The notes under the pieces: model-generated
Databases searched by the model: none
The model's input: only the letters and a program-made list of their open reading frames with translations
What the model was told of the DNA's origin: nothing
Origin: Chrysophaeum taylorii
Lineage: Eukaryota; Sar; Pelagophyceae; Pelagomonadales; Pelagomonadaceae
Length of the DNA: 64,000 nt
Assembly: GCA_029834535.1 (NCBI GenBank)
Contig: JAQMWT010000406.1
Span: forward strand, 93,437 to 157,436
Reading direction: 5' to 3'
Program-made: the position numbers and the translations under genes
Shown here: piece by piece, positions 1 through 64,000 of the stretch
How the letters are laid out: every line of letters starts with the position of its first letter
Position numbering within the stretch: the stretch's first letter is position 1

Positions 1-3000
1 GAGCACAAAACAGCGACGGCTCGACCCCGCGCGTCGAACGCCGCGGCGTCCACTGCGCCGGTCTGACTGCTCTGACGCGTTGGCGCGAGGCTCACGACGC
101 GGCACGCCGCACTTTCGCGCGCTTCGCGCTCAAGCCATTCCACCGTACTCTGAGCGAACAAATCGCCGCGAGGCCCCGGCTGGACGCTCGCCGCTTCAAG
201 GTCTTCTTCTTCATCTTCTTCTCCGTCTTCGCGACGAACCACGAGCTGCATCGCGCTCGGCTTGATGTCACCTCCGGGCGACACGTTCTCCTTGCCCATG
301 CAGCGAGGAGAAGCCGCGGTCGTCGCCTCGCGACGACGCCCTTGGCAGAGATGCGCGAGCTGGCCAGCGAGGTGCGCGCACGAGGCGCACGAACACGGCG
401 ACGCACGGCCGAGCAACGCCCTCACGAGCCAGCCAAAGGCACGTCGACCGCGCCGATCGTCGTGCGGAGACGGAGCCGGGCACTCGGGGTGCACGTAGCA
501 TCGCATCGTTCGAATAGCTCTAGTGATTCCTACGTTGAGGAGACGATGCCCGTGGGCGTGAGTGAGAGTCGAGTAGTGTCGTATAGCCGAGGCCCGCGAT
601 CGGTGCTGCGCTCGTCGATTGGATGTTGTCGTCGTCGCTTTTCGTCGCCGCTCGCCACCCTCCTCGTCGTCCGACGACGAAGATATTTCTTCGAGCGCGT
701 CCCACGGTTCAGCGGTCGTTTCATCTTTCGTTCTTTGCTTTTTCCTCGTCGACGCCTGCACGGGGCCGCCGTTTCGCGGCGCAAGAAGCGTGGAAAAGAG
801 GATCACGTCTCGCTCCTCGCCCTGGATGCGATCGATAGACTCGACGAAGAGTGGCGCGTCGCGTTCGAGAACGCTCGCGGCGCGGTCTTCGACGTCGGGG
901 CGTCGCCGCAGCGCCCCGACGTACGTCGGATGCGGCTCGAGACGAGCGCGATTGTCCGCGAGCAGAAGCTTGGCAATAAGAGAGCGCTGCGGCCTGTTTA
1001 AGGTGATGATCCCGAGGGAGAGCGATTCGCCGCTCGAGTCTGCGGCAGCGATAATGTCGCGCGCATCTTTCGCAACGGCAGCTGCTTGCGAGTAGTTGAC
1101 GAGTCCGGCTGGCGGACCTCGGTCCGACTCCATGTCGCCTCCGACAAGAACCGCCATCAAGCCCTTCCTCGTGTGGTCGGTGGCTTGCGAGACGCGCGGC
1201 GCGGCGAAGGGCGCGACCAAACGCGAGTCGTAGAAAAGAGCGTTCGAGATCGCGATGAGCGTCGGATCGCCCGAGCGGTAGTGCCATTCGAGGGGTACCA
1301 GCGGCAAAATCCCGAGGTCCAGGACGTCGTCCAGGACACCACGACTTGCGGAGCAGTTGTTGCTCCTCGACGCTCGCGGGGGGAGTTGCTGATCGTCGCC
1401 GGCAATGACAAGCGACGTCCTCGCCGCCGCAGCCAACGGCACCGCGTCGCGCGTCCGCATCTGAGATGCCTCGTCGATGAACACAACGTCAAACACTCCG
1501 GCTCGATCGAGAAGTCCCAGTCGCCGCGCCGACGCGGGAGTCGCGCACACGATTGGCGCGAGTCCGAAACGATCCTTTTTCTTCCTCTTTAAGGAGGAGG
1601 AAGAGTCCTCGCCCGCGTCGTGCAAGCGCGCGAGCACCGCCGCATCCGCTCGCGTGCACGCAACCCTCAGAGACGCAAGCGATCGGCATCGAGCGCTTCG
1701 CGCGAGCTGCTTCGATGCAGAAAAACCATCCGTCAACAACACGGACGATCGAGTGTTGTTCGAAAGCAAATACGTCATTTCGACGGCGCACCTCACCAAG
1801 TCGGCGAGGGAAGAACGTGCCGATGGAGAACGCGCGTCATAGAGGGCATCTGCTGTTGCTCGAGCCTCGGCCGACAAAGATAATGAGCATCGAATGCGCT
1901 CGAGAGAAGCGAGCGCTGCCGCGACTCCCAGCGACGAGGCATCGGTGGTGTCGTCGTCGTTGGATGATGCCAAGAGTCGTACCAAAGCAAACAGGCGCGA
2001 ATGCTCGAGATCGTTGTCGTTGTTGTGTAGGGCCTCTGCGAACGGCACCGCAACATCGGCGAAGAAGCCATCGGCAGGCCCGGCGTGCAAAAGCGCGGCT
2101 TTGAGACAATGCGCTGCGACAGCTTGTAGAGTCGGCTCTGCCGCCGCAACTGGACTTCTTCGCATTGCACCGTTGAGGCGAGTGAGGCGCTCGAGCGCAT
2201 CTTGCAAATTGCCCTCGTGTGCGGCCAAGTCTGCAGCGGCGGCATCGACGCGCTTCGCCGACGCATTCACAACACGCTCGCCAAAGGCGGTGGCCGCGGC
2301 AGCCTGGGCGTCGCTGTCTTGCCACGCTTGCAGTTCATTGTACCGCGCGACCATCTCATCTCGGGCGTCCGCTTCTCGCTTGGTCACCCTTCGCTTTTTC
2401 TTTTGGCTTTCGATAGTATCGGGGCCGTCGATGGCAAGCGCGATCTTGTGCTTCGCCAAGTGACGTCTGGCAGTCGCCGCCGATGCCCGTCGCTCGCCGC
2501 AGAGTTCGCATACGTAGCGCCACTCCCTCGGGGTTCCGTCGCGCATCCTGCCGCGATGCAGGACAGCAACACACAAATCTTCCGAGAGAGCCTCGTCGCG
2601 CGGATCCTCCTCGTCGATATCATTTTGAGTCGCACGAGCCGATCGCGGCGTCTTCCAACCACCAGTCTTCTCCTCCGCCCACGCGCGAGCTGCGAGAGCA
2701 CCCGGGCGGTAGGAATCTTCAGAAAGGCTCCACCGCGACGATGAGGGATCGGCATCATCAGGCAGCGATATATGCGACGCAGCGAAAGAGCGAGATGGCA
2801 AGCGCGCGTGATCTCTAAGGCGACGCCACTCGTCGGCAAGATAGTCGAGGCCGTATTGTAATTGCACCGCCTCGTCTCCGTCAGCATCGCTCGCCGAACG
2901 CACCTTTGGTTTCGTGGCAAGGATATCCTCTGCCGCAGCGCATAGAACCGTGTCTCGCGAAGACGTTGACATCTTGGAGAGGGCGCGAATCTTGTGCGCA

Positions 3001-6000
3001 ACTACGCGCGCCGCAGCTTCTTCCTGTCCGATGATGAGTACCGTCTTGCCCGTAGCAGCCAGCGCAACGGCAGCATTCGAAATCGTTGCGCTCTTTCCGG
3101 TTCCTGGCGGCCCGCGCATGACAAAGCTCTCACCAGCAACAACGCGCGCGATAGCCTTGCGCTGAGTGGCATCTGCGACGCCCGCAATTGGCGGCATGTG
3201 CTGGTCCCGCGCATCTATTACGAGTGGTCGTTGCTTATTGTTGTTGGAACACGATCCGAATATCGCGGCATAAGCGCTCGACACCCTAAGACGATGTTCG
3301 TGAAGCCGAAGCGTTTCGAGGGAAGTCGACCATAGCTCGCCGTTGGCCAGGAACACTTCGACGCGAGACCGCACGGGCGCAGCAGTATTCGAACGGCTGG
3401 CTGGATTGACGAATGCCGCGCCATCTCGCTCGACCAACAGCGAATCTCCACAACACTTGCTCGCGCGCACAGGGACTATTACATCAACAACATTATCGTT
3501 TTCAAAGAAGCAAACGGCCGCTTGTTGAGAACCATCAAATTCGTCAAGTGTTTCACCCACTCTGAATGCGTGGAGGCCGCTCAGCTCGCATTTGTTGCCT
3601 CGACCGGGAACGAGCGCGATCTGACCGCGTGATAAAAGTGCTGACGCGAGCGCGTCAACGACGATCGGATCCGTTTTCAGAGCGAGCCACGATACCCACT
3701 TATCTTTGGCGGGTGACCACTCTTCGTCACGAGTGGCGTCTATCAGAAGCGAGCCTAGCGCCGGAAGGCCGTCAGAAACGTCAGCGAAAACATCCTCGAG
3801 GGAAGCCGTACGGGTCTCTGGCGCGAGTTCGTGGCGCATCAGCCACTCGACGTACGTGAACGCCGTTTTTTGTCGCGCTTCACTGCACGCAGCCGCCGCC
3901 GCCCTGAGCACATCTTGGGCAGCTGCCGACGCAGATCCGAACGGCGCCGAAGGCGGCGTAGTTTGTTGTTGTTCCCATTCCTCGACTAACGCGCGCGCGA
4001 GCTCGCGCTCGACGTCGTCGCAAGTATCAACAACTGTCGACTCCATCGCCGCGCGCTCGGCGCAAAGGCAAATTCGGCCGATTTCCGAGGCGACGGTAGC
4101 CACGTCGGCCACAGTCTCGAAGTCGCCGTCAAAGAGAGTCGTGCTTGCAACAGCAATCACGTGAAGAGGATTCGTCGCTGGCGGGTCCTCTAATGCCTCC
4201 AAGAATTCTGAAGCCCCGAGTTCGAAGACATCATCGCGCGCCGTTGAAACGCGAACGGCCTTGGCGACGACGAGTTGTTCCGCCGCAGCAGCAGCAGCTG
4301 CACAACGATACCAGACACGTCTCGCCTCTGAGGAGGCTGCAAGTTTCAGGTGCACCACCGACTTGTTGGAGGACGCGCGACCGGACGAGACGGCACACGG
4401 TAGGCGCTCATCAGACGACGATAGCACGATGTTTGCAGAAACGAACGAAGAGGCGTCGTTTGCTGACCAATAATCGGCGGCAGAATCGTCATCATAAAAG
4501 TCGAGGCGTATCGAGATGTGGAGAGTGCAGCCGCGCTGAAGCCCAGCCAGGAGAGTCTGCGTAGGATTTCCACCTCTTGGATGGTGCTTTTTAGAGTCAT
4601 CGAGCCACGCGTCGACGACTCGAGGACACTTCTCGCGAATCAGGCTGCTAGGAGCATCCAGCCTCAACAGCACGGGCGACGTCCAGTCATCGTCTCCCCC
4701 GAGAAGGCGCGCGCGCACCTGAATCGCAATCGACCCAGGGGGCGCCTTAAATTTATGACGCAGGTCTCCTCCAAGGCAGCGCGACCCGTCGCTCGTCGTC
4801 TCGAGGTCCGAGCCTAGGACCGAGAAACGATGCCCTTGCTCTTCTGGGGCATCAGTTCGCCACCGACGCGCTTCGATCTCTAGAGTGGCGTCCGGCTCGA
4901 CGACTCCGTGGAAGTTGACGGTACCTTCATCCTCTGTGCTGCTGAGCCACAGGCGCCCTCCTATCTTGTCGTCGTCGTCCTGCAGCTCTTCGTCGGCGGC
5001 AGCAGCAAAACAACCATCTAACACGTCTGCTGGTTCGTCGTCGAAACAACAACAACAAGGTCCCGAGTCGTTGTCGTCTTCATCACAAAAAGCGCCGCCG
5101 CCGCCGTCAATACCGTCCTCTTCGGTCTCGAGAACGACGCGGTCGCGATCCTCGGGTGGTGTTTCGCGCGGGGGTAAGACTACGCCATCGGCAATAATTT
5201 TCTTCTCCGAGCTCCCGGCGGAGTTTTCGGCCCAAACACTGACACAGTACTCATCATCACCACCGTCGAGCTCGAGCACGAGCGAAACGAGTTTGGGGTC
5301 ATCATCATCGTCGTCGATCGCCGGGGAGCAGCAGCAACGACGCGTCGCCGCGACAGACGCGGCGCCAGACGTCGTCGTCGTCGTCGCTACGCAATGGATT
5401 TCGAGGTGCTGGTCGTTCCACGGCGACGCTCTGGCACCGTAAGCGCGAATAAAGACGCTCAAAGATGACGACGCGACCTCAATTTTCACGACGTTTGGCG
5501 GAAGGGGCGGGGTCGCTTCTCGGACGGCCGAGGCGCTCGCGAGCACGACAGACGTCCCATCGCAGAGCTCGAAGACGCAGGTCGTTCCGGGTGCTGCGAG
5601 GGTTTTGTGGCCTTCGGCTACAAAGCTGACAGCAAACGGGAAGTTGTCGTGATGCGTCGTCGTCGTCGTCGTCGTCGCCGAGATCTTGCGCAGCTCGACC
5701 ACCCTCGTCGGCTTCGGTCGCTTTCGAAAACGACGACGAATCCACGGGGGGAGCTCGATTCGCGCTCGGACGCGCAACGCCCCGAGGACTCGCGCCGGGA
5801 CGGGCCCGGAGACGCGAACCGTCCCAACAAGCTTGTTGCTGTTTTCGATGGCGACGGACTCGAAGTCGACGCAGCGGCGCCACGAGCAGAGGTCTGAAAC
5901 GAGCGCGGCGGCGAGGGCCTCGGCGTCGGCGCTCTCGGGCGGCTCGCACAGGTGGAGGACCCGACGCCAGGCAAATCGCCGCAGCGCGGCCGGCAGCGCC

Positions 6001-9000
6001 ACGGCAACATCGGTAAGCAGCGATTCGTCGGTCTCCCGTTGTTTCGGGTGGCAAAGCACGAGGGAATCGTAGTTCGCGACGGCGTAGAGGTGTCGCACCG
6101 GCACGAGCCGCATAGGCATGTCTCGAAGCTCGCGAGCTCGCTCGACCAACGCGACTGCCCAGGGGGGCGGAGGGGGCGGTTCGGTCGCGGGTGGTACAGA
6201 AGCGAAATCATCGGAAGAATCACCCGACGCGAGGACGATCGCGGCGAGGCGAGCCCCCCGGATCGTGCGACGAAGAGCCTTCTCCTTCTTTGGAGCTGCT
6301 GTTGTCGCGCGTCTTCCTCCCGCCGAACACACGAGAGCGACGTCGCAGGCGCCGACGCCGCCCGAGACGGCGAGTGTCTTGAAGTCGCACGCGTAGACTC
6401 GACCCATCGCTTTGGCGACGTCGCCGTCGGGGTCCTCGGCAGCTAGGAGGACCCTGAGGCATCTCGCGTTCGCCGAGTCTGAGCACGCGGCGACGACCGA
6501 GAGCGTGCTGGTTAGTTGAAGGCGGATCTCCTTGGAGACGGCGCGCAAGGTCTCGACCGCAGCAGCCATCGCGCCGATGCAGACCGTGGCGCCGCGCAAG
6601 GCGCGGAAGTCCTCGGCGACGTCGCGTCGGCCGCCGTAGCAAGTTCTCGACATCGCGTCGCTCGGGAACTCCCGTTCGCCTCGACAGCGAGCGAGAGCGC
6701 TGGCCACGCCGCCGAGCGTCGAATCGACGCGGGTCGAGGGCCACCGGCCCTTGCGTACCGTCAAGCGCTGCTGCTGCTGCTGCTGCTGCTTGAAGAGGTG
6801 GTCCAAGCTCGCGGCAAACGGGAGAGCGTCGCCGCCGTATCGCTCCCGCAGCACGACGTTGGCTTCCGCGACGCGCTCGGCCGCGCTCCAGGCGCTGTGG
6901 CGTCCGGCGTCGTCGTCGTCGGTTCCGGCGACAAAGCAGACGGCGCGGACTTGGAGCCGCGCGATCGCCGGGACGATCTCGTAGACGTCGAGGGCCGCGG
7001 CGTCGTCGACGGCGAGAACGTCGAACGCCGGGCGTAGGGCGAGCCATCGCGGCAGCGCGCGAGGGGTCGCGAGGACCACGGGACAGGACGCGCGCAGCAA
7101 GTCGGACCAGCCGTCGAGAGCCGCGAAGGCCGAGGCGAGGTGCTTTCGGCCGCCGGGTCGCTCCCCGCGCGCCGAGTAAGCGCGTAGCGAAACGAAGGCC
7201 GCGGTACGAGCGAGAGCGTCGATCGTCGCTTTTCGCGTCGCGTCTCGCGACGCCTCGACGCGTTCGAGACGAGAGCGCGCGCGAGATCGCGCTGCCTCGA
7301 CGGCCTCCTCGGTCGCGTGAAGCGCCTCCTGCCGCGGTGTGGTCGTCGAGCACGAAACAATAATAGCAGCCGCCTCCTCCCGGGGCTGCAAATCGTCCGA
7401 CGAACGCAGGCGCGCGGCGTTCACGTTTGCCGCGACGAGCGAGAGGGTCTCGGCATCGTCGCACTCGGACTCGGAGAGGATGACCGCCGCCGTGCGCGGG
7501 AGCCCGGCGTCTGCGAGCGTTGCGGCGATTTGCACGAGCGTTTCGCGGCAGGGCGCGACGACGAGAGCGGCCGTCGCGCCGCGCGAGCAGAGCCTGGAGG
7601 AGACGGCGTGCGCGAGCGCGCGCGTGCGACCAGAGCCGGGGCCGCCAGACACGCACGTGACGCTGCTGCTGCTGCTGCTCGTGGCCGCCGCGACAAAGCG
7701 GCGCTGCGCACTATCGAGCGCCGCGGCGACCGACGCGCCCTTCTCCTCCTCCTCAACGGCGGTGCCTCGCTGCTCGATCGTCGTCTCGGCGCTCGCCCAG
7801 AACTTTGCGGCTGCATCGGCCCCTCGCATCGCGTCGAGGAAAAGGCGCTCGGTGGGCTGGAGCTCTGGAATCGCGACGACGGAGACGACGGGAACACCCC
7901 CCTCGCCTCTCTGATCGGCGGCCAACGGGTTTCCGACGGGAGCGCCGGCGCGAACTCGCCGCAAGCGATCGTCCCGAGTCATCATCATCCCCTTATTTTG
8001 AGGTTTCGGCGCGTCGTGTGTCTTCTCGAGCGGTAAGAGCAAAAAAGGCGGCGCCGGTTCGTCGTCCTCATCCCGCGTGGTGCCGACGGCGAGGAAGGCG
8101 GCGCCGCCGGCGTCGAGGACGGCGAAAATCTCGTCGCAAACGCCGAAAAACGCTCGCGACTGGACGACGGCGACGCCGGCTCTCTTCGCGAGCGTCCGAC
8201 AGAGCGCGGGCGGCGGCGGCGCTTCCGAAATCACGACGTCGAGGCGACCGTCTCGCAGCGCAGCCATGATGTCGCGACAGGTGGTCCAGTCCGGCGAGAC
8301 GACGTCCGCTCGAACCGGCGCGCGTCCCCGCAGCAACTTTCCCAAACCCCTGTCGCTCAACGCCGACCTCCCGGAGACCAGGAGCGGTGCCTCGGGGGGT
8401 ACGTCGTCGTCGTCGTCGTCCACGGGCAACACGTCGGCGCCAACCTCGAGCGCCGCCGTCCAGGCATCGATGACGTCGGCGCGATGGCCGGGCGTCCACG
8501 TCGCGGCTCCCGCCTCGACTTTGACCTTCGTTCCCGAGACGTCAATCTTCGGCGCCCGCTCCCAGAGGCCGGCCGCCGCGGCCGCAGCAAACCGCCAGGA
8601 CCGCGCCTCGCGGACCGGCCCGGGCGACACGCGTTCGATGAGGCGCGCGACGAGCCCCGGCGTCGGCTTGAGCGTCGCCGGGACGCGAGCGACGACTTCC
8701 GGTTTATCGGGCCTCGTCGCGACCAAGGCAACGCCGCGCGCCGCCGATACGGGCTTGTCGTCGACGCCGAGGAGCGCGTCGAGAAAGACGAAAAACTCCT
8801 CAACTCCGCACGCGAGGCCCGCGAGCTCGAGCGGCTGCACGAGGCCGCCGACCATGTTGCCGTCGGACACTTCCACGCGCCATCGCACCTTCGTCGCGAC
8901 CTCCAACGCGACCTCGAGCCTCGCGAGCGAGCCGTCATCGGCGTCGGCCACCGCCTCGATTTCGTACAGCGCCGCCCCGCGCCACGAGAGTCCTGTCGAC

Positions 9001-9203
9001 CGCGGCGCGGCGCTCCACGCCACCTCGCACCCCACCCGCCATTCTCCCTCCCCAAAGCTCGACGCCGCGCACACCACGCCGTCCTCGACCGCCAGCCGCC
9101 GCGCCCATCGCTGCGCCTCCGGCTCGTCGCATCCCGCGAACGGACGGTGGACCACTACGCTCCCGGGCTCGGCGCGCGCGAGCAGCTTCGCCACGGTGCT
9201 CAT
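1..9203 (-). CDS. Giant protein with two tandem SF1 (UPF1/DNA2-like) helicase modules, C-terminus cut by window edge
   Basis: A single frame without stop or intron runs from an ATG at 9203 past position 1 (at least 3,067 codons). Residues 1-519 have no recognised domain. Module 1 has a Walker A-like GGPGSGRT near residue 520, where the catalytic Lys is Arg, and a Walker B-like AVDDAAALD near 730 (DDAA instead of DEAA); no LNVAxTRA motif follows. A short polyGln lies near residue 805. The middle contains beta-rich, fibronectin-III-like stretches, for example YCVSVWAENSAGSSE near residue 1320. Module 2 is complete: GPPGTGKS (residue 2031), FIDEASQ (about 2571), AGDDQQLPP (about 2600), IDRIQGEERDVILFS (about 2787) and LLNVGITRAI (about 2887). 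The family comprises ATP-dependent RNA/DNA translocases related to UPF1, SMG-type and HELZ2-like proteins. The RNA or DNA substrate cannot be told. I infer that module 2 is active and module 1 structural. Confidence 0.88.
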   Translation of the reverse strand, partial: MSTVAKLLARAEPGSVVVHRPFAGCDEPEAQRWARRLAVEDGVVCAASSFGEGEWRVGCEVAWSAAPRSTGLSWRGAALYEIEAVADADDGSLARLEVALEVATKVRWRVEVSDGNMVGGLVQPLELAGLACGVEEFFVFLDALLGVDDKPVSAARGVALVATRPDKPEVVARVPATLKPTPGLVARLIERVSPGPVREARSWRFAAAAAAGLWERAPKIDVSGTKVKVEAGAATWTPGHRADVIDAWTAALEVGADVLPVDDDDDDVPPEAPLLVSGRSALSDRGLGKLLRGRAPVRADVVSPDWTTCRDIMAALRDGRLDVVISEAPPPPALCRTLAKRAGVAVVQSRAFFGVCDEIFAVLDAGGAAFLAVGTTRDEDDEPAPPFLLLPLEKTHDAPKPQNKGMMMTRDDRLRRVRAGAPVGNPLAADQRGEGGVPVVSVVAIPELQPTERLFLDAMRGADAAAKFWASAETTIEQRGTAVEEEEKGASVAAALDSAQRRFVAAATSSSSSSVTCVSGGPGSGRTRALAHAVSSRLCSRGATAALVVAPCRETLVQIAATLADAGLPRTAAVILSESECDDAETLSLVAANVNAARLRSSDDLQPREEAAAIIVSCSTTTPRQEALHATEEAVEAARSRARSRLERVEASRDATRKATIDALARTAAFVSLRAYSARGERPGGRKHLASAFAALDGWSDLLRASCPVVLATPRALPRWLALRPAFDVLAVDDAAALDVYEIVPAIARLQVRAVCFVAGTDDDDAGRHSAWSAAERVAEANVVLRERYGGDALPFAASLDHLFKQQQQQQQRLTVRKGRWPSTRVDSTLGGVASALARCRGEREFPSDAMSRTCYGGRRDVAEDFRALRGATVCIGAMAAAVETLRAVSKEIRLQLTSTLSVVAACSDSANARCLRVLLAAEDPDGDVAKAMGRVYACDFKTLAVSGGVGACDVALVCSAGGRRATTAAPKKEKALRRTIRGARLAAIVLASGDSSDDFASVPPATEPPPPPPWAVALVERARELRDMPMRLVPVRHLYAVANYDSLVLCHPKQRETDESLLTDVAVALPAALRRFAWRRVLHLCEPPESADAEALAAALVSDLCSWRRCVDFESVAIENSNKLVGTVRVSGPVPARVLGALRVRARIELPPWIRRRFRKRPKPTRVVELRKISATTTTTTTHHDNFPFAVSFVAEGHKTLAAPGTTCVFELCDGTSVVLASASAVREATPPLPPNVVKIEVASSSLSVFIRAYGARASPWNDQHLEIHCVATTTTTSGAASVAATRRCCCSPAIDDDDDDPKLVSLVLELDGGDDEYCVSVWAENSAGSSEKKIIADGVVLPPRETPPEDRDRVVLETEEDGIDGGGGAFCDEDDNDSGPCCCCFDDEPADVLDGCFAAAADEELQDDDDKIGGRLWLSSTEDEGTVNFHGVVEPDATLEIEARRWRTDAPEEQGHRFSVLGSDLETTSDGSRCLGGDLRHKFKAPPGSIAIQVRARLLGGDDDWTSPVLLRLDAPSSLIREKCPRVVDAWLDDSKKHHPRGGNPTQTLLAGLQRGCTLHISIRLDFYDDDSAADYWSANDASSFVSANIVLSSSDERLPCAVSSGRASSNKSVVHLKLAASSEARRVWYRCAAAAAAAEQLVVAKAVRVSTARDDVFELGASEFLEALEDPPATNPLHVIAVASTTLFDGDFETVADVATVASEIGRICLCAERAAMESTVVDTCDDVERELARALVEEWEQQQTTPPSAPFGSASAAAQDVLRAAAAACSEARQKTAFTYVEWLMRHELAPETRTASLEDVFADVSDGLPALGSLLIDATRDEEWSPAKDKWVSWLALKTDPIVVDALASALLSRGQIALVPGRGNKCELSGLHAFRVGETLDEFDGSQQAAVCFFENDNVVDVIVPVRASKCCGDSLLVERDGAAFVNPASRSNTAAPVRSRVEVFLANGELWSTSLETLRLHEHRLRVSSAYAAIFGSCSNNNKQRPLVIDARDQHMPPIAGVADATQRKAIARVVAGESFVMRGPPGTGKSATISNAAVALAATGKTVLIIGQEEAAARVVAHKIRALSKMSTSSRDTVLCAAAEDILATKPKVRSASDADGDEAVQLQYGLDYLADEWRRLRDHARLPSRSFAASHISLPDDADPSSSRWSLSEDSYRPGALAARAWAEEKTGGWKTPRSARATQNDIDEEDPRDEALSEDLCVAVLHRGRMRDGTPREWRYVCELCGERRASAATARRHLAKHKIALAIDGPDTIESQKKKRRVTKREADARDEMVARYNELQAWQDSDAQAAAATAFGERVVNASAKRVDAAAADLAAHEGNLQDALERLTRLNGAMRRSPVAAAEPTLQAVAAHCLKAALLHAGPADGFFADVAVPFAEALHNNDNDLEHSRLFALVRLLASSNDDDTTDASSLGVAAALASLERIRCSLSLSAEARATADALYDARSPSARSSLADLVRCAVEMTYLLSNNTRSSVLLTDGFSASKQLARSARCRSLASLRVACTRADAAVLARLHDAGEDSSSSLKRKKKDRFGLAPIVCATPASARRLGLLDRAGVFDVVFIDEASQMRTRDAVPLAAAARTSLVIAGDDQQLPPRASRSNNCSASRGVLDDVLDLGILPLVPLEWHYRSGDPTLIAISNALFYDSRLVAPFAAPRVSQATDHTRKGLMAVLVGGDMESDRGPPAGLVNYSQAAAVAKDARDIIAAADSSGESLSLGIITLNRPQRSLIAKLLLADNRARLEPHPTYVGALRRRPDVEDRAASVLERDAPLFVESIDRIQGEERDVILFSTLLAPRNGGPVQASTRKKQRTKDETTAEPWDALEEISSSSDDEEGGERRRKATTTTSNRRAQHRSRASAIRHYSTLTHAHGHRLLNVGITRAIRTMRCYVHPECPAPSPHDDRRGRRAFGWLVRALLGRASPCSCASCAHLAGQLAHLCQGRRREATTAASPRCMGKENVSPGGDIKPSAMQLVVRREDGEEDEEEDLEAASVQPGPRGDLFAQSTVEWLEREARESAACRVVSLAPTRQSSQTGAVDAAAFDARGRAVAVLC

Positions 9204-9246
9204 TTTGATTCACAAATTCAAACGGTTATGCATATGAGGTCTACTC
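9204..9246. other. Very short spacer between two co-oriented genes
   Basis: Only 43 bp separate the stop of the plastid-directed protein from the ATG of the giant helicase gene. The upstream gene's 3' UTR and the downstream gene's 5' UTR or promoter must overlap neighbouring transcripts. No motif is recognised. Confidence 0.6.
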
Positions 9247-11412
9247 TCAGCGCGCGAGTGTTGTCATGTTGTTGACCTTCTTCCCCATGAGCACGACGAC
9301 GTCCTCCTCCTCGTCGGGTTGGCGCATCACACGAGGGTCGTTGGTGCTGCCTACGTTGTTGGTCTCGGCGATGATCGCCGCCGCTGGTTCTTCTTCGGCA
9401 ATGCCTTCATCGTCCTCAAAGCCTTGGTCGTTGTTGTTGTTGTCTTTTCCTTCTCTTTCGAATTGGATGATGATGTCGTCGTCCTTGGCCACGGTGGTGC
9501 TATTGGCGAGACACTCGACGACGATCTCGGAGGGCTTGTCGAGTTTGGCCGTCGCCACCTTCTTTTTGTGCTCGTGCCTCGTCGCATTCGTGAGGCACTC
9601 GAGGCCGGTCGCGGGCTCGTCGACGACGGTCGTAGTTGGGGGAACCTTGTGCATCGTGAAGTTTGTGAGCTTTTCCGCCAAAACGCTGGTGGCGTGGCTC
9701 AGGCCGATCATCGTAAGATTGGGGAGCACGCGGCCCGAAATGATGACAGGTCTGGTCCCGCCAAAGTGGCCCGAGGGCAGCAACTCGGGACATCGCAGGC
9801 TCAGCTCGAGCTCGGCGCCGCTGCTCAGGCGCCAGGTCGTGTGCGTCGAGAACGTCGGTGCAGTCTCGGCCGTCCCGTCCTCCGCGAGGACGATCTCGTA
9901 CCCGAAGTAGTCGTTGTCGTCGTCGTCCAACCGCCAGGTGCCGACGACATCCGAGGACGAAATCTCGCGGGCGGCGGCGGCGGCGACGGCGATCTCGTCC
10001 TCCGCGCCGAGCGCGACCGCAATGTCCTCCTCGGCAGCTGGCACCACCATGTCCTCGTCGTCGGCAGCTGCGATGACGAGGTCCTCGACGGCGGCGGCTA
10101 CTGGTGTAACAACGACGTCCTCGGCAGCCGCGACGACGAGGTCCTCCTCGGCGGCTGGCACGCCCGCAACGTCCTCGTCTGCCGCTGCTAATACGACGTC
10201 CTCCTCGGCAGCTGCCACAACCATGTCCTCCTCCTCCTCGTCGTCGGCAATTGCGATGAATTCTTCGGCAGCTCGCGCACCAGCCACATCCTCGTCGTCG
10301 GCAGCCGCGATGAGGTCGTAGGCAGCAGCCGCGTCCTCGTCCGCCGGGATTTCGGCGACCGCGGGTTCCACGGCGGCGGCCGCGATGGGGGGTTCGAGGA
10401 CATCGACGAGCTCGTCGATCGGGGGTACGACGGTGCGCGGCTCGGCGGGAGCAAAGAGGTCGTCAACGCGGACGAGTTTTGGCTTGGCTGGCGGGTGTTG
10501 ACGGGCAACGATGTCTGCGTGAACTCGGGGTGGCGATTCTTCGGCGGCAGGGGAGGGGGACAGAGGGTCGGTCGCCGCAGCCGGGGTTGGCACGAGGTCG
10601 TTGTTGTTGGCCGGCTCGAAGAGATCGTCAACACGGACGACCTTTTTCGAAACGACGACGACGCCATTGGTGAGGTTGACCTTGCTGGCGCGGTTGTCGA
10701 CGACAAAGTCGTCGAGCTTCGCGTCAACCCCGAGCCGATCGCGGTGGTCGTCGACCTTGTGGAGAACGGTGCGTCCGGCGAGCGTTTGCGAGAGCCATCT
10801 TTCGTTGACTTCATCGTTGATGTCGTGGGGCGCGGCCCGCGCCGGCGGCGAGTAGAGCTTTACGGGCTCGGGCGAAGCTTCGCCGGTCATCATCACGCCG
10901 CGGGGCGTGTATGTCAGGGAAGTCGAGAACGTCGGCTTGGTGTCGGGCGGCGGTCGTTCTTCTTCGTGTGTGCGCTCGGGTGGCGGTTCGTGCCGGCGCC
11001 TCGGTTTCACCAACAACTCGACACCAATCGCGTAGAGAGCGCCGACTACGAAGCGCCAAGACGCGCCGCTGAAGGGAGCGAGCGTGACAAACGCGACGAG
11101 CCCGACGTAGTTCGCCGCCGTCATGGCCGGCGCCGCGCTCCCGAGCGACGCCAGAACGGCCACCGCCGCCGCGCCCACCCGCGACACCCCGTCTTCGCGC
11201 AACGCCGCGACGCACACGCTCGCCACACGAACGCAGGCGGCCCCTCGCCCGAGCACCATGCTCGGCTTGATCTCCCCGGCGGCGAGCACACCTCCAATCG
11301 CTTTTCGTCGCCCGCTCACTCTCGCGCGCGGTGCCACCACACTTCCGAACCCGGACGTCTCCGGGATCACAATCAGGATCCCTACCAGCAGCGCCCTCCA
11401 CACCAACAACAT
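9247..11412 (-). CDS. Plastid-directed acidic repeat protein with two membrane segments and a GTW beta domain
   Basis: The frame reads 721 aa from the ATG at 11412; an upstream in-frame GTG is not used here because the hydrophobic signal starts directly at this Met. The N-terminus has a signal peptide (LLVWRALLVGILIVI) followed by ETSGFGS, which resembles the stramenopile bipartite plastid presequence with Phe at the cleavage site, then a basic transit-like stretch. Two hydrophobic segments lie near residues 85-130. A disordered centre holds two copies of a VRVDDLF motif (KVVRVDDLFEP and KLVRVDDLFAP) and then many Ala/Glu/Asp/Val repeats of the type AAEEDVV. A C-terminal globular domain starts with VVGTWRL and looks like a lipocalin-type beta structure. 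The stop lies 43 bp before the start of the giant helicase gene on the same strand. The function is unknown; plastid location is inferred from the presequence only. Confidence 0.75.
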   Translation of the reverse strand: MLLVWRALLVGILIVIPETSGFGSVVAPRARVSGRRKAIGGVLAAGEIKPSMVLGRGAACVRVASVCVAALREDGVSRVGAAAVAVLASLGSAAPAMTAANYVGLVAFVTLAPFSGASWRFVVGALYAIGVELLVKPRRRHEPPPERTHEEERPPPDTKPTFSTSLTYTPRGVMMTGEASPEPVKLYSPPARAAPHDINDEVNERWLSQTLAGRTVLHKVDDHRDRLGVDAKLDDFVVDNRASKVNLTNGVVVVSKKVVRVDDLFEPANNNDLVPTPAAATDPLSPSPAAEESPPRVHADIVARQHPPAKPKLVRVDDLFAPAEPRTVVPPIDELVDVLEPPIAAAAVEPAVAEIPADEDAAAAYDLIAAADDEDVAGARAAEEFIAIADDEEEEDMVVAAAEEDVVLAAADEDVAGVPAAEEDLVVAAAEDVVVTPVAAAVEDLVIAAADDEDMVVPAAEEDIAVALGAEDEIAVAAAAAREISSSDVVGTWRLDDDDNDYFGYEIVLAEDGTAETAPTFSTHTTWRLSSGAELELSLRCPELLPSGHFGGTRPVIISGRVLPNLTMIGLSHATSVLAEKLTNFTMHKVPPTTTVVDEPATGLECLTNATRHEHKKKVATAKLDKPSEIVVECLANSTTVAKDDDIIIQFEREGKDNNNNDQGFEDDEGIAEEEPAAAIIAETNNVGSTNDPRVMRQPDEEEDVVVLMGKKVNNMTTLAR

Positions 11413-11698
11413 TTTTTTTGTTCGCGAGCAATAATGATAAGTGGGGGGGGACACACGACCAACGCCAAACTAACTAACTTCAGACCTCTCCCGAGCATGG
11501 GAGCCAGGCCGGACCGACAGGGGCCAGTCCGGAATCACGGGCCTGTAGACGAGGAGCGCCGAAAGGTCGGTCGGCCCACGCCATAAGGATGAAAGTCATC
11601 ATCATTTCGACATCGCATCGCACTCAGCAACAACCGAGCACGAAAAATCAGCCGTCACCGAACACACCAAACCGCCACCTATCTAGAACATCCTATTA
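11413..11698. other. Intergenic spacer with a dispersed repeat motif
   Basis: The spacer lies upstream of the plastid-protein gene and downstream of the cyclase-like gene. It contains a stretch at about 11465-11507 (ACTAACT..., GACCTCTC, GGGAGCCAGGC) that recurs in similar form at about 59600-59655, so it belongs to a dispersed repeat. No gene is seen. Confidence 0.5.
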
Positions 11699-14600
11699 CT
11701 AGACGGCCGCCACGACGCTCGCTGGCCTGAGCTGGTCGCGGACGTGGTCCGACTTTTTGGCGACGCACGGGTAGTCGGCGGAGGGCCCAGCGATGCGAAA
11801 GCGAATTCGAAAGGGATGGGAAGTGGTGGACTGGCGGTGAGCCGGCGAGGCGACGGACCTGGTGTCCGAGGACGCGGGCGCGGCCGCGTATGTCGCCAAG
11901 ACGCGCGCGTGCTTCTTGGCGACGTAGGGCGACACGAGGTCGAGGAGCTGTGCTTTGTCGTCGCGCGAGACGGCCAGCGCGTCGAGTCGTCGGAAGACGG
12001 TCTCAACCTGGGGCTCGGAGAGCCTGGCAACGAGCGCGCGCTGGACGAGCGGCTCGGCAAACTCGAAAACTTCCCCCCTCATCGCGACGAGGAGGTCCGA
12101 CTCGGACGGTCTCTCCCCAGATGTGAGCTGGTACGATTCGTCGGCCGCGTGTCTTCGGCTGCCGTACGCAACTTCGCCATCCTCGCGGAGCGAAACGTCG
12201 TCGTCGGCGGCGTCGCTCGCGCAGCGGTTGAACATGGTGCGGCCCGAATCCTGGGGGGTGCAGAGGTCCTGACACACGGTTGCGGCCGAGAGGAGGTCCA
12301 TGCCCTCGAGCGCGATCCCCACGAGGAGCCGCGGCGTGAACTCGCGGCGAAAGATGGACGCCGCGATCATCACTTGCTGCTTCCACACCGACAGCTCGTC
12401 GACCATCGTGAGGAGCGGCGTCGCGTGGATTTGCGGAAGGTCGAGCGTCTCGAGGTCGTCAGATACCCGGAGCGTCGGGAGTCCGGGCCCGTGATGCTGG
12501 ATCGCGACGCGGCCCGTCTCCTTGGCTTCGGAGAGCAACGCGTTGAGCACGTCGGGCTCGCCCAACGCCATCGCGACGAATTCGTCGAGAAGCGGGCAAT
12601 CCGCGACGAGGTTGAGGGCGCGCTCGCGATCAAAATCGCTCGCGCTCGCGTTGCACAGCTTGAGCCGTTCGGCCGCGTAGAGTCGCGCCTCCTGAGGGTG
12701 AAGCCGCGCCATCTCGATGTAGGTGTCGGACGCGAGCGCGAGTCTGCGCGTCTCGAGCCACTCGGCACGTTCGAGGCCCGTCGCGCTCGATCGCGGCGCG
12801 ACGACAAACACCAAGAACTGGTTGTTCGACATGAGCTCGTTTGAGTATTGGAGCATGTCGATGCCGTCGGTTGGCGCCTCCGACTTGCGGTTCGGCGACG
12901 TCGCGTCCTCGACGGCCCCCGACGACGACGCCGCGCCCGCGCCGCTCGTGCTAGCACCGCCGCTGCTGCCGCCGCCCCCGCCGCCGCCTCCTCCTCCGGG
13001 GTTTGTCGTGCTCCCGAACAGCAGCGACGGCGATTTGATGAACTTGGTCATGCGTCGCTTAAGTTTTTTGCGCTGCTTGATTGGCAGCGTCCCGTTGACG
13101 GCCTTCTTCTGCCACTGCGTGATCTTGTAGAGGACGTCCCACGACGCGTCATCCATCTGGTCGAGGTTGTCAAGGAGGAGCGTAATGCGCGCCCGCTTCG
13201 ACGCTTGGAGGACCACCATCACGACGAGCTGGACGAGCCTCGCGCGGCGCATCATGGGCGTCACGCCGCGGAGATGGTCTTCGTTCAAAAGTTGCGGGTT
13301 GCGCTCCTCGGGCATGAACATGTCGTTGAGCACCGCCGCGTATTTGTGGAGCCTCGGCGGCAGCGCGGCGTGGATGGCGCTCGTGCGCCCGATGAGCGAG
13401 AGTTGTGTCCGGTGGGGATCGTTTTCCGAGGCCGCGCCGCGCTTGCCGCTCAGCAGGTGGCCGAGCGACCGGCCGCGGGCGAGAATTGGTTGGTTTGTCG
13501 ACAGCGAAGGACGCTGGCGCTTTGAAGTCGACGGCGGCGGCGACTTGCTGCTGTACGAGCCCGGCCCCGGCTGCGCGCCCGACAACATGGACCGAAAAGA
13601 CGAGGAGCTGCGCCAGGGACTTCCGACGGAGGACTGCTGCTGCGGGCTCAACGGAGGGTCGCTCAGGACGCCGTCGCCGCCCCCTCTGTTGTACGACGAC
13701 GAGTTTGATGACGACGAGTTGTTGTCGCTGGACGGACCCCTCCGCGGCGACCGAATCATCCTGGACGCGGCGGACTTGGTGCTTCCCGCGGCGGACTTTG
13801 TGGTACTTCGGTAGCCGAACGGCGTACGCCGACGAAGCGTGTAGGCTTCAATCACGTCGAGCGCCGTTACGACGGGCGCGCGCCACGCGCCGCACATCGT
13901 ATTGAGCGCGAGCGATCCGTCGTCGCACGCCGACACCGACCGCTGCGTGCGCAACAACGTCATCTTGTGAAACCTCGACAAGATGGTGATCGTCTCTTCG
14001 ATGAAGCTGTGGGTCGCGGCCGCACTACAAATGCCACCGATCGCGCACGTCACCTTGGTCTGGTGCTCGAAGATGTCGGCGACCATGCGGACCCTCGCCT
14101 TGTGCGCCGAGCTCGGGTTGCGAGAGAAGCCCATGGGCGTGTTTCGTTGTTTCCACCCGAGCGGAACGTACGCTCGGAGCGTCTTGCCGCCCGGCACCTC
14201 GACACGGCACTCCTCGAGATTCACCTCGAGTTTCGCTTGGCGCGCCGTCGTGCCGCACACCAGGAGGACGTGGCCCGGCTCTCTGGCGAGCACGCTCGGC
14301 GTGCCGCACGTCTCTTCGAGCGTTCTGGCCGCGTCGACCGCCTCCCCGGCGACCATGTATTCCATTCGGAGGGCGTCCCCGACCACCCCGCAAAACGCCC
14401 AGTCCGTCGCGATGCCGATCCAGTACCGGAGCCCTTCGCCGACTTTCTCCGCGATGCGCTCCTTGAGCAGGTAGACGGCGGCGAGCGCTCGCAGGGGACT
14501 CTTTTCGTACACCGAGCCCGGAAGCCCAAAGCACAACAACACGTGCATGCCGAGCCCGTCGCACCGCATCTTTAGCGTCGAGCCATGGAGCCGCTCGACC

Positions 14601-16069
14601 GTACTGTGCACGCAGTTCACTACCTCCTGAGCCAGCGCAAACGCGGCGTCGACAAAGTCAACGCCATAGATGCGCATGGCGCACACGGTGAGTTGACGCA
14701 TTTCGCTGATCTTGGCGTGCTCGAGGTACGACGCGTACGCGTAACGAAACCTCAACGCGCGATCGAACGACCGCGGCACGAACATGATGAGCTTCCGAAG
14801 GTCGACACCCACCAGCGTTCGCGAGATGGCCGGCCGGAGTCGTGGCTGGTACGAGGGACAACTCTTGACCTCTTCGTCGTCCGTACCCGTCGACGCGACG
14901 ACCACCTCGACGACGATCTGATCGCCGCCGGGATCGCTGTCCGCCCCGGCGCTAGCACCACGAAGGCGCACAAGTTCCCCCTCCTCGGTACCGTCGTAGG
15001 TGGTGCGCAGGAATGCCCACGCCACCTTGGAGCACACGACATCGGAGGTCGCCGCCAAGCTCGCGCGACGCATCTGCTCGAGCGGAGCCCCCGCGACGAC
15101 GAACTCGGCATACGTCGACATCCCCTCCGTCCCGGTGAGCACGAGGTTCAGGCAGGACACCGTCCCACACCCCAGACCCGAGCTTACGCCGAGTTTGATG
15201 CCTTCCACAGCCTGTGAGAGAGAGCGTCGTCGTCGTCGTCGTCGTCGGGATAAAAGGGAAAGCGTCGCACCGGTCGAGTCGCGAGGTATTCGCGCGTCTG
15301 GTGCGCGAACCTCGCCGCCGCCTTGGTGGCGTCGCCCAAGTTCTTCGGCCCTTCGGGACCATCGACGGACCACATGAACAGCACCGTGTCGCCTGCACGG
15401 AGGAAGAGGTCGTCACACATCATACCGTTTGGTGGCGCGTTCTCTTCTCTCACCGTCGATTTTAACGGTGTCGCCACCGGCAGCATCGGCGGCGTGTGTG
15501 AGGTATCCGTAGAACTTGTCGAGCTCGACGCAAAGATTTCTTGGCCCCACAAACTGGTTGTGGAGCTTGTTGATGAGCGACGTGAGCCCCGCCACCCGCA
15601 TGAGCAAGACCGCCGCGGGAGCGCGCGCCTCGAAACTAGGCGATCGGGCAACGAGCTCTTTGAGCCTTTTCAGAATGAAGACCGGCACGAATGCCGAGTA
15701 GAGGTGATTCGTCTTCTCCTTTGGTTTTCGACGGCGCATCGCCAGCTTGGCAGGCGCCGACTGAGTGTCATTTGTTCCGAGATCCCTTTCCGAATCGAGC
15801 TGCAAGCTATTCAATCGTTTTTGCTGCGCGCGCTTCCGTTCGACCATCGCCTTGGACAAGGTGTAAAAGTCGTGCGCACCCCCCTCGTCCGAAGACTCCC
15901 CGTCGTTATCCGGCAAGTGCAACGCGGGCGCTGACTCCTCCTCAGATGACTCCCCATCGTTGGCCGGAAGCCGGCCCCTCGAGCTCACCTCTGGCGAAAA
16001 CGCGCTCACCTCGGGCGAAAGCGGCGACAAGGGACTGCTTGGATACTGTGGCTCCTCCATCGTTTCCAT
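11699..16069 (-). CDS. Soluble adenylyl cyclase (ADCY10)-like STAND protein with degraded catalytic sites, three exons
   Basis: Exons are 15454-16069, 15271-15392 and 11699-15211 (1,416 aa). Splicing across two GT-AG introns of 61 and 59 nt restores the class III cyclase motif GGDTVKIDGDTVLFMW. The N-terminus (about 80 aa) is Ser/Glu-rich. The C1 domain starts near residue 125 with FVPVFILKRLKEL. The usual metal-binding FxDISGFT is here VLLMRVAGLTS, so the first Asp is missing. C2 (about 415-555) keeps WAFCGVVGDALRMEYMVAGEAVDAAR but reads CAMRIYGVD where an Asp is expected. An AAA/STAND region follows, with a P-loop-like GGICSAAATH lacking the Lys/Thr and a better kept Walker B region LLLDNLDQMDDASW. 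A Ser/Pro/Gly-rich disordered insert lies between these. In the family this architecture makes cAMP and couples it to a large NTPase sensor; here it may be a non-catalytic relative. Confidence 0.85.
15212..15270 (-). other. Intron 2 of the cyclase-like gene (59 nt, GT-AG)
   Basis: The donor is CGACCG|GTGCGACG and the acceptor CTCTCACAG|GCTGTGG. The intron contains a GAC repeat. Removal joins TREYLATRP to AVEGIKLGV in phase 0. Confidence 0.8.
15393..15453 (-). other. Intron 1 of the cyclase-like gene (61 nt, GT-AG)
   Basis: The donor reads GACG|GTGAGAG and the acceptor CGTGCAG|GCGAC. Removal joins two halves of a conserved cyclase motif in frame, which fixes both boundaries. Confidence 0.88.
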
Positions 16070-18013
16070 GATCCAAAGATGGCGTCGCTAGTGACCCCGC
16101 GATCCACCGATCGCTAAGACGCCCGCAGACAGACACCCTTTGGTCAGACCCATATCCCCCTCCGACGACGAGGTTAAATGCGACACGGTAGCGCCCAACG
16201 TTTCCCAGTTCTCTGACTTGCACCTGGCCCGACATCAGTAAAATGCCTGTCAAAATACACGCTGCTTTCTGCCAAGTACATGTATCCTAAAAAATATTAA
16301 CATTGGCTATTTAAGTATATCCTGAAGTATCCTATGATCACGTTTTTTGTTCTGTTGAATGTGACACGCTTCTGAAAAAAAACTAAGCTTGACCGATAGA
16401 TTTTTGTTGGACTATTCAGTTTTTGCTGCGTCTTGGACTTTATGGGCCTCTAGAAGAGAGGCCGTTACGTTACGCTAGTTGGGGACTGCTGCGCTACAGA
16501 GCACATCGTCGTGGGCGGCATTGTGTGGTTCGCTGGTCCAAGAGCTCACCGTCGTCGAAGTTGGCGACGGGGCAGTGCAAATCTGTCCGACCGCGTCCAT
16601 CGGGCAGCCTCCGAGATCATAAACGAGATGCCATCAAGACGACCTTCCCACGGCGCTGCGCGCAATGCGCCGCATTTCATCACCACACGGCCGCTCGAAA
16701 GGCTACGCTTGCAACTTTATTCATAGACACTATTGATGGAATGCTTACTTCTGCTTGGTGGGAGAAACACATCATTTCATTAAAAAGCGTCCCAAAAGGG
16801 ACGCGGGCGATCTGCGAACATCATAAGGACGAACGAACGAGCTCTAATTAACTTTACTAAGAGACTGATAAGGTGCACAGACTGTCCGCATTCCATCTGG
16901 TCTGTGCAATACAGGCCTAAGATTCACTCACCGCGACAACTCAGTTCGTCTGCCGAGACGAAGATGTGAAGCTCGCTGGGGGGTTCCACTCCCCTCCCCG
17001 GTTCCGCAGCGGACTCTGATCGGACTTTTGTCGGGATCTCGCTCTCGCTGTTGGCTGGTAGGCCCCTGATATTATCACGTTGTAGCTAGCGGGTGTGCAA
17101 CCAAAACGAGGTTTGGTGGTCTACGACATTCATCGAGGCCGACGACGGCCGTAGCTTCATGACGCGTGCACTTCTTCTTCGGCAGCGGGCTCGTCGCGAC
17201 CTTGCCGATGTTTTTTCAATATTTACGATAAAAAGCTCCCTGGCCAAAAGAGAGCTAGAATGGACATATGATCGTAGCTCGAAGAGGCAGAATGGATATG
17301 CTCGCAGAGGAAGAAGCAAAAGAACATCTGCCACAGGACAATAATTCAGATGGATGTTGCTGGCTTCGGCCACATCCAGCTGCCTGAAGTGCAGGACATG
17401 GATCGTGATAATGCTGCTGTTTGTGATTTGGAATGCCGGTCCTGTCGCCGGGGGCTGCTTCCAGGACCCGCAAACGGAAAAAAAAAACGACAGGGTTTTG
17501 TATGCCCGGCTGCTAAGACTTCAGCGAAACTAGCCTTGCTCCAGCGATCCTCCTCCTGCTTCGCTTCTCCCCCCCCCGCTCTGATGATGTGCCCCCTTCC
17601 GCGGGCGCCCTGCCCGTACCCTTAAAGAATACTCTCGAGCCCCGTCGTGTAGAGGGCGGCGGTGGCAATAACAGCTGTTGGTGTGGTTTCCGTATTATTG
17701 TTTTGGTTCCCGGTCCATGCGTGCTTCCGAGGCTTCATTCCGCATGGTGTCTGTCGTCTTCTCTTGGAGGAATCGAGCCGCGGCTTAGAATCGCACTATC
17801 AAGTACAAATACATGTCAGTGGGCGGAGGTGCGTGGGCGTTGGGGTGCCAGTCTTTTCTTCTTCAGGAGACATCGTCGAGAAGACGGACGGAAACCACCC
17901 CCTTTGGTTTGGAGACTAGGATCATGTGATACCCCCTCTGCTCCTACTCTGCTGCTGGAACCAGTTGCCCTCCTCGAGTCTGACCCAAGGTTCTGAGCAG
18001 AAGCTTGCGGAGA
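16070..18013. other. Gene-poor spacer
   Basis: About 1.9 kb without a supportable gene. It starts with an AT-richer stretch (about 16250-16440), unlike the GC-rich neighbours. The longest open frames (142 aa at 16423 plus, 135 aa at 17589 plus) show no family resemblance and no conserved composition. No tRNA, rRNA or spliceosomal RNA was recognised. Confidence 0.5.
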
Positions 18014-19606
18014 TTATTCGGTGAGACTGAGGATACGCCGAGCGCGTCGGCTCCCGAGCTTGGGTCTGGGAGCTGGGGGGGGGGGAGTGGTGTTCCGGGA
18101 TGGTTTTTTTAACTGGGCGGGGTGGCTGAGGGGAAGATGGCGGTTCGGGGGGGTAGAATGCTTGAGGGAAGTGTTGGAGGAGAGGTCGGGCCACGGAATG
18201 ATGATCGGCGGCTTTTTTGGGGGAAGTGGGCGAGGGTGGGTGCTCGTCGGCGGCCTTTTGTCCTCGAAGCACGAAACTTTTGGTTTTTGGGGTTCCTCGG
18301 GGTCACCACCACTCGGGAAAGGGAGTGTTCTTTTGGGGGGTAAATTCACGGATCCAGCAGCAGCGAGAGGTCTTTTTTTGCTCATCAAAGAAGAAGAAGA
18401 AGAAGAATTAGAAGCAGAGGAGAATCGCGCGAGGAAGGAGCGCGCCCTTTGGCTCACGTCCTTCGCGTCAATCTCGGCAAGTCCAGAGTCGCGCACCCAC
18501 TTCGGAAGTAATGACTTGTAGTGGGTCCGATACCGAAGGTCTGCGAGAACCAAAACCCCGAAATCACTTTTGTGGCGAATGAGGCGTCCGAGAGCCTGGT
18601 TAACCGCGCGCATCGCGTCTGCGTCGCGAGAGCTACCACCCTCCGGCGCCAACGGAACTCCAACGATCATAACACAGTCACACTTGAGATCGATGCCTTC
18701 GGCGAGTTTGCCGCGGCAGACGCCGAAGAGGAGGTGGGTCCAATTCTTTTGGTCGACGGCAGCGAAAGGCACGAGCTTCAAGGCCTGGTCGAGAAATTCG
18801 TAGGAAGGAAAGAAGACAACGGAGCGTCGCGGGAGAGTGGAGATGATGTATGTCACATCATCCATCGGGCGATGGGCCTTTGTGAATTTCAAGTCTCGGC
18901 CCTCGATAGTCGGGACGATCAGCGCTTCGAGCTGACTCGGGCTGATGCAGTGATCGTTTTCGAGCCTCAGAGGATTCCTCCTCAGTTTTGGCGACACGCC
19001 AACCATGGTCCCCGACGCAAATAGGCGGCAGTACGCGTCGGGCACCTCCCCGGTGATGTGATGGGCTTCGTCGACGATGAGGATGGCGCTCTTGAAGCCA
19101 TCCATGAGCGCGTGTGGCGCGAACGCGATCTCGGCTCCGGTCGCCTGCGCCCGCGCGGCGAAAAAACCGCAGGCACCCTTCGCCGCGTAGGCCTTCGCAA
19201 GGTCCTCGATGTCGGTGGCTCGAGCGTACGCGCGCGGCTTGGGACACTTGGCGGCCTTGCACGCTTTGGCCTGCGCCTCGCCTTTGAGCGATCGGACCTC
19301 GGGCACGTTGCACAGTTTGTCGCGCCCCGCAAGCCACGCCACCTTGAACCGCCCGATCAAGCCGAGTTGCCCGATCGCCTGACCGAGTTGGGCGTGCGTC
19401 CGCGACGCGTACACCACTTTGAGATTTCGCGGTTTCGCGAAAGACAGCGCCGCAGCGAGGAGACACAGTGTTTTTCCCGTGCCCGTCGGAGACTCGAGGA
19501 TTGCGTCGCGCCGCTCGCGCAAAGCGCGCAACACGGCGCTCATCAGCCGCACTTGGCACTCGTACGCCTCGAACGGAAACGGCACCTCGACGCCATCGAT
19601 CAACAT
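18014..19606 (-). CDS. RTEL1/XPD-family iron-sulphur DEAH helicase, compact form without Arch domain
   Basis: The frame reads 530 aa from the ATG at 19606, chosen because MLIDGVEVPFPFEAYECQ aligns with the conserved N-terminus of RTEL1; an upstream in-frame TTG is not needed. Motifs are Walker A ESPTGTGKT (39-47), Ia ASRTHAQL, four candidate Fe-S cysteines (Cys99, Cys116, Cys121, Cys146), DEAH (179-182), SGT (198), FFPSYEF (265-271), GKLAEGID (299-306) and QALGRLIRH (337-345). The family unwinds DNA 5'-3' in telomere maintenance or recombination (RTEL1, FANCJ) or in repair and transcription (XPD). Only 16 residues separate DEAH from SGT, where relatives carry the Arch domain and the rest of HD1. 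The C-terminal 130 residues are Ser/Pro-rich and basic, without PIP-box or harmonin-like domain. It may be a minimal active helicase or a decaying copy. Confidence 0.82.
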   Translation of the reverse strand: MLIDGVEVPFPFEAYECQVRLMSAVLRALRERRDAILESPTGTGKTLCLLAAALSFAKPRNLKVVYASRTHAQLGQAIGQLGLIGRFKVAWLAGRDKLCNVPEVRSLKGEAQAKACKAAKCPKPRAYARATDIEDLAKAYAAKGACGFFAARAQATGAEIAFAPHALMDGFKSAILIVDEAHHITGEVPDAYCRLFASGTMVGVSPKLRRNPLRLENDHCISPSQLEALIVPTIEGRDLKFTKAHRPMDDVTYIISTLPRRSVVFFPSYEFLDQALKLVPFAAVDQKNWTHLLFGVCRGKLAEGIDLKCDCVMIVGVPLAPEGGSSRDADAMRAVNQALGRLIRHKSDFGVLVLADLRYRTHYKSLLPKWVRDSGLAEIDAKDVSQRARSFLARFSSASNSSSSSSLMSKKRPLAAAGSVNLPPKRTLPFPSGGDPEEPQKPKVSCFEDKRPPTSTHPRPLPPKKPPIIIPWPDLSSNTSLKHSTPPNRHLPLSHPAQLKKPSRNTTPPPPAPRPKLGSRRARRILSLTE

Positions 19607-19649
19607 CTCCACCACCACCAAACGGTTTTTTATTTCTAAGTCGTGAAAG

Positions 19650-19762
19650 AAAAGGGGCGGAAGGGTAAGGAAGAAGGAGAGAGGGAAAGCCGTATTACGG
19701 ACAGAAAACCCTCGTGTAGAGATAGGTGTGAAATGTTCCAGTGTCGCATAGCTCTCTGGACC
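19650..19762. repeat. Direct repeat, left copy (possible LTR remnant of the large copia-like element)
   Basis: About 110 bp recur in the same orientation at about 32898-33020, sharing blocks such as GAGGGAAAGCCGTATTACGG, AGAAAACCCTCGT and TAGAGATAGGTGTGAAATG. The two copies bracket the coding part of the copia-like element. This left copy lies about 45 bp upstream of the RTEL1-like start codon. No clean TG...CA termini or target duplication could be fixed. Confidence 0.6.
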
Positions 19763-19869
19763 CCCTCGACGTGTGGAAACAGTTTGTGCATTTCAGACGT
19801 GTTCTTGAGGCGGAACTTGTGCAATATACATGACAATGGAACAAACAACAACAGAACAGGGCAAATTAA

Positions 19870-20660
19870 TTATGATGTCGAGCGTGTTGTAATGTTACGC
19901 AAAGAAGCTGTATCAGCATCCACGTCAGATGTATGGTCCAGTTCATCTTCACTATTATCACCCAGTTCCTTTGACTCTGGAGAAGGTGAGTTATGTACAT
20001 CTGATGGTGGGTCGTTGGTAGTGTTAGTATTGTGCGTAGTCATTGCATCACTCAAGGTAACCAAGGGTGATATGACAGATGAAAGGAAAGACATAGCAGT
20101 GTCAGGAGTAAAAGCGTGTAGATCCAATGCAGGAATAACACGATCATTTGCATCAGACATAGCTGCATGGAGATGATGAGCTGCTGCGTCGATTTGAACT
20201 TGCTGAGCCTCATTATACGTATTTGGAGGGAGCTGTCCAATAGATGAGATCAGTGATCGAGAAATAATATGGACAAATACAGCAGAAGACGGGATTATGA
20301 TGTCCTGATGCATCTGAAGACTTGACAGGTTGTTGTCTAGTAGAGACACATGCTTGATGTTCTCAATCACTTGGGTGTTTAAATTTTCGTAAATTTCTTG
20401 CATCTGTGTGAGAGATGTTGATGCAAGCGATAGTTGTTCCTCTTGTGCCTTCAATTCTGTTCGGTATTAGTGAGACGCAAGGATAAGGACCGAACCTCTT
20501 CTTTTAATTGATGTAAAGATTCAGCCATATTATCGTTAGTTTTATCCGGCGTAGGTTCAGCGGGTGGATTGTCGATCGGCGCTGGTGAAACATCTTCAGA
20601 AGAAGTATCATCTGAAAAGACATCATTTATGTCCGAAGGGTAGCCAACCTGGACTAGCAC
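19870..20660 (-). pseudogene. Coiled-coil-like 3' frames of the copia-like element
   Basis: Two overlapping frames (20451-20660 and 19870-20454) look like one protein split by a frameshift. The first is acidic with SLHQLKEEVRSLSLRL, a likely coiled coil. The second continues with EEQLSLASTSLTQMQEIYENL heptad-like spacing and ends in an acidic Ser/Asp tail. They lie downstream of RNase H, a position used for additional ORFs in some LTR elements. No family is recognised. Confidence 0.45.
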
Positions 20661-20663
20661 ATT

Positions 20664-21251
20664 TTAAACGGCAGCTTGCTGTATGGGGGTTAGTTGACGA
20701 AAATAATTAAGCATTGGCGGTAACGTTTCCGAGGAGATTGTGTTAAGTTGGTGAGAAACATCATCAACGAAGCGTTCAACAAGCACATTAAGCAGCTCGT
20801 CCGGGTTGGTTACTATGCATACTTTATCTTCAACAGAATGTAACAGAGACCAAGCTGCTACAAGAATCTCAAGATTTACACTCGAGATAAAGGGCAACCG
20901 AAGTAAGATCATGCTGCTTTCATCAGGGTTAACAATGATTTTGGAGACATCAACTTTAAGGGATGTTGCAGTTTGCATGATTGCCTCTTTAAGCTGCTTA
21001 TTAATAGCAATAGACTTTCCAAGGTGGAGGATTATAGCCCTGATGTGGGCCGCTGGATCGTTAAAACAAGAAAGTTGGAAGCAAAAGGTGAGGGTAGGAA
21101 TGCCGGTCCTGGTGTGTGCGAGTGCCCGGGGCTGTATATACCCCTGTGCTTCCCCATCACAGTGAAACGTGAACATCTGGGGCGAGTCAAGCATGTATGC
21201 GAGACGGTGGGGACCCAGCAGACGACGACGCCATCTGCTTAAGATGAACAT
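20664..21251 (-). CDS. Unrecognised 3' frame of the copia-like element (195 codons)
   Basis: The frame encodes a mostly helical protein with segments such as LTFCFQLSCFNDPAAHIRAI and LLRLPFISSVNLEILVAAW. Its start region contains a segment (YIQPRALAH.RTGIPTLTF) that is repeated in the next upstream frame because about 70 bp are duplicated in DNA. No known domain is seen. It belongs to the element by composition and strand. Confidence 0.4.
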   Translation of the reverse strand: MFILSRWRRRLLGPHRLAYMLDSPQMFTFHCDGEAQGYIQPRALAHTRTGIPTLTFCFQLSCFNDPAAHIRAIILHLGKSIAINKQLKEAIMQTATSLKVDVSKIIVNPDESSMILLRLPFISSVNLEILVAAWSLLHSVEDKVCIVTNPDELLNVLVERFVDDVSHQLNTISSETLPPMLNYFRQLTPIQQAAV

Positions 21252-21524
21252 CTGCGTCGGAGATGAACATCCGGTCCTGGTAAGTGAAAGCGCCCAGATG
21301 AGGGGGGTCTAGTGTGTGTGCTAGACGATGGGGCTCCAGCAGTTGGCGACGGCAGCTGCTTCGAAGGCACTCACACACTCCTTGCGGCGCAGCGGTGGGG
21401 CGGATTCGAACGCGCGAACCACCTCGAGCGCTTTAAGGGCCCATAACCAAAACTTGGCAAAAGGTGAGGGTAGGAATGCCGGTCCTGATGTGTGCTAGTG
21501 CCCGGGGCTGTATATACCCCTGTG
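21083..21524. repeat. Insertion-like segment bounded by a 70-bp direct repeat
   Basis: The stretch at about 21083-21152 (AAAAGGTGAGGGTAGGAATG ... GGGGCTGTATATACCCCTGTG) recurs nearly unchanged at 21456-21524. The segment between them holds two further imperfect copies of a roughly 65-bp unit (GGGCGAGTCAAGC... and GGGGTCTAGTGTG..., each with a CCAGCAG...CATCTGCTT-like core). It splits what looks like one element-encoded frame into two, so it is a later insertion or local duplication. Confidence 0.55.
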
Positions 21525-22377
21525 GGAAGGGCTGCTGACTATTGCGGATTAAAGCTATCCCATGATGTGACCGATCGCACAGCGCACAAATCAACAAGAA
21601 GAAAGGGCGCGGCACATCGAAACAGTGAGATGCATGTTGCGCAGACGCGAGATGATCCTCAATAATTTGGCGAATCGCGTCAGTTTTAAGTTCGTCTTCA
21701 TTGCAAATGGTGAGCACGACTGGTGTGCCTGGCGCTTTCACTTTGTTATAACACTTTGTACACATCACGTGAACTTTGACAACCCCTTTAATGGGTGGGA
21801 AGCGATGAAGACGAATTCCCTCATTAGGAGATATAGCGGGGGCGTTTCGGATACGCTTAGTCTTGACACACAACAAAGAGCTGAGATATTGGACATTGTC
21901 TACAAACTCTGTCTGTTGTGCTTCCGTAAGTAGCTGCTGCAAAGACTCAAACCAGCACTGGGGGTCCTTGTGTTGCGGAATAAGGAAATTGGGTGGTGAT
22001 GAGCCAAGGGCAGTAACGTTCCCGGACATCATCGCTAATACGTCAAATTTACAATGTTTGAGCAGGAAATACTCAGACTTTGTTGCTTGCAATTTAGACT
22101 GTTGTTGGGCAGCTGCTTTGGGAGTCGATTGATGTCCTTGTGCCACCGACAAATAGGTTTGATGTTTCCGTTTAGGGGAACTAGTCGGTGCAACGCTTGG
22201 AGTTAGAGCATTAAAAGGTGGAGACAGTGACAGTATACCACCACTACGACCCCGGTTCATGGTAGAGTGGCGTCGGCTCGCAGCATCTTTGTTTTTAGTG
22301 GGATTCATCATGAGAGGAATCTCCACATCACATTTTATGTAGCATTTCACATTTTTGCAAGCCAGTATCATGTGCAT
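21433..22377 (-). CDS. Cys-rich 3' ORF of the copia-like element (314 codons)
   Basis: The frame follows RNase H on the same strand. The N-terminal third is basic, Ser/Thr/Pro- and Gln-rich. The C-terminal half has paired cysteines and histidines (VMCTKCYNK, ASHCFDVPRPFFLLICALCD, RSHHG), suggesting a metal-binding module. No retroviral or cellular domain is recognised. Such downstream frames occur in some large copia elements; the role here is unknown. Confidence 0.5.
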   Translation of the reverse strand: MHMILACKNVKCYIKCDVEIPLMMNPTKNKDAASRRHSTMNRGRSGGILSLSPPFNALTPSVAPTSSPKRKHQTYLSVAQGHQSTPKAAAQQQSKLQATKSEYFLLKHCKFDVLAMMSGNVTALGSSPPNFLIPQHKDPQCWFESLQQLLTEAQQTEFVDNVQYLSSLLCVKTKRIRNAPAISPNEGIRLHRFPPIKGVVKVHVMCTKCYNKVKAPGTPVVLTICNEDELKTDAIRQIIEDHLASAQHASHCFDVPRPFFLLICALCDRSHHGIALIRNSQQPFPQGYIQPRALAHIRTGIPTLTFCQVLVMGP

Positions 22378-22427
22378 GGCAGGGTTAGTTTAAAGTCATT
22401 TCGGACATAATGGAGGGTAATGATTAA

Positions 22428-23279
22428 CTAACTATCTTGTTGAACTATGGGTTGTTGTAAGCCGAGTAACGTGCGAAATCTGCTGAAGAGTGGAGCTCCA
22501 AAGGGTTTGGTAAATCCATCGGCGATATTATGGGAGCCGGAAACATGATGTAGACGGATGCGTTTTAACTGTACGTAGTCGCGTACACGGAACCAACGTG
22601 TGCTGATAGCTTTAGCCTTAGTCGCACTGTCGGGATTATTAGATAGATGAATAGCAGAAGCAGAATCTCCAAGTATAGGGCTGTTACGTATGAACGACAT
22701 GTCCGACGGGAGGGGATTGTCGTGAGCATCATAGTCTAATAGCAAGTCTTTCCCTGGAGGTTGGTGGAAATAGAAGTGAGGATTTATAGCGAATGCCATT
22801 TCCGTTAGCAATTTGCGTAACCAGACCACATCATCGGCGCACATATTAAGGGCTATGAGCTCACTTTCGTGCGTAGAAGTAGCTGTAATAGGTTGCAACT
22901 TGGACTTCCAAGTGATGAGAGAACCAAACAGAAGGATAGCGTAACCGGTCGTAGATTTGCGGTCTTGTTCATAAGAGGGTGCATTATCGGCATCAACGAA
23001 CGCGACTAGTGGATCAAAATTACCTGAATTAACTAGTTCTTTAGTGTAGTCCAACATGGTAGCCATGTCAGTACGATTACCGATAAGAAGTCGAAGATGG
23101 TCCATTAGAGCGGAAGAACCAGAGTAGTACCAGAGGCGAAGATTGCGATTTTCGGGCTTGCGCAAGTAGCAGAGCGTTCCTGTTAGTACTTGAACATGTA
23201 GAAATGCTGGATTATGCATTCCTCGAGAGCAACGACCTAAGGCTTTGGGATAAATCAGGACGACAGGCCAATTGAACAA
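22428..23279 (-). pseudogene. Ty1/copia RNase H domain
   Basis: RNase H features in order are FVDADNAPSYEQDRKSTTGY with the first Asp, the STHESELIAL block, DSASAIHLSNNP, TRWFRVRDYV and HVSGSHNIADGFTKPFG, all typical of copia RNase H. It removes the RNA template during cDNA synthesis. The frame overlaps the upstream reverse-transcriptase frame by 68 bp in another phase, so a frameshift separates them. Confidence 0.85.
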
Positions 23280-24484
23280 ACGTGAGCTTGCCGAGTAGTG
23301 TAGAGAAAGTATGAAGGATGAACTTGTCCATATCAGAAGATGACTCTCCAGTTTTATACGTGGTTGATGGTGACATCGGTGTGGAAGTGGGGCGCAACTG
23401 CATTAAAACGGGGTACTCTTCGAACAATGCATCAAGTTTAGCCTGACAGTCCAGTGATATAGAACCATCAGTTGTACGCGTTATGCGCATGCCTAAGAGA
23501 GTATGGACTTCCTCGAAGGTGTCGACTGAGTATTCCTTTTTCAGAGCGTGCTGGAACTCACGACGTAGAGTTTCTGAAGTACAAGTAATGACGACGTCGT
23601 CTACTGAGAGCGTGCAAATTAGAAATGTAGCGTCAGCTTGGACTTTAGCGTAAATGCATGTGTCTGTTCGAAATCGTGTATAGCCTAATGAATCAAAGAA
23701 GCCGTTTATGGTTTGATTCCAAAGGGCAGGGCTCTGACGCAATCCATAGAGAGATTTAAGTAGCTTTGGAAGACGGCGGCCTTGGTATTTAGTATCTTCG
23801 GGATCGAGAAGGTAAATGCCTTGAGGCAGTTTGACGTAGACATGAGAATCGATGGGAGCTTGAACAAAAGCGTTAGGGACGTCGACATGGTAGACGGGAA
23901 GTCGCAGGTGAGCTGCTAGCGCCAAAACACAACGGATGCCGGTAAGCTGTGCCATAGGACTGAATGTGTTGAAGAAATCGGTGCCCAGAGAGGCTAAGAA
24001 TCCTCGTAGGACCAGGCGTGCTTTATGTTTAATGTACTGACCAGCAGCGTTGGTTTTTATCCGTAGGACGAGACGGGTGTCAATAGGTTTTGAGTTGACC
24101 ATTGGCAGCGCTAGTTTAAAGCAGCCAAACTTAACAATGTCAAAAATCTCTTTAGAGATGGCAGCAACATAAGCTTTGCGATCAGCGTCTGAGAGACCTT
24201 TGAGGCAGGTCAACTCATATTCATCAATTTTGATATCTTTGGCTTGAATCTTGTATTCGTCCGAACCAACCGTGCTAGGGTCATGAGTCGTCGTCAGATG
24301 AGTAATCGAATAAGAAGCGATATTATCGTGCAGATGAGCATGATCGGGATCTTCGACGAGTTGAACAACTAGTAGAGGAGCATCACCAAGGTGGGCTTCA
24401 ATGTAATGCGATTGTACGGTGATATAGTCTTCGATGGCGGAGAGATGAGGCTCAGAAGCGCCGTAAGAAGCGTCATCCACAATC
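23212..24484 (-). pseudogene. Ty1/copia reverse transcriptase
   Basis: Motifs include KARLVLRGF, GTDFFNTFSPMAQLTGIR, HVDVPNAFVQAPIDSHVYVK, KSLYGLRQSPALWNQ, the catalytic SVDDVVI (Ser in place of the usual Tyr/Phe before VDD), LLGMRITR and LGKLTFVQLACRPDL. The domain copies element RNA into DNA. The open frame continues upstream to 24615, but the part beyond 24484 is translated PIF1-repeat DNA that was inserted here, so the native N-terminal link to integrase is lost. Confidence 0.88.
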
Positions 24485-25508
24485 CTTACTACTAATCGAC
24501 AGATGTTTGTCTGTTTGTCTGTCCCCCGATTTAGGGTAAGGATCAGGTAGGCCCGCGAGCCAGGCAGGCATTGATCCTCCAAGCCGTCTACGGCGACCTC
24601 GCAGACTATTTCCACGACCCGCGGCGGCTCTTTCAGCGCGCCATTCTCACGCCCCGTCGAAACGATGTTGTCGATGCTGACAACGCGCGCATGACCGCGG
24701 CCTTTTTTCCCCGGAGACGAGGCGTCGGAGTTCTTTTTCGGGAGACTAGGTTGGGTCGGAAGACGACGCCTCGCTCTTTACAGTCGAGTTTTCAACTCCC
24801 TGACAACCAACGGCATGCTGACTTTGAGCGCGAGCTTAAAGTCTTCGCAACCTCGACCAGTCGCACGGCCACTGCAACGGTACCAGATACATGATCGATC
24901 GTGTCGTTGTCACCGAGGCTCCTCCAACCTGTATCCCTTAAGGCCCGCCTACGCCAACGATCAACAAGAGCCAGGGCCAGACGCCCCGCGAGGTCGGCGT
25001 CCTCTTGCCCAAGCCCGTCTTCTGTCACGTCCAGCGCTACGTGGCTCACTGTCGATCGGCAGCCCCGAGAATATGCTCTTCTGAGTCGACGACTCCACCC
25101 TACCCCACACGTGCTGCGCAATACCGACAAGCCCCCTCCCGGCGTCTACACGCGCACTGTAGGTGAACTTACTGGGACAAGATGAACTTACTGGGGTTAG
25201 AGATTGGGACTATGTGAATATAGTGACCACGTGAGCTTACTGAGACCAGGTGAACTTACTGGGTTTTCTAGAGTAAACTCAAGGATTGGCGGCGCGTGCG
25301 GATCAAAGCAGCTTGGATTGGCGGGGGTGAGAGCGACGAGCTCAAAGGAGTGGGTGTGAGCACGAGCGGGTTTACGCCGAACTTACTGGGGTTAGAGATT
25401 TGGACTAGGTGAACTTACTGACCAGGTGAACTTACTGGGACCAGGTGACCAGGTGAACTTACTGGGGTTAGAGATTCGGACTAGGTGAACTTACTGGCCT
25501 GCACTTGT
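24485..25508 (+). mobile_element. PIF1/Helitron-helicase-derived repeat, left copy
   Basis: The plus strand encodes pieces of a PIF1-type helicase tail. One is RAILTPRRNDVVDADNARM. In other frames come NGTRYMIDRVVVTEAPP, LRPAYA, then the TINKSQGQTPREVGVLL and KPVFCHVQ blocks, which match the conserved end of Helitron-type helicases. Frames shift repeatedly, so it is a fossil. The 3' part (about 25158-25497) is a tandem array of GTGAACTTACTGGG units. An inverted copy is at 33504-34512. The insertion falls between the integrase and reverse-transcriptase parts of the copia pol. Confidence 0.72.
25158..25497. repeat. Tandem GTGAACTTACTGG array (left)
   Basis: At least seven copies of GTGAACTTACTGG, often followed by GGTTAGAGATT or preceded by ACCAG, end the left PIF1-derived repeat. 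The inverted counterpart is at about 33525-33830. Confidence 0.75.
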
Positions 25509-27428
25509 TATGATCCAAAATGGAGTGGGACGTGAACAAAGCATAAACATATTGAGCGGGAGGAACTTGAATGGCGTGAGCATGTTCAGAGATTAAATGA
25601 ACGAGAGCTTGAGGAAAGTGAAAGTCTGCAAGGTTGATGTTGTCGCAGAAGTGAACATGAGGAGTATCAGGTGATGGGTGGCTATGGCTCCTATGACACA
25701 TAACTGAAGAGGACTGTGAAATCGCTTGGTGCACATGGTGTAAATCCCCCCTCTGGAGGTATAGCCGTCCAGTGGATGCCATGAGTGATATGAAGGGAGT
25801 GGAGGGTGGGGTCGCAGAAGGTTATGTACTGCTTGGAGAGGTCATACTTGAAGTCGGCAAGCGTACCACCGGCTTGTTTATAAGCGGCAACAGTAGGCGA
25901 AGCAATACGAGTAAGAACATCCTTGAGATTGGTTTTGCGACGAGGCTGAGGATGATGAGGACCACGGGTGAGACGGAGGACATCCTGGGAACAGAGAGAC
26001 CGATAAGATGGTAAAAGTGGCAGAGTGTCGGGAGACACTTCGGATGTAGGTGTGGTGGTGGAAGTAGCGGGTGCAGGAGGAGCTGGAGCACATGCGGGAG
26101 CGGGAGAGGGAGCATGGAGATGAGAAGAAGGAGTCCCCCTCTCATGGTCAGTGTTGGTAGGCATAGCATTCCCCCTCTGCGTCGCATCATTGGGGGTGCT
26201 GTGAACAGAGAAGGGAATGTCGGGTGAAGGTGCGGGAGGTGGATGCTGTTCATAATCAGGAGGAGATTTAGAAATAAGATGGGGAAAAGTCAGTTTAGAG
26301 GAAACACGGACTTGGCCGTTTTCAGGATTAAGGACAACATCGGCTAAATGATTAACGTGGGGTGTTATTAAAGGATTTATAACGTTAGCACCGCATAGGT
26401 AGATGTAGGGACGACATCGGGGCTCATATTTATGAAATTCGTTAGGTTCCAAATGCAAATAACAAACAGAGCCAAAAGGTTTGAGGTAGTCTTGTTGGGG
26501 AACATTACATTGGTCTAACAAAACTTGTTGGGGACTTAGGACTTTATTATAAATACGTTCGAGGGAAACGTTAGGGAGGAGATTATATGATTGGATAGCA
26601 TGTATAACAGCCCACGGGTAGTGTGGTGCCGGATCTGTTAGGGGGTGACCTTTATAGGATACATTAAGCATATGCCTGAGTCGTGTAGACGCGGCAGTGT
26701 CTATGTGACCAACATGGCTTCGACTTCATGATTAAATACATGTAAGTAAGGGGGGAACGCGGACATATTAATACCGTGTTCCACACGGAAGGGGGTTGTA
26801 ACATGCTGGGATAAATAGGGTTTAAAGGAATCACAATAAATTTGTTTTAGTTGTACATGAACATAAGTAGAGCAAAAATTGCGGACAAACTCAAGGGCGT
26901 TACAAAATTCGCTGGAGTTAGTGCTACGACAAAAGTACACTAACAGAAATTTAGAAATGAGACACTTGAAGACAATAATATGTCGAAAGGATCCCCATTC
27001 CGAGAGAACAGTGACGTAACCACCGTCACATGCCCAAGCTTCACCAGGTTGAAAATTTTTTTCGAATGATGGTTGCTTGATAAGATGGTGTGGATGAGGA
27101 AAGCTTTTTTATGAATTGTACAATCCACACAGAACTTACGGTAGGGTACGTCAGATGGGTGGTGTCCAGGACTGGCAGATGGGTGGTGTCCAGGACTGGC
27201 AATAACCTGAACAGCTTTTATAGCTTGAAAATCACTGGAATGGTGAATGTTGTGAAAGTTAGTAGCTCGTTGTTGCGCATCTCGAAATACAAGGGTGCCC
27301 CTGGCATGGACTTTCTTATCGAAGGGCGCATGCTTCTCGTGGAGCTGTCTTGGCGTTATAAGTGGTATTTGTTTTTCTTTAGTAGGAGAAAAATATATCT
27401 GCGGACAGGATGTTAGAGAGGAAAGCAT
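25468..27428 (-). pseudogene. Ty1/copia integrase (HHCC zinc region, catalytic core, C-terminal part), frame-broken
   Basis: An HHCC-like region (NFHNIHH ... KFCVDCTIHKK) at about 27260-27110 is followed, after a frameshift near 27060, by ACDGGYVTVLSEWGSF with the first acidic residue, YCDSFKPYL with the second and HVFNHEVEAMLV as candidate third. The segment 25691-26671 carries PFGSVCYLHL and GANVIN, as in the copia integrase C-terminus, then a Pro/Thr-rich linker. A further frameshift near 25760 leads to a frame that ends inside the inserted PIF1 repeat. A 22-bp direct duplication at 27157-27200 repeats the residues SPGHHPS. Confidence 0.72.
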
Positions 27429-29394
27429 GAGCTACTGAATCAGTATGAAAAGAGGTAAGTTCGTAGTTAGAAGTGATAGTATCACAACATAAGAGTTTTT
27501 TATTGGAAATGTAGAACATAGTAATGGAACTCTGGTGTAATGTTGAAGATGTATCTGTTGGGAATATATTTGTGAAGGTTGGCCTATAGTTTTTAGTTAG
27601 AGGAGCGTGATCAGGGTTAAACGATGGTAATAGCGTTAATGTACGCAAGTCGTAAACAAGCTGACACAAGTGTTTATAAATTGTATGATATGTTCCAGCT
27701 GGAATAGCATTTGCGATGATATCACAGCATAGGTCGGGGGACAAAGACGAAAGAAAATTGATTTGGTACGCTGTGAAGTTATTGGCGCGTGCCAATTCGC
27801 GAGTTGAGTAGTGTCGGATGCGATCGAGTCGTGGATCGTACACGGGCATATTAGCAAATCCACGAATGGTAGGAGTGGGAGTATATATAGAGTAAACTTT
27901 GGCCCCATCTTTCTGTCGCTTGATGTTATAAAGCCCAAATATCTGCTTTGGACAAGTGCATGTCACTTAAAGCAAATATTTTGTCGATAAATTCGAGGCG
28001 ATTTTCCTGAGGGTAGAAGACAAAAGAATCATGAAATACATGAGAGGTGTAGGAAACCAGTGCTTGTACTAGACGACGTGTGTCTTGATTTTCATTATTA
28101 TGATGGTATGCTTGGCGAAGCCAAAGAAAACCGGTGACTGGTTCGAGAGAAGCAGTCTTGTCGATTCCGGCATCGTGTGTTAAAAGGGTGTAGGTTTCGC
28201 CAAAAGCATTTATGTGTACCTGGTATTTAGAAGAGGAGTTAGAAACTGTTATGTCTCCGCCTGTATGTCTTCCACCGGTGATGTAAATGATGGAGGAAGT
28301 AGAGGGTTTATTTAAAAATAACCTATGAGATGGTTGGTTAGATTCGATAGTTGTAATACGAAAGGACACAGGTAATGTGATGGATTTAGGGAATAATCGT
28401 CCCATGATATTATAGAGGAGCACAAAAGCTTTGAGTTCAATAGGGGATCTCATGCAAACTAGTGGTATTCTTGAATTAGCCAAGAATCCCAGGCGAAAAT
28501 TAGAAATGCCTTCCATTTCATCTTGACTGGGATGTTCGACTGTTTCATTAGAGTGCAGACGAAGGAACAGCATAGTTATGGTTTCGAGCTCAGTCACATT
28601 TAAGCGCACGGATCCGGTACGACTAAATATGTTATAGGTTTGGGTGTGGACACAAATGGTAAGTCAGGAAAGACTTGTGTCCAAGGTTCGTCGACTATTA
28701 ACTTGCGACTGATGGAATTAGCATGGTCTGCGATATCCAGAAAGGAGGTGACTCGTTTATTAGGCCATGAAAGCAAATCGAGACGGCCGGTGTTATATTT
28801 GCGTGCAACGAGGATCCATCTTTCTCTGGCTTGATAATCTCCACATAGATAGCATGGAAATCGGTCACATATGTCCGCCGTGTAGTGCATCGTTGAGAAG
28901 ATGAGATTGGCAACTCGTATATGGTCTTCATACGATGCGGAGTGTGGTGGTGTCATTTCCATGAAAAGAACGAGCGGCTTTAAAAGCTCAAGTACACTTA
29001 GAGCACTTGGAAACAAGGAATCATCCATATCGCGCTCGAAGGTGGAAATGGATCTCCCATTGATTATGTTGCGATTTGTGCATGGTGATGTCAATTCCAC
29101 TATGTCAGTGTAATATCGTGCACGTTCAACGTCCGATGCTCGATGGAGATATGTCAAAACCTTAGGTAAGGATGGGAAAACTTCGATGGAGTTACCAAAA
29201 CGTCTTCGTAGCATGTGCGTGATATTGTCGTCGCTCTCAACAAGAACTTTAACGTCGATGTTGATTTGCAAGTCATTAGAAGCGCAAGCCAAGAATGCAG
29301 GAGTGGACATCCCAGAGCAAAGTAAAGTTACTGTAGGTATTCGTGGGCTAGGAGATGAAGTTACTGTATGGAACAAACGTGTTGTAACCTTGCG
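27379..29394 (-). CDS. Cytosine-5 DNA methyltransferase domain encoded inside the copia-like element, frame-broken
   Basis: The segment lies in the same frame as the Gag-like ORF, separated by one TGA (29395-29397). C5-MTase motifs appear in family order: I TVTLLCSGMSTPAF (about 29330-29290), IV ELTSPCTNRN with the catalytic Pro-Cys (about 29095-29065), VI LFMEMTP with the conserved Glu (about 28965), VIII GDYQARERWILVARK (QxRxR, about 28842-28795), a long target-recognition-like region, IX HYSTRELARANNF (about 27815) and X DIIANAIPAGTYHTI (about 27725). The reading frame shifts near 28605 and 27950. In the family such enzymes transfer methyl from S-adenosylmethionine to cytosine C5. Its place between protease-like and integrase segments makes it part of the element's polyprotein. 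It is closer in motif style to bacterial/DNMT2-like QxRxR enzymes than to DNMT3. The product may also fail to be made in this decayed copy. Confidence 0.82.
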
Positions 29395-31659
29395 TCATAC
29401 TGGAGGTGAGAAATGCTTACGTATATAAGGCAGCTGTGAATGCATTGACTCCAAAATGGTTTTAAGCCATGGGACATAAATTACTCGTTCCATGAGGGTG
29501 GAGTATAGTTTGAGCATTTCGCGTTGTTCATTAAAAGCACATAGTCTGAACTGTAGTGAGCGAAGTTCCATTTTACGCGCTTTTGCTTGTTGTAGCGAGT
29601 AAATTGGTAGAGTTGGCAACAGGTTACTGAGTCTAAACAAAGTAATCTTGACATTATCATCAATTTTACTCTGGATAGATGATTGTCCTTTAAATTCGAC
29701 TCCATAAAGGTGTATACCAAGTTTATCTTCTCCCCATTGAGTCATACTGATGATGTGCAGATCGGGATCGTTATGGTCGTTTTGCTTGGGTAGAAAAAGC
29801 GCAACGTCTAGCTTTACATATCCCACATTTGGATGCTTTGGGAGAGCGGGAATGACGGTCCTTATAATCATAGCATGTGTGATTCTCTGCGTATCCGTAG
29901 CAGTCTGGATAGCAGGTGATAAGGACTCGGGTAGCTTTGCGATGTGGATAGGATCAGCATAACGTTTAAAGTTAATTGCATGTTGAGAAGCACATGTGTC
30001 AGCATATCCTGGCGTAGTCATTAGCGGCAAATTGTACTCGTTGTACAATTTAAGCATTGTCGCATAAAAGGCATGTGTTGAGCTTTGACCAAACACGTAC
30101 TGTGTCATGAAACTTTGCGTTTGTTCGGAAGGCACAACGACGAGTGTAAAACCAGTATTTAGTTTTGGTAGCAACACAGGGGGATCTGTACCATCTTCGT
30201 TGGTTAAATTACTGGGGAGCTCAGAGTGCAAAGAAGTTTCCCGAGCTTGACGACGAACAATAGCATTCTGAGCTTTAGCATTTATGTGCTGCAATAGCGG
30301 CTGAGGGATGTTATCGATTTCATCGTCTTTAATTGACAGGAAAGTGTGGAACATTTTCTCTGTATCAGCAGTCCCCCTCTGCTCCGCATCACTGGGGGGC
30401 GCTTCAGGAGCAGATGTTTCAGTTTGATACTTTTCTTCTGAAACCAGAGATTCCTCATCGGCTTCCAAGAGGTTCGATATGGTATTGGACGTAATATCAA
30501 CTCGAGATAAGTAGAGATGAACTTGGGTGGCTTCATCAGGATCCAAGGACTGTGTCGAAGCTTGAGAAGCGGTTGTCCAGAGGGTACTCAATAAGCTTTT
30601 CATTTCCTCCTGTACCATTTTAGAGTCGGTGGAAGGATTGGGATTCGCTTCCTGCAATTTACCAAACAGGTGGCGAAGACGATCAACTTGATAAGTAGCC
30701 CGGTCCATAAGAGACATATTCGAGCGTGCATTACGGTTAGAAGAAGATGAGTAGACAGGACGATCGAAGCTGGTACCTTTGACGTTATAATTTGAAGGTG
30801 GACGATAGTACGACGTGTCACGGGGTGAGATTGTCGATGCTTTATCTTTAGCATTACGAAGCTTACGAGCATTGAAGCCAGACTGTCCAGCTACAGTAGC
30901 TAACAACGAGTAAGCGTTGTTTAGAGAATCGTGGGATTGATGAATAGTGTCCATCAATAATACCTTAGGTGGCTTGGTAGCGGTAGTACCAGGGATGTAA
31001 GGGATCCAAGAAGCGGGTTTATCCAAGCGTCGGTTAGAAGAAAACTTTGTCTCATTATATATCTTTAACAAGAATTCCAATAGTGGACGAACGTCGTTGG
31101 GATCAACTAGCTTTAACAATTCGGGATCGTGACTCGAGTTGTTACTAGAGCGTGTCTCGTAGAGTTTACACCATTCCAATGAAGATTGAGAATAGCGCTC
31201 GTGATCCGATGGATTAGCATATAGACGGTAGATCTCCTCGTGAGCTTTAAGAGTGATTATGGAGTTATTAAATTGGATTGATGCTTCATCATTATTTAAT
31301 TGCTTTGCCTGAGATTGAAAGGAAAGGAGTTGTTCGACAAATACATGGGCATACCAATTAACATTTAGAGACATTCGATTAAACTGAGATTTAAGCTCAG
31401 TTGCATCTGTACAAGACACTGTCTCATAGTAATGATAGGCTAAAAGCATTACAGCAAGCATTACAGCACGTAATTTATTAGGATGTGCAGGGGCTGCATA
31501 AATTTTCTTTAGTTGAGGCCACATAGCGAGAGCGGGCTTTTCCTGGGACTCGAGGTTAAAGAATATGTACAAAAAGCCAGCATAAGTTTCGCAGTGTTTG
31601 ATCCAATCGGCATTAGAGAGACCTGTAAAGGATATGTTAGTTAAAGATGAATCATACAC
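29395..31659 (-). CDS. Gag-like and protease-like polyprotein of the copia-like element (754 codons)
   Basis: The first 300 residues resemble a Ty1/copia Gag: helical, with a WCKLYETRSSN segment and a basic Ser/Asn-rich linker, but no CCHC knuckle. At about residue 545 lies PGYADTCASQHAI, which matches the copia protease active-site region (usually DSGAS.H) with Cys in place of Gly, followed by the VKLDVALFLP.....LHIISM pattern of the protease fold. The frame ends with TGA and continues openly into the methyltransferase in the same phase. It would assemble particles and cleave the polyprotein. Confidence 0.65.
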   Translation of the reverse strand: MYDSSLTNISFTGLSNADWIKHCETYAGFLYIFFNLESQEKPALAMWPQLKKIYAAPAHPNKLRAVMLAVMLLAYHYYETVSCTDATELKSQFNRMSLNVNWYAHVFVEQLLSFQSQAKQLNNDEASIQFNNSIITLKAHEEIYRLYANPSDHERYSQSSLEWCKLYETRSSNNSSHDPELLKLVDPNDVRPLLEFLLKIYNETKFSSNRRLDKPASWIPYIPGTTATKPPKVLLMDTIHQSHDSLNNAYSLLATVAGQSGFNARKLRNAKDKASTISPRDTSYYRPPSNYNVKGTSFDRPVYSSSSNRNARSNMSLMDRATYQVDRLRHLFGKLQEANPNPSTDSKMVQEEMKSLLSTLWTTASQASTQSLDPDEATQVHLYLSRVDITSNTISNLLEADEESLVSEEKYQTETSAPEAPPSDAEQRGTADTEKMFHTFLSIKDDEIDNIPQPLLQHINAKAQNAIVRRQARETSLHSELPSNLTNEDGTDPPVLLPKLNTGFTLVVVPSEQTQSFMTQYVFGQSSTHAFYATMLKLYNEYNLPLMTTPGYADTCASQHAINFKRYADPIHIAKLPESLSPAIQTATDTQRITHAMIIRTVIPALPKHPNVGYVKLDVALFLPKQNDHNDPDLHIISMTQWGEDKLGIHLYGVEFKGQSSIQSKIDDNVKITLFRLSNLLPTLPIYSLQQAKARKMELRSLQFRLCAFNEQREMLKLYSTLMERVIYVPWLKTILESMHSQLPYIRKHFSPPV

Positions 31660-31776
31660 AATTGATTTAGGAAATCGGGTATCTAATAAAGGACATTTTT
31701 AACATCCTCATTTAATTCAGGACGGACAAGGTTGTACGACTCTTGGTAGTAAAGTCGTTCAAGGCTATTACGGGCA

Positions 31777-32133
31777 TCAACCGTTAGTTGAGAGGGAGTT
31801 GACGTGCCAAGTCTTTAAATATTCGGGCAGGGCATCTTCATCAGGTAAGTTTAAATCGTTAACTTGTTCAGCTTTCCATTGAGCGAAGATGATATCAGCT
31901 TCTTGTTCAAGGACTTGATTATATTCCGGAGCATTCCGGGTGTAAGCTTCATATGAATCATAGCAGAATAACGCGTCCACATATGGACTTGTCATATGCC
32001 TGTGAAGCGTTTCAATTTGTAAGCTCACCTTAGTTGAATTATCTTGGAAACGTAATCCTGCGTTAATCTTATCAACGAGGATCTGTTCTTGTTTGTAGAT
32101 ATCAGTGGTAGATATTGTTTTTTGTTTTGACAT
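31777..32133 (-). pseudogene. N-terminal Gag-like fragment of the copia-like element
   Basis: A 118-codon frame starts MSKQKTISTTDIYKQEQ at an ATG (32133) and contains AYTRNAPEYNQVLEQEADI. It precedes the 754-codon frame on the same strand and is probably the original Gag N-terminus, separated by a frameshift and about 120 bp. Confidence 0.5.
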
Positions 32134-32897
32134 GATTGTGACCTATTAAGAGATAGGCTGGAGAATTGATAGACAGATTCAACACACAAGAATGAAGGGC
32201 TTCTCAAGTGCGGGTTCTATGTACAGTACGCGATTTTTAAAACGTAGGCTTATTGACAAGACCAAACAAATCAACATGTTATTTAAAACAGGGTGACTTG
32301 AGACTGAAGAATGAATCAGTTCTCGAGCAGCCAGTCTTTTGTTGGGGAGTGGAAGGAAAATCCCATACAAGTTTCCGCGGCTTGCATGGGAAAAATTTTA
32401 ATTTTATTGGTTATGTGAGTGCATATGACCAGTGACCGACCCAACTCGGTCACAAACAGATTTAACTGGATGGCACATACCGCCACACAACAAATATGTA
32501 CAGTAGACCACCGCCAAACACATTGTCGCATTGTACTCGTGATCAGGCGCAAATTGATCATTCGATTTAGACGTACAACACAGTTGGGCTGATACACCTA
32601 CGCATCTGGGCCCATAACCTGGAGAGATTTGACCCTCTCCGGGTACATGGTAGAGACTGCGTGCAGTCTTAGGCGTGTACAGACCATTCCGCTTGTCACA
32701 TGCTACTACACAAGGTAGGGATTTAGGCCCTAACTCCTTAAGGACATTAGGCCCCATAGAAGCGTTTACACTGACAACGGGGAACGAAGTCTCTGTTAAT
32801 TAAACAGAAAACCCCGTACCCGACGGTACGCACCTGGAGGCCTACTCCATGTTGGAAAAGAGCTTCAGATTGGGTTCTTCATAATCTGAGATAAACG
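32134..32897. other. Leader-like untranslated region of the copia-like element
   Basis: About 760 bp between the first Gag-like ATG and the right-hand direct repeat contain no convincing coding frame. A tRNA-complementary primer-binding site could not be assigned by eye. Confidence 0.4.
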
Positions 32898-33025
32898 GGC
32901 GGAAGGAGGGTAAGGAAAGAAGGAGAAAGAGGGAAAGCCGTATTACGGAGAGAAAACCCTCGTCTAGAGATAGGTGTGAAATGTTTCAGTGTCGCACACA
33001 TAATAGTGTAGCTCTCTGGAACCGA
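32898..33025. repeat. Direct repeat, right copy (possible 5' LTR remnant)
   Basis: It matches the left copy at 19650-19762 in the same orientation with scattered substitutions and small indels, including an extra ACATAATAGTG block before TAGCTCTCTGGA. If these are LTR remnants, this is the 5' one, because the element reads on the minus strand. Confidence 0.6.
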
Positions 33026-33503
33026 AAATGTCGTATCCACCCATCGCTCTAATTTGTAAACATGCAAAACCAGCAGGGCCGCCTGTCGTCGAGACTACGA
33101 TCAAATCTGGCGCCCTTTCTAGATCCCTTGCAGCAGATGTTCGTGCATACCCTTGGGTCGCGTACACCTCATCAGGCCGTTCAAACGACGCTCCGTCTTG
33201 GTCTTAGTTCCGCTGCTTCGGCATATGATCGCGACCGAGAGCATCGAGATGAATTTCCATGCCCTGCCATGTTGGTGCGGTTAGATTTTTTACTGTGTTA
33301 GCACTAAGGGCCAAGCTTGGCGCTCGGCCCGAATGTCGTCGGGCAATACATCGGCCACGCAATGACGATCGCCGGGGGACGCGGCTGGCCATCACCACTA
33401 CCATTCGCAAGATTTTAACACAAAGCAACCGCGGCGGTTTTTGTTGTGGCGAGAAACTCCAGAGACCACCCAGAACTTCACTCAAAGAGTACTATTAAGT
33501 GTT
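33026..33503. other. Unassigned spacer between the copia-like element and the right PIF1 repeat
   Basis: Short open frames on both strands (79-93 codons) have no recognisable domain. Nothing else is seen. Confidence 0.4.
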
Positions 33504-34512
33504 ACAAGTGCAGGCCAGTAAGTTCACCTACTCCCAATCTCTAACCCCAGTAAGTTCAGGTCTGGTCCCAGTAAGTTTCATATAAGTTCACCTGGTCAGT
33601 AAGTTCACCTAGCTCACACCAACTCCTTTGAGCTCGTCGCTCTCGCCTCCGCCAATCTAAGCTGCTTTGATCCGCACGCGCCGCCAACCTTTAAGTTTAC
33701 TCTAAAAACCCTTTACTCTAAAAGCCCCAGTATGTTCACCTGGTCCCAGTTTCACCTGGTCACTCAGCTCACCTAGTCCCAATCTCAAACCCCAGTAAGT
33801 TCACCTGGTCTCAGTAAGTTCACCTACAGTGCGCGCGTAGACGCCGGGAGGGGGCTTATCGGTATTGCGCAGCACGTTTGGGGTAGGGTGGAGTCGTCGA
33901 CTCGGAAGAGGATATCCTCGGGTTGCCGATCGACAGAGAGCCACGTAGAGCTGGACGTGGCAGAAGACGGGCTTCGCCAAGAGGACGCCGACCTCGCGGG
34001 GCGTCTGGCCCTGGCTCTTGTTGATCGTTTGGCGTAGGCGGGCCTTAAGCGATACAGGTTGGAGGAGCCTCGGTGACAACGACACGATCGATCATGTATC
34101 TGGTACCGTTGCAGTGGCCGTGCGACGGGTCGAGGTTTCGAAGACCTTAAGCTCGCGCTCAAAGTCAGCATCCCGTTGGTTGTCAGGGAGTTGAAAACTC
34201 TACTGTAAAGAGCGAGGCGTCGTCTTCCGACCCAGCCTAGTCAGCCGAAAAGAACTCCGACGCCTCGTCTCCGGGAAAAAAAGGCCGCGGTCATGCGCGC
34301 GTTGTCAGCATCGACAACATCGTTTCGACGGAGCGTGAGAATGGCGCGCTGAAAGAGCCGCCGCGGGTCGTGGAAATAGTCTGCGAGGTCGCCGTAGACG
34401 GCTTGGAGGATCACTATCTGGCTCTCGCGCCTACCTGATCCTTACTCTCGCGCCTACCTGGTCCTTACCCTAAATCGAGGGACAAACAGACAAACAGACA
34501 GACAGACAAACA
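33504..34512 (-). mobile_element. PIF1/Helitron-helicase-derived repeat, right copy (inverted)
   Basis: This copy is the reverse complement of 24485-25508 with modest divergence. It begins with the CAAGTGCAGGCCAGTAAG end, carries the tandem AAGTTCACC array, then helicase-tail coding on the minus strand (TINKSQGQTPREVGVLLAKP, FCHVQLYVALC). Its other end is cut at 34512 by the short-LTR copia element. The missing terminal piece (TCTGTCGATTAGTAGT) resumes at 39081-39096. Confidence 0.72.
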
Positions 34513-34584
34513 TGTTAGCGTTAAGAGAAAGACGTAAGGATACTGGATACGTGGTGCAGGGGTAAGTGTCATAGCTTCTTCACA
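34513..34584 (-). repeat. LTR of the second copia element (left, 3' LTR)
   Basis: It begins TGTTAGCG and ends CTTCTTCACA, giving canonical TG...CA ends. It is unusually short at 72 bp. Confidence 0.78.
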
Positions 34585-34690
34585 CAGGTGCTGGAAAAGA
34601 AGGAAAAGGAAAAAGGGGTAAGTGAGGTCCTCACACAGGTGCTGGAAAAGAAGGAAAAGGGAAAAAAGGGGTAAGTGAGACGCTCACAGA
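34570..34690. repeat. Tandem duplication next to the left LTR
   Basis: A unit of about 55 bp (CACAGGTGCTGGAAAAGAAGG ... GGGGTAAGTGAG) occurs twice in a row, overlapping the LTR edge. Confidence 0.7.
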
Positions 34691-36250
34691 GGAGAAGCTT
34701 TGAGGAAGACGTCACGTTTGAGGAAGACGTCACAGAGGCATTGTGGCAAGAAAAAGAGACAACAGAGATCAGGGCGAAGATCACGAAGTGAGGTAACGAG
34801 CACGAAGCCGGAGGAAGGAAGGAGTTTCCGTACTGCGGGTGAAAATGTCGCTAAGATTGTTAAGGCGGGGTATGTGCTTGAGATCGATGATGTGGTTGCG
34901 ATGGTACTCGGCGGTACTGTAAAAGCGAATGTCAATATGGCGGGTGCGCCGTGTGAGACATTGGAGACGAACTTGGGTGACGGTGGTGCTATTATCAGCA
35001 TACATTGGGACCGTGTGACGAGGGAGATCAAAGTCATCGAAAAGTTTGAGAAGCCAAGAGAGCTCAGCAGTAGCAGCGTAAAGAGCAAGCAATTCAGCTT
35101 CGAAAGAAGAACGATCAAGTAAGTATTGCGAGCGGGAGCAGTAGGCTATATAGAGCCAGCAACAAAAGAAGAGCGAGCAAGTAAGTACTGCGATCGGGGG
35201 CAGTAGGCGATCATAGAGCCAGCAGAGAAAACAAAGAAACAGTTGTGGAGTGGCGGTCATCAGGGTCGTCGGCCCAGCGGGAGTCGGAATAACCACAGAG
35301 ACGAAGGGTAGAATCGCGACCAAGAACAAGGGCAAGATCCTGAGTACCGTTGAGATAACGCAGAGTGTGGGATAAAGCGTGCCAAGCGTGCCAGTGGGGT
35401 TTACCAGGATTGTGGGAAAAACGCGCACACTGATTGACGGACCAAGTGATATCAGGGCGAGTCATGATGGAGATGAAGAGGACACAGCCAACAATACGGC
35501 GAAAAGGGACACGCGTAATGCGAAGACCAACGTAAGAGGTGAGATCGAGTTCATTGACGTCAGTGAAAGCGCGGAAACGGAGGAAAAAGGCTTGGTAATG
35601 GCCAATGCAATGACGAGGGTGCGCCACAAGAAGATCATCAACGACCAGAACGAGACGTAGAACGACGGTAGAATTGAGCACGAGCTTGTAATGGCAAGTG
35701 TCACCAGATCCGCGGACGAAGCCACAGTCATTGACGAGAAAGCGTGCCAAATAAAGCCACCAATTACGACAAGCTTGTTTACAACCATACCAAGAGCGAC
35801 GGAGCTTGTAAACGATTTTGAAACCATCGGTGGGTTGGCGAGGAGCATAGCCTTCGGGTGGCCAGACATAGATGTCTTCGTCAATGGGAGCTTGAATAAA
35901 AGCGGAGCTGACATCCAACTTGTGCAAATCCCAGTCATGAACAGCGACAAAGATCAGAAAGAAACGGATCGTGACGATGTTGGCAACCGGTGAGTAGGTG
36001 TCATGATAATCAATGCCGTGAACCTGGGTGTAACCGCGGACGACAAGGCGAGCCTTGTACGATTTGAAGCGGCCAGAGTCATACTTCTTGCGGAGGATCC
36101 ACTTGAGGGTACAAATGTTGCCAGAAAACGTCGAAGGAAGGCGCATAACATCCCAGCAACCAAGCTGACCAAGAGAGCTGTATTCTTTAGCGATGGCTTG
36201 CAACCAGCCAGGACGCTTAGGATTGGTCGGATAGTCGTTTCGTCAAGGTC
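34684..36250 (-). pseudogene. Copia reverse transcriptase and RNase H of the second element
   Basis: Frame 35211-36203 has FKSYKARLVVRGYTQVHGI, SPVANIVTIRFFL, KLDVSSAFIQAPIDEDIYVW, WYGCKQACRNWW, the catalytic VVDDLLV and GCVLFISIMTRPDITWSV, typical copia reverse transcriptase. RNase H starts as GYSDSRWADDPDDR in the same frame and continues after a frameshift near 35250 with RSSFEAELLALYAATAE, YADNSTTVTQV and RTRHIDIRFYS. Integrase and Gag are not recognisable upstream, so the element is defective. Confidence 0.85.
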
Positions 36251-39003
36251 TGATACTGAGACATTTCTTCGGAAGCAGAGTAATAAACGTGTGCATGAGG
36301 ATCAACAAGGGTGTTAGCTAAACAAAGGGGAAGGAAGACCTAATGAACTAACAAACAAAAGCTAACAGAAGAGACATACAAGGAGTTACAGGGGGAAACA
36401 GAATGGCCCGTATCGACATCAGAATGGCCCGTATCAACATCAGAATGGCCCGTATCAACATCAGAATGGCCCGTATCAACATTAGAATGGCCCATATCAA
36501 CATTGTGACAGGATGAAACAGAATGGCCCGTAAAAAAAGTTTGTTGGTTGGTCGACTTTGCGCGGTCGGCTCCGTTTGGCGCGACTTTGTTTTGCACTTT
36601 CTGTTGTTTTCTCTCTTTGGTGCTCTTTTGTACGTTTCTCTCGAGCTCGTAGAATGGTCGGTTCACGTGATGGGGTGATCAGTCCCAGTGAAACCGGCGC
36701 ATTCTCATCAAACACAGGGGGCAAGGGGGCAACAGCGGACAAGGGGGCAACAGCGGAAGAACAGCGGACAATGGGGGAACAATAGACGAGAGCTTGGAAG
36801 CGTGATTCGAGAAAGTCAGAACAACGTTGAAGTTCCTTCGGTGGTTGACATTGCAGGAAATCGGGTAAGTGAAACTGTCAGCAAAATCGAGGTCTGAAGA
36901 ACAATAGCGACAAAAGTGCCTGGGATGACGTGCGTTAGACGAGCGTTAGACGATTGTCGCAGCGGGGCAAAGATAGCGGAAACACAGGCTGGTACATATG
37001 ATGGCGGTGTACCAGACGTCTGATGAGAACGTTGCCTTTGGGCAGATAGGTTGCATGGTGCATGGTGACCAGGTTATGACGATGGTTGGAGTCGACAGAA
37101 GCAAAAACAGGCGTAAGCAGGTTTGATACGAACGTGGGTGTTTGGTTGTTGTGGTGCGAGCAAGTTGCCATGGGCACGACCGCGTCCTGTACGCGAAAAT
37201 GGAAGACTTCGGACGCGCCTGCGGTGTAAGGAACGAACACAGGTAGACCAGGCTGCTGTATGCCAGCCTGCTGTGACAGATAAGAAAGTGGCCCGTTTTC
37301 GCATTCGGAAGAACGAAGTTGCCATATGGGCCAACGTTGGAGGACCAAGCGGCGAGCTTCGCTCGTCATACTCGAATAGGCTGCGGTAGAAGTTGGCGAC
37401 AGTGGCAAAACAGTTGTGGCACGTAAGAACGTTGCAGATAGCTTGCAGATAGCGTCGCAGTGACACGTAAGAACATTGCAGATAGCGTCGCGGGTGCTGA
37501 GCACGGAATTCACGTCGATAGCAAAACCGAATTTTAAAGGTCAGAAAAGCGGCGAAAAAGCGATAGTGGGTGAAGGAGAACCACAAATCACACAGCAAAG
37601 AAGCGTTTGTCCAGGATCCCGAAGATGAGCGATCCAAGCACATAGGAAGCACGAAAACTGCGCACGCGAAAAATTGACAGGCACAGCTTAGTTGTGGCAG
37701 GTGAAATGAGCGATGGAACGTGATTCGCTGGTTTTACCAAAACCGACAAGCACAACGAGGAGTGGATCGACGAATAGCTGAAAATGTACAACGGGGAGTG
37801 GAGCAACGAATAGGCGAAATACAGAACGAGGAGGGGAGCAACGACGAGGGGAAAAGACAGAACGAGGAGAGGAGCAACGACGAGGGGAAAATACAGAACG
37901 AGGCGCCTGTGCAATGGGAGCTAAAAACAAAAACGAGGGGCTTCCGTGGGATGGGGCTGTTGATGTGCTTGCATCAGACATTCGGCGGTACACACGCTGA
38001 CTTGGAATTATCTTGAAAGTGCTGCGCTGTTGAGAAGAACGGCGATGGTGGGTAGGGCGTTGTCGTGGAATAGCTAGGAACTTTGAAACTTGCGGCAGTC
38101 CCCCTTAAAGTGATCCTTGCAGCCGCCAAAAAGACATCGGGTAGTGCGTCGGAATCGAGTAGAGCCAGGTTGTTGGGAAAGGGGAGCGTCTAGGGTAGGT
38201 CAGTTGGAAGAGTCTGAAGTCGTGGCTGACGACGTGGCGGATAGCGCGGCGGAAGTGGTTGTGCATGCCATCGAAATTGATTGTTGTTGAACTTCTCAAG
38301 GGTAGAACCACATTCATCGTTGTTGTTGAACTTCTCAAGGGTAGAACCACATTCATCGGTACGAAACGCGAGACGATAAAACAAAGCCAGTAAGGCTTGA
38401 AGCACGATGCACGTAGTCAAATGCGAGGACACACTCGAGGGTGCGTCAGATCAGGTACAATGCCGAGCAACTTGAACTCCGGTGATAGGTAAAATGCCGA
38501 GCAACTTGAACGCCGGTGATAGGTACAATGCTGAGCAACTTGTATACTCCGATGATGAACTTGTTGAGGAAGTTCACTACGCAATCCCCACGGCCCATGT
38601 AGACATCGGTAATGCGCTTGTAAAGTCGCGTGAAGTTCAAGTCGCGGTTGTCATGGATATCAACGTTGTTGCTTGACGCGAAAGTCTTCTTCAGAGCAGC
38701 CAGAAGCGGAAATGCTAGTCCAAGTGTCGGTGGTCAAGATAATGCGATCACCGGTGGAAATGATCATGTTTTCCAGGCGCCGGGTCCGTTGGTGAAAAAG
38801 ATGTCGCTCACCACTGAAAGCATCGAGTTTTTTTGCGAAATCTTGGTATCCTTAATTTCGATCGAGGACATGATAAACGATAACGAACCGAACACGTAGC
38901 AATGAACTGAAGCCGAGGAGGAGTCGCTGTTGTCCGTGAAGTCAAGCTCAGGGCGTTCGATGACGAACACCTGGAACCATGTTACGAATGGTATGAGGCG
39001 TTA
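36251..39003. other. Internal region of the second copia element, repeats and no recognisable gene
   Basis: About 2.75 kb where Gag, protease and integrase should be encoded. Several short tandem arrays are present: a 21-bp unit at 36402-36500, GGGGGCAACAGCGGA at 36717-36780, a roughly 33-bp unit at 37780-37905, a 36-bp unit at 38285-38360 and a 35-bp unit at 38458-38545. Open frames of up to 192 codons show no domain. Confidence 0.5.
36402..36500. repeat. 21-bp tandem repeat, about five copies
   Basis: The unit AGAATGGCCCGTATCAACATC repeats almost perfectly. On the minus strand it would read as a seven-residue repeat VDTGHSD. Confidence 0.8.
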
Positions 39004-39075
39004 GACTAGCGATAAGAGAAAGACGTAAGGATACTGGATACGTGGTGCAGGGGTAAGTGTCATAGCTTCTTCACA
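39004..39075 (-). repeat. LTR of the second copia element (right, 5' LTR)
   Basis: It matches 34513-34584 except for the first three bases (GAC for TGT) and one internal base. It is followed by the target duplication AAACA. Confidence 0.75.
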
Positions 39076-39344
39076 AAACATCTGTCGATTAGTAGTTAAG
39101 ATACGGTTTCGTAACAAGACTGCAAAGTATGTACCTAGGGTATATTATACGTTCATATTATTTGCCCCCTCAGGAGTGGGGGGTTGTTTCCTTGAGCGCT
39201 CCTCGATCCTTTTCCTTGCTAGTGGAGGCTGAACGGCAATGGAAAATTACATTTCTGCACATAGATGATGTCACGACGCCTCATGTTTCGTTCGCTTCAA
39301 ATCACGAGTCGCGTCATTTCGTTTTCGCGCCTTGAAGCTGCAGC
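39076..39344. other. Junction and 5' flank of the adenylate-forming gene
   Basis: It starts with the AAACA duplication and the last 16 bp of the interrupted PIF1-derived repeat (TCTGTCGATTAGTAGT), then unique DNA up to the ATG at 39345. A CCCCTCAGGAGTGGGGGG stretch near 39166 could form a small hairpin. No promoter motif is assigned. Confidence 0.5.
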
Positions 39345-42300
39345 ATGGCAAGTTCGTTCGGTGGCGCGCTGCAGGCCCAAGTCGAGGCGCATGGCGAGAA
39401 GGTGTTTGTGAGCGTGTGGTCTACGGCGGGCGGCATCGAGGAGCGGGTGAGCTTCTGTGATTTCCGGGATGCGGTTGCGGCGGGCGCGGCGGGGCTCGAG
39501 GGGGTTGTTGGACCGGGGGATCGCGTCGCGCTGCTGTCCAAGGGCGTGTTGGAATTTTACGTGTGCGTCCTGAGCCTACAGTGGCGTCGCGCGACGCCCG
39601 TCGCGCTCAACTGGCGCCAGAGTCCTGAGAATCTCAAGGGGATGATCCACGACGCCGGAGCTAAACTCGTGGTGGTCGGGTCGCCGTATCACGCCCTCGC
39701 GCAGGAGCTCGGGGTCCCGACGGTGTCGCTCGACGGTCCGTGGCGTGGCACCACACGTGCCCCTCTCGAGGTGGGGCGGCGAAGCGACGAGGCGATGGTC
39801 TTCTTCACGTCGGGGAGCACGAGCCGACCGAAACCTGTGCTCCACACGAACGAGACGCTCCTCTGGACCGCCGAGCACTTTGTGTTTCCCCCGAACACTA
39901 CAACGACGCTGTGTTTCATGCCCAACTTCCACGTGTTGATGTGCTTCCAGAACTTTCTGGTCCCCCTCGCGCGCGGCGTCGGCGCGTCGATCCTCGGCGG
40001 CGACGAGCCTATCACGGCCCAGTTGCTCTTGAAGGCGTGCGCTGCGCTCAAGCCCTCGACGATCGACACGGTGCCGTTTATCATGGCCGAATGGTCTACG
40101 TTGAGCCCCTCGGAGCTCGCGCCCCTCGCTGCGTGCGCAGCCGTGAGGTCGGGCGGCGCTCCGTTGAACGCGGCCGTCGCCGAGCGCCTGGTCGCCGCGG
40201 GTGTGAACGTCAAAACCCACTACGGACAAACAGAGGCGCCCGGCATGCAGCTCGTGACGATCGACGGCGCCGCGCCATCGGAGCTCGCGATTTTTCGCCC
40301 AGCGATGTCGGTCGTCGAGCTCAAGCTAGACGGCAACGACGGCCAGGAGGGCGAGCTGTTGATCAAGGGGTGCCGCGGATCGAGCCGGGGGTACTTAAGC
40401 GAGGGGCGACTCGTTCCAAACTCGTCCAGGACTGGGGCCGACGGCTGGCACCGCACTGGCGACGTGTTCCGGCGCGTGAAGACGGTGGCAGGCGCGATAG
40501 GCCTCGAGCACGCGATGCGCGTCGACGACATCATCTTGCTCAGCACGGGCGAGATGTTCAATCCGGTGCCGATGGAAGCGACCATCGCGGCGCATTCTCC
40601 CAACGAGATTGTCGCGAGACTCGCAATCCTCGGCCAGAACCGGCCCGCGCCATTCCTCGTCGTCGAGGGACGATCGCTCGGCGCTTCGATTACGGACGTG
40701 TGGGCCGGCGTCGAGAGAGCCAATCTCGCGGCTGCCGAGTATGCCAGGATCCGAGGACCTGAGTACGTCCTTGTTCTCGACGCCGGCGAGCGCCTGCCGC
40801 ACTCGGCGGCGAAGGGGAACGTGATTCGAAAGCAAGCCGAAGCGATGGTGGCGTCGCGGCTCGACGATCTCACGTTCGAGGCCGAAGAAAATTTGGATTG
40901 GGCAGCTTTAGAGGCGGAAGAGGACGACGGAGAGGGTGGGGTGAAGATGGGCCTCGATTCTTTGGGCGTTGCGACCATAATGAAGCGCGGCCAGCGCGAG
41001 GCCAATCGGGTGGGCGACAACATAAAGGCGTGGACCGTGACGGCTATCGTGATGAGCCACTGGTACCGGGGCCAGTTTCTCATCGGGAGGCACGGTATTG
41101 AGTTGAATGCCTTCACGGCCGCGACTGTCGGGGGCTCTTTCCGTAGCGTCTCGTTTGGAGTCCAAGGCGCCATCTTGGTTTTGATGCAGACAGTCGGCTT
41201 CAACCCGACAGGGCTCTTGCCGACGATGACCGCGCTCATTTCGAGCATCGGGTGGTCGGACTCTGTTCGGGACGGCCCCGAGCGACGCGTCGTCCTCGGG
41301 CACCGCGAGATAACGATGGGTCTCCTCATTCTTCTCTTCAAGATCCTCGTCATGCCGTTGAGCGTCTACTTTTACCAGAATCGCTCTTGGAAACCCGAGT
41401 CGTTCATCCTCCCCGCGCCGGCCGCGATCGTGTGGTTCGTGTACGCGTTGTTGTGGTACCGAATCTTGGTGCGCTGCGCCCAGGCCGTTGCTTCGCCAAA
41501 CGTGACCAAAATCAGCTTGCTTGCCGGCGCCGTTTCGTGGCTGTTCATCACAAACGAAGGCTACAACGAGAAGTGTCCGTTCTGCACGATCCACGCTTTT
41601 CCCGCGGGCATCAACGCCGTTTTGTCGTTTCTTTTCGATCCAGATTCGTACCTCATCATTGACGGCACTTCTGCGGGTAAGATCGCACCAGTATACCGCC
41701 GAGTCTTGGCTTATGATACCCCTCGAATCGACCACGGGTTCAACTGGATGTCGGCCCGGATTATGAACTATTTGAGCGTTTACCTCGTCGCGTACTATTA
41801 CGGGACAAAAATCGTCTCGTTCTGCAAGAAGTATCTGCCCTACACGTCCGTCAACGTCGCCACCAGCATCGGCCTGAGTGCGGTGTGGCTCTCCATTCTG
41901 CTCAACTGGACCTCGTCGCGACGGGATTTTGGGATCCCCGCGCACCTCGACCGCCTGCGCTCGGCGACGGCCAAAAATAATGATGACATGGTCCCCGCGA
42001 TGTTGGAAATGTTTGATGATATGATCCCGTGGCAGGAACACGTCACCGGAACGATCTGGCACCATACAAACGCCAGACACACCGACACATTTCAGGACTG
42101 GAATCCGACGTGGGCTCGTCCGTTCTATCTCGTCGTCTGCTGGTCGTTCACTTTCGCGATTGCTCTATTCTTGTTCGCGGCATGCGTTTCCGCACCCTTT
42201 CGAGCGAATCGCTGCGGCAACGCGGCCCTCGGCAAGTACTACAGCACCTACCTCGTCCCCTGGTACGTCACGCTCGTCGGCTACTGCACGGCCGCCCTCG

Positions 42301-42800
42301 GCCGCGAGGCTGACGCCACTTCCTTCCCCGTTCAACTTCTCCAAATAATTATGCTCCTCTTTGGCCCCCTCGCCTTTGTTTATGTGCTGTGTCCAGTCTC
42401 GACGGCCCTCGTCGTCGGCTTCCCAAAGGTGCTCATTTGGATTGCGCAAAATATCCATCGACCCCGAGGCGCGATGTCCGACGTCCGCGACTGGTGCGCG
42501 CGCGACGCGCTCAACGCCTTCTCCGGCTTCTGGAAACAATACTTCGACGAGTGCCGACGCGATCTCGCGGCGCTATCGCTCTGGCTCAAAACCTGGGCTG
42601 TTGATCCCCTCGACAACCTCGCCGGCATCATCCACCCAGCCGAGGCCTTGCTCAAAAAGATCTGCGTCTTTCTTGACTGGGTTGCCTCGCCCAACACGAC
42701 CACGGCCAAAGTATTTGCGACCACAGGCATCCCGCTCATCGAAAAGCACAACAAACCCACCTACGGTGCAGTGGACCCTACAAACGACGGCCGCGTCTAG
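39345..42800 (+). CDS. Adenylate-forming enzyme fused to a carrier-like motif and a polytopic membrane domain
   Basis: A single exon encodes 1,151 aa. Residues 1-500 are an ANL-superfamily adenylation domain with P-loop FFTSGSTSRPKP (about 152), HYGQTEAPG (about 291), GWHRTGDVF (about 367) and a C-terminal catalytic Lys region AAKGNVIRKQ (about 488). Near residue 535 MGLDSLG resembles the phosphopantetheine-attachment Ser of a carrier protein, though the rest of a carrier fold is hard to see. From about 585 to 1,060 there are about ten hydrophobic segments, for example GLLILLFKILVMPLSVYFY and PFYLVVCWSFTFAIALFLF. The layout suggests activation of an acyl or amino acid by ATP and its transfer in or across a membrane. 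The membrane part may be related to acyltransferase-3-like proteins, but that is a guess. The substrate is unknown. Confidence 0.8.
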   Translation: MASSFGGALQAQVEAHGEKVFVSVWSTAGGIEERVSFCDFRDAVAAGAAGLEGVVGPGDRVALLSKGVLEFYVCVLSLQWRRATPVALNWRQSPENLKGMIHDAGAKLVVVGSPYHALAQELGVPTVSLDGPWRGTTRAPLEVGRRSDEAMVFFTSGSTSRPKPVLHTNETLLWTAEHFVFPPNTTTTLCFMPNFHVLMCFQNFLVPLARGVGASILGGDEPITAQLLLKACAALKPSTIDTVPFIMAEWSTLSPSELAPLAACAAVRSGGAPLNAAVAERLVAAGVNVKTHYGQTEAPGMQLVTIDGAAPSELAIFRPAMSVVELKLDGNDGQEGELLIKGCRGSSRGYLSEGRLVPNSSRTGADGWHRTGDVFRRVKTVAGAIGLEHAMRVDDIILLSTGEMFNPVPMEATIAAHSPNEIVARLAILGQNRPAPFLVVEGRSLGASITDVWAGVERANLAAAEYARIRGPEYVLVLDAGERLPHSAAKGNVIRKQAEAMVASRLDDLTFEAEENLDWAALEAEEDDGEGGVKMGLDSLGVATIMKRGQREANRVGDNIKAWTVTAIVMSHWYRGQFLIGRHGIELNAFTAATVGGSFRSVSFGVQGAILVLMQTVGFNPTGLLPTMTALISSIGWSDSVRDGPERRVVLGHREITMGLLILLFKILVMPLSVYFYQNRSWKPESFILPAPAAIVWFVYALLWYRILVRCAQAVASPNVTKISLLAGAVSWLFITNEGYNEKCPFCTIHAFPAGINAVLSFLFDPDSYLIIDGTSAGKIAPVYRRVLAYDTPRIDHGFNWMSARIMNYLSVYLVAYYYGTKIVSFCKKYLPYTSVNVATSIGLSAVWLSILLNWTSSRRDFGIPAHLDRLRSATAKNNDDMVPAMLEMFDDMIPWQEHVTGTIWHHTNARHTDTFQDWNPTWARPFYLVVCWSFTFAIALFLFAACVSAPFRANRCGNAALGKYYSTYLVPWYVTLVGYCTAALGREADATSFPVQLLQIIMLLFGPLAFVYVLCPVSTALVVGFPKVLIWIAQNIHRPRGAMSDVRDWCARDALNAFSGFWKQYFDECRRDLAALSLWLKTWAVDPLDNLAGIIHPAEALLKKICVFLDWVASPNTTTAKVFATTGIPLIEKHNKPTYGAVDPTNDGRV

Positions 42801-42850
42801 GATTCCGCGGGCACGTTATTATTTATTTATTTATTTACTTATTTATTTAC

Positions 42851-42889
<39 letters not shown>

Positions 42890-43303
42890 CACGAGTTCTT
42901 TTTGGGGTAAAAAAAAAAAATCGAGAAGATTCTTGTTCGGAAGGAGTCACACGTGTTCGACCGGCCTCCTCACTCATCGTGGACGCCGAGCACCGGTCTT
43001 ACGAAGAAGGCGTAGTGGATCATCATCACCACCTGAGGCCTGCTGACTCTATGTTTTCCTATTCTGTATGGTGGGGGTCCTCACTCACTCACTCACTCAC
43101 TCACTCACTCACTCACTCACTCACTCACTCACGCACTCACTCACCCACTCACAGTGTGTGCCCACACACACCCAGGCCCGTTCGATCTCTCCAGAACCAC
43201 CACCACCACCACCACCACCACCACCACCACCACCACCACCACCACCATAGAAAGCCAGTCGTTGTTAACACTAAGACGAGACGGCTAGGCGGCGGTATGT
43301 TGG
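42801..43303. repeat. Convergent-gene spacer with three microsatellites
   Basis: The spacer between convergent stops contains (ATTT)n at 42817-42890, an A-run near 42910, (CACT)n at 43081-43152 and (CAC)n at 43196-43247. No gene is seen; the 3' UTRs of both neighbours must end here. Confidence 0.85.
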
Positions 43304-45130
43304 TTAGTCGTGCTTGGGACCGGAACGCCAGGAAGAGGCCCGCATGATCGTCGTCGAGATTCTGGAGCCGGCATCTCGAGGCCCCAGGCGGCCTCCTCCT
43401 TCTCCGTTGGGTGGTGCCTCGTAGATTTTGGCGGCGAGGGCGGCCGCGGCCCGAGCCCGTCGCGCGAGGGCGAGATAGGCGACGGTCCGAAAGAGAAAGA
43501 AGAGAAGGAGAAGGGGCGGGAGGTCGGCTTTTGCGAAGGGCTTCGCGGCGGCGGCGTCCCCCAGGACGCGAGCGACGTGGGTTTTTCCGTCGGGTACGGG
43601 ACAGGGAAGGGTAATTTTTTTGAGTAGGGCGCGGGGGGCCCCGGCCTCGGAGAGGCGGGTGGCGAGGGCGTCGCGGTCGGCGTCCGTGCAGGTTAAGGTC
43701 TCGAGATTCGCAAACTCGATCTTGAGGAGCGCGGCGAAGGCGTGCTTGAAGAAGGAGAGCGCGCGGAGCGGAGCGAGGAGCGGCGGAAGCGAGTCGAGGG
43801 AGACGAGGAAGCCAGCGAACAAAAGGGATATCGAGAGGACGACGGGGCAGAGGGCGAGGGCCGTCTTTGGGTCCGGGGAAGCAGCCCCGACCGCGAGAGC
43901 GAGGGACTCGGCGACGAGGGTCGCGAGGACGACGACGGCCGCGGAAGCAAGATCGAGGCGAAGGCCGGCGAGAAAGTAGGCGAGGCCAGCAAAGATTGTC
44001 GCGAAGGCGATCTGGTACGGAACCTCGGCGAGAGTTTTCGCGATAAAGTAGGGAAGCGTCCCGTAGGCGCCGCGACGGCTTTCGTGCAGGAAGACGAGCC
44101 GCTCGTCGAGGAATACCCTTATAGACGAGAGGGCCGAGAACCCCTGATTCACCAACACGAAGAAGATGGCGCCCGTGCGGTCGGCAACCCCGCGCTGGTC
44201 GTTGGCGCACCCGTGCGAGTACAATCCCCCGATGACGAGGCCCATCGTCGCCGACCTCGCGAGCGCCGCGTACGTCGCGGTCGGCGAGCGACGATTCGAC
44301 AGTACAGCTCGCGTCAAAAGCACCCGCACCTGCACAAGAATCGGGGCCGCCATTCTCGATGAGTGCGATGATGTCGGCGCGACGGATCGAGTTGCGACTT
44401 TCGGGAGGTCCTCGTCGGCGACGTCGAGAAGGAACTCGGCTATAGGAACGTCGGGCGGGCGGCCAACGAGGCGCGCTGCTGCCGTCTCCGCGTCCGCGGC
44501 GGGGCCCGCGTAAATGGCGCGGCCTGCCGTCGACAGCACCAACAACTGGTCGAAGAGCGCCCAGATCCGCGTGGAGGGCTGATGAACGGTCGCGGCCACC
44601 GCGACCGTTTTGCTCACCTTACTCAGCAGGCGAGCGACGCCGAGAGCCGTTTTCGCGTCGAGCCCCGTGGTCGGCTCGTCGCACAGGACCACGTCGGCCG
44701 CATTCACGAGTTCTACCCCGAGGGCAAGCCTTTTGGCCTCGCCCCCCGAGATCCCCCTGCGCTCGGCCGACCCTACGGGCGTCTCTCTGACGACCCCGAG
44801 ACCCAACGTCTCCAAAACCTCCTCCACCACCTCCGGAGAGTAGTATCCGCTTCGCAGCTCGGACGCGAATCGCAGCGTCTCCTCGACCGTCACGAACGGC
44901 AGGAGCCGGTCGCGCTGCGGCACGTAGCCGACCTGCCCCGAGACCACCACGACGCCCCCCGCCACCGGCAACACCTCGCCCGCCAGAACCGACAGCAAAC
45001 TCGTCTTACCGCTACCGCTCGGACCCAAGATCACCAGTAGTTCCCCAGCGCGCACGTCGCCGCCCACGTCATCGACTACCAATCGACCGCGCGCGGCGAC
45101 GACGCTGATATTCGAGAATGCGAGGGCCAT
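43304..45130 (-). CDS. ABCG-type half ABC transporter
   Basis: A single exon encodes 608 aa from the ATG at 45130. The N-terminal nucleotide-binding domain carries Walker A GPSGSGKTS (about 36-44), a Q-loop region GYVPQRDRLLP, signature ISGGEAKRL (about 128), Walker B VVLCDEPTTGLDA (about 148) and the H-loop ATVHQPSTRIW, the last three typical of the ABCG/White subfamily. The C-terminal half (about 260-560) has about six membrane segments, for example PYQIAFATIFAGLAYFLAGL, with a short extracellular loop containing two cysteines. The order NBD-TMD is the reverse arrangement of ABCG. Half transporters dimerise to export lipids, sterols or xenobiotics; the substrate cannot be told. The C-terminal tail is basic and disordered. 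Confidence 0.93.
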   Translation of the reverse strand: MALAFSNISVVAARGRLVVDDVGGDVRAGELLVILGPSGSGKTSLLSVLAGEVLPVAGGVVVVSGQVGYVPQRDRLLPFVTVEETLRFASELRSGYYSPEVVEEVLETLGLGVVRETPVGSAERRGISGGEAKRLALGVELVNAADVVLCDEPTTGLDAKTALGVARLLSKVSKTVAVAATVHQPSTRIWALFDQLLVLSTAGRAIYAGPAADAETAAARLVGRPPDVPIAEFLLDVADEDLPKVATRSVAPTSSHSSRMAAPILVQVRVLLTRAVLSNRRSPTATYAALARSATMGLVIGGLYSHGCANDQRGVADRTGAIFFVLVNQGFSALSSIRVFLDERLVFLHESRRGAYGTLPYFIAKTLAEVPYQIAFATIFAGLAYFLAGLRLDLASAAVVVLATLVAESLALAVGAASPDPKTALALCPVVLSISLLFAGFLVSLDSLPPLLAPLRALSFFKHAFAALLKIEFANLETLTCTDADRDALATRLSEAGAPRALLKKITLPCPVPDGKTHVARVLGDAAAAKPFAKADLPPLLLLFFLFRTVAYLALARRARAAAALAAKIYEAPPNGEGGGRLGPRDAGSRISTTIMRASSWRSGPKHD

Positions 45131-45751
45131 TTTCTTATGTTAGAGAGAAGAAAAAGATCGACGTCACTTTTCTTCATCTTTTTTCGAAGAAGAAAGAAAG
45201 AAAGAAAGAAGAAAGGGGGTTCTCCGAGATTGTGGTGGTGGTGGTGGTGGTGGTGGTGTCTGCGATCGACGACGACCTCGGGTGGCGGCGAAATCTCCGT
45301 GGCGCGAGCTCAGAAAGGTCTACTTCCGTCTCGTACATCGCTCGGGTGGCTGGCTGCCTTTTAAAATTAACAACAACAACAACAACAATAACAACAACCG
45401 TGATGGATGTTCCCCGCCGCCGCCGCCGCCGCCGTTTGTAGTATAGCAGTAACGTGTCGTCGTTACAGAATGCGGGAATGTGCCGCAGGTTTTCATCTTA
45501 CGGGAACTGAAATTGCGAGGCTGCCCTCTTCGGGGTGGTATAGGCCACGTCATAATCGGCGGCGCCTCGAACCGGAACAAAAATAATTCGAAACGATAGG
45601 GACGGGACGGTTTAGTTTTGGGAGAAGAAGTCCTGTTTGGTTTTTCTCTGATACATTCTGAATAATATATACGACGACGACGACGACGACCTCGATTATG
45701 AATATTGTTGAGTGATATTCGCGTCCGTCCAAGAGAAAAAAAAGAAGTGGT
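45131..45751. other. Divergent promoter region between the ABC transporter and the nucleotide-sugar transporter
   Basis: The 621-bp spacer separates two divergent start codons. It contains (GAAA)n near 45190, (GTG)n at about 45230-45257, (AAC)n at about 45368-45400, (GCC)n near 45415 and (GAC)n near 45675. No TATA box is claimed. Confidence 0.6.
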
Positions 45752-46887
45752 ATGGCGTCCGAGGAGGCGACGGCCAAAGCAGCCCTCGAGGCCCCCTTGT
45801 TGAGCTTGCTCGAGGAACAAAAGCCAGCGACCGTCAAGTCTGAGACGACATTGAAAACGGAGGCGGCAAAAGCCCAAGCACTCAACGCCCTCATGTCGTG
45901 CGCGATGTACGTCGGCTGTTCGACGCTCATGGTCCTCACGAACAAATGGCTCGCCTCCACCCTCGACGTCCAGGCCCACGTAAGTCTTGTTTCTTTCATC
46001 TTTCGGGTCGCTCACAAGCCGCCGCCGCCGCCGCCGCCGCAGATTTCGCTTCTGTTGATGCAAAACGCCGTCGCCGTCGTTCTCGTATCACTCCTGAAAC
46101 TCGTCCGCATCGTGTCTTACCCCGACTTCGACCCGAAAATCGCATTAAAATGGCTGCCGGTCGACATGTGCTTTGTCGTCATGCTCTCGACTTCCTTCGA
46201 GGCGATGCGCTTCTTGTCGGTGCCAATGATTACCGTCTTTAAGCAATTGGCCAACTTGCTCACGGTCGGCGGCGAGTTCTACCTCTTCGGCAAGAGCGTC
46301 TCGTATGGCGTCATCCTCGCCTTCTCCGTCATGATCTTCGGCGCCGTCCTCGCCGCCGCCAACGATCTCGCCTTCTCCTTTGCTGGCTACGCCTGGCAAG
46401 TATCGAATTGCTTCGCGACGAGCGGTTACGTCTTGTACTTGAAACATGCCACCCAGAGCATCGACCTCAGCAAGTTTGGCATGGTTTTTTACAACAATCT
46501 TCTCTCGCTCCCGCTCCTCGCTGTCATCGCGACATTCCACGGGGAACCCGCGGCGCTCGTCGAGGCGCACGGACGAGGAGCGATAAACCTCAACTTCTTT
46601 CTCGTCAACGCCTTCGCGGGCTCCCTCGGCCTCCTCCTCAACCTCGCCTCGGTATGGTGCGTCTCGGCAACATCGGCGACGACCTACGCCGTCGTCGGTG
46701 CCTTGAACAAAATCCCTTCGACAATTCTCGGCGTGAGTCGCGATTGTTGTTGTCGTCGTTGATTTTCCCTTCGTAGTTCCTCTGGTTCGACACAATCATC
46801 ACGCGGGATATGGGTATCTACATCTCGGTCTCGCTCATCGGCGGCTTCATGTACTCGTACGAAAAGCTCAAACAGGCATCCAAGTGA
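45752..46887 (+). CDS. GDP-mannose (nucleotide-sugar) transporter, SLC35/Vrg4 type, three exons
   Basis: Exons are 45752-45979, 46043-46732 and 46777-46887 (342 aa). About ten membrane segments follow a 40-residue cytosolic N-terminus. The motifs FYNN (MVFYNNLLSLPLL) and GALNK (VVGALNKIPSTILG) are the nucleotide-sugar-binding signatures of Golgi GDP-mannose transporters such as Vrg4 and plant GONST. The family exchanges cytosolic GDP-mannose for GMP and feeds glycosylation or wall polysaccharide synthesis. Splicing gives TLDVQAH-ISLLLMQN and TILG-FLWFDTIITRD, both matching the family. The C-terminus ends in lysine-rich KLKQASK. Without removal of intron 2 the frame would stop early, losing the last helix. 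Confidence 0.9.
45980..46042 (+). other. Intron 1 of the GDP-mannose transporter (63 nt, frame-preserving)
   Basis: The donor is CAC|GTAAGT and the acceptor CCGCAG|ATT. Its length is a multiple of three and it has no stop, so retention would insert 21 residues including a Pro run. Confidence 0.88.
46733..46776 (+). other. Intron 2 of the GDP-mannose transporter (44 nt)
   Basis: The donor is GGC|GTGAGTCG and the acceptor CTTCGTAG|TTC. Removal restores the last family-conserved helix. Confidence 0.88.
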
Positions 46888-47356
46888 TGATTGATCCTGT
46901 TGTGCAACGCGCGCGCGCCGCCAACGCGCGCTGCGAGTTTCCGCTGCCGCCGTCGCCGTTTTACCTCTGATCGCCGATTCGGAGAAGGTGGAGTCCCTGC
47001 GAGTCACAGCGAAGCAACGTGGGGCTCGCACACTCCTTACGACTATCTTCCGATTTTAGCCCCCCCCGTCGTCGTCGTCCTCCTCCTCCTCCTCCTCCTT
47101 CCTCTCCTCTTTCGAAATCTGTATCCTGTCGCCACACTCCACAGACACATCATCATCCTAGATTATTTCTGTATGATCTCACGGAATAATACTAAGCACC
47201 CCAAAACCATGCGCGCGGGCCCCTCGACGGAGAACGTGCGCACGACCTCGGCCGACAAAATAACCACCACCCCCTGGGGCGGACGGGATAAGACGCGCGA
47301 TGAAGAAATGGGCACCAGGCCGGAGAGGGCGACCGTCGACTACACTAGTCAAAATA
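46888..47356. other. Intergenic spacer
   Basis: It lies between convergent genes and holds a CTCCTC-type pyrimidine run at about 47068-47105. No gene is recognised. Confidence 0.5.
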
Positions 47357-48271
47357 TTATCTCACACGTCGTGGGGTTGGTTGGTTGTCAAAGAAATGTA
47401 CAAAGGTCATCGCTGGGGTCCGCCGCGAGACGACAGCCGTGTATGTTGGCGGCGGCGGCGGCTCTTTGCGGCGCCACCCACCGCTGCGCGCGAGGATGGG
47501 CACGAATGCCAAGGTTGCGAGGAAGAAAACACTGTGAACGAGCTCAGGGGTGGCCGCGGCGTTGACTGCGACTTGGTGTCGAACGAACTCTCGAGCGAGA
47601 TCAAACACCAATTTCGTCCTCGAGACGGCGCGGCTCGTCGTCACCAGTTCCCGATGCCCGTCGACTAGGCGCCACTCGCGGAGGCGCGAGCGCGCCCCAC
47701 GAACGCCGTCCAGGCGACGGCACGATAACGAAGCCGACGAGAACATAGCGCGTCTCCCCGCGCCTCGCGCGCTCGGCCTCGTGCAGGACTCGGGACGGGT
47801 GAAACCAAGCGTCGCCAATCGCGAGATTCCGGAGCGCGTGGTGGTAGTGGGGGAAGTGTATGCCCCTGTCGTTGGTCGAGAGTGCGACCCAAAACGAGAG
47901 GTGCGACCGGTCCCGGTGTTTGTCGAGGCCGCGCCGGCCCGCGCCATCGTACAAACCAAGAAGTCGGCGAGCGCTCCCGGCGGCGAATAGAGCAGCAGCG
48001 GGAAGATGGACTCCGAGATCTACTCGTGTACTTGGGCGGCGCACTCGAGGTCTGCGACGGCAACGTCGGTCGTTGGAAAATGCGCGTGCCGCGCCGTCGT
48101 CCACCCGCCACTCCTAGCGGCGTGCGCCTCGCTCGCCGCCACGAGCGTCTGCGCTTGGGCCTCGCTCATCAAGCCCGGGACACGCACGACGTCCACGAAG
48201 CACACGCCCCGGTCAACCAGCACATTACAGCGCTTCGCGCCAAAAAAGGGCGGCGCGTTGTCGTCGTACAA
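47357..48271 (-). CDS. 2-oxoglutarate/Fe(II) dioxygenase-like (prolyl-4-hydroxylase-type) gene, exon structure unresolved
   Basis: Three minus-strand frames carry consecutive parts. The first (48271-about 48020) reads VCFVDVVRVPGLMSEAQAQ ... HFPTTDVAV. The second (about 48000-47760) has LGLYDGAG, the iron-binding HxD in LDKHRDRSHLSFWVALS and the distal His and Arg in HPSRVLHEA ... GETRYVLVGF. The third (about 47705-47357) follows after a plausible 55-nt GT-AG intron and contains a hydrophobic segment ELVHSVFFLATLAFVPIL. The break between parts one and two (near 48020) has no convincing intron, and no ATG opens part one; the first internal Met is MSEAQAQ. The enzyme class hydroxylates protein or small substrates with 2-oxoglutarate. 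It may be a gene with a missed 5' exon or a decaying copy. Confidence 0.55.
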
Positions 48272-48341
48272 GGCACACTATAGGAATAATGGATCGGCGG
48301 CGGCGGATAAATAAAAATAAAATAAAAAAAGGATCGATCGA

Positions 48342-49601
48342 TCATTCGCAGTCAAGGGTGGTCGTCGCGTCAGCGTCCCCCGGCGCAGGGGCCGCGGGGC
48401 TGCTGTTGTTGTTGCTGTTGATGTTATTGTCGACATCCCCAACGGGCTTCGTGCCTGGGGGCCAGGCGCCGAAGCAGATGGCTGGTGCGACGCGGCGCGC
48501 GGAGGGTGGAACGGGTCGCTTGCGCTTGCGGGCCCGGAACCGGGCGCGCCTGACTCTCCTCGCCTTGGATTCGACGTCGTCGAGTCGTTGGTTGATCTCG
48601 GGAGCGTCCAAGGGGATGATGGGCAGCGATACAGGGGTGGCGGCGACGGGGAGATAGTGCTTGGCGAAGACAGTTTTCTGGAGGTTGGTAATCTGATCGG
48701 TGTCGCGCAGCATCCGAAGCATGGTGCGCGAGGCGGGGGTGACGGCGCTCATGGCCCACGCCACCGTAGGCTTGGCATGAGTCACGGCGCGGGGAAAGCC
48801 CGGAGGTATGACGACGGTGTCTCCTGGCTTCAACTCGTAGACGTACTTGGGGCCGACAAGAGTTGGGGCTTGGTCGCGGAGCGCCGCATCAGCGAGGGCC
48901 GCAAAGTTTTGGACGAGGGGACGCCAAACCTGGACAGACATCGATCCCGAGAGGACGACGTACGTAATCGTACCGCAAAGAGGCTCTATTCTCGGCGGCT
49001 GATAGCCGGCCGGGTGGAGCACCAGAAGCTGCCTCGAATCGCAGTAGGCCCCGCACAATTCTACCGCAAACTCTGGCAAGCCCGAGATGGCCTTGCGGCG
49101 CTCGAGGCTCCCGCCCGCTCGATCGAGGATACTCCATAACTCGGTTCTATCGTCGATCCTGGCCAACAGACCGGCGCTCAAGTCCTCCGCGACCTCCTCG
49201 AGCGCGTACGATGAGCCATCGTACGAGTCGAACCTCACGTGGCCCAAATTCTTGTCGACCAGTCGCTTAGAAAACGCTAGAGCTCCTTCCTTGAAGTACT
49301 CGAGCAGCGGAGCGCTCGGTTCCAACGTATTCTTCACCACCACCGGCTCGATCTTCGTGCGGATCGCTTCCTCCTCCTCGTGATCGATCTCCGCCGCGAT
49401 CCGAACCGACAGCTTGGACAGCGCTTCGTCCTCCACTTCCTCTACTTCCTTGGATGTCTCCAGCCCCCACCCCTCCACCACCATGATGGCCGCACGGTAC
49501 GCCTGCTCGCGGACCCCCGCGCCCTCGATCTTCGCCAACACACCCAACATGTCGCGAGCAAGCGCGCTCTCGTCCGCTACTCCACCTTGTACCGTAGCCA
49601 T
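48342..49601 (-). CDS. Cupin/JmjC-like protein without the usual iron-binding triad
   Basis: A single exon encodes 419 aa from the ATG at 49601. After a helical N-terminus (about 120 aa), residues 165-300 look like a cupin_8/JmjC fold: LLVLHPAGYQPPRIEPLCGT, TYVVLSGSMSVQVWRPL, YVYELKPGDTVVIPPGFPRAV and AVTPAS. Where the family has HxD/E it reads PPRIEP, and the distal His position is AVTHAKP, so iron binding is doubtful. The C-terminus has a strongly basic stretch (RARFRARKRKRPV, possible nuclear signal) followed by an Asn/Ser/Ala tail. Cupin_8 proteins are often protein hydroxylases; this may be a non-catalytic relative. It lies next to another 2-oxoglutarate-oxygenase-like gene on the same strand. 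Confidence 0.65.
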   Translation of the reverse strand: MATVQGGVADESALARDMLGVLAKIEGAGVREQAYRAAIMVVEGWGLETSKEVEEVEDEALSKLSVRIAAEIDHEEEEAIRTKIEPVVVKNTLEPSAPLLEYFKEGALAFSKRLVDKNLGHVRFDSYDGSSYALEEVAEDLSAGLLARIDDRTELWSILDRAGGSLERRKAISGLPEFAVELCGAYCDSRQLLVLHPAGYQPPRIEPLCGTITYVVLSGSMSVQVWRPLVQNFAALADAALRDQAPTLVGPKYVYELKPGDTVVIPPGFPRAVTHAKPTVAWAMSAVTPASRTMLRMLRDTDQITNLQKTVFAKHYLPVAATPVSLPIIPLDAPEINQRLDDVESKARRVRRARFRARKRKRPVPPSARRVAPAICFGAWPPGTKPVGDVDNNINSNNNSSPAAPAPGDADATTTLDCE

Positions 49602-49830
49602 ATCGGCAGGGCAGCGGTGGTGGCGGTTAAAGTGTGGTCTTCTCCCTCACTCGATGGCTCGTTGAAGACCTCTCTCGGCGGGGGTTGGCACTATGCTACA
49701 AGCATCTAGGTGGGGAAGATGGTGGATACGCTTCGGCCGGCGGGCGGGCGGGCGGGCGAGCGGGCGTGCTCGAGGTGTGATGATGTGCGTAAGCGCTGCT
49801 GGTTGCTTGGGGTGGTGGTGTGTGCGTAGG

Positions 49831-49865
<35 letters not shown>

Positions 49866-50075
49866 GAGATGATGCTGTTTGCGTAGGCGCCGCTGTTGCT
49901 GCTCGAGATAATGGTGTGTGTGCGGGTGTACTCTGGCCTTACACGCTGCGCGTGCGAACTTGTTTGTTTTTTTCTGTTGATTTGAGCTTTTCCTTTCTAT
50001 CGTCTATTCTGCCTTTCTCCAAGGTGTCTTGAGCTCTGGGCAGAGTCTTCTCCTTCTTCTTGAGTCAAAAAGACG
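49602..50075. other. Spacer with GGGC and CTG repeats
   Basis: It contains (GGGC)n at about 49738-49766 and (CTG)n at about 49829-49863, between the cupin gene start and the 3' end of the nucleolin-like gene. No coding frame is credible. Confidence 0.6.
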
Positions 50076-53000
50076 CTAGAATTTGATCTTCTTGTTCGTA
50101 GCAGCGCCACGAGGAATGACGCCACTGGCTTTCTTGAGCGTCGACGCACCGCCGCGACCGTTCCGACCACCCCGGCCCCCGCGCCCCGCCCCCCGGCCTC
50201 CGCCGCCACCGCCACCGCCACGGCCTCTGCCACCACCGCCGACATCTTTCCGTTTGTTTGTGGCAAAGTCGCAGCGAATAGGCCGACCGAAGACATCGGT
50301 ACCACCTAGCGCGACAGCCTTGGTTGCGGCTTCTGCCGAATCGAAGTCGATGTGGCCAAAGCCCTTGAACTCGTTGGTGTCGCGGTCCATCGCAAAACGA
50401 ATCGACAGAATCTGACCGCAGTCCTGGAACGTGCTCCTGATAGTATCCTCGTCGACTTCCCAAGCAAGGTTACCGACAAAGATCGACGCGGTCTGCGACG
50501 TGTTCTCTTTGTCCGTCCGGGTTTGCTCTTTGTGATAAGCACCCTTTATAACCTTAATCCATCGACCCGAGTCGCCAAAGGTCTCGCCGTTCATGCCCAG
50601 CGCACTTTCGGCGGCGTCCAACGTCGCGAAGGTCACCAATGCCGTGCCAGATGACCGCCCGTCCGGCGCGAGGGGTTTCTCGATCTTCTCGATCTCGCCG
50701 CACGACGCGAAGAATTCCGAAATCTCCTCGTCGTAGCAGGACCAAGGTAGTCCCTGGCAGTACACCGTGCGGTCCACTTCGGCCGACTTGGCCTTCTTCG
50801 CTGCTCGGCCACTCGCCTCGTCAGCCTTTCTTTTGTTCGAAGGGCCATCATCCTTCTCTCCACCCTGACAACACAAAGTGGGCTAAAGTACGTCGCGATA
50901 AACACTCACTTTGTCGTCCTCGTCGCCGTCGTCGTCGTCGTCGTCCTACGATTTCGCACAAAAACCTCGGGAGACGACCACGAACGGACATGGACGCAGC
51001 TGACGATGCATCTTCATCATCCTGGGTCGTGGAACCTCGGATTAAGCGTCTGTCAACATGACGACGTGGACTCTGGTTTCTGACATCATCCTCATCATCC
51101 TCGTCGTAACCAGTAGTTGTCGGTGCCATCTCGGAAGCAACCTGCATACGCACGATCGGGAGGCTCTCGCGATAGGAACCTCGGCCAACCTTCTGCTCGT
51201 CTTCGTCATCGTCTTCTTCCTGCTTTCAAAGTTGGTGGGGGAAAGGTAGGGACTGGGACTCTGGTTTTACGTCATCATCAGAATCATCATCGTCAGAGAC
51301 ATCATCGTCATGAGCTTTGGATGCGACGACTGGTTTAGTTCCTCGTGCCTGTACGCAAGAGCGGCCCGCATCAGTCAACAAGGAAATTTATACGAGCGCA
51401 CAGGGGCCTCTTCCTCATCATCGTCATCATCGTCATCCGATGATGAGTCATCGTCATCGTCTTCCTCATCATAGGCGGCGTTGGATCCAACAGCGGATTT
51501 CATCGCCTGCGCGGAACGTACCATATCACTCGGGAACTCTATGTGCACGCACTGGGGTCTCCTCCTCATCGTCGTCATCAGAGTCATCAGAATCATCATC
51601 CTCGTCGTCATCATCGTCATCATCGTCATCATCATCATCGTCGTCAGCTGTGGCTACGACAGCCGGTTTTGTTGCCTGTGACTAAGTGTAAGCGAGACTG
51701 CCATCTCCGTCAGCAACTATGATCGACTTGACGCACTGGGGATTCTTCGTCGTCGTCGTCGTCATCAGACGATGAGTCATCGTCGCTATCATCGCCGTCG
51801 TCATCTTCCACTTTAGATGCGACAGCAGGCTTAGTTGTCTTTGCCTACGCAGATTGTGTGCCATATCAGACGGATCATTTTGGGCTTGAACTCACGGGGG
51901 ACTCCAATTCATCATCGTCGTCATCAGAATCGTCGTCGTCATCAGAATCATCGTCATCCTCTTCATCATCGGAGGCTGTGGCTGCGACCGTTGGTTTCGC
52001 TGCTTGTGCCTAAGCAACAGTTTCATCTCGGACGGGGCTATAATTGGTGTGGCAAACACACCGGGTTTTCATCCTCGTCCTCTTCGTCTTCAGACTCATC
52101 AGATGATGAGCCATCATCGTCATCTTTGGATGCGACAAGAGGTTTGATCGCTCGTGCCTATGATCCACAGGTCATGCGTGGACAAACCTGCGAACTCACG
52201 GGGGGTTTCCTGTCCTCATCGTCGTCGTCGTCATCATCATCAGAGTCGTCAGAATCAGAGTCGTCATCATCGCTCGCTACAGCCGCGCGGGCAGGCTTGG
52301 CAGCCTGTGCCTAAGCGAAGTGGCATTTCAGTCCCAGGTATGATGTGTTCCAACACACAGGGGCTTCTTCCTCGTCGTCAGACTCATCAGATGATGAGTC
52401 AGCATCATCATCATCTCCAGCTTTGGATGCAGCAACTGCTCGCACCTACACAATAGTGCCATTCGGTCTACAAACATAGAAGCCTGTGAACTGACAGGGG
52501 TTTTGATTTCCTCATCGCCATCATCATCAGAGTCGTCAGAATCATCGTCATCGCTGTTATCATCGTCAGCTTTGGCTGTGAGCACAGGCTTGGCTGCTTG
52601 TGCCTAAGTGAGAACCATCTCAGTCCGCAACCATGACGAGCTTGAACTTACCTGGGTCTTCTCGTCTTCGTCGCTATCATCATCATCATCGTCAGAAGAC
52701 GAGTCGTCGCCATCGTCGTCGTCCTCCTCCTCCACCTCTTCAGCCATAGTCGCAACAGCATGTTTGCTTGGTTGAGCCTACGCGATAGTCCAGATGCACA
52801 AACATGGGTACGAACTCACAGGGTTTGCCATTTCCACATCCTCATCATCGTCAGAATCATCGTCAGAATCGTCATCAGAATCGTCGTCGTCATCATCGCG
52901 AGCTGTGGCTGCCACAGCAGCTTTTGCCACTTGTGCCTAAGCGACAGTGCCATCACAGTCCGTGTTATTACGCGCTTGAACACACCGGGGGTTGCATCCT

Positions 53001-55197
53001 CATCATCGTCTTCAGACTCATCAGATGATGAGCCAGCATCGTCGTCATCCTCATCTTTAACTTTGGGTGCGACAGCAGATTTGGTCGCTTGTGCCTGCGC
53101 AAGATTTTCCAGAAAGTCAACAATTATAGAAACCAGTGACTCACAGTAGTTTTCATTTCCTCATCGCCATCATCATCATCAGAGTCTTCAGAATCATCAT
53201 CATCGTCGTCTTCATCGTCAGCTGTGGTTGCTAGAGCAGGCTTGGTTGTTTGTGCCTAAGCGACAGTGTCAAAAAACTTGCAACTATGGCGGGTTTTGAA
53301 ACACAGGGGGGGTTACCTCCTCATCATCGTCAGATTCATCAGATGATGAACCCTCCTCATCGTCATCCTCATCTTCAACTTTGGATGCGACAGCAGCTTT
53401 GGTCGCTTGTGCCTACGCGAGAGTGCTAGATCAATCGTCAAACATCGAAACCTGTCAACTCACAGCGTCTTCCATGCTTTCGTCATCGTCAGAGTCGTCA
53501 GAGTCGTCTGAGTCGTCAGAATCGTCGTCATCATCGTCAGCTTTTGATGCGGCGGCGGGCTGGGTTGCTTTTACCTACGCGAATGTTTCATACTTCAGAA
53601 GGCATACTTGGAGTGAACACACAGGGGCTTCCTCCTCATCGTCATCGTCGTCATCATCATCAGAATCATCGTTGTCAGCTTTGGAGGCAACAGCAGATGT
53701 GGTCGCTTGTGCCTACGCGAAAGTGTGAGGTCAGTCCACAAAATGTGCTTGTAACTTACAAGGGCTTCCTTCTCTTCATCATCATCGTCATCATCACTAT
53801 CAGATGACGAGTCGTCAGAATCATCATCGTCCTCATCATCATTGCCGTTATCTCCTTTGGATAAAACAGAAGGCTTCATGGCTTGTGCCTATGCGAATGC
53901 GTCACATCGGTGGGCACACTATGAATATGAACACACCTGGGTCTCCTCTTCATCGTCATCGTCATCAGAGTCATCATCGTCGTCGTCGTCGTCATCCTCT
54001 GACATGGTCTTAGGGTTGCTCGTTGCAACCTGCGTCACCTCAGGTCACGAAAGGAAGAACGTTTTTCGCCTCCATACTCTGATAATCAACCTTTTTCTTA
54101 TTTCTGTCATCGTCGGTGTCATCGTCGTCGTCATCATCATCCTAAAGGGAGAGCGTCGACATTGGAGAAGACACACCAAGGGTACCCACATCGTCATCAT
54201 CATCGTCGTCGTCGTCGTCCGCTGCTGTGGCTGTTTTTGGTTGCGGCTTGAGTGGCGGAGCGAATAAAAGTGGCCCCTGCAAGTGGAGATGGGAGCGCAA
54301 TCAAGTGCATTAGAGTCACATCATCATCGTCATCATCGTCATCATCGTCATCATCGTCATCATCGTCGTCCTCGCTGTCCTGCCCAAAAACCGTAAGCGT
54401 ACGCAACCCATATGGTGCCAGTGACCAAGCTCACCGTGTCGTTGGGACCAGCCCGAACCGGCTTTGTTGGGGTTGCCGCAGCCGCTGAACCCTAATAAAA
54501 AGCGTCAAATGGACACGTCAAGAAGTTTGGGCGCAGGTGATCGCACATCGTCGTCGTCGTCATCGTCGTCGTCGTCATCATCGTCGTCGTCGTCATCATC
54601 GTCGTCGTCGTCGTCGTCTTTTGCAGCAGGCTTGCTGTGCGTGGTTGCTCTCACATTACTAACAACCTTGTTGTGGTCGTCCTGCCGCGACGACGGTCGT
54701 ATAATCCTCTCGCAGGCGCAGTTCCTACCTCGTCTTCGCTGTCGTCGCTCTCATCATCGCTTTCAGCACTGGCAGCGGCGCGGACAAGAGCTACGACCGC
54801 CTGCGAACAGCGCAGAGATTACGTCGGAGAGAGAAGAGCCGCTGCAAGCGCTGGAGTGGACTCCCTTGTCCTGCGGCACGCGAGTTAACTGGCAACAAGC
54901 GGAGCTAGACACCGGGGTGTTGACTTTGTCATCGGCTTCGTTCGTCTTCTTCTTTTTGGCACCCTCGCGTTTCTTGGCATGCTCGGCCGCGCGCGGAGCT
55001 CCGCGCTTCTTTGCACCAGGGTCCTCCGTCTTAAGCTGAATGAGGGGGCCCGGGAGGGTCTCCTGCTTCGGAGGTTTCGGGTTCTTGAGCGCCTCCTTCT
55101 TGACCGCTTTGGGGCCGTCGGATGGCTTGCCCTTAGCGAGCGTCGGCTTGCTCGCGACCTTGGACGACGCCTTGCTTGACCGTACGCTTTTGCCCAT
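50076..55197 (-). CDS. Nucleolin-like protein: Lys-rich N-terminus, exon-encoded acidic repeats, two RRMs and an RGG tail (27 exons)
   Basis: The ATG is at 55197. Exons (high to low) are 54913-55197, 54729-54800, 54547-54630, 54320-54379, 54190-54246, 53937-54038, 53760-53888, 53623-53712, 53464-53574, 53305-53412, 53145-53255, 52984-53094, 52820-52936, 52652-52777, 52496-52603, 52359-52445, 52200-52310, 52062-52157, 51896-52009, 51737-51844, 51553-51681, 51402-51506, 51271-51348, 51190-51222, 51085-51141, 50910-50945 and 50076-50864. All are multiples of three and join in phase 0 (1,137 aa). Exon 1 is Lys-rich and ends KVNTP. Repeat exons read like AQATKPAVAA followed by Asp/Ser runs and EETP. 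The last exon has RRM1 (TVYCQGLPW, GTALVTF), RRM2 (SIFVGNLAW, GFGHIDF) and a Gly/Arg tail. Nucleolin relatives act in the nucleolus in rRNA transcription and ribosome assembly; the Asp/Ser runs are typical CK2 sites. A few boundaries (exons 5, 10, 12, 25) are less certain. Confidence 0.85.
51271..54038 (-). repeat. Tandem array of about 18 homologous exon-intron units in the nucleolin-like gene
   Basis: Each unit is an exon of about 78-129 nt starting after CTTAG or CGTAG with GCACAAGC(A/G)ACC-like sequence, an Asp/Ser-coding core, and an end near ACCCC(T/G) before GTGAGTTC or GTGTGTTC. Introns are 42-55 nt. Introns resemble each other too, so exon and intron were duplicated together. Confidence 0.85.
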
Positions 55198-55624
55198 CGT
55201 GACCGCGATCGGTTATGACTGCGCGAGTCGGTACACTCCTGCGCGCGCGGTGGAAACGCACCGGGGAGCGAGATACTGGCGGTGGCCGTCGGCGTCGCAC
55301 ACAGCAGCGAAGGGTCAACACACAAGAAACCCTTAAGTGCACGCACACTCAAAAACCCTCCCCAAAAACCCTTAACGCCCGCCGCACCACCTCAGCAGTC
55401 GACCCTCAAAAACCCGTCTCCTGTTTTACAAGGGGGGTTCGATACGATACCGTTGTACGTATGGAAGCCCCCCGTATCGAGTCGAGTCGAGTCGAGTCGA
55501 GCGATAGTCACTGAAGCCGAGGGTGAGCGAACGAAGGTGAGACGGTAGCCGTCGGGGTCAGTAAAGGAGACGGCACTCTGCGGTAGCTCGGCGGCAAAGA
55601 ATGGGTCGTCGTCCGGCGCGGCCA
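55198..55624. other. Intergenic spacer upstream of the nucleolin-like gene
   Basis: It includes short repeats of the type AAACCCTTAA and AAAAACCC (about 55325-55420) and a GAGTC tandem at 55477-55501. It serves as the promoter side of the nucleolin-like gene and the 3' flank of the VOC gene. No gene is seen. Confidence 0.5.
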
Positions 55625-55627
55625 AAG

Positions 55628-56401
55628 TCAAGCTGCGTAGATGTCGCCGACGTCGGGAGGCGAGGCGGTCTTTCTTGAGCCGCGGTTGAAGGGGAAAGAT
55701 CGCGGTGGAGGATCCGGCGAGTTGGGGAGGAGGAGGAGGCCGAAGGTGTCGTCGCAATAGGCCAGGAAGACGCTTCCGGGCGGGGGGTTGGGATCAAAGG
55801 GAGAATCGTAGTCGGTGGGTGGTCTCGCGCGCGGGTAGGTCGCGCGGTGGAAACCGAGCGTGGCGGTGTAGAACTGCTCCGCTCGCGCCACGTCCTGGAC
55901 CCTGAGCGCGACATACATAGAGCGATCTCTGACCTCGTCTCCGACGAGGAGTCTGACGGGGATGCCGCCCGGCGCGATGACGTTGACGTTGCCGTAGGCT
56001 TCAACGATCGTGCCGCCGTAGCCAATGAGTTTTGATGCGCGGATGAAGGGCATGGCGAACTGCACGTAAGCGAGTCCGTCGCCGGGCGCGTCGCCGGACC
56101 GGATCGGAAGCGCACCCCGAAGTGCGCCCCGTCCTCGTCAAACGATGAGATTCCCGGAACAAAGTCGCGCGGTTGGTCGAGCTGCGTCGGACCGTAGGCG
56201 ACCAAAGTGCCAGCCGCGGATTTGGATGCGACGTGCATGTCCAGCGCCTTGGTGAAGAAAGTGACGGTTTCGTCGGGATCGGGAACCTCGAAAACGAGTT
56301 CGCGCGGCAGCCGTTTGCAACCCGCCGTGTATCTCGAGGTCTCCCATGGGAAAGGCGGCAGTCGACGCGAGCAGCGACCGCCGCGTCACTTCTGTCTGCA
56401 A
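55628..56401 (-). pseudogene. Glyoxalase I/VOC-family protein with two VOC repeats, frame-broken
   Basis: Three frames contain consecutive parts: TEVTRRSLLASTAAFP with a twin-Arg start (about 56396-56330); then LPRELVFEVPDPDETVTFF, GTLVAYGPTQLDQPRDFVPG and DEDGAHFGVRFRSG (about 56310-56090); then DAPGDGLAYVQFAMPF, MYVALRVQDVARAEQFYTATLGF and FGLLLLP (about 56090-55628). Changes of frame occur near 56310 and 56095. Neither junction shows an obvious intron. VOC proteins detoxify methylglyoxal or act as dioxygenases; here the active-site residues are not assigned. The RRSLLA stretch could be a Tat-type or transit signal. Sequencing indels, unrecognised introns or gene decay would all explain the breaks. 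Confidence 0.55.
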
Positions 56402-56674
56402 CGCAGATACACGTGATTACCAACGAGTTCATCTTCGGAATAGGGTAAGGGAGTCAACTCGAAAGTGGTGCAGCAGGGATCAGAGCGCAAAGGTGTAAAC
56501 TCAAGGGTTAAGGGCAGAGCGGGGGCTTGGGATTCGAAGGAACCTAACCTAAAGGGTAAGGTATAAGGAGAGAGGGTAAGAGATCTTTACTGGGTAGGGG
56601 TTAGTATCGTGACTTTTTGGCGACCTTGGAAGGTATGGAAGGAATGGTGCGACTCGCCGTGACGATGCCGCAGG
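56402..56674. other. Divergent spacer between the VOC gene and eL22
   Basis: About 270 bp rich in GGGTAAGG-like repeats (56500-56600). It should hold the eL22 promoter; no element is assigned. Confidence 0.5.
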
Positions 56675-57077
56675 ATGCCTGCCGCCAAGCCCACCTCCAA
56701 GACCGGCAAGAAGAAGCAAGTCAAGTTCATCATCGACTGCTGGCAGTAAGTCGATGAAGCTTGTGGACGAAGTGAGCGCGCGACGCAGACCGGTCGAGGA
56801 CTCCGTGTTGGATGTCGACACCTTCGAAAAGTTCCTCAAGGACGCGATCAAGGTCGCCGGCAAAGCTGGCAACTTGGGCGACGCCGTGAGCGTCTCGATG
56901 GAGAAGACTAAGGTCGTCGTCAGCGCTGAGCTTCCCTTCTCGAAACGGTACCTCAAGTACCTCACCAAGAAGTACTTGAAAAAGCAACAACTACGGGACT
57001 ACTTGCACGTCATCGCGACAAACAAGTCGACCTACGAGATGCGTTATTTCAACATCAACAGCAAGAGAACGAAGTAA
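56675..57077 (+). CDS. RPL22: 60S ribosomal protein eL22, two exons
   Basis: Exons 56675-56745 and 56789-57077 encode 119 aa, the normal family size. Exon 1 supplies [18 protein letters not shown] and DCWQ; exon 2 continues [31 protein letters not shown], the near-invariant [17 protein letters not shown] and [19 protein letters not shown]. eL22 binds 28S rRNA on the large subunit. The ATG at 56675 was chosen over one at 56664 because only it is in frame with the conserved protein. The intron position just before PVED restores the family sequence exactly. Confidence 0.95.
56746..56788 (+). other. Intron of the eL22 gene (43 nt)
   Basis: The donor is TGGCA|GTAAGTCG and the acceptor CGACGCAG|ACCGG. 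It is among the shortest introns in the window. Confidence 0.92.
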
Positions 57078-57311
57078 TTAGAACACCGATAATAATGTTC
57101 GTTGGAAGGCTGCCGCGCCGCAAGCGCACGCGATACATCGCCCTTTCGTGCAAGGAAGGAAGGAAGGATGGAAGGAAGGGAAGGAAGGAACTATGCTCTC
57201 GCAACACGACGACGACGACGACGACGACGACGTGATATACAATGACGCTACCGCTCGGAACCCACTTACACTTACCCTTCGTCCAAAGAATTCGCCTAAC
57301 GCCGAAAAAAA
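57078..57311. other. Spacer with GGAA and GAC repeats
   Basis: A GGAAGGAAGG tract (about 57153-57190) and (GAC)n (about 57207-57230) lie between eL22 and the next gene. No coding frame is credible. Confidence 0.6.
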
Positions 57312-58144
57312 ATGGCCATCGAGGAGGAGGAGGGGCGCGCACCGCGGTTCACGAACCGGCGAGGGCTCGGGGCTCGGCGCGGTTGGGACGTACGCATGGG
57401 CGACGATGAGGACGAGTCCGATCTCGTCGCCCTCGGCGCGTCGGGTCGTCGTTGTCGGCGTCGTGGCACATCATCGAGTCGAGCGCGGACGAGCGGATGC
57501 TCGGGGCCATCGCGACGAGGCTCGATGGCGGCACGGCGACAATCGAAGCGGTGCTGGTGGAGTCCCGCGCCCCCCCGGACGTCGCGTCGGCGCTGTTGTC
57601 GTGCGCCGAGGCAGCCGCGCGGAGCCTGGGCGCGACTACGTGCCGCGCCCAGGTTCCGCGCGGCGACACGGCCGCGCTCCTCGCGCGCGCTGGCTACGCG
57701 GCCGTCGACGGTGCCGTCGAGAAGAGTCTTGTTGGAGCGCCCCCAGTCGTCGAGGACGCGCCGGCGGACCCCTTGATCGCGTCTCTCGACCTGGCCGCAT
57801 CGCTCAAGGAGATGGCGGGCGCCATCGTCGACTATCCCCGACCGCGACGACAACCGCCCGACGATCCCGAGACCTCACTCGAGGATCTCGTTGGGTCGCT
57901 CCTCAGCAAGCTCAAGACCGACGAAGGTCGTCTCGAGTTTCACCGCCTTGCCGCCAAACAGGCACGCGAGCGCCCCACTGTAGAAACCGAAGAGGCGCGC
58001 CGTGCGCCTCGCGCATTCGTCCAGCGCCCCCCCGAGGAGGCCGCGCCAACGACCACCGCCACGACCACCACCATCGGCGATGCGCACGCCGTTGCCGAGC
58101 TCTTCTGCGCCGACGGCCGCTTCGCGCGCACCGCCACCAACTAG
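57312..58144 (+). CDS. GNAT acetyltransferase-like protein, N-terminus unresolved
   Basis: The frame 57452-58144 (about 230 codons) begins without an ATG. It reads WHIIESSADERMLGAIATRL, TATIEAVLVES, DVASALLSCAEAAARSLGA and AALLARAGYAAVDGAVEKSLV, which follow the strand-helix pattern of a GNAT fold although the glycine-rich acetyl-CoA loop is poorly kept. A long acidic/basic helical tail follows (EDLVGSLLSKLKTDEGRLEF) and a Thr-rich end. A good ATG at 57312 (MAIEEEEGR) opens another frame; an unrecognised intron or indel between 57390 and 57450 would join them. The substrate is unknown. Confidence 0.5.
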
Positions 58145-58214
58145 ATAGTACGAGGATATCCCTCCCCCCATCTACTCCATATCCCGTTTGAAACTAGCTT
58201 GAAGAGCCGAAGGA

Positions 58215-58919
58215 ATGAGCTTGCTGTTCAACACGGGTGACGCCGCGCTCGACGCGGCGCTTGCGAATTCGCTGACGGGGCGGGCAATTCCTCCTGCGGA
58301 GACGCTTGTCGAGCAGGCGGCACTGGCCGCCTCAGCGCAACCCGAAGAAGCCATCGCGACGCTGCGCACGGTCCTCAGGAACTTTTGCGACGAGCCGGCA
58401 AACCCCAAGTATCGACGGCTACGGCTGGAGAAGCCCATCGTCGCGAGACTCTGGGAGAGCGAGGTGTGCCGCGCAGTGCTTGAGTCCGTTGGCTGGGGCG
58501 AAACGAGAGACACCAACGGAGACCGCGTCTTGGCACTGGGCGGAGACCCCTCGCTCTCCGAGACCGCGCTTCGAATCCTCGAACCGCCTTCCGCCAGATC
58601 CCCCTCTGGCACCTGCGCGGTGTGCTACCGGGCTGTCTCCCAGTACTATCCACCCCCGCGCGGCGCGTTTTTCCGACGAGCGCGATCGCCAAATGAAGGC
58701 GTCGTGTGTACGACGTGCCCGCCCGGCGCCTACACCTTGTGTGGCCGCTGCTACAACCATGGCGACTTCGGTAGCCACGATGCGTCGCATACCTTTGCAC
58801 CGATGGGCTGGGAGGAGGCCTCTGCGATGGGCTTTCGGCGGCGACAAGCCGGGGCCCGCCCAAGCGACCCCGACCTCACCCTGGACGCGCTTCACGGCCG
58901 ACGAGGTCCTTGGGGTTAG
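58215..58919 (+). CDS. PUB domain plus ZZ-type zinc-finger protein
   Basis: A single exon encodes 234 aa. Residues 30-115 match a PUB domain (AIATLRTVLRNFCDEPANPK, YRRLRLEKP, VLESVGW), which in PNGase, HOIP and UBXN6 binds the C-terminus of p97/VCP. Residues 138-195 match a ZZ finger: CAVC, CTTC, LCGRCYNHGDF and HDASHTF provide the Cys and His ligands. Together they suggest a ubiquitin/p97-linked adaptor. A PUB-ZZ combination this short is uncommon. The gene follows the GNAT-like gene on the same strand at 70 bp. Confidence 0.8.
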   Translation: MSLLFNTGDAALDAALANSLTGRAIPPAETLVEQAALAASAQPEEAIATLRTVLRNFCDEPANPKYRRLRLEKPIVARLWESEVCRAVLESVGWGETRDTNGDRVLALGGDPSLSETALRILEPPSARSPSGTCAVCYRAVSQYYPPPRGAFFRRARSPNEGVVCTTCPPGAYTLCGRCYNHGDFGSHDASHTFAPMGWEEASAMGFRRRQAGARPSDPDLTLDALHGRRGPWG

Positions 58920-59479
58920 CCATACCCTTCCTCTTCGAGGTCCCCTCTTTCCCGCCGGTGCTAGAGATTCACCACGCAGCGCATGCTTTGCCTTAGTTAC
59001 GTAGATTGTATTTCGTCGTCGCCATCCCGGTCTCATGAATCACATGATATGCCGAAACGGATAAAGCAAAAAGCGGGGGTTCGGGGGACGGAGTCCTCCG
59101 AAAATCAAGCGGGCGACGAGGGGGGCTTGGGGGGCGGATCCCCCCGTCCGGTGGGGTTGGTGGGGCGTAGCCCTCGAGACAGGTAGGTGCATACTCAATG
59201 AGAGCACCTAGCGAGGCGTTGGGGGCGGAGTCACAGATGCGGTTTGCGCGGCCGTTTGGAGGCGTTAGGGCCACAACCGCAAACCCCAGATTAATCGATA
59301 TTGTTGAGCCCCGGTCGTTGGCCGAGCCGTCTAAGGCGCTATCGTCCGCGTGAGTCGGTAAGCCGTAACAACAATGGTGCGCAAACTCTGGCTGACGTGG
59401 TCGCGCGCAGGTCCGCTTCAATAAGCTGTTCTCGGTGCCGATTTGGAGCGTGAACGCCGCGAGATGGAGAATTTCAACG

Positions 59480-59593
59480 TGATGCCTCACCCGCTTCGTG
59501 CGACTGGTGCATCCAGTTCATGGATAACTGCTCGGGACGAGCAAGTTGCAGCATTACTTCGGTGGGCTGGCGCTGCTGCTGCCATTGAATAGT
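59480..59593. repeat. Direct repeat A1 (about 110 bp)
   Basis: It shares TTCGTGCGACTGGTGCATCC, GTTCATGGATAACTGCTC and GGGCTGGCGCTGCTG with 59668-59782 in the same orientation. Confidence 0.8.
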
Positions 59594-59667
59594 GGCTACT
59601 AACTAACTAACCAACGAACTAACCAACTTGGGACCTCTCAGGCATATGGGAGCCAGGCGAATTTTAG

Positions 59668-59782
59668 CGATGTCTCACCCCTTCGTGCGACTGGTGCATC
59701 CCGTTCATGGATAACTGCTCCAGGGACGAGCAAGTTGCGGCATTGCTTCGGCGGGCTGGCGCTGCTGCCATTGAATGAATAG
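59668..59782. repeat. Direct repeat A2 (about 110 bp)
   Basis: Second copy of the repeat at 59480-59593, about 90% similar by eye. The 75 bp between the copies include the dispersed ACTAACT ... GGGAGCCAGGC motif also seen near 11465-11507. Confidence 0.8.
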
Positions 59783-60329
59783 TGTACTGGACGCATTGAA
59801 TCTTGAGTTCATGGCTGTTGGGCACTCGAAGTTCGAGTGCGACGTTACCCGCGCAGCACACGGTGAACATTTTCAAAACGAGCGACTGCTTGAACCACAG
59901 CATGCTTAACGAACTGTTCGGCCATTACGTGTCGGGCTACGAAGCTCGACAATGTATGATTAAAGACGCCACCACAGCGCTCTTCGAGGCAGTAAGCGAT
60001 TTTATGCAGTACCGCTCTTCATGATAGTTGGTGACGACGGCGAGTTGAGACCTCGTGCCGGCCTCGACGACGCAGGAGCACCATACACTGCGGCATCGTT
60101 GGTGTGGCGTAAGGAGAATTTTGGGGCTACCTGGCGTGCCTTCGAATCCTGGCTCGCCGATCGCGTCCGTGCCCTTGGTGGGATCACTGGACGAGGATGG
60201 CCGTTCTCCCGCCACGCGACCACAAACAACTCCTGCGCCTGGTCCTCTCAACTTGAGGATCGGCTGTTGCTTTATGATCAAGGATAATCGAAATCAGAAA
60301 TCAGGGTGACACATGTCACGGAAAAGGAA

Positions 60330-60358
60330 GATGATGTCAGAGAAACTCTGACATCATC
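60330..60358. repeat. Perfect 13-bp inverted repeat with AAA loop
   Basis: GATGATGTCAGAG and CTCTGACATCATC are separated by three bases. The hairpin lies just beyond the 3' end of the gypsy pol, in a position where an LTR or 3' UTR is expected. Confidence 0.85.
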
Positions 60359-60390
60359 GGAACGGAGTAGGGTGCCCCTGATGGGGGGCC

Positions 60391-61149
60391 CTAGAAGGGG
60401 GTAAGCCTTAGGAGGCGGGAGTTGCCGCCACAGGACTCCCCTGGTAAGAATTCGAGCTGCCCCAGCGAGGTGCTAGCGCGAGGAGCGCGGCTTCGCCTTA
60501 CGAGCATCTCGTGAACGAATCTTCTGGTAAACGCGGGTGATGATCGGTTCAGGAACTCGACCACTGCGTAAAGTAAACTTGGGGACAACACGTCAATCTC
60601 GTGCGGAGCGAAATCCGTGACACAAGGAGTTGTGTTGGAGGAAATTCGGGACTTGTCGGTGAAACTTCGACCTTCAACGTCCTTGAATTCGGGCTTGAGC
60701 TTGCGGTGCGAAAGGTGAGAGGTCGGCTTGAAATAAGCGACATCATCGTTCGGACCCAAATCGGAATAGAAATGTAGAGCGACACGATCATTTTGGTAAT
60801 CGTAAGGCTCGTAAACTTCAGCAACATAAATCTTCTTGCGCCAATCAGAGCGCTTCCGGTCAGGAATCCGGAAAACAACAAACTTACCGTGCTGATAATC
60901 ATCACGGAAGGTTTCTTCGGGTTTGCGGATGGTTTGATCAACGATCGGAGGTACCATCACCGGCGTGATCTGACTTACATGAACACGTCGTTCTTCGGGC
61001 GGAGAGTCGAGAGACTCAATCCTATAGGTGACCGGGAGGCGTTCCTTGATAATAAACGGCCCTCGCCATTCCGGTCGAAGTTTGTTCTGAAGGAATGTAG
61101 AGCAAAACGTGCGATCCTTCCTTGTATTCAACATCAACATGATCAGCAT
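60391..61149 (-). pseudogene. Gypsy integrase C-terminal region
   Basis: NKLRPEWRGPFIIKERLPVTYRI is the GPY/F-type segment of gypsy integrases. A longer tail (DRKRSDWRKKIYVAEVYEPY) has a tryptophan/tyrosine-rich chromo-like flavour but no clear chromodomain. Confidence 0.7.
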
Positions 61150-62242
61150 TGTAAGCCAATCGCTGTTTCTTCAAAGCTTTATCACGAGCCTCGCGGACGA
61201 TCTTTGTATAATATTTCAATCGTTCGCGAGTCTCGGCGACTGCATCAGAGCGAGTCTTCGGCAATAATCGTGTATCAAAATCCATGAGCGTGTAGTCAGT
61301 CGGTAGCATCGGCTGACGGTTCAGGCGCAGCATAAAGGGAGAAATCTGCGTGCCTGGAATAAACTTGCGGTTATAGCAAAACGCAATATAATGGGCAAAG
61401 TCAGGCCAATCCGTGATGTTCCGGCCTTGAAGGCAAGCACGGAGGAAGGCCTTGATAAATCGGTTGACACGCTCAGCCGGGTTCGACTGGGCATGATAAG
61501 GAATCGTAGTTTGGTATCGTGTGTTAAAGAGATGGCAAAACTCGCGCATCAACTTGTTCACGAACTCTTTACCGTTGTCGGTACGAATCATCTGGGGCAA
61601 GTAGCCCTTGAGAAAGGATGTTAATGACAAAAGACTCGAGGACAGACTCAGCAGTCTTATCGTTCAAAACATCCAGAATCAAGAAATGCGAGAACGGATC
61701 AAAAAATACTAGAAGATACGTCTCGGGACCAGCGCTGGGCAAGGGTCCAAATAAATCCATGCAAAGAACAGCACCATCACCATCGTAGACGGGCTGCTGC
61801 AAGAGTCCAGCTCGTTTCGGCTCAGGCGTACGAGCTTTCTGACAAACTAAGCATTCAGCAATGAAGACTCCAACTTCGTTCGACATGTGGGGCCACCAAA
61901 ATCGTTCTTGGATAGCCTGGACGGTACTGTGACGTCCCATATGACCACCGTTAACCGGGTGTCATGATAGAGTCGAATAATGCGTTTGCGCAACGTAGCA
62001 GGTGCAACAATCATCGGGTGCAAATCAGCAGAAATGCGGTAAAGAACATCTTTAACGACTTCGAATCGTTCGTTCGCTCGGGAACGTCGCGGCGTCTGAC
62101 CTTGGGCCATTCGGTAGCGAATATCCTCGCACGTAGCATCAGATTCTTGCTCACGTGCGATCTCAGCGAGCGTCATATTATCGGGTATCTTATCGATATA
62201 ATCTTTGTAAGCGGCTGCGTCCTTGAATCTGTGGCTCATCAC
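61022..62242 (-). pseudogene. Gypsy integrase: HHCC finger and catalytic core
   Basis: The finger reads GRHSTVQAIQERFWWPHM and ECLVCQKA. The core has LCMDLFGPLP (first Asp), MIRTDNGKEFVN (second Asp) and SNPAERVNRFIKAFLR (Glu). A frameshift near 61600 separates the first and second Asp. Confidence 0.82.
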
Positions 62243-62439
62243 GCACGGTTCTTCCGACGTTGTCTCGTAGCGTGAGACGTAGCCAATTTCATCGGATCCT
62301 TTTCAGGGTCTTCGTCTCTGTCTTCCGGCAGTTCGGTCGTAATAAACGACATTATGAAGTGGCAGCCGAGACGGGAACTCCTCGGTCATCAACAGGTCGG
62401 GAAGCTCTTGGAACACTAAATACGCGTGGTTCAAGGTTC

Positions 62440-63046
62440 TCCAAACTCGTCAGTCTCGATGACATGATCTATCGGGTTGCGGGAGAGACAGTCAGGGATA
62501 CTCATTCCCGGTGACTTTCCCGGCTTGTAACCAAGTTCAGGGTCAAAATTGGCGAGGCGCATCGCCCAACGAGCAAGCTGCCCAGACAGTGCGTCGCCTT
62601 ACGTAAAAACGTCAAATTTCGGTGATCGGTCTCCGAAACAGTACGGTGCCCTTCGATGTAGGCTCGAAAGTGCTCTAGAGAAGTATAACTGCCAGCAGCT
62701 CTAGCCGACGGGGCTCATAATTCCGCATCTCCTTCGGCACAGCTCGGCTCCAGTATTCAATTACTCGTTCTTCTCGAGTCACTCTTCCGGCATCGTCCTT
62801 GACTTCGACAATCTGGAAGAGATATGCTCCAAGTCCATCCTTGGAAGCATCGGATCGGATCTGAAAAGGCAGATCATAATCGGCGTGGTAGACTCCACGG
62901 GAATCAACCAAAGCTTCAATAATCGTATCCCAAGCTTTCTGACACTCGGGCGTCCACTCGAACTTTACACCTTCGAGGCATAATCGTCTCAACGGTTCCA
63001 CAATCTTCGAGTAGCCCTTCACATATCGCCGGCAGTAATTACTCAT
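62440..63046 (-). pseudogene. Gypsy RNase H and connection
   Basis: YCRRYVKGYSKIVEPL and FEWTPECQKAWDTI (thumb/connection) precede FQIRSDASKDGLGAYL, VIEYWSRAV and NYEPRRLELLAVILL. Another frame continues with AYIEGHRTVSETDHRNLTFL, RWAMRLANFDPELGY and DCLSRNPID. Confidence 0.8.
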
Positions 63047-63983
63047 GCCGATGAAAGAGCGTATCTGGGTCTTCGGGAAGTATTCGGTAAAGTACCTGGA
63101 ATCGGCATCTTCTGCAGTGCTTCCAGCGTCTTTGGATTCGGCTTCAAGCCTTCTGGGGTAGAAATGTGTCCCAGAAATTCTATATCATCTTTGAGAAGGT
63201 GGAACTTCGCGGTTCGACCGCTGTACCCTCTCTGTGCCAAATGACACATCACTTCGATCAAAACTTGTAAATGTCGATGAAGATCGTCGGATCCCATCAT
63301 AATATCGTCAACAAACGCAACCAAGTCTTGATACATCCATTTCGAAAGGTCGCTCGCCATTTGCTTGCAGAAAGAGCTCCGGCCGTCTTCACACCTAGAG
63401 GTAATCGCAAGAAACTGTGAGCGCCAAGTGGGCTAACCATCGTGACAGCGTCCTGCGCTGCCGGATCCAGACGAAGGTTGTGGTATCCCCATCTAATATC
63501 AATGCATGTCCGCCATCGTCTCATCGCGAGAGGCTAAAGCATCATCTTGTCGAATGGTTGGCCAACTGTCATTGACCAATTGATCGTTGAGCTGACGTAA
63601 GTCAACTGCAGCACGGAACGCGTTTGACGTTCCAATCTCAGCTCCTTTCTTCGGAAGCATCAACACAGGAAAGCCCCAAGGTGAGTTGGCCGGACGAATG
63701 ACTCCATCCCGGCACCACTCGCTGATCTGCTTGCGGAGACAATCGAGCTTCGCAGGCGTCAATCGGTAGGGCGTCATCTTAATCGGTCGCGGATTCGCGT
63801 CTTTGAATCGTAGAGACACAGGAGGTCCACAGGTCTCATAATCGGGTCGAAAAAGGCCCAAGAATATTGCACACAATGACGGAGCATCAGTTTCGCCTCG
63901 TCATCTAAGTGCGGATTGTCAGGAATTCCCAACTCCTGCACAACCTTGTCAACTTCTTCCTTCGTAGGAATTTTAACTTTCAT
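63043..63983 (-). pseudogene. Gypsy reverse transcriptase fragments
   Basis: Consecutive frames contain PYRLTPAKLDCLRKQI, GVIRPANSPWGFPVLMLPKK, RAAVDLRQLND, then HSFLRLPLGVKTA, LVAFVDDIMMGS with the catalytic VDD, LLKDDIEFLGH and LKPNPKTLEALQKMP. These are the ordered motifs of gypsy reverse transcriptase. Confidence 0.85.
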
Positions 63984-64000
63984 CGCTTCGTTGTCCTTGA

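What the first reader, a model, noticed from the sequence alone, without database searches (positions are those of the whole stretch)
27379..31659. A cytosine-5 DNA methyltransferase is built into a copia-type retroelement
Seen: six C5-MTase motifs (I, IV with Pro-Cys, VI Glu, VIII QxRxR, IX, X) in correct order between a Gag/protease-like ORF and the integrase, all on the minus strand, and the MTase starts in the same frame as Gag after one TGA. Known: cytosine methyltransferases inside retrotransposons have been reported in a charophyte alga and in dinoflagellates. Inference: this is an independent capture in another algal lineage, with QxRxR motif style and a position between protease and integrase. 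Such an enzyme could methylate the element's own new copies and change how the host silences them.
Basis: partly seen in the sequence, partly recalled or inferred. Interest (0 to 1): 0.92.

Follow-up and report, generated by a model that had tools for sequence, protein, structure and literature searches.

The report
Jumping gene carrying a DNA-methylating enzyme
This alga's genome holds many copies of copia-type jumping genes that carry their own cytosine-methylating enzyme, and relatives on unnamed contigs suggest that the enzyme has long been a regular part of this branch of mobile elements, which could let them mark their own new copies.

Summary
Window 28600-29394 and 27379-27966 (minus strand) encode the two halves of a C5 cytosine methyltransferase (MTase) between a Gag/protease ORF and the integrase of a copia element. 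Pfam misses it directly, but relatives link it: phmmer to P0009/P0010, whose same region passes the DNA_methylase cut-off; a profile of the window piece plus 11 relatives finds M.HhaI at 1.6e-5; the rows shown by the fold searches are C5 methyltransferases or kin. The window copy is broken, but its MTase piece has 145 listed matches in this 70.8-Mb genome, and 33 of 79 matches to a full MTase are stop-free. Two more MTase-copia families (B, C) live there. In RT trees they fall with 18 polyproteins from unnamed contigs into one clade, 100/100; 15 of those 18 show the MTase, three start downstream. Catalytic Cys and Glu are kept in 17 of 17 domains; in family A motifs IV-VIII have dN/dS 0.009. 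So this looks like an old, selected Pol enzyme, not a recent capture. In family A it follows a conserved TGA, probably read through. Substrate unknown.

The parts
19639..33020 (-). whole copia element of family A (approximate ends), broken copy
   Evidence: Similarity to another copy (L060) stops at 33020; a ~125-bp direct repeat lies at both ends. Exact ends and a target-site duplication were not resolved.
32893..33018 (-). 5' terminal direct repeat (short LTR, ~125 bp)
19639..19758 (-). 3' terminal direct repeat (short LTR)
   Evidence: 94% to L060 over 113 bp
29395..31698 (-). Gag plus protease-like ORF, 767 aa; protease-like DTCAS at 29986-30000
   Evidence: no Pfam hit; named Gag by position
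29395..29397 (-). in-frame TGA between Gag-protease and MTase
   Evidence: present in 21 of 21 distinct family-A copies examined (22 loci; L025 and L029 are one copy; L009 is the window). Of three copies of 75-78% identity it is in frame in L057 and L059; in L058 it stands but the frame after it is shifted
28600..29394 (-). C5 MTase N-terminal half, motifs I (29293-29328), IV (29074-29091), VI (28945-28962), VIII (28819-28833)
   Evidence: phmmer; PDB profile; model and fold search; motif places
27926..28663 (-). stretch between motifs VIII and IX (target-recognition/insert region), in another frame in this copy
   Evidence: matches residues 252-484 of the open copy L030; no hit in 120 proteins
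27379..27966 (-). C5 MTase C-terminal half, motifs IX (27775-27822) and X (27694-27717)
   Evidence: phmmer to P0011 2.5e-12, P0009 1e-11, P0010 1.4e-8
26940..27431 (-). integrase zinc-finger part (CVDCT 27117-27131)
   Evidence: zinc finger named from recalled motif and position
26701..27108 (-). integrase catalytic core
   Evidence: PF00665 rve E 0.0005, below curated cut-off
25691..26725 (-). integrase C-terminal part, SH3-like
   Evidence: PF25597 E 7.9e-6, just below cut-off
24477..25507 (.). insertion of 1,031 bp inside this copy
   Evidence: absent from copies L029 and L030; inverted repeats pair it with 33612-34500
23212..24777 (-). reverse transcriptase ORF (its first 300 bases lie in the insertion)
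   Evidence: PF07727 RVT_2 1.4e-42
22428..23402 (-). ORF in the RNase H position
   Evidence: no RNase H hit in Pfam; named from position and recalled sequence look

Best explanation
The window holds a broken copy of a copia retrotransposon from an old clade whose Pol polyprotein is protease - C5 cytosine methyltransferase - integrase - RT/RNase H. Shown: the domain's identity, its place, its presence in three families of this genome and in 15 polyproteins from unnamed contigs, and purifying selection on it. Inferred: the MTase is made in small amounts as part of Gag-Pol (in family A by reading through a conserved UGA), is cut out by the element's protease, packaged with RT and integrase, and methylates cytosines of the element's newly made DNA in the particle or at integration, so that new copies enter the genome already marked.
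For: MTase identity. One Pol frame with integrase in open copies: 1464 aa with MTase, integrase and the start of RT in L030; 1952 aa with protease-like motif, MTase (PF00145 above cut-off), integrase and RT in L031. Catalytic Cys and Glu kept in 17 of 17 retro-MTases. dN/dS of the MTase: family A median 0.066 (28 pairs of 8 open copies), family B 0.195 (45 pairs of 10 open copies); between A copies L030 and L029 motifs IV-VIII 0.009, integrase core 0.025. In family A no other MTase start: the first Met lies inside motif I and is not conserved. One RT clade 100/100. RT and MTase trees share the starred small groups.
Against: No activity, expression or methylation data. The CpG footprint is weak: CpG o/e 0.89-1.04 in four element stretches against 1.33 in the rest of the window; C-T exchange at CpG only 1.18-1.32 times that at CpH, and in family B lower at CpG than at CpT. 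No stable RNA structure after the TGA in three sequences folded. In family B the MTase core (motifs I-VIII) is less constrained than integrase in 4 of 5 pairs. Open copies were chosen for dN/dS, which favours low values, and L030 itself is damaged upstream (a stop in the Gag end; about 430 bp of the Gag/protease part missing). RNA as substrate is open.
Confidence: 0.55

Rival explanations
1. The MTase modifies RNA: the element's genomic RNA or its primer tRNA inside the particle, much as DNMT2 methylates tRNA.
Against: The core profile of 14 retro-MTases hits the host DNMT5-like gene at 7.8e-6 and not the host DNMT2; the tree is unresolved, so this is slight.
Confidence: 0.2
2. The MTase acts on the host genome, methylating the insertion neighbourhood or other elements, which tempers the burden of the element on its host.
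For: Purifying selection and high copy number would fit.
Against: Placement inside Pol between protease and integrase points to a role in the particle (inference); the host already has DNMT5-like and DNMT2 genes.
Confidence: 0.13
3. The domain is a nucleic-acid-binding module that has lost catalysis and helps integrase or cDNA handling.
For: Motif IV proline lost in P0009, P0015, P0018 and P0024.
Against: Cys and Glu kept in 17 of 17 and invariant in 12 rows of 19-33% identity to the window; in family A dN/dS is 0.009 over motifs IV-VIII.
Confidence: 0.1
4. Not an MTase: motif matches by chance, or an unrelated later insertion in one copy.
For: No Pfam hit for the window pieces; family A alone finds no MTase in PDB sequences; the MTase regions searched alone in the large protein set gave nothing at E<=0.01, though only the ~8,000 candidates sharing most words were scored.
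Against: the same segment in 145 listed matches and in families B and C.
Confidence: 0.01

Closest known systems
KnitGypsy-Dnmt3 of Klebsormidium nitens (PMC5890265, passages seen)
   Same: LTR retrotransposon with a C5 MTase inside Pol, under purifying selection (Ka/Ks below 0.2 there)
   Different: Gypsy, not Copia; MTase is of the DNMT3 class there; here no class was shown
SymbioDIRS-Dnmt3 and SymbioLINE-Dnmt of Symbiodinium (PMC5890265, passages seen)
   Same: retroelement-borne C5 MTases in high number; SymbioDIRS domains methylate CG in yeast
   Different: DIRS and LINE elements; the paper states that Symbiodinium Copia elements lack any DNMT domain
'LTR Copia' DNMT3 mention in PMC12344493 (section 5 read whole)
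   Same: names Copia as a carrier of DNMT3
   Different: one phrase that cites PMC5890265, whose passages say Gypsy; no Copia element is described in that section, so it may be a slip
P0011, P0014, P0016, P0009, P0010 (polyproteins from unnamed ena contigs)
   Same: protease-like motif, MTase, integrase, RT in this order; 21-33% identity to the window piece
   Different: one long ORF of 2767-3300 aa that reaches well upstream of the protease, no stop before the MTase; a shorter stretch between motifs VIII and IX

Membership tests
C5 cytosine methyltransferase (PF00145 superfamily) | motifs I, IV, VI, VIII, IX, X in order with catalytic Cys and Glu and motif VIII Arg | tested here: met
   for window places; Cys105, Glu146, Arg192 invariant over 12 rows
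C5 cytosine methyltransferase (PF00145 superfamily) | recognised by sequence profile | tested here: met
   window plus 11 relatives: M.HhaI 1.6e-5, M.HaeIII 5.6e-5; the 15 hits at E<=0.003 are all labelled as cytosine methylases, the two weaker ones are unrelated. Against: window pieces alone give no Pfam hit; family A alone finds none in PDB, family B alone only 0.074; four relatives scanned have no PF00145 hit at E<=1 (P0012, P0015, P0016, P0017; P0012 starts downstream)
C5 cytosine methyltransferase (PF00145 superfamily) | MTase fold | tested here: met
C5 cytosine methyltransferase (PF00145 superfamily) | methyl transfer to cytosine | not testable with these tools
   needs an assay
Ty1/Copia LTR retrotransposon | RVT_2 reverse transcriptase | tested here: met
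   PF07727 1.4e-42
Ty1/Copia LTR retrotransposon | integrase before RT in Pol | tested here: met
   rve and SH3-like hits upstream of RT; rve and SH3 below their curated cut-offs
Ty1/Copia LTR retrotransposon | long terminal repeats and target-site duplication | tested here: inconclusive
   ~125-bp terminal direct repeats; no clear target-site duplication seen
Ty1/Copia LTR retrotransposon | aspartic protease D-[ST]-G motif | tested here: inconclusive
   window DTCAS, family B DGGAS, family C DSRAT; several relatives DSGAT or DTGA
DNMT1 / DNMT2 / DNMT3 / DNMT5 class | groups with that class in sequence or tree | tested here: inconclusive
   core profile hits host DNMT5-like L002 at 7.8e-6 in 124 sequences and not DNMT2, but M.HhaI leads among PDB chains; tree with two long outgroups unresolved; no DNMT1 or DNMT3 sequences were at hand for a tree
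KnitGypsy / SymbioDIRS / SymbioLINE DNMT elements | same retroelement class | tested here: not met
   RVT_2 of Copia type; RT trees with other copia rows
Stop-codon readthrough Gag-Pol | conserved in-frame stop, same frame on both sides, no alternative start | tested here: met
   family A; suppression itself not measured; family C's copy has ATG right after the TGA and family B an overlapping TGATG, so those may reinitiate

The most novel reading that the evidence does not exclude
A whole ancient clade of copia elements, spread over diverse unnamed hosts, carries a C5 methyltransferase as a standard Pol enzyme beside protease, integrase and RT, made at Gag-Pol level by recoding, and uses it on its own replication intermediate; within the clade the MTase was replaced at least once by another one (P0021/P0023/P0024), in one of these on the other side of the protease (P0024).
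Probability: 0.6. Interest if true: 0.85.

Novelty: new variant of a known kind. Interest (0 to 1): 0.77.

Why it matters
Hosts silence retrotransposons with cytosine methylation, so an element that keeps its own cytosine methyltransferase under constraint comparable to its integrase turns the usual arms race on its head. The cases that I found in print are captures in LINE, DIRS and Gypsy elements of two algal lineages; here the enzyme looks like a long-standing component of a copia clade, with many stop-free copies in one small algal genome. That makes direct tests possible: does the enzyme act on cDNA, RNA or host DNA, and do new copies arrive already methylated?

Tried and rejected
Pfam and PDB sequence searches with family A alone found no MTase, with family B alone only a weak HhaI match (0.074); profile comparison of A with B, and of each with the host DNMT2, was weak (E 0.35, 0.12, 0.12): too little diversity within families. 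Solved by the RT-led search. Protein searches with the MTase regions of A and B gave nothing at E<=0.01, but only the ~8,000 candidates sharing most words were scored, and P0003 and P0004, later shown to be relatives of B, are in that protein set; so these two blanks show no absence. IMG/VR scan with the MTase alignment: 16 pattern matches, none confirmed. Second structure (P0009 domain) was poor, pLDDT 39.7, and not used. RNA structure after the TGA: none. CpG hypermutation as a footprint: weak. DNMT class: left open. A swap of the MTase between A and the P0011 group: not supported, neither tree rejects the other (p-AU 0.30 and 0.09). The RT trees use relatives from one search with family B's RT and a hand-picked 21 or 8 other copia rows; P0006-P0008 (near copies of P0005) were left out.

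Papers: listings of searches (one returned none); passages of PMC5890265, PMC9998398, PMC12477816 and PMC12344493, of the last section 5 whole. In these I saw no description of a Copia element with a C5 MTase beyond the phrase noted; most subscription papers and all preprints are outside the library.
Full report
Observation. The minus strand of the window reads Gag/protease ORF 31698-29395, TGA, MTase pieces 29394-28600, 28663-27926 and 27966-27379, integrase pieces to 25691, and RT 24777-23212 with RVT_2 at 1.4e-42. Pfam sees no DNA_methylase in any of the pieces at E<=1, so the claim needed other proof.

The genome. The window lies in a 70.8-Mb, 697-contig genome. It is probably an alga: its DNMT2-like gene (PF00145 4e-19; class by recalled motifs) sits beside a chlorophyll-binding protein gene (PF00504). 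A second host gene, L002 (PF00145 4e-17), looks DNMT5-like by a recalled motif. The window's MTase piece has 145 listed matches (145 of 942 candidates scored, a lower bound). Of 79 listed matches to the 581-aa MTase stretch of copy L030, I count 33 that run from residue 17 or earlier to 581 without a stop (75 of 1512 candidates scored). Copy L030 holds MTase, integrase and the start of RT in one 1464-aa frame, though its Gag/protease part is damaged.

Three families. Family B was found through PF00145 itself: 57 matches in the genome, two of them the host genes; the six others fetched (L003-L008) are family-B-like. L031 has a Gag ORF of 578 aa and a Pol of 1952 aa with a protease-like motif, MTase (PF00145 1.1e-7, above the curated cut-off), integrase and RVT_2. 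Its MTase region has 74 listed matches (60 of 827 candidates scored). Family C came up as 25 matches of nearly equal score at 59-60% identity in a search with A's integrase (149 matches listed, 147 of 1283 candidates scored). Its one copy read, L061, carries an MTase half 54% identical to A's over 217 aa, and motifs IX-X further on; this copy has stops after Gag and inside the MTase. A and B Pol proteins align by BLASTP from before motif IX through integrase (4e-18) and again in RT.

Relatives elsewhere. Searching the 5.8-billion protein set with the MTase regions gave nothing (only part of the candidates scored), but the RT of family B found 1140 proteins, 120 listed. The nearest include long polyproteins on contigs without organism names (ena, jgi, lgn), presumably metagenomic. 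Seven of the 120 had PF00145 beside PF07727, and my scans put all seven above the cut-off. phmmer of the window pieces against these 120 hits nine with the first piece and six with the third, none outside the clade described below; the middle piece hits none. In P0009 and P0010 the hits lie on the stretch that passes PF00145. In all, 15 of the 18 clade polyproteins show the domain in the alignment; eight of these 15 carry no PF00145 label (P0002, P0011, P0013, P0014, P0018 as precomputed; P0015, P0016, P0017 in my scan), so Pfam misses about half. A profile of the window piece and 11 relatives finds M.HhaI at 1.6e-5 and M.HaeIII at 5.6e-5 in PDB. The AlphaFold model of window 28639-29394 with eight relatives (pTM 0.66, mean pLDDT 64.6, modest) has the Rossmann strand-helix order, and the 50 rows shown by each fold search are C5 methyltransferases, their complexes, or the C5-carboxymethyltransferase 8yf3.

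History. In a 41-row RT tree the MTase-bearing copias form one clade, 100/100, together with P0005, P0012 and P0019, whose predicted proteins start downstream of the place of the MTase; 17 of its 20 rows show the MTase. With family C added the clade of 21 is again 100/100, and A and C are sisters. MTase and RT trees agree on the starred small groups. One exception: P0021, P0023 and P0024 are RT sisters of P0014/P0016 (98/95), but their MTase is of another sort (AU test against one clade p 0.008 with and 0.038 without host outgroups; though hhalign still relates the two sorts, E 4e-9), and in P0024 it lies before the protease-like motif. So the domain was probably gained before these lineages split and replaced at least once. 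The other copia element of the window (35211-36242) lies outside the clade.

Selection. All 17 aligned retro-MTases keep the catalytic Cys and Glu; the proline before the Cys is lost in P0009, P0015, P0018 and P0024. Median dN/dS is 0.066 in family A and 0.195 in B, among open copies picked by me. Between A copies L030 and L029, motifs IV-VIII have 44 synonymous and 3 non-synonymous differences (dN/dS 0.009), motifs I-VIII 0.025, the integrase core 0.025, its C-terminal part 0.010, the linker after the MTase 0.124. In B, MTase motifs I-VIII against integrase give 0.107/0.161, 0.095/0.057, 0.230/0.171, 0.128/0.064 and 0.232/0.127 in five pairs: constrained, but in four of five less than integrase.

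Translation. In family A the TGA before the MTase is there in 21 of 21 distinct copies (22 loci). Of three copies 75-78% identical to the window, it stands in frame in L057 and L059; in L058 it stands but the frame after it is shifted. There is no conserved start codon before motif I. This points to readthrough of UGA followed by C. In family B 24 of 30 distinct loci (25 of 31 aligned rows; L041 gave no match) have TGATG at the Gag end; that the TGA ends Gag and the ATG opens Pol was checked in L031 only. In family C's copy ATG follows the TGA. So B and C may use termination-reinitiation. No RNA structure stands out.

Mechanism. A position between protease and integrase, in a frame that in family A is reached only by recoding, suggests an enzyme made at Pol level, released by the protease and packaged. 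That it methylates the element's cDNA is inference; the closest tested analogue, SymbioDIRS-Dnmt3, methylates CG in yeast (PMC5890265, passages). The footprint is weak: CpG o/e 0.95 in the window element, 0.93 and 0.89 in L029 and L030, 1.04 in L031, against 1.33 in the rest of the window, with a CpG/CpH exchange ratio of 1.18-1.32. Hence RNA or host DNA remain possible.

The window copy is broken: frame changes inside MTase and integrase, and a 1,031-bp insertion at 24477-25507 that L029 and L030 lack. The element runs from about 33020 to 19639 with ~125-bp terminal repeats.

Known work. PMC5890265 reports MTases in LINE, DIRS and Gypsy elements and says that Symbiodinium Copia elements have none. 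PMC12344493 mentions 'LTR Copia' with DNMT3 in one phrase while citing that paper. PMC9998398, a survey of DNMTs in SAR lineages, showed no such element in the passages found. I therefore call this a new variant of a known kind.

Noticed in passing
window 35211-36242 (-): A second, different copia RT, outside the MTase-copia clade in the tree.
   Followed up: partly
window 24477-25507 and 33612-34500: A ~1-kb inserted sequence inside the element and an inverted copy of much of it beside the element; 70-nt direct repeats at 25184-25524.
   Followed up: partly
window 21433-22389 (-): 318-aa ORF downstream of the RNase H position inside the element, no Pfam hit at E<=10.
   Followed up: partly
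L001 1498-2580 and L002 1501-3537: Host DNMT2-like and DNMT5-like genes, the two best of 57 PF00145 matches; 8 of the 57 were fetched.
   Followed up: partly
L061 (C9:385500-394500): Family C: 25 integrase matches of nearly equal score, perhaps a recent burst; MTase half 54% identical to the window family.
   Followed up: partly
P0024: MTase lies before the protease-like motif and is of a different MTase sort.
   Followed up: partly
L062 (C17:74400-77000): Family-A integrase copy whose upstream similarity ends between MTase and integrase.
   Followed up: partly
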